A model generated the notes under the pieces. The model was not told the DNA's origin. It saw only the letters and a program-made list of their open reading frames with translations, and made no database searches. A program made the position numbers and the translations under genes. From positions 1 to 51,855 of the forward strand of contig JACQXE010000017.1 in NCBI GenBank assembly GCA_016208915.1: DNA of 51,855 nt. The letters run 5' to 3'. The stretch's first letter is position 1. Each line of letters starts with the position of its first letter. Source of the stretch: Nitrospirota bacterium (lineage in GTDB: Bacteria > Nitrospirota > Thermodesulfovibrionia > Thermodesulfovibrionales > UBA1546). Of this stretch, positions 1 through 51,855 are shown one piece after another.

Positions 1-375
1 GTTCATTGTGGCCTCGGTAGCGTTGAAGTTCTTTATGTTGAAACTGTCTGCTCCAAAGTCATATTTGAGCTCCTTGATACGGTTTTCTGCATCGGCTCGC
101 ATCCGATAGATTTTCCAAACCACTTCTGCCGGCAGATCAAGACTTGTGACAAAACATCCATACCGATAATGCTGATACTCGGCATCATCAGCAAAAAGCC
201 TCAGGATTTTGCCAGTCGCCTTAGGCCTGCGTATAATCAGTTGCCGTACCATTATCATCCTTCGAGTCTTGCCCCAGCCGGAACTTTCATATTCGATAGA
301 GGCTACATCTATGCCGTCATCAAGTGACTGCCACTGCCGATGTCCAGCCAGCATCTTTAGCAATATCTTTCAACG
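1..375 (-). pseudogene. IS1380-type transposase, C-terminal fragment
   Basis: Reading the minus strand from about 375 down to the left edge gives an uninterrupted frame with typical IS1380 (DDE transposase group 1) C-terminal motifs: GWGKTRRMIMVRQ, ATGKILRLFADD, YRYGCFVTSLDLPAE, YRMRADAENRIKELKYDFGA and FNATEAT. The last acidic stretch around RADAENRIKELK belongs to the conserved catalytic end of the family. The N-terminal two thirds of the usual roughly 450-residue protein is absent: higher coordinates hold an Rhs tip in another frame. The 3' end lies outside the window. The exact junction with the Rhs tip cannot be fixed, because both frames stay open across about 320-390. I infer a truncated or rearranged insertion sequence. 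No terminal inverted repeat is visible. Confidence 0.8.
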
Positions 376-540
376 CAGCACTTATAGGGTCGACATAGTT
401 CGTTTCAGGAAATCCGATAGTCGTTTTCTTCGTAACGGTATCATATACAATCGGAACATATTGCCCATTGCCCCCAGGTCTTGAACCAATGATTCGATAC
501 TCTAACCCCAGCGGGTCTATATAGTTCACCGGATTATTTC
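320..540 (-). pseudogene. Orphan Rhs C-terminal tip fragment
   Basis: Right after the stop of the upstream gene, a minus-strand frame reads NNPVNYIDPLGLEYRIIG. This is the end-of-core signature (NPVNxxDPLGL) after which Rhs toxins switch to a variable tip. About 60 residues of tip follow, then a stop near 320 where the sequence merges into the IS1380 fragment. There is no Rhs core before it: an in-frame stop lies just upstream of NNPVN. It therefore looks like a displaced tip cassette rather than an independent gene. Such orphan tips are known at rhs loci and can be recombined onto a full-length core. The remaining tip is too short for me to assign a toxin activity. Confidence 0.65.
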
Positions 541-1082
541 CGACAACTATCTATTAACGTATAGACCGACCTTCCATCCGGCAAAATTATCGATTCAATA
601 TATGGCTCAGTCTGCGAAAACTCAAATACTATGTTTCTCTCGTGATCATTATCTATTCGCACAGTGAACCTCCTAAAATCTTTTGTCACTTCAGGTGGTG
701 TCTGAATCCGATATACTGATTTTGAAGCGAACAATTCAGGTTCCTTCATTTTAAGGCATCTGAGAAATCTTGAAACATGCAATGCCGGCCGCGATAGCAC
801 TTTATCAACGTAATTGACGGCTTTCTTATTGAGATCCCATTCCTCCATGCTAAGGGTTGGGAACTCTTGTCGCAATATTGATTCTAATTCTGCTTCATTA
901 TCCCGCCCAAAAAGGAGATAAAAGTCACTAATTTTCGGGGCTTTTTTTTGCAGGATTTTATAGAACAGCTCAATTTGACTCATCTGCTTTTTGTAGTCCT
1001 CGCCTTTTCTATCACCAGCGAAGCTAATAGCAGGAAACCAGCACAATAAGATGACACACATCAGAAGTTGAGCCCGCCTCAT
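534..1082 (-). CDS. Exported protein, probable immunity protein for Rhs2
   Basis: This 182-residue protein has a clear Sec signal peptide (RRAQLLMCVILLCWFPAISFA, cleavage near residue 22, before GDRKGEDYKK). The mature part is soluble, charged and mostly helical in appearance, with no recognised domain. Its ATG overlaps the stop of the preceding Rhs gene by one base (TGATG), so the two are probably translationally coupled. In rhs loci this position is normally taken by the cognate immunity gene. The upstream tip looks like an L,D-transpeptidase, whose substrate is periplasmic, so a periplasmic immunity protein makes sense. The family itself is not recognised; immunity is inferred from position and localisation. 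Confidence 0.6.
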   Translation of the reverse strand: MRRAQLLMCVILLCWFPAISFAGDRKGEDYKKQMSQIELFYKILQKKAPKISDFYLLFGRDNEAELESILRQEFPTLSMEEWDLNKKAVNYVDKVLSRPALHVSRFLRCLKMKEPELFASKSVYRIQTPPEVTKDFRRFTVRIDNDHERNIVFEFSQTEPYIESIILPDGRSVYTLIDSCRK

Positions 1083-2794
1083 CAGTATGTCACCTCTACC
1101 GGTATTGTAGAGTGCCCCGAATTGAAATAATTGAACAGTTGATTATAAAGAGCCCCGGCAGCATAATTACAGCTAATGCCTATGCAGCCTTCAGTCCCAA
1201 ACGGGGGTTCATCAGGATGAATCCGAAGCAGCGTCCGATTAGTCGAAAAATTAGCTGGCGAGAGATCTAAACTCCAACCGCTATCACCACACCTCATACC
1301 TTTCTTAGTTCTGAGTCGCAAGTTATTCCCCGTATAAAGGCCGTAGGGTAGAGGCTTCAACTTGCCGGATCGTGTTCCTGAAAATGCAGAGTAGGTTGCT
1401 ACAACAAAACCGTTATCATTGAGCCATTCAATATAAGGAGATATTGCATTGGTGTGATAGCGAAGCCGATCAAGCCCCATCGGATCCACAAAGTTCACCG
1501 GATTATTGTCGACGTATGCATAGAGGTTTATTCCACCCAATAACCCAATTGGGTCTTCGCTTATGAACCGCTGCAACTCAGGGCTGTAATACCTTGCTCT
1601 ATAATAATACAACCCAGTTCCATCGTTCTCACGGCCTGTGTATTGGAAGGGATTATCACTCTGTTCGCCTAATATTGTGGTATTTCCGTATGGATCGTAA
1701 ACATATTGTGTCATAATAGTCCCCGTCTCATCAGTAAGTGCTATTACACTTCCCAACGCATCCTGTTGATAGTATCGTATAGTCCCATCAGATTTTATTC
1801 GTGCCAGTGGCTCATCAATGTTCAATGTCCTTATATAATTCACAGAGACAACACCGTTCTCAATCTCCTGAATTATGTCTAAACCGTCATAGAGATATTG
1901 GATAGTCTTTCCATTTATTGTCTTTTCTATTCTTCTCCCCAAAGCATCGTATTTAAAGTTAGCTGTCAGCGGTGAGCAGTCACTATTGAAACCGTTTATT
2001 ACGGTTAAACGATTCCGCGCATCCCATACATATGTCGTCGTTCCGCAGGAATTTGTAACCGAGGTCATATTCCCATTATTGTCATAAGCTATCGCCTTGT
2101 CGTTAAACGTCAACATTTGATTCGCTGAGTTGTAAGAAGTATTCGTCACCGCATTTGGCAGCTTCACTGATACATTCTGTCTGTCCATCTTTGTCCTATT
2201 TCCATTTGCATCATACACATAGTTAATCTGTTCAAGAACTGCATTTAAAGGATTCAGGTGCTTTAGCTCTAACAAATGGCTTGCATTGTCATAGCTGTAG
2301 TTTGTTGTTATGCCGTTAGGTCGTGTGAGGGATGTCCTACGTCCTAACGCGTCGTATGTAAAACCAAAACTGAGTGATTGCCACGCTCCGCTCGCAATGA
2401 CAATTCCTGTTAAACGGCTGTTGACATCATAAGTATAATTAACATCCGGCTGTCCCGCAACAGTCATTGCTGTCCTTCTGCCGATAGCATCGTATGCATA
2501 ACTGATACTTCCTAAAGGAGTGATCTCTTGTATAACCTTGTCAACCGCCCCTCCGCATGTAGAGCATCCATTGTTATTGTAGACATACTCTATCGGCCCG
2601 GAAATGGAATCATTAATATAAGTTATTCTGCCAATTGAGTCATAAGAATATTCTGTAGAACTCTGGATTCCTGCCTCCGCAGGAATGACAGTCGTAGTGA
2701 GTCTATTCAGATATTTCAAAACCAGCATATAGGCGATGAGCCTACGCATTAGCAGAATTTGTCTTATGTCTCTATAGGTGAGCATCTTATTCAT
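1082..2794 (-). CDS. Rhs2: short YD-repeat protein with L,D-transpeptidase-like tip
   Basis: This 570-residue protein contains YD repeats (YDSIGRIT, YAYDAIGRRT, KYDALGRRIEKT) and the complete Rhs core end (YYYRARYYSPELQRFISEDPIG, then NNPVNFVDPMGL ending near residue 441). It matches the last third of the large Rhs gene upstream but has no signal peptide and no N-terminal domains, so it is probably an incomplete or recombined copy. The 129-residue tip carries a His (about 526) and Cys (about 537) in RIHPDEPPFGTEGCIGI. This arrangement is seen in DUF2778/Tlde1-like L,D-transpeptidase effectors, so peptidoglycan is the likely target. Two different palindromic repeats are embedded in frame (residues about 36-45 and 132-140). 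The first 30 residues do not resemble Rhs and the start is uncertain. Confidence 0.75.
   Translation of the reverse strand: MNKMLTYRDIRQILLMRRLIAYMLVLKYLNRLTTTVIPAEAGIQSSTEYSYDSIGRITYINDSISGPIEYVYNNNGCSTCGGAVDKVIQEITPLGSISYAYDAIGRRTAMTVAGQPDVNYTYDVNSRLTGIVIASGAWQSLSFGFTYDALGRRTSLTRPNGITTNYSYDNASHLLELKHLNPLNAVLEQINYVYDANGNRTKMDRQNVSVKLPNAVTNTSYNSANQMLTFNDKAIAYDNNGNMTSVTNSCGTTTYVWDARNRLTVINGFNSDCSPLTANFKYDALGRRIEKTINGKTIQYLYDGLDIIQEIENGVVSVNYIRTLNIDEPLARIKSDGTIRYYQQDALGSVIALTDETGTIMTQYVYDPYGNTTILGEQSDNPFQYTGRENDGTGLYYYRARYYSPELQRFISEDPIGLLGGINLYAYVDNNPVNFVDPMGLDRLRYHTNAISPYIEWLNDNGFVVATYSAFSGTRSGKLKPLPYGLYTGNNLRLRTKKGMRCGDSGWSLDLSPANFSTNRTLLRIHPDEPPFGTEGCIGISCNYAAGALYNQLFNYFNSGHSTIPVEVTY
2375..2402. 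repeat. Dispersed repeat inside the Rhs2 coding sequence (family 2)
   Basis: On the minus strand this reads TGTCATTGCGAGCGGAGCG followed by TGGCAATCA. It is a typical dispersed intergenic repeat of environmental bacterial genomes, here translated in frame as VIASGAWQS. The homologous stretch of the large Rhs gene lacks it (SRLTGISNSGLGF there, SRLTGIVIASGAWQSLSFGF here), so it reads as an insertion that kept the frame. Confidence 0.7.
2663..2689. repeat. Dispersed palindromic repeat inside the Rhs2 coding sequence (family 1)
   Basis: On the minus strand this reads GTCATTCCTGCGGAGGCAGG followed by AATCCAG, with arms CCTGC/GCAGG. It is translated in frame as VIPAEAGIQS, the well-known peptide signature of this repeat type. 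A relative lies between genes at 31484-31509. In Rhs2 it sits between LNRLTT and STEYSYDSIGR, where the large Rhs gene has a normal YD repeat (LLNRITKATYADGN). Confidence 0.75.
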
Positions 2795-2892
2795 CGTAAA
2801 ATGTATTTTTTAGGTTTGACCCCATGATCCCACCATGATCTTTGTTTGTATACGATAAACCAAATCCTTTACCACCAAAAGATAAAGTGTCG

Positions 2893-3225
2893 CTACTCAG
2901 TTGTTACGGTCAAAATAATTAAGATACCCCCACTTACAACAATCGCCAAAATGAATATTGCCATATGTCTCATGCCGATTTTAATAGAGTCTTTGAGTCT
3001 TAATATTTGCTCATCTTCGTTGTCTACATCACTTTTTATATAGCGCAAAGCTTTAAAAGAATTAAACCCAAGTCCAAATTCACGCCACCTCTCATATCGG
3101 TTCTTTTTGAGGTATAAAGATAATTGAGTCGATTTAGCAATCACATAAAGTCCCGAAAGAAATGCGACTACTGCGAAAACCATTATTCCTGCACCTAAGA
3201 TTTGTACGATAAAATTTGTTTTCAT
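2893..3225 (-). CDS. Two-helix membrane protein, probable immunity protein for Rhs1
   Basis: This 110-residue protein has two hydrophobic segments (about residues 8-29 and 88-107) separated by a charged, probably cytoplasmic or periplasmic loop of about 55 residues. Its start overlaps the stop of the large Rhs gene by four bases (ATGA), the usual sign of coupled translation. It matches no family I know. A small integral membrane protein directly after an Rhs tip fits an immunity protein against a membrane-acting toxin; this function is inferred from position only. The 98 bases between it and Rhs2 (2795-2892) show no gene. Confidence 0.55.
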   Translation of the reverse strand: MKTNFIVQILGAGIMVFAVVAFLSGLYVIAKSTQLSLYLKKNRYERWREFGLGFNSFKALRYIKSDVDNEDEQILRLKDSIKIGMRHMAIFILAIVVSGGILIILTVTTE

Positions 3226-6200
3226 TTTTTACCCACCAGTTTTTGAACCCATGTTTGCATGACGAAAAAATGCCCTTCAATAAAAGTTGGGCCCTTTCCA
3301 AAATTCAAACTTATGCTATAAGATGGTTCTGCTTTTTTATCTTTTGGAATGTTTTCTTCTGTCGTTATAGAAAAAGGAAACGCTGGATATCCAAAAGATT
3401 GCTGCAGAGTAGCGGTTGTACCAGCGAGGTCGGAAATATTTTTGTTTTTTGAAAATGATAATTCTAATAACGTTAAGGAAGCGCTAAGCCCTCCATATCC
3501 ACCACCGCCAAGGGTTTCAAATGTACCGAATTGGAAACCACATTCTTTGCTGTAACCAAATACTAAACCAGAGATTGCAGTACCACCTCCTCCAGCGCCT
3601 GCGCTCCCACCAAATCCTATCTGGAAAGTCCACAGTCCTAATGGATCTACAAAGTTTACTGGCGAATTTCGAGTGTAACTGAAGAAATTCGTATCGCCAC
3701 CCGCAAAGCCTATAGGATCAGGAGATATAAAGCGATGTAACTCTGGTGAGTAATACCGTGTCCTATAGGCGTATAAACCTGTCTCGTCATTCTCTCTGCC
3801 CACATATTGAAATGGATTCTTAAAGGAAGGATTATTTGTCGATGTGTTACCGAAGGGATCATAATTGTATTGAACTACTTCTTGACCAAAAGAATCAGTG
3901 AGACCAATTACACTCCCTAAGCCATCATAGATGTAGTAATAAACACCGTCCTTATTTTTTAAAGTAAGTGGCTCGTCTATGTTGAGTGTCCTGATATAAT
4001 TGGCATAGACGACACCGTCTTTAATTTCCTGAATAATATCTAAGCCATCGTATAAATACTGCGCAGTATCTCCATTAATCGTCTTCTCAATTCTTCTGCC
4101 TAACGCATCATACTTAAAGGCAGCAGAGAGCGGAGAGCATAGAGCGTCAAAGCCACTAATATCGACAAGTCTGTTTCTTGCATCCCAAGTATACGTTGTC
4201 GTTCCGCATGAGTTTGTTATCGTCTCCATATTCCCATTCGCATCATAAGTCATAGTTTTGTCATTAAAAGTAAGCATCTGGTTTGCTTCGTTATAACTGG
4301 TATTGCTCACAGGATTTGGAAGCTTGGGAGCAACATTCAATCTGTCCATGCTTGTTCGATTACCATTTGCAGCGTAAACATAATTTATCTTTTCAAGAAT
4401 CTGACTTATAGGATTAAGATGCTTAATTTCCAAAAGATTGCTTCCATTATCATATGAATAGTTTGTCGTCACGCCGTTAGGCAGGGTCATAGAAGTCCGC
4501 CTTCCGATTTCATCGTATGCTATGTCAAACCCTAACCCTGAATTGCTAATCCCTGTTAACCTGCTATTGGCATCATAGCTGTAATTTACAGCCGGCTGTC
4601 CCGCAACAGTCATCGATGTCCTTCTGCCGATAGCATCGTATGCATACGAGATAGAACCCAATGGTGTTATTTCATTTATAACTTTATCGGCAACAGTACT
4701 GCATCCTGTGGTGCAGCCTGTGCCTGAATAGGTGTATTGAATACTGCCGCTCACACTGTCACTGATACTGCCTAAACGACCAACGGCGTCATAAAAATAC
4801 GATGTGGAATTTCCATCTGCATAAGTTGCCTTTGTTATCCGGTTCAAAAGGTCATAGGTATAAGTCGTTACCTGTCCCTTCCTGTCTTTGGCAGAGGCAA
4901 GATTATCCATCTTATCATAAACATAGGTTTCTATATTCCCCAATTGATCTATCATCTTCTTTACTCTGTCTCTTTCATCATACTCGTATCTGATCACCTG
5001 ATTCTTTGCATCGATTACAAATGTAAGATTGCCATTTGCGTCATAGGTGAACCTTGTTATGCCATACAGAGCATCCACAACCTCTGTAATCCTGTTCATC
5101 AAATCATAAACATAACTCGTGCTTTTGCCTTTTGGGTCTATTGCAGCAATTAGCTTTCCGATCAAGTCATACTGCATCTGAGCAGAGTTGCCGAGAGGGT
5201 CGGTTGCCTTTGTGAGATTCCCATAGCTGTCGTATTCAAAGGTCGTTGTGTTGTTCAATGCATCGGTAATAGATGCAGGCAAGCCATTTGTGTTATATGC
5301 AATAGTTGTGAGCTCGGTCTTCGGTGAGCGGTATTCGGTTAGATTTCCTTTTGAATCATAGGTCAATGTGGCTGTATTGCCTAATGCATCTATAATTTTT
5401 GCCGGCTTGTTGAATGTGAGGTTATATTCATATGTCGTAACATTTCCCACAGGGTCTGTGATTGTGGTGATATTGCCGTTTGCATCATGCGTGTAGGTCG
5501 TCTTTCTTCCCAGCGGGTCTGTGACTGATTTTAGTTCATTCGTCGCAAATGCCCTTTCATGAATGGTCTTTTGTCCATAGGTGTCTGTTATCTCTACAGG
5601 ATAACCTGTATTGTTAAACCTGTATGTTGTTGCCTTTCCATTAGGCTCTGTAACTGCGGTCTCTGTTATTGTGCCTCCAACCATTGTGTAGCTTATGTCA
5701 AATACCCCTCCGTCTGCATGAGTCTGCCTGATTACCCTTCCTTCTGCATCATAGGTGTTTGTGACCTCTGTTATTCCTTTTTTGTTTTTGATTGATGTAA
5801 TCCTGTTTGCTGTATCATAGGTATACGTCTTTCCCTTGCCTTCGGGGTCTGTAACTGATGTAAGCCTTGCGCTGCTGTCATAGGAGTAGCTCACTGTCCT
5901 TCCAAAGGCGTCTGTGATAGATGAGATGACAGTGTATATCGTAAGGCCGATTGTTATGTTCGTGTTGGTTATCGCAAGGCTTCGGCCAAAGCTGTCGTTT
6001 ATCCCTGTTATATATCCCAATGAGTTTCTCGTCATGCTCACCCAGTTGCCATTGGCGTCCGTCTCTTTGATAAGCATCCCGCTTGCATTGAATGTGTATG
6101 CGCTTCCGTTTTTGAACTTCAGAGTCCTTGTGCTGTCAGGATTCAGATATGCCTTTACATTCCTTAAGAATGGATATTGCGTGTTTGTGTAACTCCCGTC

Positions 6201-8930
6201 AGCGTTTCTTGATAAAATGTATCTGCCTGCCTCAGGTGTTATGTATGTGAGTGCATTGCCTGAGCCCTGAAGATAACGATTATAGTTTATGCTCGTGCCC
6301 CTTCCAAACGGGCCTATGGCTGTGTTGTCTGATTTATAATGCCTTGTAATGTCTATTAAAGATGGAGATGGATAACCAATGTCTGTTTCTATGAATAGGA
6401 ATGTCCCATTATAGGGGTCAACAGGGTCTGCAACACCGTGCTGGCCTTTTGTGCAGATGCTGCTGTCAGAGGGTGATGGCTGTTTGCCTGTTTGCGGATT
6501 AACAGTTGCAGGCGCAGGCCTTGGAAATGACGCGCCGCAGCAGAATTTTGGTATGCCCACACCAGCGTCAGGAATGATATTCCTTCCATCTTCACTTACA
6601 GTGCCCATTCCAAATGGCTTCCACTGGTTAGAGTTCGGGTCAGGTGTTGAAGATTCATCATAGTACCAGAGTTCTGTCCTTTCTCCCGGCTGTGCCTGGA
6701 ATGTATTTGGCATCTTTACAGGAATGGGCTGTGATGGATAACCTCCGCCCGGCTTAAAGAAATAGTACATGTATATCTCTGTTGCATAAACCCCATCAGG
6801 AGGAGGCTTTATCGGAAGCCTGTCTATGGAAACAGGGCTTACAGAGACCTTTGTGTTTGGCTGGCCGTCCCATCCGGTAATGGTAACTCCTGCAGGGATT
6901 TTCATCTCATAGTTTGGTATCTCAGGGTCAGTAACTATGGTGTCAGCTGAAGGATTGATAACTGTATAGTAATCTGTCTTTGCCTCGTGAATATAAACCG
7001 GATAAGGAAGCGTATTGTCTGTGCCGCCATTAATGCTGACAGCTACGGGGATTCTTGACGGATAGGTTATTCCGTCATGGTTTGCCGTGTGCCCGTCTAC
7101 CATTAATATCTGTTCTCCAACAGGAGGGTCTATGAATATGAAGTTTCCTGCCTCATCAGTTACGACTGTCTTATCGCCGATTGTGAGTGTTACTCCTTGA
7201 ATGGGAGCTGCATCCCTTGATGCAAGCGCCTGGCTGCTCAGGGTCGTTATGCCCGGAGGAATAGGATTAATGACTACTGTGGCGGTTTTTGTTACATCTA
7301 CCCCTTCTCTGTTTGTCGTGCCAACGATTGTTAAGACGCCGGAAGAACTTAAGGATGATGTGATATATAAAACTGAACTTTGATTGTATGAGATATATTC
7401 GGGCTTAAAACTCGCTGTTACGCCGGAAATGGTATTTGCAGATAATTTTATTGCGCCTGTAAACTGCTCTGTGCCTGTGTTCTGAATGCTGATGACTGCA
7501 GAGGCTTTTCCGTTGTAGGGGATTGAGAAAGATTGCGGGCTTATATTCAGTTCAAAATCCTGCCTCTGAAGCACTGTGAAGGGCTCTGCACTCTGGGCGC
7601 TTCCTTTTACGGTTGTCACTGTAATTGGGCCTGTTGCTGCGCTTAACGGCACAGAGGTGTTAATTGCAGCGCCTGTAAAGTTTGCTATGACTGCATTTGC
7701 CCCATTAAAACTGACGCTCAGTCCACCGCGGTCAAAGTATCGGCCATATATGCTCACAGGAGTTCCTGACTTGCCCTCAGTAGGGCTGAAGCTCGTTATC
7801 TTAGGGGTAGGCAGTTCTATTATATTTGCTGTTGTCTGCGTAGCAGCGATTCCTCCCCTTCCATCAGTAACAGTGAGCTTTACAGTGTACGTCCCAGTGT
7901 TTGAATAGGTATGGTTAGGGTTCACTCCTACGCCTGTTCCTTCGTCACCGAAGTCCCAGATATAGGTCAGTGGGTCTCCATCAGGGTCGCTTGAACCAGA
8001 GCCGTTAAACTGTACTATTTCGCCAACAACTCCTGTGTATGGACCTCCTGGATTGGCTATGGGATTTTTATTGCTCTGTATTACTGTTATGGTTACTGTT
8101 TTTAAAGCCGTATTGCCTGCTATGTCTTTCACCTTCAGTGTTGCTGTATATGTTCCGGCCTGGTTGTACGTATGGGTGAAATCTTTTACGAAATAGTCAT
8201 CAATACCGTCACTATCTATATCCCATGTGTAGCTATAGGGCGGCGATCCTCCTGTGGGTATGGCAGAAAATTGTACAGTAAGGGGTGTACCCCCCTCTTT
8301 TGGAACAGCGCTTATCAATGCTTTAAGGGCTTCCACTGTCCATGTCGTATCAGCAGTAACATTGACAAAATAAGGATAATAAGGAGCAACAGAAAAATTG
8401 TTAATCTCTGTGCCAAGCGGATGGCCAATAAAACCCTGTTTATATTGATCCCAGAACCATACAGTGTCAGTATTAGGTATGATGCCGGCCAGTGTCTCAG
8501 CATTAGTTATGTGTGACAGATAAGGCGGAAGGGTTACTGTGTTTATATCAGTAGAAGGGGTAGTGAACAGATAAAAGGTTATGGATTCAGGGATGTCACC
8601 TGATACTGTCCAGACGGTATCCTGGCTAACTGTCACAAAATAAGGATAGCCGTGAGTAAGCGAAAAGTTATTCTCTGCTGAATTTATATTATGGGTAACG
8701 AATGCCTGACCCTGAACATCCCAGTATGCAACAGATTCGCAGTAAGGGATAGACCGGCAAAGCCCTTCAGCATCAGAAATCCCGGTATTTGCAAAGGGCA
8801 AAGATATGCCATTTACCCCTTTTAAGAGATTGAATGTCATATTTTCTGCAAAAACATTAAGAGGCATCAAAAGAATCACAAAAAGGAGAAAAAGAATAAT
8901 CTTTCGATATGTGTTTCCTGTACGTTTCAT
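3222..8930 (-). CDS. Rhs1: large secreted Rhs/YD-repeat polymorphic toxin
   Basis: This 1902-residue protein has a Sec signal peptide (residues 1-28). Two copies of an about 80-residue module follow (each ending NNFS...YPYFV...TTWTV or DTVWTV), then two PKD domains (about 205-372, with GGSPPYSYTWDIDSDG and PDGDPLTYIWDFGD), an IPT/TIG domain (about 375-450), an Ig-like region, and a carboxypeptidase-regulatory-like fold (about 565-620). A DUF6531-type entry (VDPYNGTFLFIETDIGYPSP) leads to many YD repeats and the core end YSPELHRFISPDPIG...NSPVNFVDPLGL. The final 136 residues form a glycine-rich tip (GGSAGAGGGGTAISG, LGGGGYGGLSASLTL) with alternating small and hydrophobic residues and no known catalytic motif. 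The architecture is that of a surface-exposed or secreted contact toxin. The overlapping downstream membrane protein suggests a membrane-directed tip. Confidence 0.85.
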   Translation of the reverse strand: MKRTGNTYRKIILFLLFVILLMPLNVFAENMTFNLLKGVNGISLPFANTGISDAEGLCRSIPYCESVAYWDVQGQAFVTHNINSAENNFSLTHGYPYFVTVSQDTVWTVSGDIPESITFYLFTTPSTDINTVTLPPYLSHITNAETLAGIIPNTDTVWFWDQYKQGFIGHPLGTEINNFSVAPYYPYFVNVTADTTWTVEALKALISAVPKEGGTPLTVQFSAIPTGGSPPYSYTWDIDSDGIDDYFVKDFTHTYNQAGTYTATLKVKDIAGNTALKTVTITVIQSNKNPIANPGGPYTGVVGEIVQFNGSGSSDPDGDPLTYIWDFGDEGTGVGVNPNHTYSNTGTYTVKLTVTDGRGGIAATQTTANIIELPTPKITSFSPTEGKSGTPVSIYGRYFDRGGLSVSFNGANAVIANFTGAAINTSVPLSAATGPITVTTVKGSAQSAEPFTVLQRQDFELNISPQSFSIPYNGKASAVISIQNTGTEQFTGAIKLSANTISGVTASFKPEYISYNQSSVLYITSSLSSSGVLTIVGTTNREGVDVTKTATVVINPIPPGITTLSSQALASRDAAPIQGVTLTIGDKTVVTDEAGNFIFIDPPVGEQILMVDGHTANHDGITYPSRIPVAVSINGGTDNTLPYPVYIHEAKTDYYTVINPSADTIVTDPEIPNYEMKIPAGVTITGWDGQPNTKVSVSPVSIDRLPIKPPPDGVYATEIYMYYFFKPGGGYPSQPIPVKMPNTFQAQPGERTELWYYDESSTPDPNSNQWKPFGMGTVSEDGRNIIPDAGVGIPKFCCGASFPRPAPATVNPQTGKQPSPSDSSICTKGQHGVADPVDPYNGTFLFIETDIGYPSPSLIDITRHYKSDNTAIGPFGRGTSINYNRYLQGSGNALTYITPEAGRYILSRNADGSYTNTQYPFLRNVKAYLNPDSTRTLKFKNGSAYTFNASGMLIKETDANGNWVSMTRNSLGYITGINDSFGRSLAITNTNITIGLTIYTVISSITDAFGRTVSYSYDSSARLTSVTDPEGKGKTYTYDTANRITSIKNKKGITEVTNTYDAEGRVIRQTHADGGVFDISYTMVGGTITETAVTEPNGKATTYRFNNTGYPVEITDTYGQKTIHERAFATNELKSVTDPLGRKTTYTHDANGNITTITDPVGNVTTYEYNLTFNKPAKIIDALGNTATLTYDSKGNLTEYRSPKTELTTIAYNTNGLPASITDALNNTTTFEYDSYGNLTKATDPLGNSAQMQYDLIGKLIAAIDPKGKSTSYVYDLMNRITEVVDALYGITRFTYDANGNLTFVIDAKNQVIRYEYDERDRVKKMIDQLGNIETYVYDKMDNLASAKDRKGQVTTYTYDLLNRITKATYADGNSTSYFYDAVGRLGSISDSVSGSIQYTYSGTGCTTGCSTVADKVINEITPLGSISYAYDAIGRRTSMTVAGQPAVNYSYDANSRLTGISNSGLGFDIAYDEIGRRTSMTLPNGVTTNYSYDNGSNLLEIKHLNPISQILEKINYVYAANGNRTSMDRLNVAPKLPNPVSNTSYNEANQMLTFNDKTMTYDANGNMETITNSCGTTTYTWDARNRLVDISGFDALCSPLSAAFKYDALGRRIEKTINGDTAQYLYDGLDIIQEIKDGVVYANYIRTLNIDEPLTLKNKDGVYYYIYDGLGSVIGLTDSFGQEVVQYNYDPFGNTSTNNPSFKNPFQYVGRENDETGLYAYRTRYYSPELHRFISPDPIGFAGGDTNFFSYTRNSPVNFVDPLGLWTFQIGFGGSAGAGGGGTAISGLVFGYSKECGFQFGTFETLGGGGYGGLSASLTLLELSFSKNKNISDLAGTTATLQQSFGYPAFPFSITTEENIPKDKKAEPSYSISLNFGKGPTFIEGHFFVMQTWVQKLVGKK

Positions 8931-8935
8931 TCCAC

Positions 8936-10141
8936 CTACCTTAGTTCTATGAATATTTCAAATATCCTGCCGTTTTCCATTGTGACGATAAGCTTCCACT
9001 TCCCAGCTGAAAGCTGTTTGGTGTCAAGGTTGTAGATGTAGAGCTTATCATATCCGTCATATCTGAATTCATTGCCATTGTTTGAGTCCCCTGAAGAAGT
9101 GGCAGGAATCGGCAGCCCTGCAGGTTCGTCTCCTATATATTGTTGCAGCGTGAGCCATCCCTTGCCATTATATCCAAAATTGCCGTTTCCATCTTTGAGC
9201 TGGAATTTTACAGGGACTGTTCTTCCAAGTTTAAAAACACTGCTTCCGTCATTAGTTATCGGAGGAAGGAATCCCATGAACTGGTAAGAGGCAGGCGTTA
9301 TCTCAACTGTAACAAGGTGTGTAGTGCCCCAATTGCCTAAAGCATCTTGCCCTCGAATGTAGATTGTATGTCTTGAGCCATTTACCCAAGAAGAGGAATT
9401 GACCGATGCGATCACTTGCTCTGAGGGGTTATCGTAAATGCCGTCGAGTGGCTCCATAGCAGTACCAAACCCATTTCCAGGATCGGTATCTACGAAATAT
9501 TCTGCACTTTGAATATTGCTATTGCCACTTATCGAGTCATCTATTGTTGCTGTCAGGGTAACATTTGTCGTCCCCTCCGGAATGAATGCATGCACAGTTC
9601 CGTCAACCTGAGCATTCAACGCAATCGGGCCAACAATATCTCCATATGCGAAGTTCATCTCAGGAATGATCTGACTTCCGGATGTATCTAAAACAAGGTC
9701 GGCAAAGCCTGTCTCATTAAGAATGGGGTCAACTATGATTATCCTTGCCTTTTCACCTGCGCGCCAGATGCTCGCAAAATTCCCGGCCTCAAACCACAGC
9801 CAGCCCTGAGATAATGAGTCAAGCCCATATCCGCAGCCCACTGAATACTTATCAAGTATCTCCTGAGGGCGTTCGGGTATATAGGCATAGATATCAATAT
9901 TGCTTTTATCTGAAGGCAAACCATCTGCATCCAATACGTTACCGTAGATAATGTGAGGCGTACCAAAGGTAGCTGATGCAGTGCTGTTTAAGAAAAAGAG
10001 CATTATGATGCTTAGAAGAAGCTGAAAGAAAAGACTGCATCTCCTCGCAGGACTTAGTCTATACCAATATTGTTTCGATCTACCCCCTGTTATCTTCATG
10101 GCGCTCCATTTTTGTTGGTTAATAGTTTCTTTGTTTTTCAT
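8936..10141 (-). CDS. Exported protein with C-terminal PxKF domain
   Basis: This 401-residue protein has an extended N-terminus before a signal-like hydrophobic stretch (FFQLLLSIIMLFFLNSTASA, about residues 38-57). An Ig-like middle part follows (SIQSAEYFVDTDP style repeats; SSSWVNGSRHTIYIRGQDALGNWG). The C-terminal PxKF domain (about 285-401) has its signature GRTVPVKFQLKDGNG and the closing LSAGKWKLIV. The start could also be the ATG at residue 15; both have weak ribosome-binding sites. It ends five bases before the large Rhs gene, on the same strand, so the two are probably cotranscribed. The domain set suggests a surface or extracellular structural protein; no enzyme motif is visible. Confidence 0.75.
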   Translation of the reverse strand: MKNKETINQQKWSAMKITGGRSKQYWYRLSPARRCSLFFQLLLSIIMLFFLNSTASATFGTPHIIYGNVLDADGLPSDKSNIDIYAYIPERPQEILDKYSVGCGYGLDSLSQGWLWFEAGNFASIWRAGEKARIIIVDPILNETGFADLVLDTSGSQIIPEMNFAYGDIVGPIALNAQVDGTVHAFIPEGTTNVTLTATIDDSISGNSNIQSAEYFVDTDPGNGFGTAMEPLDGIYDNPSEQVIASVNSSSWVNGSRHTIYIRGQDALGNWGTTHLVTVEITPASYQFMGFLPPITNDGSSVFKLGRTVPVKFQLKDGNGNFGYNGKGWLTLQQYIGDEPAGLPIPATSSGDSNNGNEFRYDGYDKLYIYNLDTKQLSAGKWKLIVTMENGRIFEIFIELR

Positions 10142-10175
10142 GCTCTTCCAATGAATCTTTATTGTCTCTCACTCA

Positions 10176-11465
10176 TTACTTCATGGCCTTTGCCAGCATC
10201 ATTTCTGCTGGTATCTCTTTGCCAGATTCTGTTATATATGTAACCTCTGATCCACCGCCCATTTTAGTTGCCACTCTCACCTTCTCTATCTTCTCGTCTT
10301 CCCAGTACATCGCTGTCTGGACGGTAAAGGTTGCCTGTGCAGTTAAGAGAGTAAAGTAATTCGCTGTTGGGATATTGATATTCACCGATGCGGTAGATGA
10401 AGATAATGATCCGCTGAGCGCCCCTGTCACTTTTGAAGAACTGCCAAGCTGTGGAGACACAGAAACTGTTATAGTAGTGCCGACAGGTATATTCGTTGCG
10501 GAAACTGTGACTGTTACGGGATTTGTCGTAGTAGATGGCAGCAGCACATCTATCTGAGAATAAGAGCCTTTTGGATTGTCAGGTACGTTTATGCCTCCGA
10601 TGGATGTTATTTTGAGCGTAGGCATATTAGAAATAAAAACACTGCCGGGCAGCCCAAAAGAGTATGAGGGGTTTGTAGTAAATGAAAAAGTTCTTATATC
10701 TGCTTCGATCCTGATACGACCAGCGCCACCGTAATTACCACCCTTTGCATTAATAGAACCGTTGCCGGTTATTGTATTCGCCATGAGTTTTACTGCACCT
10801 CCGCTTCCACCGCCACCATAATTATAACCATTTCCTCCATTTGCTGTTATAGTGCCATTATTAAGCGTAATAGTTCCTGATGATGCTATAAGTATGGCGC
10901 CCCCGCCCCCGCCGCCGCCTGCGCTATATGCCGAGCCTCCACCACCTGAACCGCCGATAAGAGGTATCAAGCTCGCATTTCCATAAGTAGAACCACCAGC
11001 GCCATGACTGGCTCCAGCTGAACCTCCGGCAGTTGCAAAACCACCTCCGCCACCATATGGGTAACTAGTATTAGGACCGCCGCCGCCACCACCAGGGCCT
11101 AAACCGCTTCCACTTGCTTGTGTACCTCCATAGCCCCCATCAAATCCGCCTGTACCTCCAGCGCCAGGAGGCCAAGAAGTTGATGCTTGACCATCAACAT
11201 TGATCGTGCCTGAGATTGTTACATTCCCTGTTGCAAGCATATAAACAGGGGTATTTGCAGCATTCTTCTTGAAAGTGACTGTTACCCCTGATGGGATGTT
11301 CACTGTCGTATAGTTCAATATACCGTCTGCTGGAAGGTCAACTACTGTGTTTGCTGTTGGATTGAATGCACCGAGCGCGCCTGTGCTTCCACTGTTAAAA
11401 GCTGCATGGACATTTCCTGAAAAGAGCAGTAATGTAATAGACATCAGAAGAAATATTTTTTTCAT
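10176..11465 (-). CDS. Glycine-rich exported protein
   Basis: This 429-residue protein has a clean signal peptide (residues 1-21, MKKIFLLMSITLLLFSGNVHA). A short beta-rich stretch (SGVTVTFKKNAANTPVYMLA) resembles the start of right-handed beta-helix or filamentous surface proteins. A long glycine-rich domain (about 95-250) follows, with runs such as GPGGGGGGP and SAGGGGGGGAIL, then a beta-sandwich-like region rich in Thr and Val. The C-terminus (EDEKIEKVRVATKMGGGSEV) is charged. An AAGGAGGAG ribosome-binding site precedes the ATG. Repeat NGTITANGGNG-type elements suggest a stacked structure. I infer an extracellular or outer-surface protein of the same island as the Rhs toxins; no enzymatic function can be assigned. 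Confidence 0.7.
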   Translation of the reverse strand: MKKIFLLMSITLLLFSGNVHAAFNSGSTGALGAFNPTANTVVDLPADGILNYTTVNIPSGVTVTFKKNAANTPVYMLATGNVTISGTINVDGQASTSWPPGAGGTGGFDGGYGGTQASGSGLGPGGGGGGPNTSYPYGGGGGFATAGGSAGASHGAGGSTYGNASLIPLIGGSGGGGSAYSAGGGGGGGAILIASSGTITLNNGTITANGGNGYNYGGGGSGGAVKLMANTITGNGSINAKGGNYGGAGRIRIEADIRTFSFTTNPSYSFGLPGSVFISNMPTLKITSIGGINVPDNPKGSYSQIDVLLPSTTTNPVTVTVSATNIPVGTTITVSVSPQLGSSSKVTGALSGSLSSSTASVNINIPTANYFTLLTAQATFTVQTAMYWEDEKIEKVRVATKMGGGSEVTYITESGKEIPAEMMLAKAMK

Positions 11466-11539
11466 TTGAATCTCCTCCTTTTTGTTGATAATCTGTAATG
11501 TCTTTTCTTCATTATTTTTCTCGCCATAATCCTTATTAT

Positions 11540-12505
11540 TTAAAGACTTATTTGTGTACTCACCGAGGGTGATACAGTTATTTCATCGCCCGAAGACGTC
11601 TCTATATATGCACTTACTGACTGCGAAGTTGTTGAGCCATCGCCCGAAGACGTCTCTATATACGTACTTACTGCTGGGGAAACAGATGCCGCATCTTTTG
11701 AAGATACTGTATCTATATAAATGCTGACAGGAGATGCAAGCAGCGAAGTCCCATTCCCAAACACTGTTATCATAACTTCTCTGATTGAGATTTCAATTGT
11801 CCCATATCCTTCCTTTAATCCATCTATTGTTACATCTACGTTGCCTCCTGCAGGGATAGTAATTGAAGACGGAACTTTTATGATGTCTGGATTTTTGTTA
11901 ATAACTTTTACATTGAAATCTTTCATTGCTGGGGGAATGAGATTCGCAGATAGATTTGCTGTGCTTGCAATAAATAATGCGGTCGAATTTGGGACAATGT
12001 TGACTTCATGGAGGTTAATAGATATGCTGGCTGAGCCGTATGAAGTTGTGACTGTCAGATTGGACTGGCCTATTTATGCAGTGCTTGCTACTGATAATAC
12101 AATATTAACTTTTGTGTTTAAGGCTGCAATGAATTTGACTGTTACATTCGGATTATCAGTTGTGACACTGCTTGTTGTAAGGAGATTCTGGCCTGTGATC
12201 ATTACATTGAAAGTTGAGCCGATAAGAAAGATATCAGGGTCTATGCCTGAAAGAACCGGAGGCGAGGCTTTAGGGGCGCTGTTCTCTCTGCTGATGGATA
12301 AGAGGTTTCCCACTTCGTCATATTGATATAAAAGCCTCTCATTGCCTTTTGTAACCCTTGCCAGCCGACCTGCATCATCATAAAGGTAATCAACAGAATC
12401 ACCAAAGGACAATGGAGAACTGATTATTATTTGAAAAATAGAAATGAAGATTATTGTTAAAAAGCCCTCAAACCGTTTCAAAGCCCCCCCATTTATGGAA
12501 AACAT
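11540..12505 (-). pseudogene. YD-repeat/TIG-domain secreted protein interrupted by one stop codon
   Basis: Residues 1-143 carry a signal-like helix, one YD repeat (YLYDDAGRLARVTKGNERL, YQYDEVGNLLSIS) and an IPT/TIG domain (LSGIDPDIFLIGSTFNVMIT). They end at a TAA at 12074-12076. The same frame continues without further stops: IGQSNLTVTTSYGSASISIN, then a homologous Ig-like module, down to a stop at 11540. The second half begins with an internal ATG (11926) but has no own signal peptide. A single base change (for example CAA to TAA) would explain the break, so this was one protein of about 320 residues. The C-terminus has an 18-residue repeat (YIETSSGD) encoded by a 54-base period. It may be a pseudogene, a sequencing error, or two fragments. 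Confidence 0.7.
11585..11662. repeat. 54-bp period direct repeat in the YD/TIG pseudogene
   Basis: A 24-base unit starting ATCGCCCGAAGACGTCTC occurs identically at 11585-11608 and 11639-11662, with a degenerate third copy near 11700. It encodes the repeated peptide YIETSSGD in frame on the minus strand. Confidence 0.8.
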
Positions 12506-12551
12506 TTATACAGCGGCAAAAATAATATTGCATTCTTAATAATAAAAGTCA

Positions 12552-12577
12552 AGCAAAAAATTTATAAATTTTTTGCT
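12552..12577. promoter_or_regulatory. Perfect 26-bp AT-rich palindrome
   Basis: The arm AGCAAAAAATTTA (12552-12564) is followed immediately by its exact reverse complement. It lies in the 139-base gap between the JAMM gene and the YD/TIG gene, both on the minus strand. It could be a terminator for the JAMM gene or an operator for the YD/TIG gene; the sequence does not decide. Confidence 0.5.
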
Positions 12578-12644
12578 GTAATACAAAAAATAGTTTTAAC
12601 TAATCAGGAGTCAGCTTGAGGGGTATTGCACCTGATCACAATCT

Positions 12645-13052
12645 TTAAATCTTCACAACAATCCCAATCTCCTTTATCTCCCCTTCCCTTATCTCAAATC
12701 CCTTCACAACCGGCTTGTTCTCAATGAGACTAACAATCACATAAACAGCATCCTCATAAAAGGCAAGGCGCATATCCTTTGCAGACGGATATGCAGGGGA
12801 TAACGGGTGCGAATGAAAAATCGCAAGCATTGATATATTATTCTCCCTTATGTCTTTCATCACCTTAAACTGTTCCTTGGAATCCATGAAGTAACTCACA
12901 GAAGAGTTTTCGATATTTGTCATTCTATAGATCTTCGATGTCTCATTGCCCTTTCCTGCAAGAATACCGCACGCCTCATTTGGATATTTTTCTCTGCAAT
13001 GAGAAATCATTTCATCAAATATGCTTTTTGATATAAAAAGTTTATCTAACAT
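12645..13052 (-). CDS. JAMM/MPN+ metalloprotease (Mov34/Mec-like)
   Basis: This 135-residue single-domain protein of the bacterial JAMM family has the zinc motif complete: an upstream Glu (NEACGILAG), then HSHPLSPAYPSAKD, giving the His-x-His and the distal Asp, with the Ser of SPAYPS. Length and order match Mec/RadC-unrelated MPN+ proteins, which cleave isopeptide or peptide bonds at the C-terminus of ubiquitin-like sulfur carriers (ThiS/MoaD/CysO type). No sulfur carrier, E1-like enzyme or cysteine synthase is next to it here, so the substrate is open. It is separated from the island by an AT-rich palindrome and from the cytochrome gene by a 440-base repeat-rich gap. Confidence 0.8.
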   Translation of the reverse strand: MLDKLFISKSIFDEMISHCREKYPNEACGILAGKGNETSKIYRMTNIENSSVSYFMDSKEQFKVMKDIRENNISMLAIFHSHPLSPAYPSAKDMRLAFYEDAVYVIVSLIENKPVVKGFEIREGEIKEIGIVVKI

Positions 13053-13112
13053 TAGGTTTATTGTCTCAAATAGAATCTAAAATAATCAAGGCAGTTTAAA
13101 AGCTAAGCAGGA

Positions 13113-13238
13113 GACAGGATATAGCATTTTCGCTTTCGCCTCGGCGAATCCTCGGTGTCTCCTCGGCGACCCGCCTGAGGCGGACATTTTCGGTCGGAAT
13201 ATCGGCAAAATAATGCCGCTCAAATACTATATCCTGTC
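13113..13238. repeat. MITE-like element with about 17-bp terminal inverted repeats
   Basis: GACAGGATATAGCATTT (13113-13129) is matched by the inverted copy AAATACTATATCCTGTC (13222-13238), 16 of 17 paired, and the similarity extends outward into CAGG/CCTG. The 92-base interior is GC-richer than its surroundings and contains a smaller hairpin (CCGCCTGAGGCGG, 13171-13183). No open reading frame is inside. It looks like a non-autonomous mobile repeat or a large structured RNA element in the gap 13053-13492. Confidence 0.55.
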
Positions 13239-13284
13239 CTGTACCTTGTTACCAGGAAAATAAGAGACCGAAGAATCCCTGTTT

Positions 13285-13400
13285 TGTCACCCTGAACTCG
13301 TTTCAGGGTCTCCTAACCTGTTATTTTATAAGATGCTGAAACAAGCTTCTGAAGAGATTCTGAATCAAGTTCAGAATGACTTTCAGGGTTCAGCATGACA
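13285..13400. repeat. Cluster of TTCAGGGT/AGTTCAGAATGAC-type palindromic repeats
   Basis: ACCCTGAACTCGTTTCAGGGT (13289-13309) forms an 8-bp hairpin. It is followed by GATGCTGAAACAAG, TCAAGTTCAGAATGAC and GGGTTCAGCATGACA, which pair with each other in several ways. This is a common class of dispersed repeat. Together with the element at 13113-13238 it fills the gene-free stretch 13053-13492; no coding potential is seen there. Confidence 0.6.
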
Positions 13401-13445
13401 TTTCTAATGATAGTACTCCTTTTTTCCAGGGCTCTCAAATTGAAG

Positions 13446-13487
13446 ATTAAATCAGAGGGGCAGCATCAGCTGCCCCTCTGATTTAAT
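13446..13487 (-). terminator. 19-bp perfect hairpin after the cytochrome gene
   Basis: Arms 13446-13464 and 13469-13487 are exact reverse complements (core AGAGGGGCAGC/GCTGCCCCTCT) with a four-base loop ATCA. It lies six bases beyond the stop codon of the cytochrome gene. There is no strong U-run directly after the stem, so it may act as a terminator or protect the mRNA 3' end. Confidence 0.65.
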
Positions 13488-13492
13488 TCAGT

Positions 13493-14791
13493 TTACTTTC
13501 CAGTTTTACTAATGCTTACCTTCTTTGAAAACTTATTCCAAAGGAATCCATCAGCCTCTTTTGTGCCATATGGCATATACCAGAGTTCAACATCTATGGT
13601 CATCTCATGAGCGAGAAATTTCCTTACTGTCTTATCTCCCTCTTTCACATCCTCAAAAGGGAAATTAATCTCGAATTTCTCCGAAACGGTTTTATGCGGC
13701 GGCAGGCTTGAATCGCGGACTATTCCGCTCTTCTCATAAGGTCCCCTGCCCGTCCTATCTCCACGGCCAAGCTGCTGGGGTATTGGCATGTATATCCTTG
13801 ACTGCTTGAAAAGCTCTTTTCCTTCAGGTGTCTTTGCGGTCACTTCCAGGACCACTCTGTTCGGAGTTGGTCAGCCGTCAGGGATTGCATGACCAGCATT
13901 ATTGGTCAATTCAACCTTTACAAATGCCTGCGGTATTATCTTAGAGCCGTCCCTCCAATAATGGCCGTAGGCTTCGACATCAAAGTCTATAGCCATTTTT
14001 GCCATTTCAGGTGATCTGTAACTCTGCATATTATGGCCGAGCTTGCTCTTCTGGATATGGCATTCCTGGCAAGTTTCAGTGCCGCCCTCTGCCCTGTATG
14101 ACCAAAGATAGCTTCCATAAAGAGTTGCGCATTGAGTGGGGTTTTCGAGTTCAAAATTAGGCCCGAGGCCATGACACTGCCCGCATAATATGGACTCCTT
14201 CATAATCTTGCTCTCTTTCATTACCGGATGAGAAGGGTCTGAATGATCGCCGCTCTTGGCGCCATAAACAGCATTATTTTCAGGATATCCATCAGTCCAT
14301 TTGTGAATTATTGCATTTCTGTTATGGCATATAAGACAGCCTATGTTCAGTTTCTGGAGGTTTTTTGATGCATCATCACCTATCTCTTTAAAAGCATAGA
14401 GGTTTTTGACAATTTCATAGGCAACGCTGTCTTCAGACTCTATAAGCTGAGGCAGATGACACTTGGCGCATATCATAAAGTGTTTAATCTTAACATCTTC
14501 TGATTTTTTTACCCCTGAGTTTGGCCATTCCTTCAATCCGTTTTCTATTGTGGTTTTAAAAGTTGCAGCAGTCCTGCCGACAGAGACAACCCCAAAGATT
14601 GATCTGGCGTGCAGTGATTTTTCCCACTGTTCGTAGATATCAGGATGACACTCCTTGCAGGAATTTGAGTCGTACATTGCTGCAAGTTCATCTATAGTTT
14701 TTACCTTTTTCTTGGCTTCGGTCTGATCTCCATAGGAACTCAGCGGCAATATCATTAATATTAAGACTAAAATAAATCTCAAAAAGCACAT
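13493..14791 (-). CDS. Five-heme cytochrome c with in-frame TGA (possible selenoprotein)
   Basis: Read through the TGA at 13871-13873 this is a 432-residue exported protein: signal peptide (residues 1-21), five CXXCH heme sites (Cys 45, 108, 152, 203, 241) and a C-terminal beta-rich domain without hemes. The frame before the TGA ends AGHAIPDG and continues PTPNRVVLEV directly after it, without frame change or loss. A short GHxIPDG-x-P stretch with Cys at x is what I would expect in relatives, so TGA would replace Cys by selenocysteine at residue 307. A SECIS-like hairpin follows at the right distance. The protein probably carries electrons in the periplasm. Alternatives are a nonsense mutation or a sequencing error. 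Confidence 0.75.
13836..13855 (-). promoter_or_regulatory. Candidate bacterial SECIS hairpin
   Basis: Fifteen bases after the TGA the mRNA can fold GUGGUC-CU / AG-U-GACCGC (one bulged U) with apical loop GGA; the loop begins 23 bases after the TGA. Bacterial SECIS elements have an apical loop starting roughly 16-37 bases after UGA with G near its start, which this meets. A competing stem (13850-13872) can also form, so this is a candidate only. Confidence 0.45.
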
Positions 14792-14850
14792 CGTCTCTCC
14801 TTTCTGGTAATTAAATTCATATCAGCTAAGACTCATATTTGCTATAAATA

Positions 14851-15330
14851 TCACCTTAAAACATTATCGGGAGATTGTAATGTTAATTTAAGCAGTCGTA
14901 TTTTTTCAAGGGTGTCCTTATAGATTTCTTTTTTTGAGGGATTTAGCTCGCTTGCTTTAAGAGCAAGCGCTTCTGCATAATCAAGGTTTTCTTTTTTTGT
15001 ATAGTAAAGCCATGCGAGATTATTATATGCGTCAGCAATCCCCGGATCTTTTTTTATTGCCTTTTTATAGCAGGCTTCTGCTTCCTCGAGTTCGTTTTTC
15101 TTAAAGTAGATATTGCCCATGTAAAGATGAGCTATCACGAGTTTTTTGGCTGCTGCCTTATATTCCTTCAGGGCGCTATCCAGTTCTCCGTTGTTCTCAT
15201 ATGCAACGCCAAGATTAATATGCTCCTCAGGGCTAAGCGGATCATCGAGTACAATAATCCTTGGCAAAGCGCAGCTGGACAACAGTGAACAGTGAATAGT
15301 GAACAGTGAATAGATAAAAAAATACATCAT
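14851..15330 (-). CDS. TPR lipoprotein
   Basis: The protein has about 159 residues if started at the ATG at 15330; an upstream ATG at 15414 would overlap the previous gene by 46 bases and run through a repeat. The N-terminus is a lipoprotein signal (FTIHCSLLSSC lipobox), followed by three to four TPR units: LGVAYENNGELDSALKEYKA, YMGNIYFKKNELEEAEACYK, YNNLAWLYYTKKENLDYAEA. TPR lipoproteins commonly scaffold envelope assemblies. It lies last in a three-gene set with PA2778- and PA2779-type proteins behind the secretin gene. Its signal peptide is partly encoded by a dispersed repeat. Confidence 0.75.
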   Translation of the reverse strand: MMYFFIYSLFTIHCSLLSSCALPRIIVLDDPLSPEEHINLGVAYENNGELDSALKEYKAAAKKLVIAHLYMGNIYFKKNELEEAEACYKKAIKKDPGIADAYNNLAWLYYTKKENLDYAEALALKASELNPSKKEIYKDTLEKIRLLKLTLQSPDNVLR

Positions 15331-15371
15331 CTTTTTCTTTAAACTGTTCACTGAATACTGTTCACTATTCA
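15281..15371. repeat. Inverted GTGAACAGTGAATAG repeats over a gene start
   Basis: Tandem units of AACAGTGAACAGTGAATAG (15281-15313) are matched in inverted orientation by AACTGTTCACTGAATACTG and TTCACTATTCACT (15342-15371), with a spacer of about 28 bases. The element overlaps the 3' end of the PA2778-type gene and codes for the signal peptide of the TPR lipoprotein (YSLFTIHCSL). Confidence 0.75.
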
Positions 15372-15911
15372 CTTTCTTTTTAAAAGCAAGGTCCAGAATT
15401 TTGTTCTCTCCCATGCTTTTACAAAATCCTCTTTTGGAATAAACTTCTCTTTTTCTTTCCCTGAATTTACTATCACGCCATGCTCATTATAGCCGATAAT
15501 AACCATAAAATGATTTTCCTGCAACACCCAAATCCCATAATCAACAAGGACTATAAGCGGGTAACCTTCATCTATGTTGCGCCGGAGATCATACATGTTG
15601 CCCTGATAGCGTTCTGAAACCAGTCCTTTTTTCTCAGGATAGAGAATCACGTCGAAATCAGGAGTGCCTTTTGCAGATTTGCTGTATATTTCTTCGGCAA
15701 TAATGTCAGGGGTAATATTGACTCCCCAGTAGTTCATTACGCCGGCGAGGGATGCAGGACCACATTGATATTTTTCCTGAGCATAGAACGGAACATCAAC
15801 AATAATTCGGTTATTTTCAGATGGAGGGAGTTGGTAAAGAGTAGCACATCCGGATAAGAAGAGCACAAAAGACAAAACAAGGGACGAAGGACAGAAGGTT
15901 ATCCTGTTCAT
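15369..15911 (-). CDS. PA2778-family C39-like cysteine peptidase, lipoprotein
   Basis: About 180 residues starting at MNRITF; the ATG has a GGAAGAAGG site upstream, better than the ATG seven codons earlier. The protein has a lipobox (LFLSGC), then a peptidase C39-like fold with the catalytic Cys in YQCGPASLAGVMNYWG, His in ENHFMVIIGY and a polar third residue in VIVNSGKE. C39 peptidases usually cleave after double-glycine leaders. This lipid-anchored family is a stand-alone version whose substrate is unknown. It is followed by a TPR lipoprotein and preceded by a PA2779-type membrane protein, a combination conserved in Pseudomonas (PA2778/PA2779). The C-terminus encodes part of a dispersed repeat. 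Confidence 0.8.
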   Translation of the reverse strand: MNRITFCPSSLVLSFVLFLSGCATLYQLPPSENNRIIVDVPFYAQEKYQCGPASLAGVMNYWGVNITPDIIAEEIYSKSAKGTPDFDVILYPEKKGLVSERYQGNMYDLRRNIDEGYPLIVLVDYGIWVLQENHFMVIIGYNEHGVIVNSGKEKEKFIPKEDFVKAWERTKFWTLLLKRK

Positions 15912-15941
15912 AACAATGCCTTCTTCCTTCATCCCTTATTC

Positions 15942-16346
15942 CTATTTTGTAACTATGACCCTGTGGCCGGTAAGCTGCAGCAATAAAACAACAAGCAGGG
16001 CTATTACAAGCAACGCAATTATCACGCCAAGGGCATCGCCTTTTCCTATCTTCAGATCATCTACCTGCAGGGCTAACTTGTGAACCTGCTGGTCGCTCAG
16101 ATTATCAAGTCTCTTACTTATATCACCCTTTGTCAGGCCGAACTTTTCAAGTCTGTCACCGACCATCTTCATCTCGATTACCTTCTGTATCTTTTCAATG
16201 TCAGTAGCCCTATCCATCTGTGACATCGCAATCACCCCTGAAGGTGCAAGACCTGCCTCACCCTTTGGCGCAATGCCGATTATAAACATTGCAATAATTA
16301 GATACCACGAAATATGCCTTACGAATGGTATTCTCACCCTATTCAC
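15942..16346 (-). CDS. PA2779-family membrane protein
   Basis: This 134-residue protein has an N-terminal hydrophobic segment (residues 13-28, WYLIIAMFIIGIAP), a helical charged middle (DRATDIEKIQKVIEMKMVGDRLEKFG, LSDQQVHKLALQVDDLKIG) and a C-terminal transmembrane segment (LGVIIALLVIALLVVLLLQL). The spacing and the LTxGDISxRLDxLSDxQ motif match the PA2779 (DUF6627) family. Its start overlaps the end of the secretin gene by eight bases, so translation is likely coupled. Function of the family is unknown; the position suggests a role in the envelope together with the peptidase and TPR lipoprotein. Confidence 0.75.
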   Translation of the reverse strand: MNRVRIPFVRHISWYLIIAMFIIGIAPKGEAGLAPSGVIAMSQMDRATDIEKIQKVIEMKMVGDRLEKFGLTKGDISKRLDNLSDQQVHKLALQVDDLKIGKGDALGVIIALLVIALLVVLLLQLTGHRVIVTK

Positions 16347-18720
16347 CTCCCTTCTTTAAATTTTCTATTTTTATTAAATATTTCAAAGGCAATTTAAGCT
16401 TTGAACCTTTAGGTATCATCTCAATATCTTCTATTTCTGGATTTAATGAGCCTAATTCTTTTAGGAAATTTTCAAACTCTTTATCATCTAATTGTAAACT
16501 ATAACCATTTGCCTCTATTACGTCAATAAATGTCGTATCCTGCTTAACATCAACAACTAAAACATTGTTGTTTTTCGATACGTCTGGTATTTCTTTCTTT
16601 TCGACTGGTTTTTCATCTATTATTTTTTTACTATTACTGCTTTCTTTGTTTTCGCTTTTAACCGGGCTAAATGGTTTCGTTTGTTCAATTACTTCATTAC
16701 TAATTTGTTCTCGTTGTTTTTTGTCAGTTTTTTCAACACCCTTGTCTTTTGATATCTCAGGCATGTCTTTCGATGGCTTTATTTTTTCAGTCACTTCATT
16801 AGTAATTTGTTCTTGTTTTTTTTCATCAATTTTTTTGCGGCCATTATCCTCTGATATCTCAGGCGTGTCTTTTAAAAGTCTCTTTTTAATTGTTTTTACC
16901 TTATTCTTAAACTCTTTTGTAATAGCATCTGCCTCTTCCTGGTTGCTTACTACATGCGGTGTTACCATAAGTATCAATTCTGTCTTACTGAACTTATCTG
17001 TTGTCGTTGAAAATAAATAACCAAGAATAGGAATCTTGCTCAGAAAAGGGATGCCTGCCCTTGTCTTTTGAGTAGATTCTGTTATTAAGCCGCCTAAAAC
17101 CAATGTGTGTCCATCCTGAACAACAGCTGTGGTCTTAGCCTTTCTTGTACTAAATCCTGCAAAATTCTGTCCTGCAACCTGAACAGATTTACCGACCTGG
17201 CTCACTTCCTGTGAAATCTCAAGAGTAACACGATCCTTTTCTGTTATATGCGGCTTAACTGTGAGAATTGTTCCTACTGTTTTGTACTGTATCTGCCCTG
17301 TGGTTACAAGAGTAGTGCCGGCAGTGGCTGTGGCTGGTTGCTGTGTCAGCCCGGTTGCAATAGGAACCTCGTCTCCTATCTGAATGCTGGCTTCTTTATT
17401 ATCCATTGCAAGTATATGGGGGCTTGCAAGCACATTGAGCTTATCTAAATTTGCAAGGGCTGTAAGCAAAAGACTGAATTTTTCCGGCTTAATAATTGAC
17501 GCAAAAGGCGTTCCAGTAATCTGGGTAAGGTTACTTAAATTTGTATTAGCGCTGCCGAATCCGGATAATGTTCTGATACGCTCACCCTCAACATGCAACG
17601 GAGATTTAAGCAACCACTCAAGCCCGAGCGTCATGTCGTCGCTAAGAGTTACCTCTGCTATTAAAACCTCGATTAGAACCTGTTTTACTGGCACATCAAG
17701 TTTTTTCAAGGCCTCGAGTATAGCAAGATAGCTTCTCGGGCTGGCCTTTATAATTATTCCGTTTATATCTTCATAGGCGGCAATGATAATATCACCCTCA
17801 ACATCACCCGTAAAACTTTCCATTTGTGATGGCACAGGCGTTGGCACAGGCGCTGGTGTTCTTGGCGCAGGAGAAGGCGTTGTCGTGGTTTTTGTAGAAG
17901 TCGTTTTTTTGTCTTTCTTTTCTGCATACAGGTCTTTAAGAATCTCAACGAGTTTTTTTGCTTCGCCATTTTCAACATAATATACATATGTCCGCATTGA
18001 TTCGCGCTCTGTAGATGGCATATCGAGCGCTTCGAGTATCTTCATAAATTTAAAAAGCGCTCCAGGCTGAGCAGTGACTATCAGGAGATTTGTAGGTTCA
18101 TATACAATAAGGTCTACACCTCTGGGCATAAGTCCCCTGAGAATATTTACTATGTCATTTGCTCTGACATATTCGAGGGGAATTACCTGTGTTATAAAGC
18201 TTGAATCAAGTTGCAGTTTAAATTCCTTGCCTGTCTGTACGCTCAAGGGCTGCTGTTTTGCCGAATCTATCATAACAATCTTGTAAAATATGCCGTCTTT
18301 TATTGCAGTGAGGCCGTTCATTTCAAGGATGGTCTGAAAAATATGGAACAGATCCTTAACAGGGAATTTCTTGTGCGACTGAATTGTGACTCTTCCTGTA
18401 ATCCCAGGCGTAAGTATGTAGTTGATGTTAAGAAGCTCACCTATAGTGGCTATTACGGTCTCTATGCTTGCATTATCAAAATTTAATATAACCTGTTTTT
18501 CCTCTCCCTCTTTTTCAACCTGTACCGTCTCGCTCTTTTTTACTGTCTCATCGGTCTCAGATAGTTTCTGTGGTAGTTCAGGCCGTAAGACTTCCTGCTC
18601 AGGAAGAGGAGCAACAGTAGCCGTCGCTTTAATCTCCTCTTCTTTTACGACTTTCTTTGGCGCGCACGAAAAAGCAAAAAAAGCAATCAAAATAACTGAA
18701 ACAATTCTTAAAAGTATCAT
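16339..18720 (-). CDS. gspD: Type II secretion system secretin GspD
   Basis: This 793-residue protein has a lipobox near the N-terminus (FAFSCAPKK), a secretin/TonB short N-terminal domain (VILNFDNASIETVIATIGEL) and N1/N2 domains (FIPLEYVRANDIVNILRGL-like stretch; YVYYVENGEAKKLVEILKDLY). A Pro/Thr linker leads to the secretin pore domain (LNVLASPHILAMDNKEASI, VGTILTVKPHI, LGGLITESTQKTRAGIPFLSK). The last about 170 residues are unusual: a lysine-rich region with a duplicated unit (PEIS..G..K.D.K..EQI.NEV) and an end resembling a LysM module (LNPEIEDIEMIPKGSKLKLP). It forms the outer-membrane channel of T2SS. It follows the gspC-like gene with a four-base overlap. Confidence 0.9.
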   Translation of the reverse strand: MILLRIVSVILIAFFAFSCAPKKVVKEEEIKATATVAPLPEQEVLRPELPQKLSETDETVKKSETVQVEKEGEEKQVILNFDNASIETVIATIGELLNINYILTPGITGRVTIQSHKKFPVKDLFHIFQTILEMNGLTAIKDGIFYKIVMIDSAKQQPLSVQTGKEFKLQLDSSFITQVIPLEYVRANDIVNILRGLMPRGVDLIVYEPTNLLIVTAQPGALFKFMKILEALDMPSTERESMRTYVYYVENGEAKKLVEILKDLYAEKKDKKTTSTKTTTTPSPAPRTPAPVPTPVPSQMESFTGDVEGDIIIAAYEDINGIIIKASPRSYLAILEALKKLDVPVKQVLIEVLIAEVTLSDDMTLGLEWLLKSPLHVEGERIRTLSGFGSANTNLSNLTQITGTPFASIIKPEKFSLLLTALANLDKLNVLASPHILAMDNKEASIQIGDEVPIATGLTQQPATATAGTTLVTTGQIQYKTVGTILTVKPHITEKDRVTLEISQEVSQVGKSVQVAGQNFAGFSTRKAKTTAVVQDGHTLVLGGLITESTQKTRAGIPFLSKIPILGYLFSTTTDKFSKTELILMVTPHVVSNQEEADAITKEFKNKVKTIKKRLLKDTPEISEDNGRKKIDEKKQEQITNEVTEKIKPSKDMPEISKDKGVEKTDKKQREQISNEVIEQTKPFSPVKSENKESSNSKKIIDEKPVEKKEIPDVSKNNNVLVVDVKQDTTFIDVIEANGYSLQLDDKEFENFLKELGSLNPEIEDIEMIPKGSKLKLPLKYLIKIENLKKGGE

Positions 18721-19214
18721 TGCTTACCTCTTGTTATGGTCTTTATCTTATTTAGAGTTAAAGCTATGGTCTCTTCACGCCATTTCAACTCTACATTTTT
18801 TTGGTCAATAGAAACAACCTCCACATCCTCAAGTCTGTCGCCTTTCTTCAACGGGACAGGCAAATCCCTATCTTTTTCTACATAGGCAACATACTCTCCG
18901 AACTGGTCCTGCACAATGCCTCTCAGACTCAATTCAGGTCTTCTGGGCGGTGGTTCCACAGGCTTGACGATCTTCGGCTTGGGAGGAGGAGGAACATAGC
19001 CTCTCAAAGGACTAAAGAGATTCTTATCTATAATATCCTTGCTCCATCCTGTCTCTAATGCCGACAGTTTCTGTTTCTGCTCACCCATTGAATTTCTCTT
19101 GTCAGCTTCGATTCCGTTAAGCGGGTTATACATTACTGCCTCCCGGTAAAAGTCTCTTAATAAAACCAGGACAACAATACACAAAAAAGATAATATAAAC
19201 CATCTTCTTATCAT
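18717..19214 (-). CDS. gspC: GspC-like inner membrane protein of T2SS
   Basis: This 165-residue bitopic protein has one N-terminal transmembrane helix (residues 4-21), a periplasmic linker with a proline-rich stretch (PPPPKPKIVKPVEPPPRR), and a C-terminal homology-region domain (LSLRGIVQDQFGEYVAYVEK, LKKGDRLEDVEVVSIDQKN, VELKWREETIALTL). No PDZ domain is present, so it resembles short GspC or PilP proteins that connect the inner membrane platform to the secretin. It overlaps gspD by four bases and the gspM-like gene by four bases. Assignment to GspC rests on the HR fold pattern and its place between gspM and gspD. Confidence 0.7.
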   Translation of the reverse strand: MIRRWFILSFLCIVVLVLLRDFYREAVMYNPLNGIEADKRNSMGEQKQKLSALETGWSKDIIDKNLFSPLRGYVPPPPKPKIVKPVEPPPRRPELSLRGIVQDQFGEYVAYVEKDRDLPVPLKKGDRLEDVEVVSIDQKNVELKWREETIALTLNKIKTITRGKQ

Positions 19215-19741
19215 ACCTTAATAAGTCCTGAGATTTGCATCCTTATTCTCAGCTCTCCAGGATTTTGCATGCTGACGACATTTATATTTAATTTGTCTAT
19301 CCTTACAAGCTGTTTGCTTGTATCGATCTGTTTTATAAACTCGCTTAGCTGATTTATTTCTCCGCTCGCTTCGATCTGAATCGGAAGATGAGAATAATGC
19401 TTGTATTTTACCACAGACAGAGGCCTTATCGATATTATTCTTATCCCTGTCTTTTCTGCAAAATCCTGCACAAACCCATGAAGCTTTGCAGATGCCAGAG
19501 ATTCATTTTCGGCCTTCAATGTATTTGCCTCCATCTGCTCAACCTCTTTAATGATTGCATCAAATTCAGTATCCGTTTTTCCTGTAGCCTTAACAAAGAC
19601 CTCATATTTCTGGAGAGTGGCATATTTGGCCTCCAGCGATTCTTTCAATCCGAGACGTTTATCGGAAAGCGGGATTACAAAAAACATATATGCTGCAATA
19701 AGCGTAAGTACAATTGCTGATATTATTACTAATCTCCTCAC
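19211..19741 (-). CDS. gspM: GspM/PilO-like T2SS protein
   Basis: This 176-residue protein has one N-terminal transmembrane segment (residues 5-23), a coiled-coil region (LKESLEAKYATLQKYEVF, FDAIIKEVEQMEANTLKAEN) and a ferredoxin-like periplasmic domain (IRIISIRPLSVVKYKHYSHLPIQIEASGE shortened pattern; SEFIKQIDTSKQLVRIDKLN). This is the layout of GspM subtype b / PilO. It partners with GspL in the inner-membrane platform of type II secretion. Four-base overlaps on both sides place it in one translationally coupled series gspK-L-M-C-D. Confidence 0.75.
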   Translation of the reverse strand: MRRLVIISAIVLTLIAAYMFFVIPLSDKRLGLKESLEAKYATLQKYEVFVKATGKTDTEFDAIIKEVEQMEANTLKAENESLASAKLHGFVQDFAEKTGIRIISIRPLSVVKYKHYSHLPIQIEASGEINQLSEFIKQIDTSKQLVRIDKLNINVVSMQNPGELRIRMQISGLIKV

Positions 19742-21003
19742 TCTGCAATCTCCATTCTTATCGAAAATCTTTCCTGGCCATCCTGCGATACTATCGGAGA
19801 TATAAACTCAACCTTTGTAAAAAAATTAGACTTATTAAGCGGTTCTATAATGCTCGACGCTCTTTTAGAAAGGCCTTCAATCTCTACCTTACCCTTGTCA
19901 TCAACCGACATGCTTATAAGCCATGTATCTTTTGGAAGGATACTGCTTAGTTCGGTAATAACTCTTATGTTCTGGTTTTTACCAAATTGAAAATCGTGTA
20001 AAAATCTCCTCTTCTCGTAAATGGTTTCCATTTTCTTTTTTGTCTCGAACAAGCCGGAGGTTCTGCCTTTAATCTCATCTATCCTTTTTTCCACATCATG
20101 AAGCGCATAGTAATCTTTGTAGTAGGAATATATAGAAGTAAAAAACATCAACACAACCGCAAATGTTGCCATCAAGCCTATTGCATACGGATAATAATCT
20201 TTCTTTTCAGATATCAATTCTTGCGGAGTAAAATCAAGATTAAAAGAAGGTTTCCTTAAAACAGAAAGCGCAACCGCATTTGACACTGAGAAAGGAAACG
20301 TCCTCGCATCTATCTTATACAGCAAGTCATGATCATAATCTCCTGCCATGTATATTAAACCGGCGAAATCTCCTGATAATTTTGTAAGTTCAGATTTGAG
20401 GTCCTTAGTTTTAGGAACAGCCTTCAACATAACTGGAATCCTCTCTTTAAACCCAGCGATCTGGTACGTATCATCTGTAGCATAAACAAAAAGGCAATCC
20501 CTAACCTTCTCTGATTGTGCGAATTCATTTATAGCCTCTATCAAAGAGCATCTTACACCTGAGAGGCTGAGGCCTGACTCTTTGAGGGCCTTCAATATAC
20601 CATTCAGTCTTTCTTTTCTTACAGACAGAACAGATACCTTAGCCTTGTGCAGCACGTTATCCTTTTCGACTATAAAAAAACCATAAAGATATTCCTCAGG
20701 AGGCAGTGGTAAGTATTTTTCCAGTTCATAAAGAAGGGCATTTTTCATATCAGCCTTTGATACTAAAGGCATTTCAAATATATTATGAGAAAAAATATTA
20801 AAGTTGAGACCTATAACTATGCTGTTCGTACCATATTTTTCTTTCAGCCCGGCAAATATCTCCTTAATGGTTGTTGCTCTTTCATTCTCGGATAAAGGAA
20901 GTCTTATTTCTTCTGATGTAACGGGCTTTATAAAACCAAATCTTTTTTCAGCTACAGATATCCCGAGAACAGAGCTGTCTATACTAACTCCTGCTACTTT
21001 CAA
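19738..21003 (-). CDS. gspL: GspL-like protein (PilM plus PilN fused)
   Basis: This 421-residue protein has an actin-like cytoplasmic N-terminal half ([49 protein letters not shown]), typical of PilM/GspL. One transmembrane helix follows (about residues 281-303, YAIGLMATFAVVLMFF), then a coiled coil and a PilN-type periplasmic domain (VITELSSILPKDTWLISMSV, KVEIEGLSKRASSIIEPL). This is the standard GspL organisation, the component that recruits the secretion ATPase GspE. It overlaps gspK by 20 bases. No gspE, gspF or major pseudopilin gene is in the window. Confidence 0.8.
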   Translation of the reverse strand: MKVAGVSIDSSVLGISVAEKRFGFIKPVTSEEIRLPLSENERATTIKEIFAGLKEKYGTNSIVIGLNFNIFSHNIFEMPLVSKADMKNALLYELEKYLPLPPEEYLYGFFIVEKDNVLHKAKVSVLSVRKERLNGILKALKESGLSLSGVRCSLIEAINEFAQSEKVRDCLFVYATDDTYQIAGFKERIPVMLKAVPKTKDLKSELTKLSGDFAGLIYMAGDYDHDLLYKIDARTFPFSVSNAVALSVLRKPSFNLDFTPQELISEKKDYYPYAIGLMATFAVVLMFFTSIYSYYKDYYALHDVEKRIDEIKGRTSGLFETKKKMETIYEKRRFLHDFQFGKNQNIRVITELSSILPKDTWLISMSVDDKGKVEIEGLSKRASSIIEPLNKSNFFTKVEFISPIVSQDGQERFSIRMEIAE

Positions 21004-21982
21004 TGCTTTCCCTCCAGTATACAGTCTTTATATCAAAGTCTTTCAGTGAAGGTACCCTCTTAACAACAGAGACTATTTTAACTATCTGGTTGCTTTCCTT
21101 CATCTTTGCTGTCACTTCTACTCTGAAATTATAAGAAGCTGTCCTGACAGATGGAATGCCAATCGGTATATTCTTTACGCCTCCGAACTCCTTGGTTCTC
21201 TGGGCAAATATCGTATCGATATCTATTTCGTTTATGCCTATGATTTCCATAACTTCACGTGAAGCAGTATTGATATTTATAATGCTGTCTCCAAAAGTCG
21301 TAATCAGATCATACATTGACTTGTTCTTTTCAGAGCCGTAAAGATATTCGGACTTGAATCCTTTCACAAGCATGAGTTCTTCAATAATATCAAAGTTGCT
21401 GTTTTTAGCTGTGTAAGGAGGAGTCAGATCTTCGTAATAGTCTTTTTCAGCGCCATTAAGCCTGTGCGCGTCGTTGTCCCCGCTGTCTTTCCAGTCCAAT
21501 ATGCAGTCTATAACTTCAAGCTGTTCATCAGCAGGCATTCCTATATAATTAAAAAGCCTTTCCAAACGATCATTAGCCGCAGAATTTATATTTATTTTAG
21601 ATCCCTCATCTGTTATTTTTATTTCAAGTTCTGCTTCATCAGTAACCTGTTTTGTATGACCAATCATCGTTTCGCTGTCAAGATACAGATTGCCCTCCTC
21701 ATCAAGAAAGTCCACTTTAGTGTCTTTGTCAGACCTAAGGATTCCAAGCGCTTCATGATACCCTGACATAGCGAGATAATATGCCTTTGTTTCATCTTTG
21801 AAATTTCTTGTGCTTGCGCTTCCGAGGCGCGTTGAAAATGAAAAATTCATTGCGATGACGCTTAGCAGTACAAGCACACCCAATGTCATCAATAAGACAA
21901 TACCGGAATCATGCAAGAAAAGATTAAATCTGTTTCTTCTTCGTTCCTTCTCTTGCAATTGCAACCTTCCCTGTGCGGACAA
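20984..21982 (-). CDS. gspK: Type II secretion minor pseudopilin GspK
   Basis: Up to 332 residues. The prepilin-like helix is DSG followed by [20 protein letters not shown], then the GspK domain with [33 protein letters not shown] and [15 protein letters not shown]. The ILDWKDxDxxxRxxGAExxYY pattern is diagnostic for GspK. GspK caps the pseudopilus. The first 22 residues ([19 protein letters not shown]) overlap the end of ilvN by 59 bases in another frame and are highly charged; a TTG at 21916, just before HDSG, is an alternative start. The usual Glu5 of prepilins is absent, as is normal for GspK. Confidence 0.85.
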
Positions 21983-22418
21983 ACTCTTTTATTCCCATAG
22001 GCTTCATAAGCTCTACAAAGGCCTCTATCTTCTTCTCATCTCCTGTAATTTCGATCGTGTAGGTCTTGGGACTCGAGTCAACAATTCTGCCCCTGAAAAT
22101 CTCTGCCAGATTAAGCACTTCTGTCCTGTCGTCCGGTTTTGGAACAACCTTTAATAAGACCATCTCTCGCTCAACGTGGTCAAGCTCCTTCATGTCAGTA
22201 ACCTTGATAACGTCAATAAGCTTGTTGAGCTGTTTGGTAATCTGCTCGATTACCAAGTCATCACCAGTGGTCACAATTGTCATAATCGAAACCTGGGGAT
22301 CGATCGTCTCGCCGACAGAAAGACTTTCAATATTATATCCCCTTCCGCTGAAGAGCCCTGATATCCTCGAGAGAACTCCGAATTTATTCTCAACCAAAAC
22401 AGAGATTGTGTGTCTCAT
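21924..22418 (-). CDS. ilvN: Acetolactate synthase small (regulatory) subunit
   Basis: This 164-residue protein has an N-terminal ACT domain ([36 protein letters not shown]) and the C-terminal ALS small-subunit domain ([14 protein letters not shown]-like; [20 protein letters not shown]). The length is normal for long IlvN/IlvH. It binds valine and activates and feedback-regulates the large subunit in branched-chain amino acid synthesis. It begins four bases after the ilvB stop and is clearly cotranscribed with it. Downstream it runs into gspK, an unusual operon neighbour. Confidence 0.95.
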
Positions 22419-22422
22419 ACCT

Positions 22423-24156
22423 TCACTTCACCGCCCTTAATTTTTTTTCAGTCTTTTTCTCTATTTCTTCGAAAAGCATCTGGTCTATTGCTGCGCCGGC
22501 AGGCACCATGGGATAAACCTTTTCCTTCCAGTCAACGACAAAATCCATAAATACCGTCCTCTTTATCTTGAATGCCTCTCTCAGAACAGGCTCCACCTCA
22601 GCTGGTTTTGTTGCTCTGAGTCCGACTGCGCCATATGCTTCGGCAATCTTCACAAAGTCAGGCACAGTATCATCGAGTTTTGTATGGGAGTACCTCTCGT
22701 TAAAGAACAGCTCCTGCCACTGCCTCACCATACCCAGGTATCTGTTATTGAGTATTGCAACCTTTACAGGCAGTTTATTAATCACCGCAGTGGCAAGCTC
22801 CTGTATGTTCATCTGTATGCTTCCATCTCCAGCGATATCGATCACGAGTTTATCAGGATGCGCAAACTGAGCGCCAATTGCAGCAGGAAAGCCATAACCC
22901 ATCGTGCCAAGTCCGCCCGAAGAGAGCCATCTCCTCGGTTTATCATACTTAAAGAACTGAGCAGCCCACATCTGGTTCTGTCCCACCTCAGTCGCAATAA
23001 TCGCGTCTCCTTTCGTAAGTTCATAGATCTTCTCAACAACAAACTGGGGCTTGATAATCTCATCGCTATAGGTATAAGTCATAGGTCTCTCTGCTTTCCA
23101 TGCATCTATCTGTCTCAGCCATGCCCTTCTCACTTCATCCCACTGTTCTTTCACCTCTTCTTTCAACACCTTATTCATAACAGTCAATACCTTTTTCACG
23201 TCACCCACAATCGGAACATCCACCCGTACATTCTTTTTTATCGATGTCGGATCAATATCTAAATGAATGATCTTTGCATGAGGCGCAAAGGCATCAACCT
23301 TTCCGGTAACCCTGTCATCAAAACGCATTCCAATAGCAAACAGAAGGTCTGAATCCTGCACTGCTTTATTGGCATAATATGTTCCGTGCATACCTAACAT
23401 TCCGAGAGAAAGCTTGTGAGAACCAGGAAATCCGCCAAGCCCCATTAAGGTCATTGTCACCGGGACATTGGCATGTTCTGCTAACTCTCTCAGTTCTTTT
23501 GCCGCACCTGAGCTGATTACGCCGCCGCCGGCCACAATTAGGGGTTTCTTTGCCTTTGCAATGAGATGGGCTGCCTGTGCAATCATCCATTTATTGCCTT
23601 CATATGTAGGCTTATAGCTCCTGATGTCTATCTCAGGCCACACAAAGTCAGCCCTCCCCGCCGTCACATCCTTTGGAAGATCTATAAGCACTGGACCCGG
23701 CCTTCCTGAGGATGCGATATAAAATGCCTCCCGTACTATCCTCGAAAGATCCTTCACATCTTTCACGAGAAAATTGTATTTTGTGCATGGCCTTGTAATA
23801 CCGACAATATCAGCCTCTTGGAATGCATCATTTCCTATGAGCATCGTAGGCACCTGGCCTGAAAAGACAACAATTGGAATCGAATCCATCGACGCAGTTG
23901 CGATACCCGTAACCGTATTCGTTGCACCCGGGCCAGAGGTAACAAGTCCGATCCCTACCTTTCCTGAGGCCCTCGCATATCCGTCTGCTGCATGGATAGC
24001 GCCCTGCTCATGCCTCGTTAGGATCAGTTTAATATCTTTCTCATCATAGAGGGAGTCAAAGATATTCAGGACAACCCCTCCGGGATATCCGAAGATGTAT
24101 TTTACCCCTTCTCTTTTTAAACTCTCGATCAATATCTCTGCGCCTGAAAGCTTCAT
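22423..24156 (-). CDS. ilvB: Acetolactate synthase large subunit
   Basis: This 577-residue ThDP enzyme condenses two pyruvates, or pyruvate and 2-oxobutyrate, in isoleucine/valine synthesis. All three domains are present: N-terminal PYR ([16 protein letters not shown], catalytic Glu in [18 protein letters not shown]), central FAD-binding domain ([30 protein letters not shown]) and C-terminal PP domain with the ThDP motif ([15 protein letters not shown]...[12 protein letters not shown]). The length matches the family. It is followed by ilvN after four bases. Upstream (24157-24220) is a short gap behind a FecR-domain gene. Confidence 0.96.
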
Positions 24157-24220
24157 AATCCCTGCTACTCCTTTAAAAATTTAGATAAATTTTACCACAA
24201 AATTCACTAAAATGCCTGTT

Positions 24221-25933
24221 TTACTGATTTTTTCCTTTTGATGGTAATTCTTTTTTCGGATATAGATTCGGATAAATATTCGGATATATATTGGGATATA
24301 TATCCTGATCTTCCTTCTTCTTTTTACCTTTTTCTGTTTTTTGCTCGATCTCAGGAACTGCCCTTATTGGTTCAAGTTTCTGTTGTTGATTCTCAGGTCT
24401 TTTTATAAGCGCATTATCTTTATCTTCTGTTTCTGTTTTAGTTTCTGTTGTTCCTTTTTCTGTTTGCGTTTCTGTATATGTCCTGAATCTCTTTCTCGCA
24501 GTTGTTTTTGATTGCTTGCCTCTCATTATCATTTTTGATGGCTCTTTTAATTCCTTAACCGTCATATCATCACCTTTTTTTTCAGGCTTAACCACAGGTG
24601 ATTCTGCATCCTTTGAAAACTTTCTTTCTTTCTTTATCTCCTCTAACGGCAGGGTCTTTACCTTTTCAGGAGGGATCCTGTGTTTAGATATTTTCTTTGC
24701 TATAGGAGACGCGGCTTCTCTTTCTGGTTTTATATCAGGCGGTCCAATGCTCGGCTTCTCTGCGATGAAAGGATTCTTCTTCATCTTTTGCATCCTTGTA
24801 TCTACCTTCTTCCCTTTGGTAAAGTCATCTCTATGAATGATTGTTACCGCATTTTTGACCCTAACATTCTTAAATTCATTCACAACAGTCTTCTGGATAT
24901 TTATATTTGTTATGTTTACACTTCCAGGTCCATAGTGGCCATAACCATAATATACGTCTCCAGGCGCAAGAGGAACCCATGCTACATAGGTCGGAGTATA
25001 TACCCAGCCAACAAAACCAGGCCCCCAGTATACTGCCCCATGAGCCGGCGGAACCCAGCCCCAGCCAATGCCTGAAAAGAAGGACCATCTTCCATAGTGA
25101 TAGGGAACCCAGCCCCAAGGTTCGTATGATAACCACACAAAATTGCCGCCTATCCACACCCACTTTCCAACCCTATAAGGTGACCAGCTTACTGATATTG
25201 ATATCCTGGGCGCCCATATATAACCATAATCTCTTGCATAAACCCACCTGCCATACTGGTCAAAGTTAGATGAGTATTCTTTAAGCTCATCAGGCAGATA
25301 CCGCGCGCTTTCTCCTGAATCATAAAGTCTCACATCCCTGTGTCTATTCCACTTTTCCCATTCATCAGAAGGCCCGATAGGAGATAAATCCGCATGCATA
25401 TCTTCTCCGATGTAGAGTGTTTTTCCGGAAGATACGCGGGTTTTGCCGCTTCGGTTATCAGCATAGGCATAACCTTTGATCACAGAAACCTCTGTAGCGC
25501 CATCTCCAGAAACATCAATCATGATTACAGAGTTGTCATAACTGCTTATGGAAGACAAAGGCGTATCTGCCTGGATATAGTTAGTTCCGCCTTTTTTATT
25601 GTTAATGTAAATATGCCCTCTATCAAGATAGATCTGAAGGGATTTATCTTCAATAGAAAGTATGCTGAAGGATGTATTGCCATCCAGTCTTATATATGTC
25701 CCCCCTCTGACATGGAGTTCAGCCCTTCCATCCTCAGGAACCCATAACCTGTCGCCTTCCTTAAGAGGCATATTAATCGATGCAGCCACCCATTCCTTTG
25801 TGTCAGATGTATAAATCTGCACTTCGCTGTCGATCAGGCTTATACTTACCTGCCCTATTTCCTGTGAAAAGGCATATACAGGAAAAAGCACAAAAAGCAA
25901 GACTAATATCTTATTCTTAATAATATGTTTCAT
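24221..25933 (-). CDS. FecR-domain/DUF6600 exported protein
   Basis: This 570-residue protein has a signal peptide (residues 1-23). A FecR-like domain follows (about 45-190; LKEGDRLWVPEDGRAELHVRG, TYIRLDGNTSFSIL, GYAYADNRSGKTRVSSG), then a Trp/Tyr/Gly-rich DUF6600 region with YGRWVYARDYGYIWAP, GKWVWIGGNFVWLSYEPWG, YGRWSFFSG and WGWVPPAHGAVYWGP. The C-terminal third is a low-complexity Lys/Glu-rich tail ending in the near-perfect repeat YPNIYPNIYPNLYP. Family function is unknown; FecR folds often act as periplasmic or surface polymer-binding or signalling domains. It sits between ilvD and ilvB with small gaps, so it may be cotranscribed with biosynthetic genes to which it has no obvious relation. 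Confidence 0.75.
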   Translation of the reverse strand: MKHIIKNKILVLLFVLFPVYAFSQEIGQVSISLIDSEVQIYTSDTKEWVAASINMPLKEGDRLWVPEDGRAELHVRGGTYIRLDGNTSFSILSIEDKSLQIYLDRGHIYINNKKGGTNYIQADTPLSSISSYDNSVIMIDVSGDGATEVSVIKGYAYADNRSGKTRVSSGKTLYIGEDMHADLSPIGPSDEWEKWNRHRDVRLYDSGESARYLPDELKEYSSNFDQYGRWVYARDYGYIWAPRISISVSWSPYRVGKWVWIGGNFVWLSYEPWGWVPYHYGRWSFFSGIGWGWVPPAHGAVYWGPGFVGWVYTPTYVAWVPLAPGDVYYGYGHYGPGSVNITNINIQKTVVNEFKNVRVKNAVTIIHRDDFTKGKKVDTRMQKMKKNPFIAEKPSIGPPDIKPEREAASPIAKKISKHRIPPEKVKTLPLEEIKKERKFSKDAESPVVKPEKKGDDMTVKELKEPSKMIMRGKQSKTTARKRFRTYTETQTEKGTTETKTETEDKDNALIKRPENQQQKLEPIRAVPEIEQKTEKGKKKKEDQDIYPNIYPNIYPNLYPKKELPSKGKNQ

Positions 25934-25974
25934 GTCTTAATCCCTCCTGTATTATTTAGGACAAATTGAAAAAC

Positions 25975-27627
25975 TTATTTCATCACCGCGCCGCTTCCTG
26001 CAGAGCTCACCATCTTCGCATATCTTGACAGGTAGCCCCCTGTTATTTTAGGAAGCGGTGGTTTCCATCTAGCCAATCTGTCTTTTATCTCTTTCTTAGA
26101 CAATAGGACTTCTATCCTTCTGTTGGGAATATCTATTTTGATCCTGTCTCCATTACGCAAAACAGCTATAACACCGCCTTCCATGGCTTCAGGAGATATA
26201 TGTCCTATGCATGGCCCGCGCGTTCCACCTGAAAATCTTCCATCTGTTATGAGCGCTACGGACTCGCTCAGTCCCATCCCAGCTATAGTTGCTGTAGGAG
26301 AGAGCATCTCTCTCATGCCAGGGCCTCCTTTCGGCCCCTCATATCTGATAACCACAACATCGCCGGATTTTATCATACCCTGAAGGATTGCCTTCATGCC
26401 TGCTTCTTCTGAGTCAAACACCTTTGCAGAGCCTTCAAACCTCATCATCTTTTCGCTTACAGCAGACTGTTTTACAACTGCTCCGTCTGGCGCAAGGTTT
26501 CCCCTGAGTATGGCAATGCCGCCTTCTGAATGATATGCCTTATTAAGCGGTCTTATAACGTCTTTGTCAATAACTTTTGCAGAATCTGCAATCTTATAAA
26601 TTTTTTTGCCGCTGACTGTGATATTGTCATTCAATTGTTTCCTCAGCCTTTTCATTACAGCAGGTATCCCTCCTGCCCACTCAAGATCCTCGAGATAATA
26701 TTCGCCTCCTGGCAGCATATTGCACAGGTGGGGTGTTTTCCTGCTCAATTTGTCAAATGTCTCCAGTGGGAGATTAACCCCTGCATCATGGGCGATTGCA
26801 GGGATATGCAGCACAGTATTGGTTGAGCCTCCCAATGCAAGGTCAACCATTATTGCATTATCGAATGCATTTTTATTCATTATCCTTCTGGGCGTGATAT
26901 TTTCCTTTATTAGTTCTACAATACGCTCACCGCTGGCAAATGCAATCCTCCTTTTATCGGCAGACACAGCAAGGGATGTTGCACATCCTGAAAGGCTCAT
27001 TCCCAGCGCCTCTGTAATGCATGCCATTGTATTTGCAGTATACATGCCCTGACACGAGCCTGCGCCAGGACATGCGCACATCTCAAGTGCTTCAAGCTCT
27101 TTTTTCTTGATCAAACCCTTTTTGTATTTGCCTATGGCCTCAAAGGTATCATTAACCAGAGAAAGTCTCCTGCCCCTTAGATGTCCTGAGAGCATCGGGC
27201 CTGCAGTAACAACTATTGAAGGTATGTTTATACGTGCGGCTGCCATTAGCATTCCGGGGGTAATCTTGTCACAGTTTGTAAGTAAAACCAGTCCATCAAG
27301 CTGATGCGCCTGTGCAATCGTTTCGACCATGTCTGCAATCAGTTCTCTTGACGGAAGAGAATAATGCATGCCTGAATGCCCCATGGCGATTCCGTCACAT
27401 ATGCCTGGTATGCCGAATAAGAAAGGATAACCTCCTGCAGAATGAATCCCTTTCTCTATGAATCTCTCAATATCCCTCATTCCTATATGGCCCGGAATTA
27501 TATCTGTAAAGCTTGTTGCAACACCGATAAATGGCTTTTTCATCTCGCCCTTTGAAATGCCGGTTGCATAAAGAAGCGCCCTGTGCGGAACACGCTCTAA
27601 TCCTTGCTTTATAATCCTGCTACGCAT
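25975..27627 (-). CDS. ilvD: Dihydroxy-acid dehydratase
   Basis: About 550 residues starting at [23 protein letters not shown]; an AAAGGGG site lies about ten bases upstream, favouring this ATG over one ten codons earlier. Iron-sulfur and active-site motifs are all present: [48 protein letters not shown] and [21 protein letters not shown]. The enzyme dehydrates dihydroxy-isovalerate and dihydroxy-methylvalerate in valine/isoleucine synthesis. With ilvB and ilvN nearby, most of the branched-chain pathway's first steps are here, although ilvC is not in the window. Confidence 0.96.
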
Positions 27628-27660
27628 AAAAACAATACCCCTTTCTTTTGTTAGCACCCA

Positions 27661-27734
27661 AGTTCAAAAGTGCAGAAGTGCAAAAGTTCTAAAAAAAACT
27701 TTACTTCTGCGCTTTGGCGCTATTGACTTCTGCT
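27661..27734. repeat. Short repeats AGTGCAGAAGTGC with inverted copies before ilvD
   Basis: AAAAGTGCAGAAGTGCAAAAG is followed about 20 bases later by ACTTTACTTCTGCGC, partly inverted relative to it. The pair could form a hairpin in the leader of ilvD. It looks like another dispersed simple-repeat unit rather than a known regulatory element. Confidence 0.4.
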
Positions 27735-27965
27735 CTAATTCGAGTGACTTTTCCTGTAATCCCTTATAATCTCTGCCATCCTGTCTTTTTTCAACAGTTT
27801 TAACTTTTGTATCCTTTTTCTTTCCACCTCTTCTTCTGTAGTAAGATGCAGTTTTCTGTCTATCTCTGTAAGCATTATCTCAAGATTTTTATGCTCTTCG
27901 CCTAATTTTTTGTACTCCTCACTCTCCCTTGAAAGTATCTCTGCTATCTCCTGTTCGTTTGACAT
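27735..27965 (-). CDS. DUF465/YdcH-like small coiled-coil protein
   Basis: This 76-residue, very charged, all-helical protein (SRESEEYKKLGEEHKNLEIM, LTTEEEVERKRIQKLKLLKK) has the length and the ExxxKxLKKxRLxLKDxI-like end typical of DUF465. Function is unknown; members are soluble coiled coils. It starts one base after the stop of hemG, so it is the last gene of the hem operon. Nothing suggests a direct role in heme synthesis. Confidence 0.75.
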   Translation of the reverse strand: MSNEQEIAEILSRESEEYKKLGEEHKNLEIMLTEIDRKLHLTTEEEVERKRIQKLKLLKKDRMAEIIRDYRKSHSN

Positions 27966-29333
27966 TTAAGCTTCCCCCTTTCCAAAGATTCTTTCTGCTA
28001 ATTTATATGAATTCTCTATACAGTCATTCACGCTAATGCCCCTGTACGCATTTCCTGTGATATATAGGTCATTGTACTTTAAAATCATCTCTTCGATCTT
28101 TCGGAGCCTGTCCTCATGCCCGATATTATACTGCGGGATCGCCTTTTCATGTCTGAAGATACGGACAAAATCAGGCTGGACAGTTATCCCCATAATCTCT
28201 TTCAATTCTCCTGACACCGTATCTGCCAGCCTGTTATCATCCTGCATTGCTAAATCTGACATCCGCGCCCCGCCAAGCATAGTCCTCAAAAGCACATAAC
28301 CCTCAGGAGCCCTATTCGGGAATATGCTCGAGTCCCACAACGTGCCGAGCACTTTTCGTTTCTCCCGGTAAGGGATAAGAAAACCAAATCCATTAAGTTT
28401 ATGGGCAATCCTCTCTTTCTTATACCCAAAACATACGACAGAGACAGAAGGATATGGTATTTCCCCAATAGTTGATGCAAGCTTTTTATTAAGACCCTTC
28501 AACATCTCAGATGCCGCGTATGCGGGAGAGGCAATAACAAGAATCTCTGATTCGACTACAGTGCCGTCAGAAAGGTGAACAGCGTAGCCATCTGCCTTTT
28601 TAGCCACAGCGCTAACCTTGCTGCTCACCCTCAGCCTCTCCTTCAAGAAATTTCTAAGAGAATCTATAAACATTCCCATGCCATCATTGAAAGACGTAAG
28701 CACTCCTCCAGGACCGGCAGTAACCTTTGCCTTCCTGTTTCTTTTCGCTTCTTTCTGGAGTTTTATCATGCCTTTGATAAGACTTCCATATTTGTTCTCG
28801 AGCTCGTATATCTTTGGAAAACAGCTTTTAAGGCTCAGCGTTTCTGGATTGCCGGCATAGATTCCAGAAGCCATGGGATCGATAAGTTTTTCATACGCCT
28901 CTTTGCCCAGCCTCCTTTTTGCAAAATCAGCGAGTGTCTCATCATCTCCGCCTTTCGGAGCAAAGAACTCATATATGATCCGGAGTCTGCCGTAAAGACT
29001 CAGCAGATTCGAGGAGAAAAATGCAGGAGGCGACTCAGGCAGAAGATATAATTTATTGTTGGAAAGGATATATCTTTTCCGTGCCGCATCACTGCTCCGC
29101 ACCGGATTCAGACGAAGCCTCGATGCAAATTCAAGGGTTTTCGGTTTGTTGTCGAGGAATCCATTTACACCTCCCTCGCAGAGAAACCCATTAACTCTTT
29201 CTGTCCATATCTTGCCGCCAGGTTTCTTCTCTGCTTCCAAAATTGTAATATCTGCTGAAGGATCACGTTCGAGAAGCTCATATGCTAACGAAAGCCCTGA
29301 GATACCGCCACCTACAATAACTATTTTCCCCAT
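27966..29333 (-). CDS. hemG: HemY-type protoporphyrinogen/coproporphyrinogen oxidase
   Basis: This 455-residue flavoprotein has an N-terminal FAD-binding Rossmann motif (IVIVGGGISGLSLAYEL, ILEAEKKPGGKIWTE), the family stretch LCEGGVNGFL, a middle substrate domain (LIDPMASGIYAGNPETLSLK) and the C-terminal FAD motif (LYITGNAYRGISVNDCIENSY). It belongs to the oxygen-type HemY/PgoX/CgoX family, which oxidises protoporphyrinogen IX or, in the coproporphyrin route, coproporphyrinogen III. The two cannot be separated by eye. It overlaps the end of hemH by 13 bases, giving hemE-hemH-hemG in one operon. Confidence 0.92.
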   Translation of the reverse strand: MGKIVIVGGGISGLSLAYELLERDPSADITILEAEKKPGGKIWTERVNGFLCEGGVNGFLDNKPKTLEFASRLRLNPVRSSDAARKRYILSNNKLYLLPESPPAFFSSNLLSLYGRLRIIYEFFAPKGGDDETLADFAKRRLGKEAYEKLIDPMASGIYAGNPETLSLKSCFPKIYELENKYGSLIKGMIKLQKEAKRNRKAKVTAGPGGVLTSFNDGMGMFIDSLRNFLKERLRVSSKVSAVAKKADGYAVHLSDGTVVESEILVIASPAYAASEMLKGLNKKLASTIGEIPYPSVSVVCFGYKKERIAHKLNGFGFLIPYREKRKVLGTLWDSSIFPNRAPEGYVLLRTMLGGARMSDLAMQDDNRLADTVSGELKEIMGITVQPDFVRIFRHEKAIPQYNIGHEDRLRKIEEMILKYNDLYITGNAYRGISVNDCIENSYKLAERIFGKGEA

Positions 29334-30409
29334 TCTGTCTCCTTCATGCTTTTCATTGTAATATCTTTTAATGCCTCAATAAAGACGGGATGTGTATTCA
29401 GAGGCTTAGTGCGCCTGAGATTTATCCCGTAGCCATCCGCCATCTGCCTATATAATATATCAATTTCGTACAGCGTCTCAATATGATCTGATACAAAACT
29501 TATCGGCACCACAAGAACGTTTCTGACCTCCTTCCCTGCAAGCTCTTTAATCTTTTCATCTGTAGATGGTTCAAGCCATCTTACAGGTCCGCTCTTAGAC
29601 TGATAACTCAAATCCCATTTTATGTCGAGTCTCTTTGTAATCTCGTTAATAGTGCCCATGATCTGTTCAACATAAGGATCGCCTTCGTCAATTAACTTTT
29701 GCGGAAGACTGTGTGCGCTGAAAAGAACGTGGATATCCCCCTCACCCTTCCCTCCCCCTCGAGGGGGGAGGGTTAGGGCGGGGGTGAAAGAATCGAACCC
29801 TTTTTTAATCACATCTACAAGCGCCTCTATATAAAGTGGATGGTTATACCATGACTGTATAGAGAATACCTTTATTTTATATTTTGACACCACCTCTTTT
29901 AATTTTGAGATGGAGGAACCTGATGTTGCCAGAGAATACTGCGGATAAAGACTCAAAGCAATCAGTTTCCTGACTCCAGAGTTATAGATTTCAGGTATCA
30001 CCTCTTCGATGAAGGGATGCCAGTAACGCATGCCGACAAAGACTTTAACCTTTACTCCTGCCACCCCCTCCCTAACCCTCCCCCCTCGAGGGGGAGGGAT
30101 GGGTGGGGGGGATTCCTCCACCTCTAATTCATTATTAAGCGCTTTCTCCAGCGCTTTTGCTTGAGCCGTTGTTATATCAAAGATTGGCGACTTCCCGCCG
30201 ATAAGGCTGTAAAGTCCCTCTGTTTTTTTTGATCTTATTGTTGATATCAGCCATGCGAATGGTTTTTGCAGAAATTTTGGGCCAAGCCTAATAATCTGTC
30301 TGTCTGAAAAAAGATTATAGAGAAATGGCTTTACAGCCTGAATGGAATCAGGCCCGCCGAGATTAAGAAGTAAGACTCCTATTGTTTCCCTGCCGGTCTT
30401 ATCTTTCAA
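29321..30409 (-). CDS. hemH: Ferrochelatase carrying two in-frame repeat insertions
   Basis: This 362-residue enzyme inserts ferrous iron into proto- or coproporphyrin. Motifs include GVLLLNLGGPDSIQAVKPFL, RYWHPFIEEVI, YPQYSLATSGS, and the catalytic His in VLFSAHSLPQKLIDEGDPY with the acidic C-terminal motif SFVSDHIETLYEID. It is about 40 residues longer than typical ferrochelatases (about 310-320). The surplus is accounted for by two Pro/Gly/Arg-rich insertions at about residues 98-118 (SPPPIPPPRGG) and 198-215 (TPALTLPPRGGGKGEG), each encoded by an inverted copy of one palindromic repeat. Both lie outside the catalytic motifs, so the enzyme may still work. It follows hemE after 21 bases. 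Confidence 0.95.
   Translation of the reverse strand: MKDKTGRETIGVLLLNLGGPDSIQAVKPFLYNLFSDRQIIRLGPKFLQKPFAWLISTIRSKKTEGLYSLIGGKSPIFDITTAQAKALEKALNNELEVEESPPPIPPPRGGRVREGVAGVKVKVFVGMRYWHPFIEEVIPEIYNSGVRKLIALSLYPQYSLATSGSSISKLKEVVSKYKIKVFSIQSWYNHPLYIEALVDVIKKGFDSFTPALTLPPRGGGKGEGDIHVLFSAHSLPQKLIDEGDPYVEQIMGTINEITKRLDIKWDLSYQSKSGPVRWLEPSTDEKIKELAGKEVRNVLVVPISFVSDHIETLYEIDILYRQMADGYGINLRRTKPLNTHPVFIEALKDITMKSMKETEWGK
29736..29788. repeat. CTCGAG-centred palindromic repeat in hemH, copy 1
   Basis: This is a purine/pyrimidine-biased palindrome centred on CCCCCTCGAGGGGG (around 29760) with arms CCCTCCC/GGGAGGG. It encodes TPALTLPPRGGGKGEG in frame on the minus strand. The reverse complement matches copy 2 at 30061-30113 over about 50 bases with only a few differences. 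Confidence 0.85.
30061..30113. repeat. CTCGAG-centred palindromic repeat in hemH, copy 2
   Basis: Inverted relative to copy 1, centred on CCCCCCTCGAGGGGG (around 30087). It encodes SPPPIPPPRGGRVREGVAG in frame. Both copies kept the hemH reading frame; paired in the mRNA they could form a long stem across about 270 bases. Confidence 0.85.
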
Positions 30410-30430
30410 TAAAAGCCCTTTGGACTACTA

Positions 30431-31459
30431 TTAGCTTCTGCTGTATTTATGCACTGCCTCGACCATTGCGATTGCATTCTCAACAGGCGTCTCAGGAAGA
30501 ATACCATGACCGAGGTTAAAGATATGCCCCTTTGCTGCCTTAGCTTTGTCCAGTATGTCTATCACCCTATCGTCTATCATCTCCTTTGGAAGAAAAAGCG
30601 CGCATGGATCGAGGTTCCCCTGAATAACAACCTTTTTGCCGAGTTTCTTTACCGCTTCGCTCATATCAACTCTCCAGTCGATACCGATAACATCAGCGCC
30701 AGATTTTTTAGCATCCTTCAGTATTCCAGCACAATCATTTACAAAATAGATTATCGGTGTCTCGGGGTGCTCCTTTCTTATGGCAGTGACCGCCTTCTTT
30801 ACATATGGCAGCGCAGATTCCTTATAGTCAGAAGGCGCAAGAACGCCAGCCCATGAGTCAAAGAGCTGGACTGCCTGAGCGCCAGCAACAATCTGAGCTG
30901 AGAGGTATGAGATTACAGTCTTTGTAAGTTTTTTCATCAGATAGTCGAACAATCCCCTGTTCTGAAACATCATTTTTTTAGTATGGAGAAAATTCTTTGA
31001 ACTTCCACCCTCAATCATGTATGTGGCCAAGGTAAAAGGGGCGCCTGAAAAACCTATCAAAGGAACTTTTAATTCTTTCCTCAATATCTTTATTGTTTCA
31101 AGAACAAACGGCATTGAATCTTCTGTGTCAGGGACTGTTAGCCTTGCGACAGCAGATTTGGTCCTTATCGGCTCACTAAGAACAGGTCCTTTCTTATCTG
31201 AGAACTCAAGGTTCATACCCATTGCCTCAACAGCTATCAAGATATCAGAAAAAAGTATTGCGGCATCAACTCCGAGGATATCTACAGGCTGGAGCGTAAC
31301 CTTTGCAGCAAGTTCAGGAGTCTTGCATAGAGTTAAAAAGTCCACATTGCCGCGGACAGCCTGGTACTCGGGAAGGTAACGCCCTGCCTGACGCATAAGC
31401 CATACAGGCGTATACTCCACCTTTTCACCACGGCATGCCTTTAAGAAAACATCATTCAT
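30431..31459 (-). CDS. hemE: Uroporphyrinogen decarboxylase
   Basis: About 342 residues starting at MNDVFLKACRGEKVEYTPVW; GGGAGG lies seven bases before this ATG, better than the ATG six codons earlier. Motifs: VWLMRQAGRYLPEYQAVR (N-terminal signature), ILFSDILIAVEAMG, GFSGAPFTLATYMIEGG, GVLAPSDY, and GHGILPETPVENAIAMVEAVH. It decarboxylates uroporphyrinogen III to coproporphyrinogen III in the cytoplasm. It is first of hemE-hemH-hemG and lies behind the AhbD-like radical SAM gene. A palindromic repeat (31484-31509) lies in between. Confidence 0.96.
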   Translation of the reverse strand: MNDVFLKACRGEKVEYTPVWLMRQAGRYLPEYQAVRGNVDFLTLCKTPELAAKVTLQPVDILGVDAAILFSDILIAVEAMGMNLEFSDKKGPVLSEPIRTKSAVARLTVPDTEDSMPFVLETIKILRKELKVPLIGFSGAPFTLATYMIEGGSSKNFLHTKKMMFQNRGLFDYLMKKLTKTVISYLSAQIVAGAQAVQLFDSWAGVLAPSDYKESALPYVKKAVTAIRKEHPETPIIYFVNDCAGILKDAKKSGADVIGIDWRVDMSEAVKKLGKKVVIQGNLDPCALFLPKEMIDDRVIDILDKAKAAKGHIFNLGHGILPETPVENAIAMVEAVHKYSRS

Positions 31460-31483
31460 AAAACCTCCCAAAATCATTTTGTC

Positions 31484-31509
31484 GTCATTCCTGCTTTCGT
31501 GGGAATGAC
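31484..31509. repeat. GTCATTCCTGC-type palindromic repeat between genes
   Basis: GTCATTCC and GGAATGAC form an 8-bp stem around TGCTTTCGTG. It is the same family as the copy inside Rhs2 (2663-2689). It lies in the 66-base gap before hemE and could influence the mRNA between the radical SAM gene and hemE. Confidence 0.75.
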
Positions 31510-31525
31510 AGAAAAGAGAACAGCG

Positions 31526-32605
31526 CTATGTTTTTTCGACTACCTTCTTCTTAAGCTTGACAGGCATATAACCGCAGAATGGTTCTTCTGCAAGATAATC
31601 ACCATGCATTGAATATGCTCGTGCCCGGCATCCTCCGCAGACTTTTATATACTCGCATGAACCACACTTGCCTTTATATTTCTTGAAATCCCGGAGTTCC
31701 TTGAATAACTCTGAATTCTCCCATATATCCTTGAATGATCTCTCACGTATGTTGCCTGCGGGGTTCGGGAAGTAACTGCACGGAAGAACATTGCCGTCCA
31801 CATCTATAAGACATATCAGCTGGCCTGCGATACAGCCTTTGGCGCCGCCTGTAGAAAATTTCAATGTCCTTTTTTCAAATTTGGCGCCCTCTTTCTTTGA
31901 CTGCTGCAGAACTATCCTGTAATAATGTGGGGCGCATGTCGGCCTTACAAGCATATCCTTTTCGCCCTTTTCCATCTGATAGTGCCACTCGAGTATTTTC
32001 TCGTAATCCTCTTTTGATATGAGTTCGTTCATTATATCCTCGCCCCTGCCGGTCGGTACTATCATAAACATATACCATGCAGTAGCGCCGAGTTCCTTTG
32101 CAAGTTTATATATCCTTGGTATCTCTTCCTGATTCCTCTTCGTGAAAGATGAATTTATGATGAATTCTATCCCGTGCTTCTTAAAAAGCCTTGCAGCGTT
32201 AATCGTGCCTGAAAATGCCCCTTTCTGGTTCCTGAAATCATCATGCACCTTTTCTTCTGAGCCGTCGAGGCTTAAAGAAACAATCTTAATGCCTGAATCC
32301 TTTATCTTTTCGCATATCTCATCCGTGACCAGCGTCCCGTTGGTTGCAAGACACATTCTCATGCCTTTTTTATTGCCGTAGCGCGCAATTTCAAACACGT
32401 CGTTTCTTATCAAAGGCTCACCGCCTGAAAGAACAATAACAGGTTTGGCATAACCAGATATGTCATCAATTATCCTGTATGCCTCTTCAGTAGAAAAATC
32501 CGGATGTCCTTTTATCTCCATTTCTGACGAGGAACGGCAATGAACACACCGCAGATTACATCTGCGCGTTATCTCCCAAGCTATCCATTTCGGCGCAAAT
32601 TCCAT
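31526..32605 (-). CDS. AhbD-like radical SAM/SPASM protein
   Basis: This 359-residue protein has an N-terminal radical SAM cluster motif ([14 protein letters not shown]), SAM-binding GGEPLIR and a TIM-barrel core ([17 protein letters not shown]). A SPASM-type C-terminus carries auxiliary-cluster cysteines ([44 protein letters not shown]). This matches the AhbC/AhbD and related peptide-modifying family. AhbD decarboxylates iron-coproporphyrin III to heme. Its place directly upstream of hemE-hemH-hemG supports a heme role. PqqE-like and other SPASM enzymes look similar by eye, so the exact reaction is inference. Length is normal. Confidence 0.75.
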
Positions 32606-32624
32606 TTTGTTATTATACCTTTAC

Positions 32625-34199
32625 TTATGTTAATTTTCCATTCCAAACATTTGCTTCCATTGCAGCTAATAATGACCTGAAGGTTTCCGGGTCGAGGGCT
32701 GATACAGAAACCGCATTATACCTGTTTGCTATATTTGCCGCTTCATCACCTGCAATCTTATCTATTTTGTTAAATACTATTATCCGTTTCTTGTCTGACA
32801 GATTTAGTTCTTTAAGTATGTTTTCCACGGACTCTATCTGCTTTTCAAATCTTGGATTAGATATATCAACGAGGTGCAAAAGCAGGTCTGCATCCTGAAG
32901 TTCTTCGAGTGTTGATCTGAAGGCAGCCATCAAATCCGTTGGAAGGTCTCTTATAAAACCAACAGTATCAGTGACAATTACATCTCTTTCTCTCGGGAAT
33001 CTGAGTCTCCTGCTCGATGTATCAAGGGTTGCAAACATCTTATCCTCTATATAAACAGAACTTTTTGTAAGCGAGTTAAGAAGTGTTGATTTACCTGCGT
33101 TTGTATAACCGATAATCGAAACTATAGGGATGCCTCTCTCGACCCTTCTGTGTCTCCTCTGTCTTCTTGCCTCACTAAGATGTTTCAGTTCTTTTTCAAG
33201 AAGCATTATTCTGTCTCTTACGCGCCTCCTGTCTATCTCAAGCTTCATTTCGCCCGGACCTCTTCCTCCGATTCCTCCCATCAAGCGGGACATAGCAGTG
33301 CCTTTCCCTGTAAGTCTTGGCAGCCGGTATTTCAGTTGCGCAAGCTCTACCTGAACCTTACCATCCCTGCTGTGTGCCCTTCTTGCGAAAATATCCAGTA
33401 TCAACTGGGAGCGGTCAATCACCTTGATCTCAGTAAGTTCACCTATTGATTTTATCTGTGAAGGATTAAGGTCCTGATCAAATATCAGCAGGGTTGCGCC
33501 TTTATTAAGGGCGTTAATGATAACCTCTTTCACCTTACCCTCACCCATAAGATATTTTGGATTTATCTCCTTGGGCCTCTGGATCACTGCATCAAGGACA
33601 AGCACATCGCTCGAGTACGCAAGTTCTTTGAGTTCTTCTAAAGAATCCTCCTGTTCGTATTTTGGTTTTGTAGATACGCTTATAAGAATTGCTTTCTCTC
33701 GGAAATCTTTTTGGTCAAAAGCCCTTTTTCTGTCCATCTCCTCTTCGAGAGCCTCTATGAACGGAAGAAAATCGAGTTGAAGGCGATAGAAATTTACAGG
33801 CAACAAAACCTCTATCGGATTATTTGAACCTTGTGGCATCAGATGGGCTATATAGATATCTTCAGGCAGTTGGTCTTTCACGCCAATCGCTGCAATAAGA
33901 TCAAACCTTAAAAGCGCAAGGTCTGTAAGGTCATCCTGTGTAAGCGGCTCATTTTTTAGATGAGTATGTATTAACCTAAGCCCCCGGAGCGCACGCCTGC
34001 CTAAAGGAAAATCCTCAATCCCCGGGATGAATATTCCCTTTGCATCTCCGACTATTACATGGGTTATCTTTCCGTCTCTTGTTACAAGCAGGCCTATCTG
34101 CCTTCTGATATCTGAGGATAGTTCTGCAAGATACTTTGCAAGCTCAGGGGTTACTACCGCATCAGAAGAGATCTTCCTGCGATAAATTCTCTCGAGCAA
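32625..34199 (-). CDS. hflX: GTPase HflX
   Basis: This 524-residue protein has the HflX N-terminal domain (LDAVIQRPKEINPKYLMGEGK, VIDRSQLILDIFARRAHSRDGK VQVELAQ region, glycine-rich GGIGGRGPGEMKLEIDRR), then a GTPase domain with G1 GYTNAGKST (364-372), G3 DTVGFIRDLP (411-420) and G4 NKID. It carries an about 165-residue N-terminal extension seen in the longer HflX subgroup. HflX splits stalled ribosomes and binds the 50S subunit. It ends 19 bases before the radical SAM gene, so it probably heads the same transcript. Confidence 0.93.
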   Translation of the reverse strand: MLERIYRRKISSDAVVTPELAKYLAELSSDIRRQIGLLVTRDGKITHVIVGDAKGIFIPGIEDFPLGRRALRGLRLIHTHLKNEPLTQDDLTDLALLRFDLIAAIGVKDQLPEDIYIAHLMPQGSNNPIEVLLPVNFYRLQLDFLPFIEALEEEMDRKRAFDQKDFREKAILISVSTKPKYEQEDSLEELKELAYSSDVLVLDAVIQRPKEINPKYLMGEGKVKEVIINALNKGATLLIFDQDLNPSQIKSIGELTEIKVIDRSQLILDIFARRAHSRDGKVQVELAQLKYRLPRLTGKGTAMSRLMGGIGGRGPGEMKLEIDRRRVRDRIMLLEKELKHLSEARRQRRHRRVERGIPIVSIIGYTNAGKSTLLNSLTKSSVYIEDKMFATLDTSSRRLRFPRERDVIVTDTVGFIRDLPTDLMAAFRSTLEELQDADLLLHLVDISNPRFEKQIESVENILKELNLSDKKRIIVFNKIDKIAGDEAANIANRYNAVSVSALDPETFRSLLAAMEANVWNGKLT

Positions 34200-34276
34200 A
34201 TTAAGGTGATGACCTTTGAGACCTGATATATCACCGTAGATTAAAGGTATGTCTTAATCCTCCGAAATCAAACGCA

Positions 34277-36352
34277 TTACACCTTGAATTTTTGCAACTC
34301 TAAGAGCAGACTTTTTGCCTCTTCTTCCATAGACCTTACTGCAGCATTCATCTGATTGCTAATATTTACTGATTCTGCAGCAATTTTCTTGATGCTCTCA
34401 ATCGAGCTTACGATTTCTTTGCTCTTTTCCTGCTGTTTTGCAGTAGCATCAGCTATCTGTTCTGCTTGCTGAGATACATTCCCGCTTGCCTTTGAAATAT
34501 GCTTGCTCGCTTCGGATTGCTCAGCCGTTGCATTCTTAACCTGCCTTGAGATCTCTTTTATTTTCTCTACTGCATCGATTACCAGCCTGCCCCCTTTATC
34601 CTGTTCCTTGGTAGCCCTCGAGATATGTGCTATCTGTTCGCTCATGTGTTTGATAGCCTTGGTTACATGCTCAATGACCTGAGTCTCTTCTGTAGTAGCC
34701 CTCTGAATAAATTTTGCCTTCTCAGTTGAGGTGCCTGCGCTCTCAACTATGCTTCTCAATGTTACATTCACCTCCTGTACAAGCTTCACTCCTTTGTCAA
34801 CGCTCAGCATTCCTTCTTTTACCATCTTAACGCTCGATCTGGTTTCAGTCTGGACAGATTCTATGAGAGATGCTATTTCTTTGGTGGAGATTGCAGTTTT
34901 TCCCGCCAGATCCTTGATCTCGTCTGCAACCACTGCAAAACCCTTGCCATGTTCTCCTGCCTGAGCTGCCAGTATCGCTGCATTCAGCGCAAGGAGACTT
35001 GTCTGATCCGCAACTTCAGCTATTACAGTCAGTATCTCGCCTATCTCCTCTGATCTTTTCCCGAGGCGGTTGATGGCATCAGCAAGAGAACCCACGCTCG
35101 CCTTAATCTCTTCTATACCTTTAATTGCAGCATCGGCAGCATTCATCCCCTTATCAGACGCCTCTACCGTAACGTGTTCTGCAAGCCTCACTGATTCAAC
35201 AGCATTGTCCTCAATCTCTCTCACTGTGGTACTTATCTCTGTCAGGGATGAACTCGTCTCATCAAATGATGCTGAGAGGAGTTCAAGGCTGTCAGCTATC
35301 TCTTTTATCGATGCAATCATCTCTTCAACCGAAGAAGCAGCAGATGACGCAGAGGCGGAAAAAAAATTCGCATTTTCTGCAACATTTTCTATGGAAGTAG
35401 CCATCTCAAGTGAAGAAGCTGATGTCCCCTCAGAAGATAACGAAAGATTCTTGGCGCTCTCAGCAACAGAGGATATTGAATTATCTATTTCCCGCACAAA
35501 GCCTGCAGTTTTTTCGACTGCATTATGCTGAAAATTTGCTCCTGAAAGAACCTTGCCGGAGGATAAAACGATATTTTCCGTAACGCTCTGAACACTGTTG
35601 GTAATCGACCTGATCTTTGTCAATATGTCCTTCAGGTTGGATGCAATCCTGTTGATTGCCCTACCGAGAGAAGAGATCTCATCCTCTCCCCTTACATCTA
35701 CCTTTACAGCAAGATTCCCTGCTGCTATCTGTTCGGCTGCATGCTCCATGCGGATTAAGGGCCCTGTAATAAATTTCGAGATATAAAAATATATAAATAT
35801 AAGGGAAACTAAAAAGCTGGACAAAGACATCCCGAGAGCGCCTATAATGAGGCTATAAACCTGAGCATTTACCGCGCTGTACCTTAAACCTATGCGCAAA
35901 AAAGCAACCTGTTTGCCCTCAGCATTGTTAAGAGGCAGCGAGAGATCATAAAAAAAATCATGTCTCTGTACAAGCAATTTATCAGTGGAAGCAGCATTCA
36001 GTGACGGTTTATCCGTAAGTTCCTTGCCTACGAGCGAAGTGTCGCTATGAAATAATACCTTTCCTTTGGTATCAGTCACCATAGAATAGGCAATATCCTT
36101 ATCCTTCGACATAAGGGCCTGCAGCTTCTCATTCACGCCTTCGATATATTCTACAGGGATGCCGAGGTTCAATGCCTTTCCAATATCATGCAGTATCACC
36201 TCACCCATAGCTGCTGTCTTTGAATAAATAACGTTTCTGTATTTATCTGCAGTAACAAATATCAAAACTACAGTGCTTATACTGAGCGCAATAAAAAGCA
36301 CAAGAGCTATCATAAGTATAAAACGAGACTGAAGATTAAGCTTTAGCTTCAT
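34277..36352 (-). CDS. Methyl-accepting chemotaxis protein
   Basis: This 691-residue protein has a transmembrane helix (about 11-33), a periplasmic sensor domain of single-Cache type (about 35-165; YSKTAAMGEVILHDIGKAL, YSMVTDTKGKVLFHSDTSL, SLPLNNAEGKQVAFLRIGL), a second transmembrane helix (about 167-192) and a HAMP domain (ITGPLIRMEHAAEQIAAGNL). A long cytoplasmic coiled coil follows, with the signalling hairpin tip EVADQTSLLALNAAILAAQA GEHGKGFAVVADEI. An AAGGAG site precedes the ATG. It is divergently placed to an orphan periplasmic binding protein gene across 283 bases. The ligand is not predictable from sequence. Confidence 0.93.
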   Translation of the reverse strand: MKLKLNLQSRFILMIALVLFIALSISTVVLIFVTADKYRNVIYSKTAAMGEVILHDIGKALNLGIPVEYIEGVNEKLQALMSKDKDIAYSMVTDTKGKVLFHSDTSLVGKELTDKPSLNAASTDKLLVQRHDFFYDLSLPLNNAEGKQVAFLRIGLRYSAVNAQVYSLIIGALGMSLSSFLVSLIFIYFYISKFITGPLIRMEHAAEQIAAGNLAVKVDVRGEDEISSLGRAINRIASNLKDILTKIRSITNSVQSVTENIVLSSGKVLSGANFQHNAVEKTAGFVREIDNSISSVAESAKNLSLSSEGTSASSLEMATSIENVAENANFFSASASSAASSVEEMIASIKEIADSLELLSASFDETSSSLTEISTTVREIEDNAVESVRLAEHVTVEASDKGMNAADAAIKGIEEIKASVGSLADAINRLGKRSEEIGEILTVIAEVADQTSLLALNAAILAAQAGEHGKGFAVVADEIKDLAGKTAISTKEIASLIESVQTETRSSVKMVKEGMLSVDKGVKLVQEVNVTLRSIVESAGTSTEKAKFIQRATTEETQVIEHVTKAIKHMSEQIAHISRATKEQDKGGRLVIDAVEKIKEISRQVKNATAEQSEASKHISKASGNVSQQAEQIADATAKQQEKSKEIVSSIESIKKIAAESVNISNQMNAAVRSMEEEAKSLLLELQKFKV

Positions 36353-36635
36353 TTTTTCTCTTTTGCTCCTTTCTCAATAAAAAAGTTTTAATTATAGCGC
36401 TATTGGCATTCAGCCTTGCAGAATTGCGAATCTGAATAGAAGACATGAATTTACTTTAAAAAAAAACATTTTAACTGTCAATCTAAAAATTAGCTATACG
36501 CCTTTAATAAAATCAATTGTTAAAATCTATACAATATATTGATATTTTTAATTTGCTAATAAATTTAAAAACATGATACTCATCTTATAAAGAATTGAAC
36601 TGTTTTTCAAAGAAAAAATATTACAGGAGGTTAAG

Positions 36636-37718
36636 ATGTTCAACAGAAGAGAATTTATTGGTGGGATGATTGCTATTGGCAGCATGGCTTTTTTCAAGAA
36701 GTCTGTGTTTGCCTCTTCTCAAAAAATACGTATTGGAGTTTTAGTGCCGTCACATTGCGCCCTGCCGGTCTTTCTGGCTGATGAGCGCGGCATTTTAAAA
36801 AAATCCGGCATACAAGCTGAAATTACCCTGGTCGATAAAATGGAAGATATTGTTAAAGGCTTTGCCAAAGGCGATTTTGATTTTGCACAACTGACAACCC
36901 CGCTTACGCTCGCGATGAGCGCTGGCAATCCTAAATTACCCAATATACCAGTGGGGATAACACAGGTGCTTGGAACGAATGGTGGTGTTTTGGCGGTATC
37001 AACCAAATCCGATGTGCGAAAACTTTCTGATCTAAAAGGAAAACGGATAGGCGTTCACAGTCTGTTTATGACTCATTCATTAATCTTAAACTTAATTTTT
37101 GAAAAAAGCGGTCTCGATCCGAAAGATGTTACACTGAAAGTAGTGCCCATGAGCGAGATGGTTACCGCTTTAAAAGAAGATCAGATTGATGGCTTTATCA
37201 ATCCAGAACCATTACCAACCTTATTAGAAAATAAAGGCGTCTCTAAAACTCTCCTGAAGACAAAGATGTTCTGGGTAAATCATCCTTGTTGTTTGTTAGC
37301 AACAAAGCGTTCCTTTATTGCAAATGAAAAAAATCTTGTTAAAGATGTTACAAGGGCATATATGATTGCAGGATTGGAACTTAATAATCAGGCTTTTAGA
37401 AATAAGGCGATAACAGAAATTCATGAAAAGATCTTACCCTATAAACAAATTCCTCTTCCCTTACTGCTTCAGGCATTCGGCACAGATCGAACAGATTTTT
37501 ATCCATTTCCTTTTCAGAGCTCAGGCGTTATAGTGGCAAACCAGATGAAGAAATTAGGCCTCTTACAGCCAGACGTGGAAACAGAAAAATTGGTTAAAGA
37601 TGTTTTTGCCTCAGAATTAGCCCTTGAGGTGATAAAAGAAGCAGCAAGCGAGGTCAGGGGATCAGAAATACCAACGAGCTTGAATCGTGAGGAAAGAATT
37701 CGGTTAGAAAAAACATAA
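36636..37718 (+). CDS. NrtA/SsuA-like ABC substrate-binding protein, orphan
   Basis: This 360-residue protein has a twin-arginine-like signal (NRREFIGGMIAIGSMAFF). It has the NMT1/NrtA-type periplasmic-binding fold: KIRIGVLVPSHCALPVFLAD, GDFDFAQLTTPLTLAM, LSDLKGKRIGVHSLFMTHSL, LKEDQIDGFINPEPLPTLL. Relatives bind nitrate, bicarbonate, sulfonates or thiamine precursors. GAGG lies before the ATG (CAGGAGGTTAAG). No permease or ATPase is adjacent, and a chemoreceptor is divergently next to it. It may serve as a ligand carrier for that receptor or work with a transporter elsewhere. Confidence 0.85.
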   Translation: MFNRREFIGGMIAIGSMAFFKKSVFASSQKIRIGVLVPSHCALPVFLADERGILKKSGIQAEITLVDKMEDIVKGFAKGDFDFAQLTTPLTLAMSAGNPKLPNIPVGITQVLGTNGGVLAVSTKSDVRKLSDLKGKRIGVHSLFMTHSLILNLIFEKSGLDPKDVTLKVVPMSEMVTALKEDQIDGFINPEPLPTLLENKGVSKTLLKTKMFWVNHPCCLLATKRSFIANEKNLVKDVTRAYMIAGLELNNQAFRNKAITEIHEKILPYKQIPLPLLLQAFGTDRTDFYPFPFQSSGVIVANQMKKLGLLQPDVETEKLVKDVFASELALEVIKEAASEVRGSEIPTSLNREERIRLEKT

Positions 37719-37730
37719 GGTATACCTTCC

Positions 37731-37771
37731 GCTCCTTATCACCGCTTCTGTCCTGAGAGGTGATAAGGAGC
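37731..37771 (+). terminator. 13-bp hairpin after the binding-protein gene
   Basis: GCTCCTTATCACC (37731-37743) and its exact reverse complement (37759-37771) are separated by a 15-base loop. It lies 13 bases after the stop codon. The T-rich run follows only about 28 bases later, so this is a probable, not classical, terminator. Confidence 0.55.
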
Positions 37772-37886
37772 ACGTCTTCAGCCCTCTCGTTAGCGTTTCC
37801 TTTTTTCCCTTTTTATCCAGTTCTGTTAAACTTACAGTTAAGATCGTATTTGCTCAGAGAGGACATACCTTTGCAGGGAAATACAA

Positions 37887-38486
37887 ATGACTTCCGGCAA
37901 AGAAAAAGCATGGAAAACCTTGAACAATCTTAATCCTCTTAAGGTATGTAAAAATGCGGCTGTTGCCTATGACAGTGAAAATTGCGGCTATACACTAAGA
38001 TCTTTTGACATGGATTTTTTGATTTCACCCGAGAAAAGAATAATAACGAATATCTCGCCTGAAGGGGAAAAACTCATTAAACGCTATAGTTATTTTTTCA
38101 ATCTGTTAGCCCTATATTATTTGATTAATGCAAAGGATATCCCTTTATCAGGCAGACCTGTCAAACCTGAAAACATTCAGAGCGGAGCGGTCTTCTTTAG
38201 AGGCGCTCACATACTTCCATTGGACCAGATTGCCGAGAAATACAATAATGACAAAATAGGATTTATCGAAAAGGGCAAAGAATTTAGCGGCAGAATCGTG
38301 AGTTACGGAGATGCCTCGATTGAACTCCTGCCAATGCCAAGAATCCCGGTGACATTGATATTATGGCTTTCTGACGATGAGTTCCCTGCCAGGGCTGACC
38401 TGCTCTTTGATTCGACATGCGAGCTGCAGGCCCCCATTGACATACTATGGTCTGTTGCAATGCTGAGTGTTCTGGTGATGCTGTAA
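37887..38486 (+). CDS. DUF3786 protein
   Basis: This 199-residue soluble protein has the DUF3786 hallmarks: YSYFFNLLALYYLINAKDIPL, SGAVFFRGAHILPLDQIAEKY and the PRIPVTLILWLSDDEFPARADLLFD end. The family is found mostly in anaerobes and often near corrinoid or radical SAM genes; its function is unknown. It is two bases from the following B12-binding radical SAM gene, so the two are an operon. No membrane segment or signal peptide is seen. Confidence 0.8.
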   Translation: MTSGKEKAWKTLNNLNPLKVCKNAAVAYDSENCGYTLRSFDMDFLISPEKRIITNISPEGEKLIKRYSYFFNLLALYYLINAKDIPLSGRPVKPENIQSGAVFFRGAHILPLDQIAEKYNNDKIGFIEKGKEFSGRIVSYGDASIELLPMPRIPVTLILWLSDDEFPARADLLFDSTCELQAPIDILWSVAMLSVLVML

Positions 38487-38487
38487 T

Positions 38488-40113
38488 ATGAACCGCAGGC
38501 TTATCGAAAAAGCAGACGCTCTAATCTCAAAAGAGAGAGGCACGGTATTCAAAGAACCTGGCGGCAGGATCAATATCTGCCTTGTTTACCCGAATACCTA
38601 TCATGTGGGCATGTCAAATTTAGGCTTTCAAGGCATCTATGCTATCCTAAATGAAAGAGATGACATAGTATGTGAAAGGGCATTTTTACCAAATGACGAA
38701 GACATTGATGAATATAGCAGGACTGATACAGAGCTTTTTTCAATTGAATCCAAAAAGCCATTAAACAGATTCGATATAGTCGCCTTTTCAGTCTCTTTTG
38801 AAAATGACTATCCGAATATTATAAGGATACTTCAGCTTTCAAAGATACCATGCAAAGCGTTAGAAAGAAATATCTCTCATCCATTGATCATGTTCGGAGG
38901 CGTATGCGCATTCTTCAACCCCGAACCAATAGCAGATTTCTTTGATATATGTTTCATTGGCGAGGCAGAGGAGATGCTTGATGAGTTTATTGAAATGAAT
39001 AAAGCATCTGCAACAAGGGATGCATTGCTCAGAAATTCAAGCAGAATAGAAGGCGTTTATATTCCGAAATTTTATAAAATCTTTTATGGGAATGGCATTA
39101 TCAGGAGAGAAAAAATCTATGCAGAAGTCCCTGACAGGATAAAAAAGCGCCACATAAAAGATATCTCATCCCATAGGTTCAGACACGCGATAATAACGTC
39201 TGAAACTGAGTTTTCTGAGACGTATCTTATTGAGGCAATGCGGGGATGTCCATGGAAATGCAGATTCTGCGTTGCAGGGCATATCTATAATCCTCCGAGA
39301 CAAAAGAGTCTGTCTGTAATCAGAGAGGAAGTCAGAGAGGCATTAAAGCGCACAGGAAGGGTTGGATTGATAGGTCCGTCAATGTCAGATTACGTTCATG
39401 CCAGTGATGTGCTTAGCATAGAAGGGGTTGATTTCTCTATAACATCTTTAAGGGCAAGCCAGAAAAGTGCACGTATTGTTTCGCTGATGAAAGGCCGCAA
39501 GAGCATCTCTATTGCGCCTGAGACAGGGACAGAAAGACTAAGAAAAGTCGTTGACAAAAATATAACTGATGAAGAAATCATTGAGGCATCAAGGCTTATA
39601 TTATCGGAAAGCATAGAAAATCTGAGGCTATATTTCATGATAGGGCTTCCCACAGAAAAAGATGAAGACATAAATGGGATTGTCAGTCTTGTTAAAAAGA
39701 TAAGAGACGCATCAAAAAAGGGGAATATAACCATAACTCTGAGCACCTTTATCCCAAAGCCATTTACGCCCTTTCAATGGCATCCTATGGAAAGAATGGA
39801 TGTTGTAAAAGAGCGTCTCAGGAAGATAAAAAAATCACTATTGCCTGCAAAGGGAGTCAGGGTATTCCATGATGTGCCAAAATATGCCTACATGCAGGGT
39901 CTTTTTTCCATGGGAGACAGGCGGCTTTCAGGAGCGATCGAAAAGATATCACAGACGCAGAACTGGAGAAAAGCATGCACAGATTCAGGTATAGACCCTG
40001 ATTTTTATACCATGAGAAAAAGGGATCTGTCCGAAGATTCCCCGTGGGACTTTATTGACGCCGGCATACCAAAAGAAAAGCTCTGGGAAGAGTATCAAAA
40101 GGCTGTTTCATGA
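38488..40113 (+). CDS. B12-binding-type radical SAM protein
   Basis: This 541-residue protein has an N-terminal cobalamin-binding-like domain (INICLVYPNTYHVGMSNLGF, DIVAFSVSFENDYPNIIRIL, GGVCAFFNPEPIADFF). A radical SAM core follows with the cluster motif RGCPWKCRFCVAG, the stretch SIAPETGTERLRKVVDKNI and a FMIGLPTEKDEDINGI signature. Members of this family (B12-binding radical SAM, TIGR03960-like) perform uncharacterised methylations or radical rearrangements. Start and length agree with the family. Two bases upstream lies a DUF3786 gene with which it is likely cotranscribed. Confidence 0.85.
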   Translation: MNRRLIEKADALISKERGTVFKEPGGRINICLVYPNTYHVGMSNLGFQGIYAILNERDDIVCERAFLPNDEDIDEYSRTDTELFSIESKKPLNRFDIVAFSVSFENDYPNIIRILQLSKIPCKALERNISHPLIMFGGVCAFFNPEPIADFFDICFIGEAEEMLDEFIEMNKASATRDALLRNSSRIEGVYIPKFYKIFYGNGIIRREKIYAEVPDRIKKRHIKDISSHRFRHAIITSETEFSETYLIEAMRGCPWKCRFCVAGHIYNPPRQKSLSVIREEVREALKRTGRVGLIGPSMSDYVHASDVLSIEGVDFSITSLRASQKSARIVSLMKGRKSISIAPETGTERLRKVVDKNITDEEIIEASRLILSESIENLRLYFMIGLPTEKDEDINGIVSLVKKIRDASKKGNITITLSTFIPKPFTPFQWHPMERMDVVKERLRKIKKSLLPAKGVRVFHDVPKYAYMQGLFSMGDRRLSGAIEKISQTQNWRKACTDSGIDPDFYTMRKRDLSEDSPWDFIDAGIPKEKLWEEYQKAVS

Positions 40114-40163
40114 ATCAGGCTTAAACCGGCGCTATTATAAAGGAATACACCTTAGATACTGTG

Positions 40164-40224
40164 TATAAGGTGTCGTCATTGTATTTCTTCATCATTCAGT
40201 CTTTTTTTAGTTGTTTGAGACAGT
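40164..40224 (+). repeat. 61-nt dispersed repeat, copy A
   Basis: It begins TATAAGGTGTCGTCATTG and ends GACAGT, and matches the inverted copy at 48504-48564 in 54 of 61 positions by eye. It is preceded by ACACCTTA that can pair with its own TAAGGTGT, and followed by the palindrome GACAGTACTGTC. It lies 36 bases before the start of the small zinc-ribbon gene. Confidence 0.8.
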
Positions 40225-40260
40225 ACTGTCTTGCTATATTAGATTATAAAGGAGGCATTT

Positions 40261-40557
40261 ATGAAAATAGATAAACCGCCAATATGCCCGCACTGCAAAA
40301 CAGAGACACAGAAATATGATGTCCAGCCATGGGATGGTGGGGGATGGGGAGTTCCTTTTCTTTATGTATGCTTTAACGACGATTGTCCGCTTTATATAGG
40401 GGGGCAGAAACATATAGAAGAAAATTATGGTCAGGTAGCTTCCTACCGCTATATGGTCTATCCTGATACAGGAAAAGAAGAAATCATGGTTGCCTATAGT
40501 CCAATGTTTTTTCAGAAAAAGAATATAATTTCAAAGGAGGACGAAGAAGAGGAATAA
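40261..40557 (+). CDS. Small zinc-ribbon-like protein
   Basis: This 98-residue protein has two Cys pairs, CPHCKTET and CFNDDCPLYIGG, spaced as in a zinc ribbon, and a conserved-looking middle (YDVQPWDGGGWGVPFLYVC; YMVYPDTGKEEIM). A GGAGG lies before the ATG (AAAGGAGGCATTT). The C-terminus is acidic (KEDEEEE). I do not recognise a functional family; similar short proteins occur in Desulfobacterota-type genomes. It ends four bases before the convergent DedA gene. A dispersed 61-nt repeat lies in its leader. Confidence 0.75.
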   Translation: MKIDKPPICPHCKTETQKYDVQPWDGGGWGVPFLYVCFNDDCPLYIGGQKHIEENYGQVASYRYMVYPDTGKEEIMVAYSPMFFQKKNIISKEDEEEE

Positions 40558-40561
40558 GGGT

Positions 40562-41215
40562 CTATCTATTGTTTTTATTTGCTTCATATTCGGGTTGTGC
40601 AGGTCTGTGCTTTTTGTGCCACACAATATAACCCAGTACAAGCAATAGGCATCCGCTTATTATATAAATACTCCATTGTTTGCTCATCTCCATCGCCTGC
40701 TCTTTATTATTGCCTACAAAATAACCTATGTATGCAAGTATCCAGACCCATATGCCTGCACCGAGCGATGTGTAAATGCAGAACTTCTTAATATCCATCT
40801 TCGCAAGTCCTGCAGGAAATGATATATAGTGTCTTATACCCAAGATAAGCCTTCCAACAAATGTGCTTATGCTTCCATGCGCCTTAAAGAAACGCTCCCC
40901 TTTTTCAAAGTGTTCCTTGGAGACGCCAAAATATCTGCCATATTTAAGAATGAATGGTCTTCCAAAATAGACAGCGATGGCATAATTGAATAGCGCTCCG
41001 AGCAGACTGCCGGTCATTCCTGATATGATGACTCCGCCCCAGTTCATCTGTTTCTGAGAGATTAGATATCCTGCGGGAGGAATTACGAGTTCAGACGGCA
41101 GGGGAATAAACGTGCTTTCAACAAACATCAGACAGACGATGCCGCTGTACCCCATCTTTCCTATCACATCAACAAGCCAGCCAAAAAACGCATTAAGCAT
41201 CAAATACTGTAACAT
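40562..41215 (-). CDS. DedA-family membrane protein
   Basis: This 217-residue protein has four to five hydrophobic segments and the DedA signature: CLMFVESTFIPLPSELVIPPAG, GALFNYAIAVYFGRPFI, FFKAHGSISTFVGRLILGIR and HYISFPAGLAKM. DedA proteins act as undecaprenyl-phosphate or lipid flippases and help keep the proton gradient. The length is typical. It is divergent from ppdK across about 270 bases (41216-41485), where I see AT-rich promoter-like sequence but no gene. Confidence 0.88.
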   Translation of the reverse strand: MLQYLMLNAFFGWLVDVIGKMGYSGIVCLMFVESTFIPLPSELVIPPAGYLISQKQMNWGGVIISGMTGSLLGALFNYAIAVYFGRPFILKYGRYFGVSKEHFEKGERFFKAHGSISTFVGRLILGIRHYISFPAGLAKMDIKKFCIYTSLGAGIWVWILAYIGYFVGNNKEQAMEMSKQWSIYIISGCLLLVLGYIVWHKKHRPAQPEYEANKNNR

Positions 41216-41485
41216 AAAAAGGTTTTTTCTGTTTTATTAGAGCATTTCTGCTAAAAGAGTCAGACAGCCATGCTCATATCATAAAATAATATTTATAAAC
41301 AATATGTTATGCCATCTAATTAAAGTATAGCTCTATAAATATTCAGTATTTTCGACTATTAAATTGAATCGCAAACAGCTTCTACAGTGAAAAATTTGTC
41401 AAAAAATCAGATTTTGGTTGAAATTTGCCGCATTAGTAATGTATTTTATTTATCCAAAGCAAAATCATATACAGGGGGCATTCTG

Positions 41486-44155
41486 ATGGCAAAGAAATCA
41501 TCCAAAAAACTTGTTTACTTTTTCGGTGGTGGAAAAGCGGATGGCAATGGCAAAATGAAAGACCTTCTCGGGGGTAAGGGCGCCGGGCTTGCCGAGATGA
41601 CAAATCTCAAGATTCCTGTTCCTGCTGGTTTCACGATCACAACAGAGGCTTGCAACGAATATTTTCATAACAAGAAAAAATATCCTTCCGGCATGTGGGA
41701 ACAGGTGCTGGTTAATATGAAAAAAGTTGAAAAGATGATGGGAATGAAACTCGGAGATCCATCCCGCCCTCTTCTCGTATCTGTACGTTCAGGCGCAAAA
41801 TTTTCTATGCCAGGCATGATGGACACAGTCCTGAATCTCGGACTTAACGAAATGACAATAAGGGCATTGATAAAAAAGACTGGCAATGAACGCTTCGCGT
41901 ATGATGCATACAGAAGATTTATTACAATGTTCGGGAGCATTGTAATGGGCGTTGACAGACAAAAGTTCGAAAAGACACTCGAAGAGATAAAGGAAAGAAG
42001 GGGCGTTCATCTCGATACTGATCTTACTGCCGAAAATCTTAAGAAGGTTGTTGAGGAGTTCAAGATAATCTATAAAAAAAGCACAGGAGAAAAATTCCCT
42101 TCCGATCCATATGAGCAGCTAAAAAAGGCAATAAATGCGGTTTTTGGCTCCTGGTTTGGCGACCGGGCAGTAAAATACAGAAAACTTCATGGGATACCGG
42201 AAAACTTAGGAACTGCATGCAATATCCAAGCAATGGTATTCGGAAATATGGGGGAGAATTCAGGCACAGGCGTGGGATTTACGAGAGATCCGTCTACCGG
42301 AGGCAGGAAATTCTTTGCAGAATGTCTTATAAATGCGCAGGGAGAGGACGTCGTAGCTGGAATAAGAACCCCTCTTCATATTAATGAGCTTAAGAAGAGA
42401 CTCCCTAAGGCGTACAACGAGCTTGACAAGATATATAAAAAGCTTGAGAAACACTACAAAGACATGCTCGATATCGAATTTACTGTTCAGGAAGGCAAGC
42501 TCTATATGCTCCAGACGAGAGTAGGAAAAAGAACAGCTGCTGCAGCCCTCAAGATCGCAATTGACATGGTAAAAGAGGGCATGATAGACAAAAAGACAGC
42601 AATCATGAGAATTGATCCCCAGCAGTTGGACCAGCTCCTCCACCCAATGATAGACCCTAAAGCAAAGCTAAATGTAATAGCAAAAGGGCTTCCTGCATCG
42701 CCCGGAGCCGCAGTTGGCAAGGTTATATTCACAGCAGACGAGGCAGAAACCGCTGCTGAGAAAGGCGAAAAAGTAATCCTTGTCAGAACAGAAACCTCGC
42801 CTGAGGATATAGGCGGAATGCATGCAGCACAAGGGATTCTCACAGCAAGAGGAGGCATGACATCCCATGCTGCTGTTGTTGCAAGGGGAATGGGCAAGTG
42901 CTGTGTTGCAGGCTGCGGTGCAATAAATATAACCGAGAGCCAGAAACACTTCACAGTAAACAGTCTTGTGATTAGAGAGGGTGATTACATAACCTTAAAT
43001 GGCACAACAGGTGAAGTTATTTTAGGAGAAGCGCCGCTTATAAAACCAGAGCTTACAGAGGATTTTGGGATATTTATGAAATGGGCTGATGGATTCAAAA
43101 AGCTAGGTGTCAGGACAAACGCTGATACCCCCAATGATGCCACAGTAGCAAGAAACTTCGGAGCAGAAGGAATCGGCCTTTGCAGAACAGAGCATATGTT
43201 CTTCGAGCCCGACAGGATAAGCGCTGTGAGAGAGATGATACTCGCGGATGATACAGAAGGCAGGGAGAAGGCGTTAGCCAAACTACTGCCTATGCAGAAA
43301 GGCGACTTCTTAGGCATATTCAAGGCAATGAAGGGATTTCCTGTTACCATAAGGCTGCTTGATCCTCCATTGCATGAATTCCTGCCTCACTCAGATGAGG
43401 AACTAAAGACACTCGCGCATCACATGGAAGTTCCATTTGAAAAACTCAAGTCAAGAAACAAGGTTTTACATGAATTCAACCCTATGCTTGGGCACAGGGG
43501 TTGCAGGCTCGGTATAACATATCCTGAGATATACGTTATGCAGACACAGGCAATAATGGAGGCTGCGTGTGAACTGAAAAAACAGGGGATAAAGGTTATA
43601 CCCGAAATAATGATACCATTGGTAGGCCATGTGAATGAGCTTAAGATGATGCGGGAACTTGTCATTAAAATAGTGAGTGACACCCAGAAAAAATACAAAA
43701 CAAAAGTTGACTACACTGTAGGAACAATGATAGAACTCCCCAGGGCTGCGATAACAGCGGATGAGATAGCAACACAGGCAGACTTTTTCTCCTTCGGCAC
43801 AAATGACCTGACACAGACTACATTCGGCCTCTCAAGGGATGATGCCGGAAGATTCCTCCCCTATTATATTGAAAAGAGAATACTGGATGACGATCCGTTC
43901 ATAACCCTTGATCAGGAAGGAACAGGTCTCATGATGAAGATAGCCATAGAAAAGGGAAGAAAGGTGAAGAAAAACCTTAAGATGGGAATCTGCGGCGAGC
44001 ACGGAGGAGACCCAAGATCAGTCGAATTCTGCCATAAGATAGGTCTCGATTATGTAAGCTGCTCTCCTTACAGGGTTCCCCTTGCAAGGCTTGCAGCAGC
44101 ACAGGCAGCGCTCAAAGAGAAGATGGGGAAGGATCTGAGTAAGTCAACAGTTTAG
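41486..44155 (+). CDS. ppdK: Pyruvate, phosphate dikinase
   Basis: This 889-residue enzyme starts at MAKKSSKKLVYFFGGGKADG; CAGGGGG lies about eight bases before this ATG. In-frame codons back to 41387 give a sequence unlike the family. The nucleotide-binding domain (GGKGAGLAEMTNLKIPVPAG, VRSGAKFSMPGMMDTVLNLG, GNMGENSGTGVGFTRDPSTG) is followed by the swivelling phosphohistidine domain (GGMTSHAAVVARGMGKCCVAG) and the PEP-binding barrel (GLCRTEHMFFEPDRI, GTNDLTQTTFGLSRDDAG, GICGEHGGDPRSVEFC). It interconverts pyruvate/ATP/Pi and PEP/AMP/PPi, typical of anaerobic carbon metabolism. A clear terminator follows. Confidence 0.96.
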   Translation: MAKKSSKKLVYFFGGGKADGNGKMKDLLGGKGAGLAEMTNLKIPVPAGFTITTEACNEYFHNKKKYPSGMWEQVLVNMKKVEKMMGMKLGDPSRPLLVSVRSGAKFSMPGMMDTVLNLGLNEMTIRALIKKTGNERFAYDAYRRFITMFGSIVMGVDRQKFEKTLEEIKERRGVHLDTDLTAENLKKVVEEFKIIYKKSTGEKFPSDPYEQLKKAINAVFGSWFGDRAVKYRKLHGIPENLGTACNIQAMVFGNMGENSGTGVGFTRDPSTGGRKFFAECLINAQGEDVVAGIRTPLHINELKKRLPKAYNELDKIYKKLEKHYKDMLDIEFTVQEGKLYMLQTRVGKRTAAAALKIAIDMVKEGMIDKKTAIMRIDPQQLDQLLHPMIDPKAKLNVIAKGLPASPGAAVGKVIFTADEAETAAEKGEKVILVRTETSPEDIGGMHAAQGILTARGGMTSHAAVVARGMGKCCVAGCGAINITESQKHFTVNSLVIREGDYITLNGTTGEVILGEAPLIKPELTEDFGIFMKWADGFKKLGVRTNADTPNDATVARNFGAEGIGLCRTEHMFFEPDRISAVREMILADDTEGREKALAKLLPMQKGDFLGIFKAMKGFPVTIRLLDPPLHEFLPHSDEELKTLAHHMEVPFEKLKSRNKVLHEFNPMLGHRGCRLGITYPEIYVMQTQAIMEAACELKKQGIKVIPEIMIPLVGHVNELKMMRELVIKIVSDTQKKYKTKVDYTVGTMIELPRAAITADEIATQADFFSFGTNDLTQTTFGLSRDDAGRFLPYYIEKRILDDDPFITLDQEGTGLMMKIAIEKGRKVKKNLKMGICGEHGGDPRSVEFCHKIGLDYVSCSPYRVPLARLAAAQAALKEKMGKDLSKSTV

Positions 44156-44185
44156 AAATTACTGGTTTTTATGGATAAGAGCTTT

Positions 44186-44217
44186 AAAGGGGATATAGGC
44201 CTCTATATCTCCTTTTT
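44186..44217 (+). terminator. Rho-independent terminator of ppdK
   Basis: A 13-bp stem AAAGGGGATATAG (44186-44198) / CTATATCTCCTTT (44203-44215) with one G-U pair and a four-base loop ends in a TTTTT run (44213-44217). It lies 31 bases after the stop codon. Confidence 0.8.
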
Positions 44218-44304
44218 GTTTGAGAATTCGAAAAGAATCAGGTGTTTTATAAATACTGCTTTAAAAAGCAGAAAGATATTCCCGCAATGGTAGAAAATAA
44301 ACGT

Positions 44305-44712
44305 TTACCACACTTCCAAATAAAAATCTTTGTATTTATTTATCAGTTCGAAATCAGCCTTATTCGAAGTGATAACAGTTACGCCATAATTTCTTGCCGT
44401 AAGAGCAATTAGGACATCAAAATGCAGGTCTCTGAGTTTTTCAGGAGAAAAACCTTTGTCTTTATAAATCTTTGACAGTAGTTCCCCTGATTCAAGCCAG
44501 TTCTTTTCTGTTGGTGTTAGAATTGGATGGTTCTTTGCAAGTGTTTTTACAAAATCCAATTCATACTCAGAAGCGCCCCTTGCCAGTTCAGAAAGGACTA
44601 CAGAAGAATTCCTTATAAGACCGCTTATAATCTGAATATGGTTTGCGTGTTTGTTTGTTCTAAGGTGATCTATAAAGATAGATGTATCAAAAATTATAAT
44701 CCTATCTGCCAT
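44305..44712 (-). CDS. vapC: VapC-type PIN-domain toxin
   Basis: This 135-residue PIN domain has the acidic residues of the nuclease site in place: Asp in IIIFDTSIFIDHLR, Glu in VLSELARGASEYEL, Asp in DLHFDVLIALTARNYG and the closing VITSNKADF. PIN toxins cleave tRNA or other RNA. It overlaps the end of the antitoxin gene by 11 bases, the usual order antitoxin-toxin in one transcript. Confidence 0.9.
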   Translation of the reverse strand: MADRIIIFDTSIFIDHLRTNKHANHIQIISGLIRNSSVVLSELARGASEYELDFVKTLAKNHPILTPTEKNWLESGELLSKIYKDKGFSPEKLRDLHFDVLIALTARNYGVTVITSNKADFELINKYKDFYLEVW

Positions 44713-44896
44713 GGGCTTCGAACTTTAATTTGCCTCCGTGTTTTGACATCATCTCCTTGAACTTTTTAAGAGCAACTATCTCCCTTAATGCGACATGAAC
44801 TGCCTCGCTTCTGTTTTTCACGTGAAGAACCTTAACAGCATCATCGGCAAGCTTTGTATCAAGCCTTATGGACGTCATCCTGACCGAAGTTTTCAT
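44702..44896 (-). CDS. vapB: VapB-type ribbon-helix-helix antitoxin
   Basis: About 64 residues starting at MKTSVRMTSIRLDTKLADD. AGGAGGTG lies eight bases before this ATG; the GTG four codons earlier is part of that site. It has a ribbon strand (MTSIRLDTKL), then helices with VLHVKNRSEAVHVALREIVA, a pattern of the VapB (DUF2191) family, and a C-terminal toxin-binding tail. It should repress its own promoter through the overlapping inverted repeat. Confidence 0.85.
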   Translation of the reverse strand: MKTSVRMTSIRLDTKLADDAVKVLHVKNRSEAVHVALREIVALKKFKEMMSKHGGKLKFEAHGR

Positions 44897-44916
44897 AGTA
44901 GTGAACACCTCCTATT

Positions 44917-44956
44917 TGTATATACATATATTATAATCTATATATACACTTGTCAA
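44917..44956 (-). promoter_or_regulatory. vapBC promoter and operator
   Basis: On the minus strand TTGACA (44951-44956) and TATAAT (44930-44935) are 15 bases apart. TGTATATA (44917-44924) and TATATACA (44941-44948) form an inverted repeat overlapping the -10 and spacer, as expected for autoregulation by the antitoxin. Confidence 0.65.
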
Positions 44957-44980
44957 TAGCAATAAAGGTTGTTTTATGAT

Positions 44981-46195
44981 ATGATAAGCCCTATGATAAA
45001 AAACAAATCTATTACAGGCATCCCAAGAGGTTTTCTATTTGCAGTTGCAGAGGCTGCAATCAAAAAACCAGGCAGGAAAGACATTGCCCTCATATACTCT
45101 GAGACAGAGGCTAATATTGCAGGCGCATTTACAACAAACAAGGTAAAGGCAGCGCCTGTGAAATTAGATATAAAAAAGATTAAATCCGGAAGGGGGCAGG
45201 CAATTATAGTAAACAGCGGAAATGCCAACGCCTGCACAGGTAAAAAGGGGCTCGGAGACGCTGATGAAACGGCAGCTCTCGTTGCTAAGAGCATGGAGAT
45301 TAACAATTTTCTCGTATATGTCTGCTCAACCGGTGTTATTGGAACACCAATGCCAATGGAAAAGATAAAGCCAAAAATTTCTGAGCTCGTATCGAACTTA
45401 GGCAATTTCAGCCTTCAAGATGTTGCATCTGCAATCATGACCACAGACACTTTTCCAAAAATAATAAAAAAGACAATAACTATAAATAATAAAATAGGAA
45501 CTACAGTAGGAATATGTAAGGGCGCAGGCATGATATGCCCTCATATGGCAACAATGCTCTGTTTCATAATGACAGATATTGCAGTAGAAAAGCGGACGTT
45601 AAGCAGGATAATAAAAGATTCTGTGAACAAATCATTCAACAGGATAACAATAGACGGCGATATGTCCACCAATGATACGGTATTGATCATGGCTAACGGA
45701 ATGCTCGGCAATACTGAACTTACGGAAAGGTCAGCGTCATACAAAACCTTTAAAAAAACCATTGACGAAATCACATATGAACTTTCACGGCTTATCGTAA
45801 AAGATGGAGAGGGAGCCACAAAATTAATTGAGATTAAGGTTACCGGCGCAAAGAATGAAAGAGAGGCAGAACAGGCTGCCTTTGCTGTTGCGAATTCCAA
45901 TCTTGTCAAGACAGCAATCTATGGCAATGATTCGAATACAGGTAGGATTATGGCTGCTATAGGATATTCAGGCATAAATTTTGATGAAGAAAAGGCCGAC
46001 ATCTATCTCGGCAACATTAAAGTGATTAAAAAAGGAATCAGCGCAGGCAGAGACCTTAAGACAAACGAATACCTTAAAAAGAATAAAGAAATAAAAATAC
46101 GTGTAGAACTTAACAGAGGACGTTCATCTGCGCAGGTACTAACCTGCGATCTGTCTGAAGAATATGTCAGGATCAATGCAGCGTACAGAACATAA
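44981..46195 (+). CDS. argJ: Glutamate N-acetyltransferase / ornithine acetyltransferase
   Basis: About 404 residues. The ATG at 44981 (MISPMIKNKSITGIPRGFLF) has AAAGG 12 bases upstream; ATG 44993 is also possible. The family's self-cleavage site is present (ICPHMATMLCFIM, cleavage before Thr), with NANACTGKKGLGDADETAA, the SYGIAGEDW-type counterpart TIDGDMSTNDTVLIMANG and NLVKTAIYGNDSNTGRIMAA. The enzyme transfers acetyl groups between N-acetylornithine and glutamate in the cyclic arginine pathway. It starts about 85 bases from vapB, divergently. Confidence 0.95.
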   Translation: MISPMIKNKSITGIPRGFLFAVAEAAIKKPGRKDIALIYSETEANIAGAFTTNKVKAAPVKLDIKKIKSGRGQAIIVNSGNANACTGKKGLGDADETAALVAKSMEINNFLVYVCSTGVIGTPMPMEKIKPKISELVSNLGNFSLQDVASAIMTTDTFPKIIKKTITINNKIGTTVGICKGAGMICPHMATMLCFIMTDIAVEKRTLSRIIKDSVNKSFNRITIDGDMSTNDTVLIMANGMLGNTELTERSASYKTFKKTIDEITYELSRLIVKDGEGATKLIEIKVTGAKNEREAEQAAFAVANSNLVKTAIYGNDSNTGRIMAAIGYSGINFDEEKADIYLGNIKVIKKGISAGRDLKTNEYLKKNKEIKIRVELNRGRSSAQVLTCDLSEEYVRINAAYRT

Positions 46196-46201
46196 TCACA
46201 A

Positions 46202-47179
46202 CTAATTTCTCCTTCTGTACGCCCTAATCTCTTCTTTTACAGTATCCATGTCTGACGCCTCCTCTTCCCTGATAGCCTTGCCTGTCAGTTTTAAAAACAC
46301 ATCATTGAGCGTTGGCCTCTGAAGCCTTACAGACAAAACACTTTCACCGAGAGCCCTTATAAGTTCGGGGATACAAGCCTCTCCCTTAACTGCAGACAGA
46401 AAAAGCTCACTATCTTTTATTGCTGCCTCGAGATTTAAAATCTTTTTTATCTCATCTTTCGCCCTGTTGTTATCCTTTGTCTTTAAATATATGACATCCC
46501 CGCCAACTGTCTTTTTCAGTTCATCAGGGCTTCCGCGCGAGATGATCTTTCCATCATCTATAATTGCTATATTATTGCAAACCTCTGCCTCCTCCATGTA
46601 ATGGGTTGTCATGAATATTGTTACATTATGCCTTTTGGGAAGGTGGGTGATGAACTCCCAGAGATTGGTCCTGCTCTGAGGGTCAAGCCCTAATGTTGGT
46701 TCATCAAGAAAAAGAACCTTTGGCCTGTGTATCAAACCCCTCGCAACCTCAAGCCTCCTCTTCATACCTCCGGAGAACTTTTTTACAAGGTCATCTTTCC
46801 TGCTATGCAGGTCAACAAATTTAAGGACATCTTCCACTCTTTTTCTTCTCTCAGCTTTAGCCACATTATAAAGATAAGCATGGAACAATAAATTCTCCTC
46901 TGCTGTAAGGTCTTTATCAAGGGTTATATCCTGAAAAACAATACCAATGGATTTTCGCACAGATGAAGATTCTCTGACACAATCATGCCCATTTATAAAC
47001 GCCCTCCCTGATGTTGGAGAAAGCAGGGTGCAGAGTATGTTGATTGTTGTGGTCTTTCCTGCTCCATTGGGTCCAAGAAAACCGAATATTGTACCTTCCT
47101 CAACATCAAAGGATATGTCATTAACTGCAATGATGTTTCCAAACTTTTTTACAAGATTCTCAACCTTTATTATCGGCAT
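46202..47179 (-). CDS. ABC-2 type (DrrA-like) ATP-binding protein
   Basis: This 325-residue protein has all ABC motifs: Walker A GPNGAGKTT, Q-loop VFQDITLD, signature KKFSGGMKRRLEVARGL, Walker B VLFLDEPTLGLDPQ and the H-loop MTTHYMEEAE. The C-terminal extension (about 230-325) and the wording MTTHYMEEAEVCNNIAIIDDGKI match the DrrA/NodI class of drug or polysaccharide exporters. The matching permease is not adjacent: the upstream gene is a MacB-like permease of a different type. The partner may lie elsewhere. It converges with argJ, ending six bases beyond it. Confidence 0.88.
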   Translation of the reverse strand: MPIIKVENLVKKFGNIIAVNDISFDVEEGTIFGFLGPNGAGKTTTINILCTLLSPTSGRAFINGHDCVRESSSVRKSIGIVFQDITLDKDLTAEENLLFHAYLYNVAKAERRKRVEDVLKFVDLHSRKDDLVKKFSGGMKRRLEVARGLIHRPKVLFLDEPTLGLDPQSRTNLWEFITHLPKRHNVTIFMTTHYMEEAEVCNNIAIIDDGKIISRGSPDELKKTVGGDVIYLKTKDNNRAKDEIKKILNLEAAIKDSELFLSAVKGEACIPELIRALGESVLSVRLQRPTLNDVFLKLTGKAIREEEASDMDTVKEEIRAYRRRN

Positions 47180-47260
47180 TTATAAACCCCGCATCAATAG
47201 ATTAACATAACTGGTTTGAGCGACATCAGAGATTTTTCGGGAACAGTATTAATCTATCTC

Positions 47261-48469
47261 TCACTCATACCTTAACGCTGTAATCGGATCATACAGCGAT
47301 GCCTTTCTTGCAGGATAAACCCCAAAAAATATTCCCACTGCTGCTGAAAAAACAAAAGCAAGTATTATAGACCATAATGCAAGATGCGTGGGAAGAAATT
47401 CAACGAAATATGGTATTACAAAAGAGGCTATGCCTGCAAAAATAATCCCCCCTGTTCCTCCGATAATGCTCAATGTCATTGATTCTATCAAAAACTGAAG
47501 CAGTATATCCCTGTTCTTAGCGCCCAATGCCTTCCTTACTCCGATCTCCCTTGTCCTTTCCCTTACTGAAACGAGCATGATATTCATTATTCCTATCCCT
47601 CCGACAATAAGCGAGATAGCAGCTATTCCTGAAAGAACAGCAGTCATAATATTAAGCACCTTTTTCATCACGCCAAGCATTTCATCCTGACTCATTACAG
47701 TAAAATCTTCCTTTCCTGCATGCCTTTTAATCAATATCTGCTTTATCTCTTTTATTGCGTCTTTTATCTCTTTTGCGCTTTTCACTTTTATTGTTATATT
47801 GAACAACCTGTCAGTATCAAACAATTCCTGTGCAGAAGTAGTCGGGATAAAAACTATATCGTCGAAATCTATGCCGAGCGTTACTCCTTTTTTTTCCATG
47901 ACTCCGATAACCCTGTATTTGCTGTCTCCCACGCTTACAAGAGCGCCGAGTGCATTTTTATCTCCAAAAAGATCTCTCTTTACAGTTCTTCCAAGGACAG
48001 CAATCTTCCTCTTGGAATCAACGTCAGATTCACTGATAAACCTGCCTGCCTCAACAGACAGATTCCTTATATCAAAATATGTTTCAGTGACTCCTACCAC
48101 AGAATTATCCCTGCTCTGGTTCAGATGCTTAATCTTGGATGATCCAAAAAAAACAGGAACTGCATCAGCAATATGTTTTGTGCGTCTTTTTATTATTACG
48201 GCATCATCATAAACAAGCTTTCTTATTGTGCTCGCCTCAGGAGGATGGAACCCTCCCTTAGCTGATGTTTTTCCCGGAACAACAATCAATATGTTAGTTC
48301 CGAGATTACTAAGTTCCCTGTGTATATATGTCCTTGCCCCTTCCCCGATTGAAACCAATAATATCACTGCTGCAACGCCTATTATTACGCCGAGCATCGT
48401 GAGAAATGACCTCACCTTATTGCTCATAAGAGAGTCTTTGGAAACTTTTATAATCTCAATTATGTCCAT
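47261..48469 (-). CDS. macB: MacB-like FtsX-domain ABC permease
   Basis: About 402 residues starting at MDIIEIIKVSKDSLMSNKVR; an in-frame GTG upstream lies inside a dispersed repeat and is unlikely as start. One N-terminal transmembrane helix (LTMLGVIIGVAAVILLVSIG), a large periplasmic MacB core domain and three C-terminal helices follow, with the FtsX signature GIGIMNIMLVSVRERTREIG and the end GVYPARKASLYDPITALRYE. It is the mechanotransmission subunit of a tripartite efflux pump. Here ATPase and permease are separate genes with a 175-base gap instead of the usual overlap. Confidence 0.88.
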   Translation of the reverse strand: MDIIEIIKVSKDSLMSNKVRSFLTMLGVIIGVAAVILLVSIGEGARTYIHRELSNLGTNILIVVPGKTSAKGGFHPPEASTIRKLVYDDAVIIKRRTKHIADAVPVFFGSSKIKHLNQSRDNSVVGVTETYFDIRNLSVEAGRFISESDVDSKRKIAVLGRTVKRDLFGDKNALGALVSVGDSKYRVIGVMEKKGVTLGIDFDDIVFIPTTSAQELFDTDRLFNITIKVKSAKEIKDAIKEIKQILIKRHAGKEDFTVMSQDEMLGVMKKVLNIMTAVLSGIAAISLIVGGIGIMNIMLVSVRERTREIGVRKALGAKNRDILLQFLIESMTLSIIGGTGGIIFAGIASFVIPYFVEFLPTHLALWSIILAFVFSAAVGIFFGVYPARKASLYDPITALRYE

Positions 48470-48503
48470 ATATATTGCCTGTACAGAACAGCAGGATATT
48501 TGC

Positions 48504-48564
48504 ACTGTCCAAAATAACTGAAAAAAGGTTGAATGATGAAAAAATACAATGACGACACCTTATA
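48504..48564 (-). repeat. 61-nt dispersed repeat, copy B
   Basis: Reverse orientation of the copy at 40164-40224, differing by eye at 7 of 61 positions. It fills part of the gap between the truncated ATPase gene and the permease gene and ends 35 bases before the permease ATG, close to the 36-base distance of copy A to its gene. Confidence 0.8.
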
Positions 48565-48644
48565 AAATTAATCCACATCTTATTTATAAAACATCAGTCG
48601 TATTGTTCCCTTTAAAGCTGCTTGTCAAAACGAGGTTGCACATC

Positions 48645-49256
48645 TTAATATCTTGTCAATTCATTGTATTGCACTATTGTCACGCCTTCATTATTTAAAC
48701 TCTTGAAAATCTCTATTATCTCCTTGCCTGAACGGCTGTCGAGGTTCCCTGTCGGCTCGTCTGCAAGGATTATCTCAGGATTGTTAATCAATGCCCTTGC
48801 AATTGCAACCCTCTGCTGCTCTCCGCCGGAAAGTTCATTTGGATAATGATCTGCCCTCTGGGAAAGCCCAACCTTTGTAAGTATATCCAGCGCCCTCTTT
48901 TTTCTTTCGATAGCAGGAACACTGCTGTAAAGCAATGGCAGTTCAACATTTTTCCATGCAGTAAATCTCGGAAGGAGATTAAAACTCTGGAATACAAATC
49001 CGAGTTTTTTATTTCTTATATCGGCAAGTTCATTATCAGTTTTATGGCTTACATCAACTCCAAGCAAAAGATAAGTTCCTGATGTCGGCCTGTCAAGACA
49101 GCCGATAATATGAAGCACTGTTGATTTGCCTGAGCCTGAAGGACCCATGATAGCAACCATTTCCTTCGGAACAACTTCAAGGTCAATCCCCTTTAAGACT
49201 TCTATTGTTACTTTTGGAAGAATGTAAGATTTTTTAATATTTTTAAGAATAATCAC
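48645..49256 (-). CDS. MacB-type ATP-binding protein, C-terminally truncated
   Basis: This 203-residue protein has a GTG start that overlaps the adaptor gene by four bases. Walker A (GPSGSGKS), Q-loop ([12 protein letters not shown]), signature ([16 protein letters not shown]) and Walker B/D-loop ([15 protein letters not shown]) are intact. The protein then ends [12 protein letters not shown], where relatives continue VTIVMVTHE and another 20-25 residues. The H-loop histidine is therefore missing, and no other frame downstream restores it. The normal length is about 225-230. Either the pump is inactive, the ATPase works poorly, or a second ATPase serves the permease. Confidence 0.85.
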
Positions 49257-50341
49257 TTATTCTTTTCTTCTTTCACACGCTTGCCGTCTTCAAGCCCTGA
49301 CACATCAGGATTTATAATTACTATATCTCCATCCTTAATGTTGGATATAACTTCCGTGAAATTCCAGTTAAATCGTCCTGTCTCAACATGCTTAAGCCTC
49401 GCGTGCGAATCGCTTTTCACAAAAACAAACTTTCTGCCTTCCCTTTCAATTACTGCCTGTGAAGGAACTACCAGTACATCCTTAGCACTATCAACAATAA
49501 TCTCTATATCTGCCGACATCCCCGGCTTCACAATAATTCCCTTATCTTTTAACCGTGTCCTCATTTCAAATGTCCTTGTCTCCTGCTTTCCGCCAAGAAC
49601 AACAGGAGATATCATGTAAACCTCGCCGTTAAAAATCTTTCCGGGATAAGCATCCATAGTAATACTAACCTCCTGTCCTGTTTTAACTCTTGCAACATCA
49701 GCCTCGTCAATAAAAGCCTCAATATACAAATCTTCTGTTGATACTATATTCACGACAAGCGCGCCTTTTGCAACAGTCTCGCCAAGCTTGACAGGCCTGG
49801 AAATCACAACTCCATGTATGGGAGATTTTACAAATGAGTAGTCATAATTTAGTTTTGCGAGAGAAAGTGAGTTTTTTGCTTCCTTTACATTGGCACTGGC
49901 AACATCATATTCTCTATGTACAGAGTCAGCCTCCAGCTCTGATATATATCCTTTTTCTTTCAGCTCGCTAAATCGCCTTAATCTCGCTTCAGCCTCTTTA
50001 AAGACAGCAATAGTCTTGTCTAAAGATGACCGGGCAATCTGGAGATTCAGCAAAGCCTCATCAGTATCGATCTCAGCTATCCCTGAGCCCGGCTTCAATA
50101 TATCACCCTCCTCGACAGACAATTTTGATATTCTTCCCGCCCTCTGCGCCGTAATTTTCATCTCAGTGCCTGATTTTATTGTGCCTGTTGACGTAGCAGT
50201 CACTGTGATAGTGAGTTCCTGTCTTTTTACTGGTGAAACCTTTACCTCAATAGCATTAAATGACCTTTTTATAATAAAAAATGCAGCCAGAAAAATTAAT
50301 ACCAGAAAAAACCAGAAGCTTATTTTTTTATAAAAAGACAT
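49253..50341 (-). CDS. macA: MacA-like efflux periplasmic adaptor (HlyD family)
   Basis: This 362-residue protein has an N-terminal membrane anchor (residues 8-25), a lipoyl/barrel-sandwich half-motif (GRISKLSVEEGDILKPGSGIAEIDT), an alpha-hairpin (RSSLDKTIAVFKEAEARLRR) and the second lipoyl half (SFVKSPIHGVVISRPVKLGE). Beta-barrel and membrane-proximal domains follow (SADIEIIVDSAKDVLVVPSQAV). It bridges the inner-membrane ABC pump to an outer-membrane channel. Gene order adaptor, ATPase, permease is that of macAB. No outer-membrane TolC-type gene is in the window. Confidence 0.88.
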   Translation of the reverse strand: MSFYKKISFWFFLVLIFLAAFFIIKRSFNAIEVKVSPVKRQELTITVTATSTGTIKSGTEMKITAQRAGRISKLSVEEGDILKPGSGIAEIDTDEALLNLQIARSSLDKTIAVFKEAEARLRRFSELKEKGYISELEADSVHREYDVASANVKEAKNSLSLAKLNYDYSFVKSPIHGVVISRPVKLGETVAKGALVVNIVSTEDLYIEAFIDEADVARVKTGQEVSITMDAYPGKIFNGEVYMISPVVLGGKQETRTFEMRTRLKDKGIIVKPGMSADIEIIVDSAKDVLVVPSQAVIEREGRKFVFVKSDSHARLKHVETGRFNWNFTEVISNIKDGDIVIINPDVSGLEDGKRVKEEKNK

Positions 50342-50667
50342 ACATTTCTCCTTTTGAAATCACAGTATTTTAATTTTAACACAAAAAACCTATTGGAATA
50401 TTAATTAACAGCGATAGATGAAATAATAATACAGAAGTTGAGAAAAAATTTATTTAACCCGATAATCTTTGCATTATGTATAGAACAAACAGTCTCAAAA
50501 TTTTTATAATCGACAGGATAACTATATGGCAATCGTTTGTGGCTTAACGATTAAGGTTATACTGTTTTCGGTTCTAAAGGTCTTTTTTATAAGGTGTCGT
50601 ATAAAAATTTTTCACCTGCCTGTTCTATACCAAAATAAATTCAAAAATAATATCTGTATTATTACAA
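50342..50667. other. Gene-free gap with a partial dispersed repeat
   Basis: These 326 AT-rich bases lie between macA and the prenyltransferase gene. They hold the 13-base motif TATAAGGTGTCGT (50588-50600), identical to the start of the 61-nt repeat, and a small inverted repeat AATCGTT/AACGATT (about 50529-50550). No credible gene or RNA was found. Confidence 0.5.
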
Positions 50668-51519
50668 TCAAAAAATATAATTCAGAAGCGTAAATACAAA
50701 AACAGTCATGCTTATATAGCCGTTCATATTAAAAAACGCCATATCAAGCCTGCTGAGGTCATCAGGTTTCACTATTGAATGCTCATATATAAAAAGTCCT
50801 GCAACTATTGTCATTCCAAGCCAATAGAAAATCCCAAGGTCAAAAATTATGCCTGTATATACCAGAAGACCCCATGCGAGAAAATGAAATATATGTGAAA
50901 AGAGCAATGTATTTCTGATGCCGAATCTCTTTGGTATGGAATACAAGCCAAAACTTTCATCAAACTCAATGTCCTGCAATGCGTATAAGATGTCAAAACC
51001 TGCAAGCCAGAATATAACTGTAAAACCCAGGGGCACTATCTCCCAGTCAAAAGTACCTCTGACAGCAATCCATGCACCCAATGGCGCTGCTGAGAGTGAC
51101 AGTCCGAGCACAAAATGTGACAGCCATGTAAATCTTTTTGTATACGGATAAAGAAACACAACAGCAATTGCTACAGGAGAAAGTTTCAGACACAGGGGAT
51201 TAAGCATGTATGCAGCAAAGATGAGCGCTAAAAAAGATATTATCGTGAATATAACCGCATCTGCCACCCTAACCTTTCCTGCGGGTATCTCCCTGCTCAT
51301 TGTCCTTGGATTTTCTGCATCTATGTTTCTGTCAATAATCCTGTTTAATCCCATTGCGCCAGACCTTGCACCAACCATTGCGACAAGAATCCAGAATATC
51401 TGCCTGAATGACGGAATCCCTGATGCAGCAATGATTGCGCCTGTTAATGCAAATGGAAGAGCAAAAATGGAATGGGAGAACTTGATCAGCTTAAGATACA
51501 GGACTATTTTTTTAAACAA
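50668..51519 (-). CDS. UbiA-family prenyltransferase (UbiA/MqnP-like)
   Basis: This 283-residue protein has eight to nine hydrophobic segments and both Asp-rich motifs of UbiA enzymes: NRIIDRNIDAENPRT (first, prenyl diphosphate binding) and DILYALQDIEFDESFG (second). The N-terminus KFSHSIFALPFALTGAIIAA matches 4-hydroxybenzoate or menaquinone-pathway (MqnP) polyprenyltransferases. The start codon is TTG with AAGGAG nine bases upstream; no ATG is available nearby. It follows the integrase fragment after only 27 bases. Which quinone it serves cannot be decided here. Confidence 0.88.
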   Translation of the reverse strand: MFKKIVLYLKLIKFSHSIFALPFALTGAIIAASGIPSFRQIFWILVAMVGARSGAMGLNRIIDRNIDAENPRTMSREIPAGKVRVADAVIFTIISFLALIFAAYMLNPLCLKLSPVAIAVVFLYPYTKRFTWLSHFVLGLSLSAAPLGAWIAVRGTFDWEIVPLGFTVIFWLAGFDILYALQDIEFDESFGLYSIPKRFGIRNTLLFSHIFHFLAWGLLVYTGIIFDLGIFYWLGMTIVAGLFIYEHSIVKPDDLSRLDMAFFNMNGYISMTVFVFTLLNYIF

Positions 51520-51546
51520 TTACGATTTCTCCTTATGTAATATTAA

Positions 51547-51855
51547 TCAATCGCTTCCATAAAGTGCATCCAATGGACTCTGCGGAGCATTAGACATGTC
51601 GCGCAGGACATGGGTGTAAATCATTGTTGTCTCAACATTCTTGTGACCGAGAAGGCTCTGCACTTCCCTTATGTTAACGCCGCTCTGAAGCAGATGAGTA
51701 GCGAAGCTGTGGCGGAGGGTATGGACAGTTGCATGTTTTGCGATGCCCGATTGTCGCAGCGCATTCTTAACGGCAAGCTGGATTGATTTATCGCTGACGT
51801 GATGCCGGCCCGTCTTGCCGCTTCTCGGATCTACGGACAGACTGGACGAAGGGAA
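51547..51855 (-). CDS. Integron-type tyrosine recombinase, C-terminal part
   Basis: About 102 residues from the right edge to the stop. It contains the second catalytic box of tyrosine recombinases: [30 protein letters not shown], with Arg, His and nucleophilic Tyr. The preceding segment [17 protein letters not shown] and the end SPLDAL closely resemble integron integrases (IntI1 has similar DPRSG and RHH stretches), more than XerC/D or phage integrases. The N-terminal part, including the first catalytic Arg and any attI site, lies outside the window. Whether an integron with cassettes is attached cannot be seen. Confidence 0.8.

Follow-up and report, generated by a model that had tools for sequence, protein, structure and literature searches.

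Among the closest described systems is ExtKL of Geobacter sulfurreducens, a putative selenocysteine (Sec) cytochrome with five hemes whose gene belongs to the extHIJKLMNOPQS cluster (PMC5877670; PMC6148476), and which is annotated in Geobacter records as two genes, extK and extL (GSU2937 and GSU2936; PMC6148476). In Geobacter, the loss of the neighbouring porin ExtI impaired selenite and tellurite reduction, and the statements made about ExtKL and chalcogen oxyanions are preliminary (PMC5877670). The corresponding family, NF040886 ('multiheme c-type cytochrome (seleno)protein ExtKL'), is listed among prokaryotic selenoproteins by a 2026 review (PMC13188914); the main text of a 2016 survey cited by that review names no cytochrome. 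Additionally, structures of MccSep, a 'Multiheme cytochrome c selenoprotein', have been deposited in the PDB (9wt8, 9wta and 9wtb, with the U325A variant as 9wt9). The sPHC pentaheme cytochromes of cable bacteria have been described as structural homologs of ExtKL, one of them with the same two-gene structure (PMC11976967); they are set beside the protein studied here by description only, and selenocysteine is not mentioned in the paper that describes them.

The gene analyzed here lies in a 51,855-nucleotide stretch of a Nitrospirota genome, referred to below as the window. Its product matched NF040886 over residues 6-427 with 597.1 bits against a cut-off of 250, and a search of PDB sequences placed its residues 28-432 on residues 41-450 of MccSep (E 1.7e-179). 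The two proteins align end to end, although their sequences are distinct and differ by a few short insertions and deletions, and residue 325 of MccSep, the position mutated in 9wt9, falls on residue 307 of the protein here. The likeness to Geobacter ExtKL comprises a full-length match, five hemes and a Sec/Cys site after an HxIPDG motif, but the gene here is found outside an extHIJKLMNOPQS cluster and its host is no Geobacter. An earlier note, made from the DNA letters of this locus, had read the gene as that of a multiheme cytochrome that may contain selenocysteine. The identity of the residue as Sec was supported by the analyses described below, and the one correction concerns novelty, as the family is already catalogued as NF040886, structures have been deposited for MccSep and the Geobacter literature describes a member; the finding thus holds, but belongs to a known kind. 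A multiheme cytochrome containing selenocysteine represents rare chemistry outside the cytoplasm, and ordinary annotation would split such a gene in two.

The reading frame across the TGA and its relatives

Under genetic code table 11, the locus contains two open reading frames (ORFs) in the same frame, one at 13871-14791 (306 aa, ending in ...NNAGHAIPDG) and the other at 13493-13855. When TGA is translated as U, both ORFs fuse with the frame unchanged into a 432-residue protein in which U is residue 307. The five-heme frame that the earlier note had described as running open through a single TGA was therefore recovered as one ORF with five CXXCH motifs. The features of the locus and the evidence for each are collected in Table 1. 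Residues 1-21 are probably an export signal, as suggested by their hydrophobic sequence and by the model, and the protein is probably a periplasmic electron-transfer protein. Past the readthrough stop, the inverted repeat that separates this gene from the next one is terminator-like in both directions, and its position fits the true end of the transcript, as expected.

Table 1. Features of the ExtKL-family locus, in window coordinates.
Feature	Coordinates	Strand	Evidence or remark
ExtKL-family pentaheme cytochrome c selenoprotein gene	13493..14791	(-)	432 aa; ORFs and TGA=U translation, NF040886, MccSep match
N-terminal hydrophobic stretch, residues 1-21	14729..14791	(-)	read from sequence; helix 3-19 in model
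Heme-binding motif CKECH, residues 45-49	14645..14659	(-)	invariant in 43 rows
Heme-binding motif CAKCH, residues 108-112	14456..14470	(-)	invariant in 43 rows
Heme-binding motif CLICH, residues 152-156	14324..14338	(-)	invariant in 43 rows
Heme-binding motif CGQCH, residues 203-207	14171..14185	(-)	invariant in 43 rows
Heme-binding motif CQECH, residues 241-245	14057..14071	(-)	invariant in 43 rows
Invariant His301, six residues ahead of Sec	13889..13891	(-)	His in 43/43 rows and in cytochrome c552 5ze8
In-frame TGA read as selenocysteine 307	13871..13873	(-)	only TGA/TGC/TGT in 114 members; aligns with MccSep residue 325
Bacterial SECIS hairpin GUGGUC-CUGGAAGU-GACCGC	13836..13855	(-)	synonymous freeze and stem pairing seen in TGA forms, not Cys forms
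Stop codon of the gene, TAA	13493-13495	(-)	
Perfect 19-bp inverted repeat, 4-nt loop	13446..13487	(-)	5 nt past readthrough stop; terminator-like

A scan of GTDB species genomes identified 20 relatives with 55-68% identity, which came from Nitrospirota, Desulfobulbaceae, one Desulfuromonadaceae bin and one Terriglobia bin. TGA was found at exactly the same place in all 20 of these independently found relatives, which rules out a sequencing error, a pseudogene or a frameshift. In the 114 family members alignable across the site, where some loci represent one gene present in two collections, the site codon was TGA in 91, TGC in 14 and TGT in 9, and no other codon was observed. The prediction that Sec here takes the place of a Cys expected after IPDG agreed with these homologs, as they carry either TGA or a Cys codon.

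Family members were also detected with the NF040886 profile in 115 of the 396 sampled genomes of the Nitrospirota phylum. Such a wide spread in the phylum, without conserved ext-type neighbours in the relatives examined, was not found in the literature examined. On a tree of 43 proteins, four changes between Sec and Cys are needed, and at least three of them are forced by well supported branches, which indicates repeated exchange between Sec and Cys. Both forms are present as paralogs in some genomes, and a search of plasmids for the family returned one distant partial match and nothing else.

Two family members (L087 and L066) contain one TAG besides the TGA and may be pseudogenes or assembly errors. 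In UBA665, a partial second ExtKL copy (L013:3-341) lies directly upstream of the full copy as a tandem duplication. The relative in the Terriglobia-labelled bin (L025) is of the TGA form, and reflects either inter-phylum transfer or a mis-binned contig.

A hairpin tied to selenocysteine and the decoding machinery

The hairpin with a GGA loop that the earlier note placed 15 nt past the TGA was present as claimed. It consists of six pairs extending from +18 to +37 (with the T of TGA as 0), leaving a spacer of 15 nt, and its GGA loop occupies +26 to +28. Taken alone, the fold energy of this single sequence was unremarkable (56-nt z = +0.99), and no family was matched when the window and the site were scanned with Rfam. 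A lone sequence thus gives no proof of the hairpin, and it is the comparison among relatives that supplies it.

For this comparison, near-copies were removed, which left 73 TGA forms and 22 Cys forms, and synonymous identity was defined as the occurrence of the same codon among sequence pairs sharing the amino acid, with the mean elsewhere as background. At codons +6 to +11, which cover the hairpin, synonymous identity was 0.87-1.00 in the TGA forms against a background of 0.42, and 0.17-0.54 in the Cys forms. All six stem pairs were formed in 38 of the 73 TGA forms versus none of the 22 Cys forms, and the pairing was lost when the 3' arm was slid by one base or more. Compensating changes in the stem were also observed, for example GUGAUC/GAUCGC in L127 and GGUA/UAUC in L017. 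As judged from these alignments, the synonymous constraint acts on the RNA, is tied to Sec and vanishes with Cys, which is the footprint of a bacterial SECIS element; the hairpin, earlier noted to lie within SECIS range, is in fact conserved at the RNA level in TGA forms only. This contrast, with synonymous sites released from the SECIS constraint once Cys replaces Sec, was not found in the literature examined.

The genome to which the window belongs (2.51 Mb in 88 contigs, 98.8% complete) encodes SelA, SelB, a tRNA-Sec with anticodon UCA, and SelD, so that all of the sel genes whose presence the earlier note had proposed as a check were found. Across the phylum, SelA was detected in 95 of 101 genomes with TGA forms versus 80 of 295 other genomes (Fisher p ~1e-34, uncorrected for relatedness), and the six TGA-form genomes without detected SelA are all incomplete drafts. 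A loss of the Sec machinery in genomes carrying only Cys forms was considered and rejected, as SelA is kept in 12 of 13 of them. Separately, the selD gene of the window's own genome (L031, contig C18:13866-14783) contains an in-frame TGA, and selB is found on that contig at a distance of about 10 kb; selenophosphate synthetase (SelD) is probably itself a selenoprotein.

Altogether, the protein is almost certainly a cytochrome of the ExtKL/MccSep family with UGA 307 decoded as selenocysteine, a reading whose support is as strong as sequence allows. Were the TGA an ordinary stop, the locus would encode a 306-residue cytochrome and a separate small downstream gene, which is what standard gene calling yields and how the Geobacter records present GSU2937 and GSU2936 (PMC6148476). 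This is very unlikely, since Cys-form relatives are single unbroken proteins across the site, the site codon is never TAA or TAG, the frame, the protein similarity and the Sec-specific hairpin are all conserved past the TGA, and MccSep was deposited as a single chain. Decoding of the TGA as another amino acid, either Trp (as in a code-4-like code) or through near-cognate readthrough, would account for the open frame and nothing more, and is extremely improbable given that relatives lacking the TGA always carry a Cys codon, with neither Trp nor Arg observed, and that the genome contains tRNA-Sec, SelA, SelB and SelD. The draft state of the genome, with its 88 contigs, might also suggest a Cys codon turned into TGA by a sequencing or assembly error, but the same TGA is seen in more than 70 distinct genes from many assemblies and is coupled to the hairpin, which makes the chance of such an error negligible.

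Heme motifs, fold and a proposed role of the selenocysteine

The residues invariant across the 43 relatives comprise the five CXXCH motifs, Trp56, Pro114, Cys221, Gln242, His253, His301 and the Sec/Cys site. His301 is a probable distal heme ligand, as suggested by its conservation and by the model. Only four histidines outside the CXXCH motifs (61, 183, 253 and 301) are well conserved, versus five hemes, which suggests that one heme may have another ligand or an open side. The AlphaFold model of the protein (mean pLDDT 86) shows a helical heme domain with a beta-sandwich at the C-terminus, and the Sec loop comes directly after His301.

A fold search with this model identified the penta-heme cytochrome c552 of Thermochromatium tepidum (PDB 5ze8) with a Z score of 22.8 and an rmsd of 3.3 over 308 residues. 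The two proteins have a common fold, and both contain the H-x-x-P-x-G loop and an equivalent of Cys221, but they are only 21% identical and c552 has Ala at the place of Sec (HAMPTGAP). As c552 keeps the His and the Cys221 equivalent but carries Ala at this position, Sec looks like a family-specific element on a wider electron-transfer fold. The same observation weakened a candidate redox pair between C221 and U307.

In the mechanism that we propose, SelB carrying Sec-tRNA(Sec) would bind the hairpin 15 nt downstream of the TGA, and the ribosome would consequently read UGA 307 as Sec, as indicated by the comparative evidence. The helical domain would hold the five hemes, while the C-terminal beta-sandwich would provide His301 as the probable distal ligand and, six residues on in the same loop, the Sec residue, an arrangement suggested by conservation and the model. 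The heme wire could then pass electrons on to a reactive selenol next to one of the hemes, and this selenol would constitute a redox or substrate-binding site, plausibly for selenium, tellurium or sulfur oxyanions. We give a catalytic role of the selenol about an even chance. The proposal of chalcogen oxyanions as the substrate is tentative, as it is drawn by analogy solely from the Geobacter literature, namely from one study in which the gene deleted was that of ExtI and not ExtKL.

Alternatively, the protein may be a selenoprotein in which Sec is no substrate site and instead ligates a heme or plays a structural or redox-sensing role. The shortage of well conserved histidines relative to the five hemes and the location of Sec six residues from H301 are consistent with ligation; conversely, the invariant Cys221 would be an equally good candidate ligand, and the Ala at the Sec place of the same-fold cytochrome c552 implies that heme binding there needs no Sec. 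On balance, we consider this role of the residue possible but rather unlikely.

Gene context and a second copy

Next to the gene lie genes for TPR, C39 peptidase-like, DUF6627 and JAB-domain proteins, and no ext genes were found beside it in the window. No conserved neighbour was identified across 22 loci from Nitrospirota and Desulfobulbaceae relatives either; the gene context is thus uninformative as to the substrate.

The window's own genome contains a second ExtKL paralog with an in-frame TGA on another contig (C74:4527-5663, L129; also L036:1552-2697, minus strand), in which the site reads AGHRIPDG-U-PSHNR. Outside Geobacter, the family may represent a periplasmic selenoenzyme that stands alone, has been duplicated within genomes and has switched repeatedly between Sec and Cys; its Sec, next to the heme-ligating His and perhaps together with the invariant Cys221, would form a catalytic Se-heme site for sulfur or selenium compounds. 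We regard this account as speculative; the sulfur-carrier genes of ThiF and TusA type next to the second copy point in its direction. The neighbours of this copy are members of the ThiF and TusA families and a gene for a small unassigned protein that looks DsrE-like by eye (with no Pfam match), which suggests a possible link to sulfur transfer.
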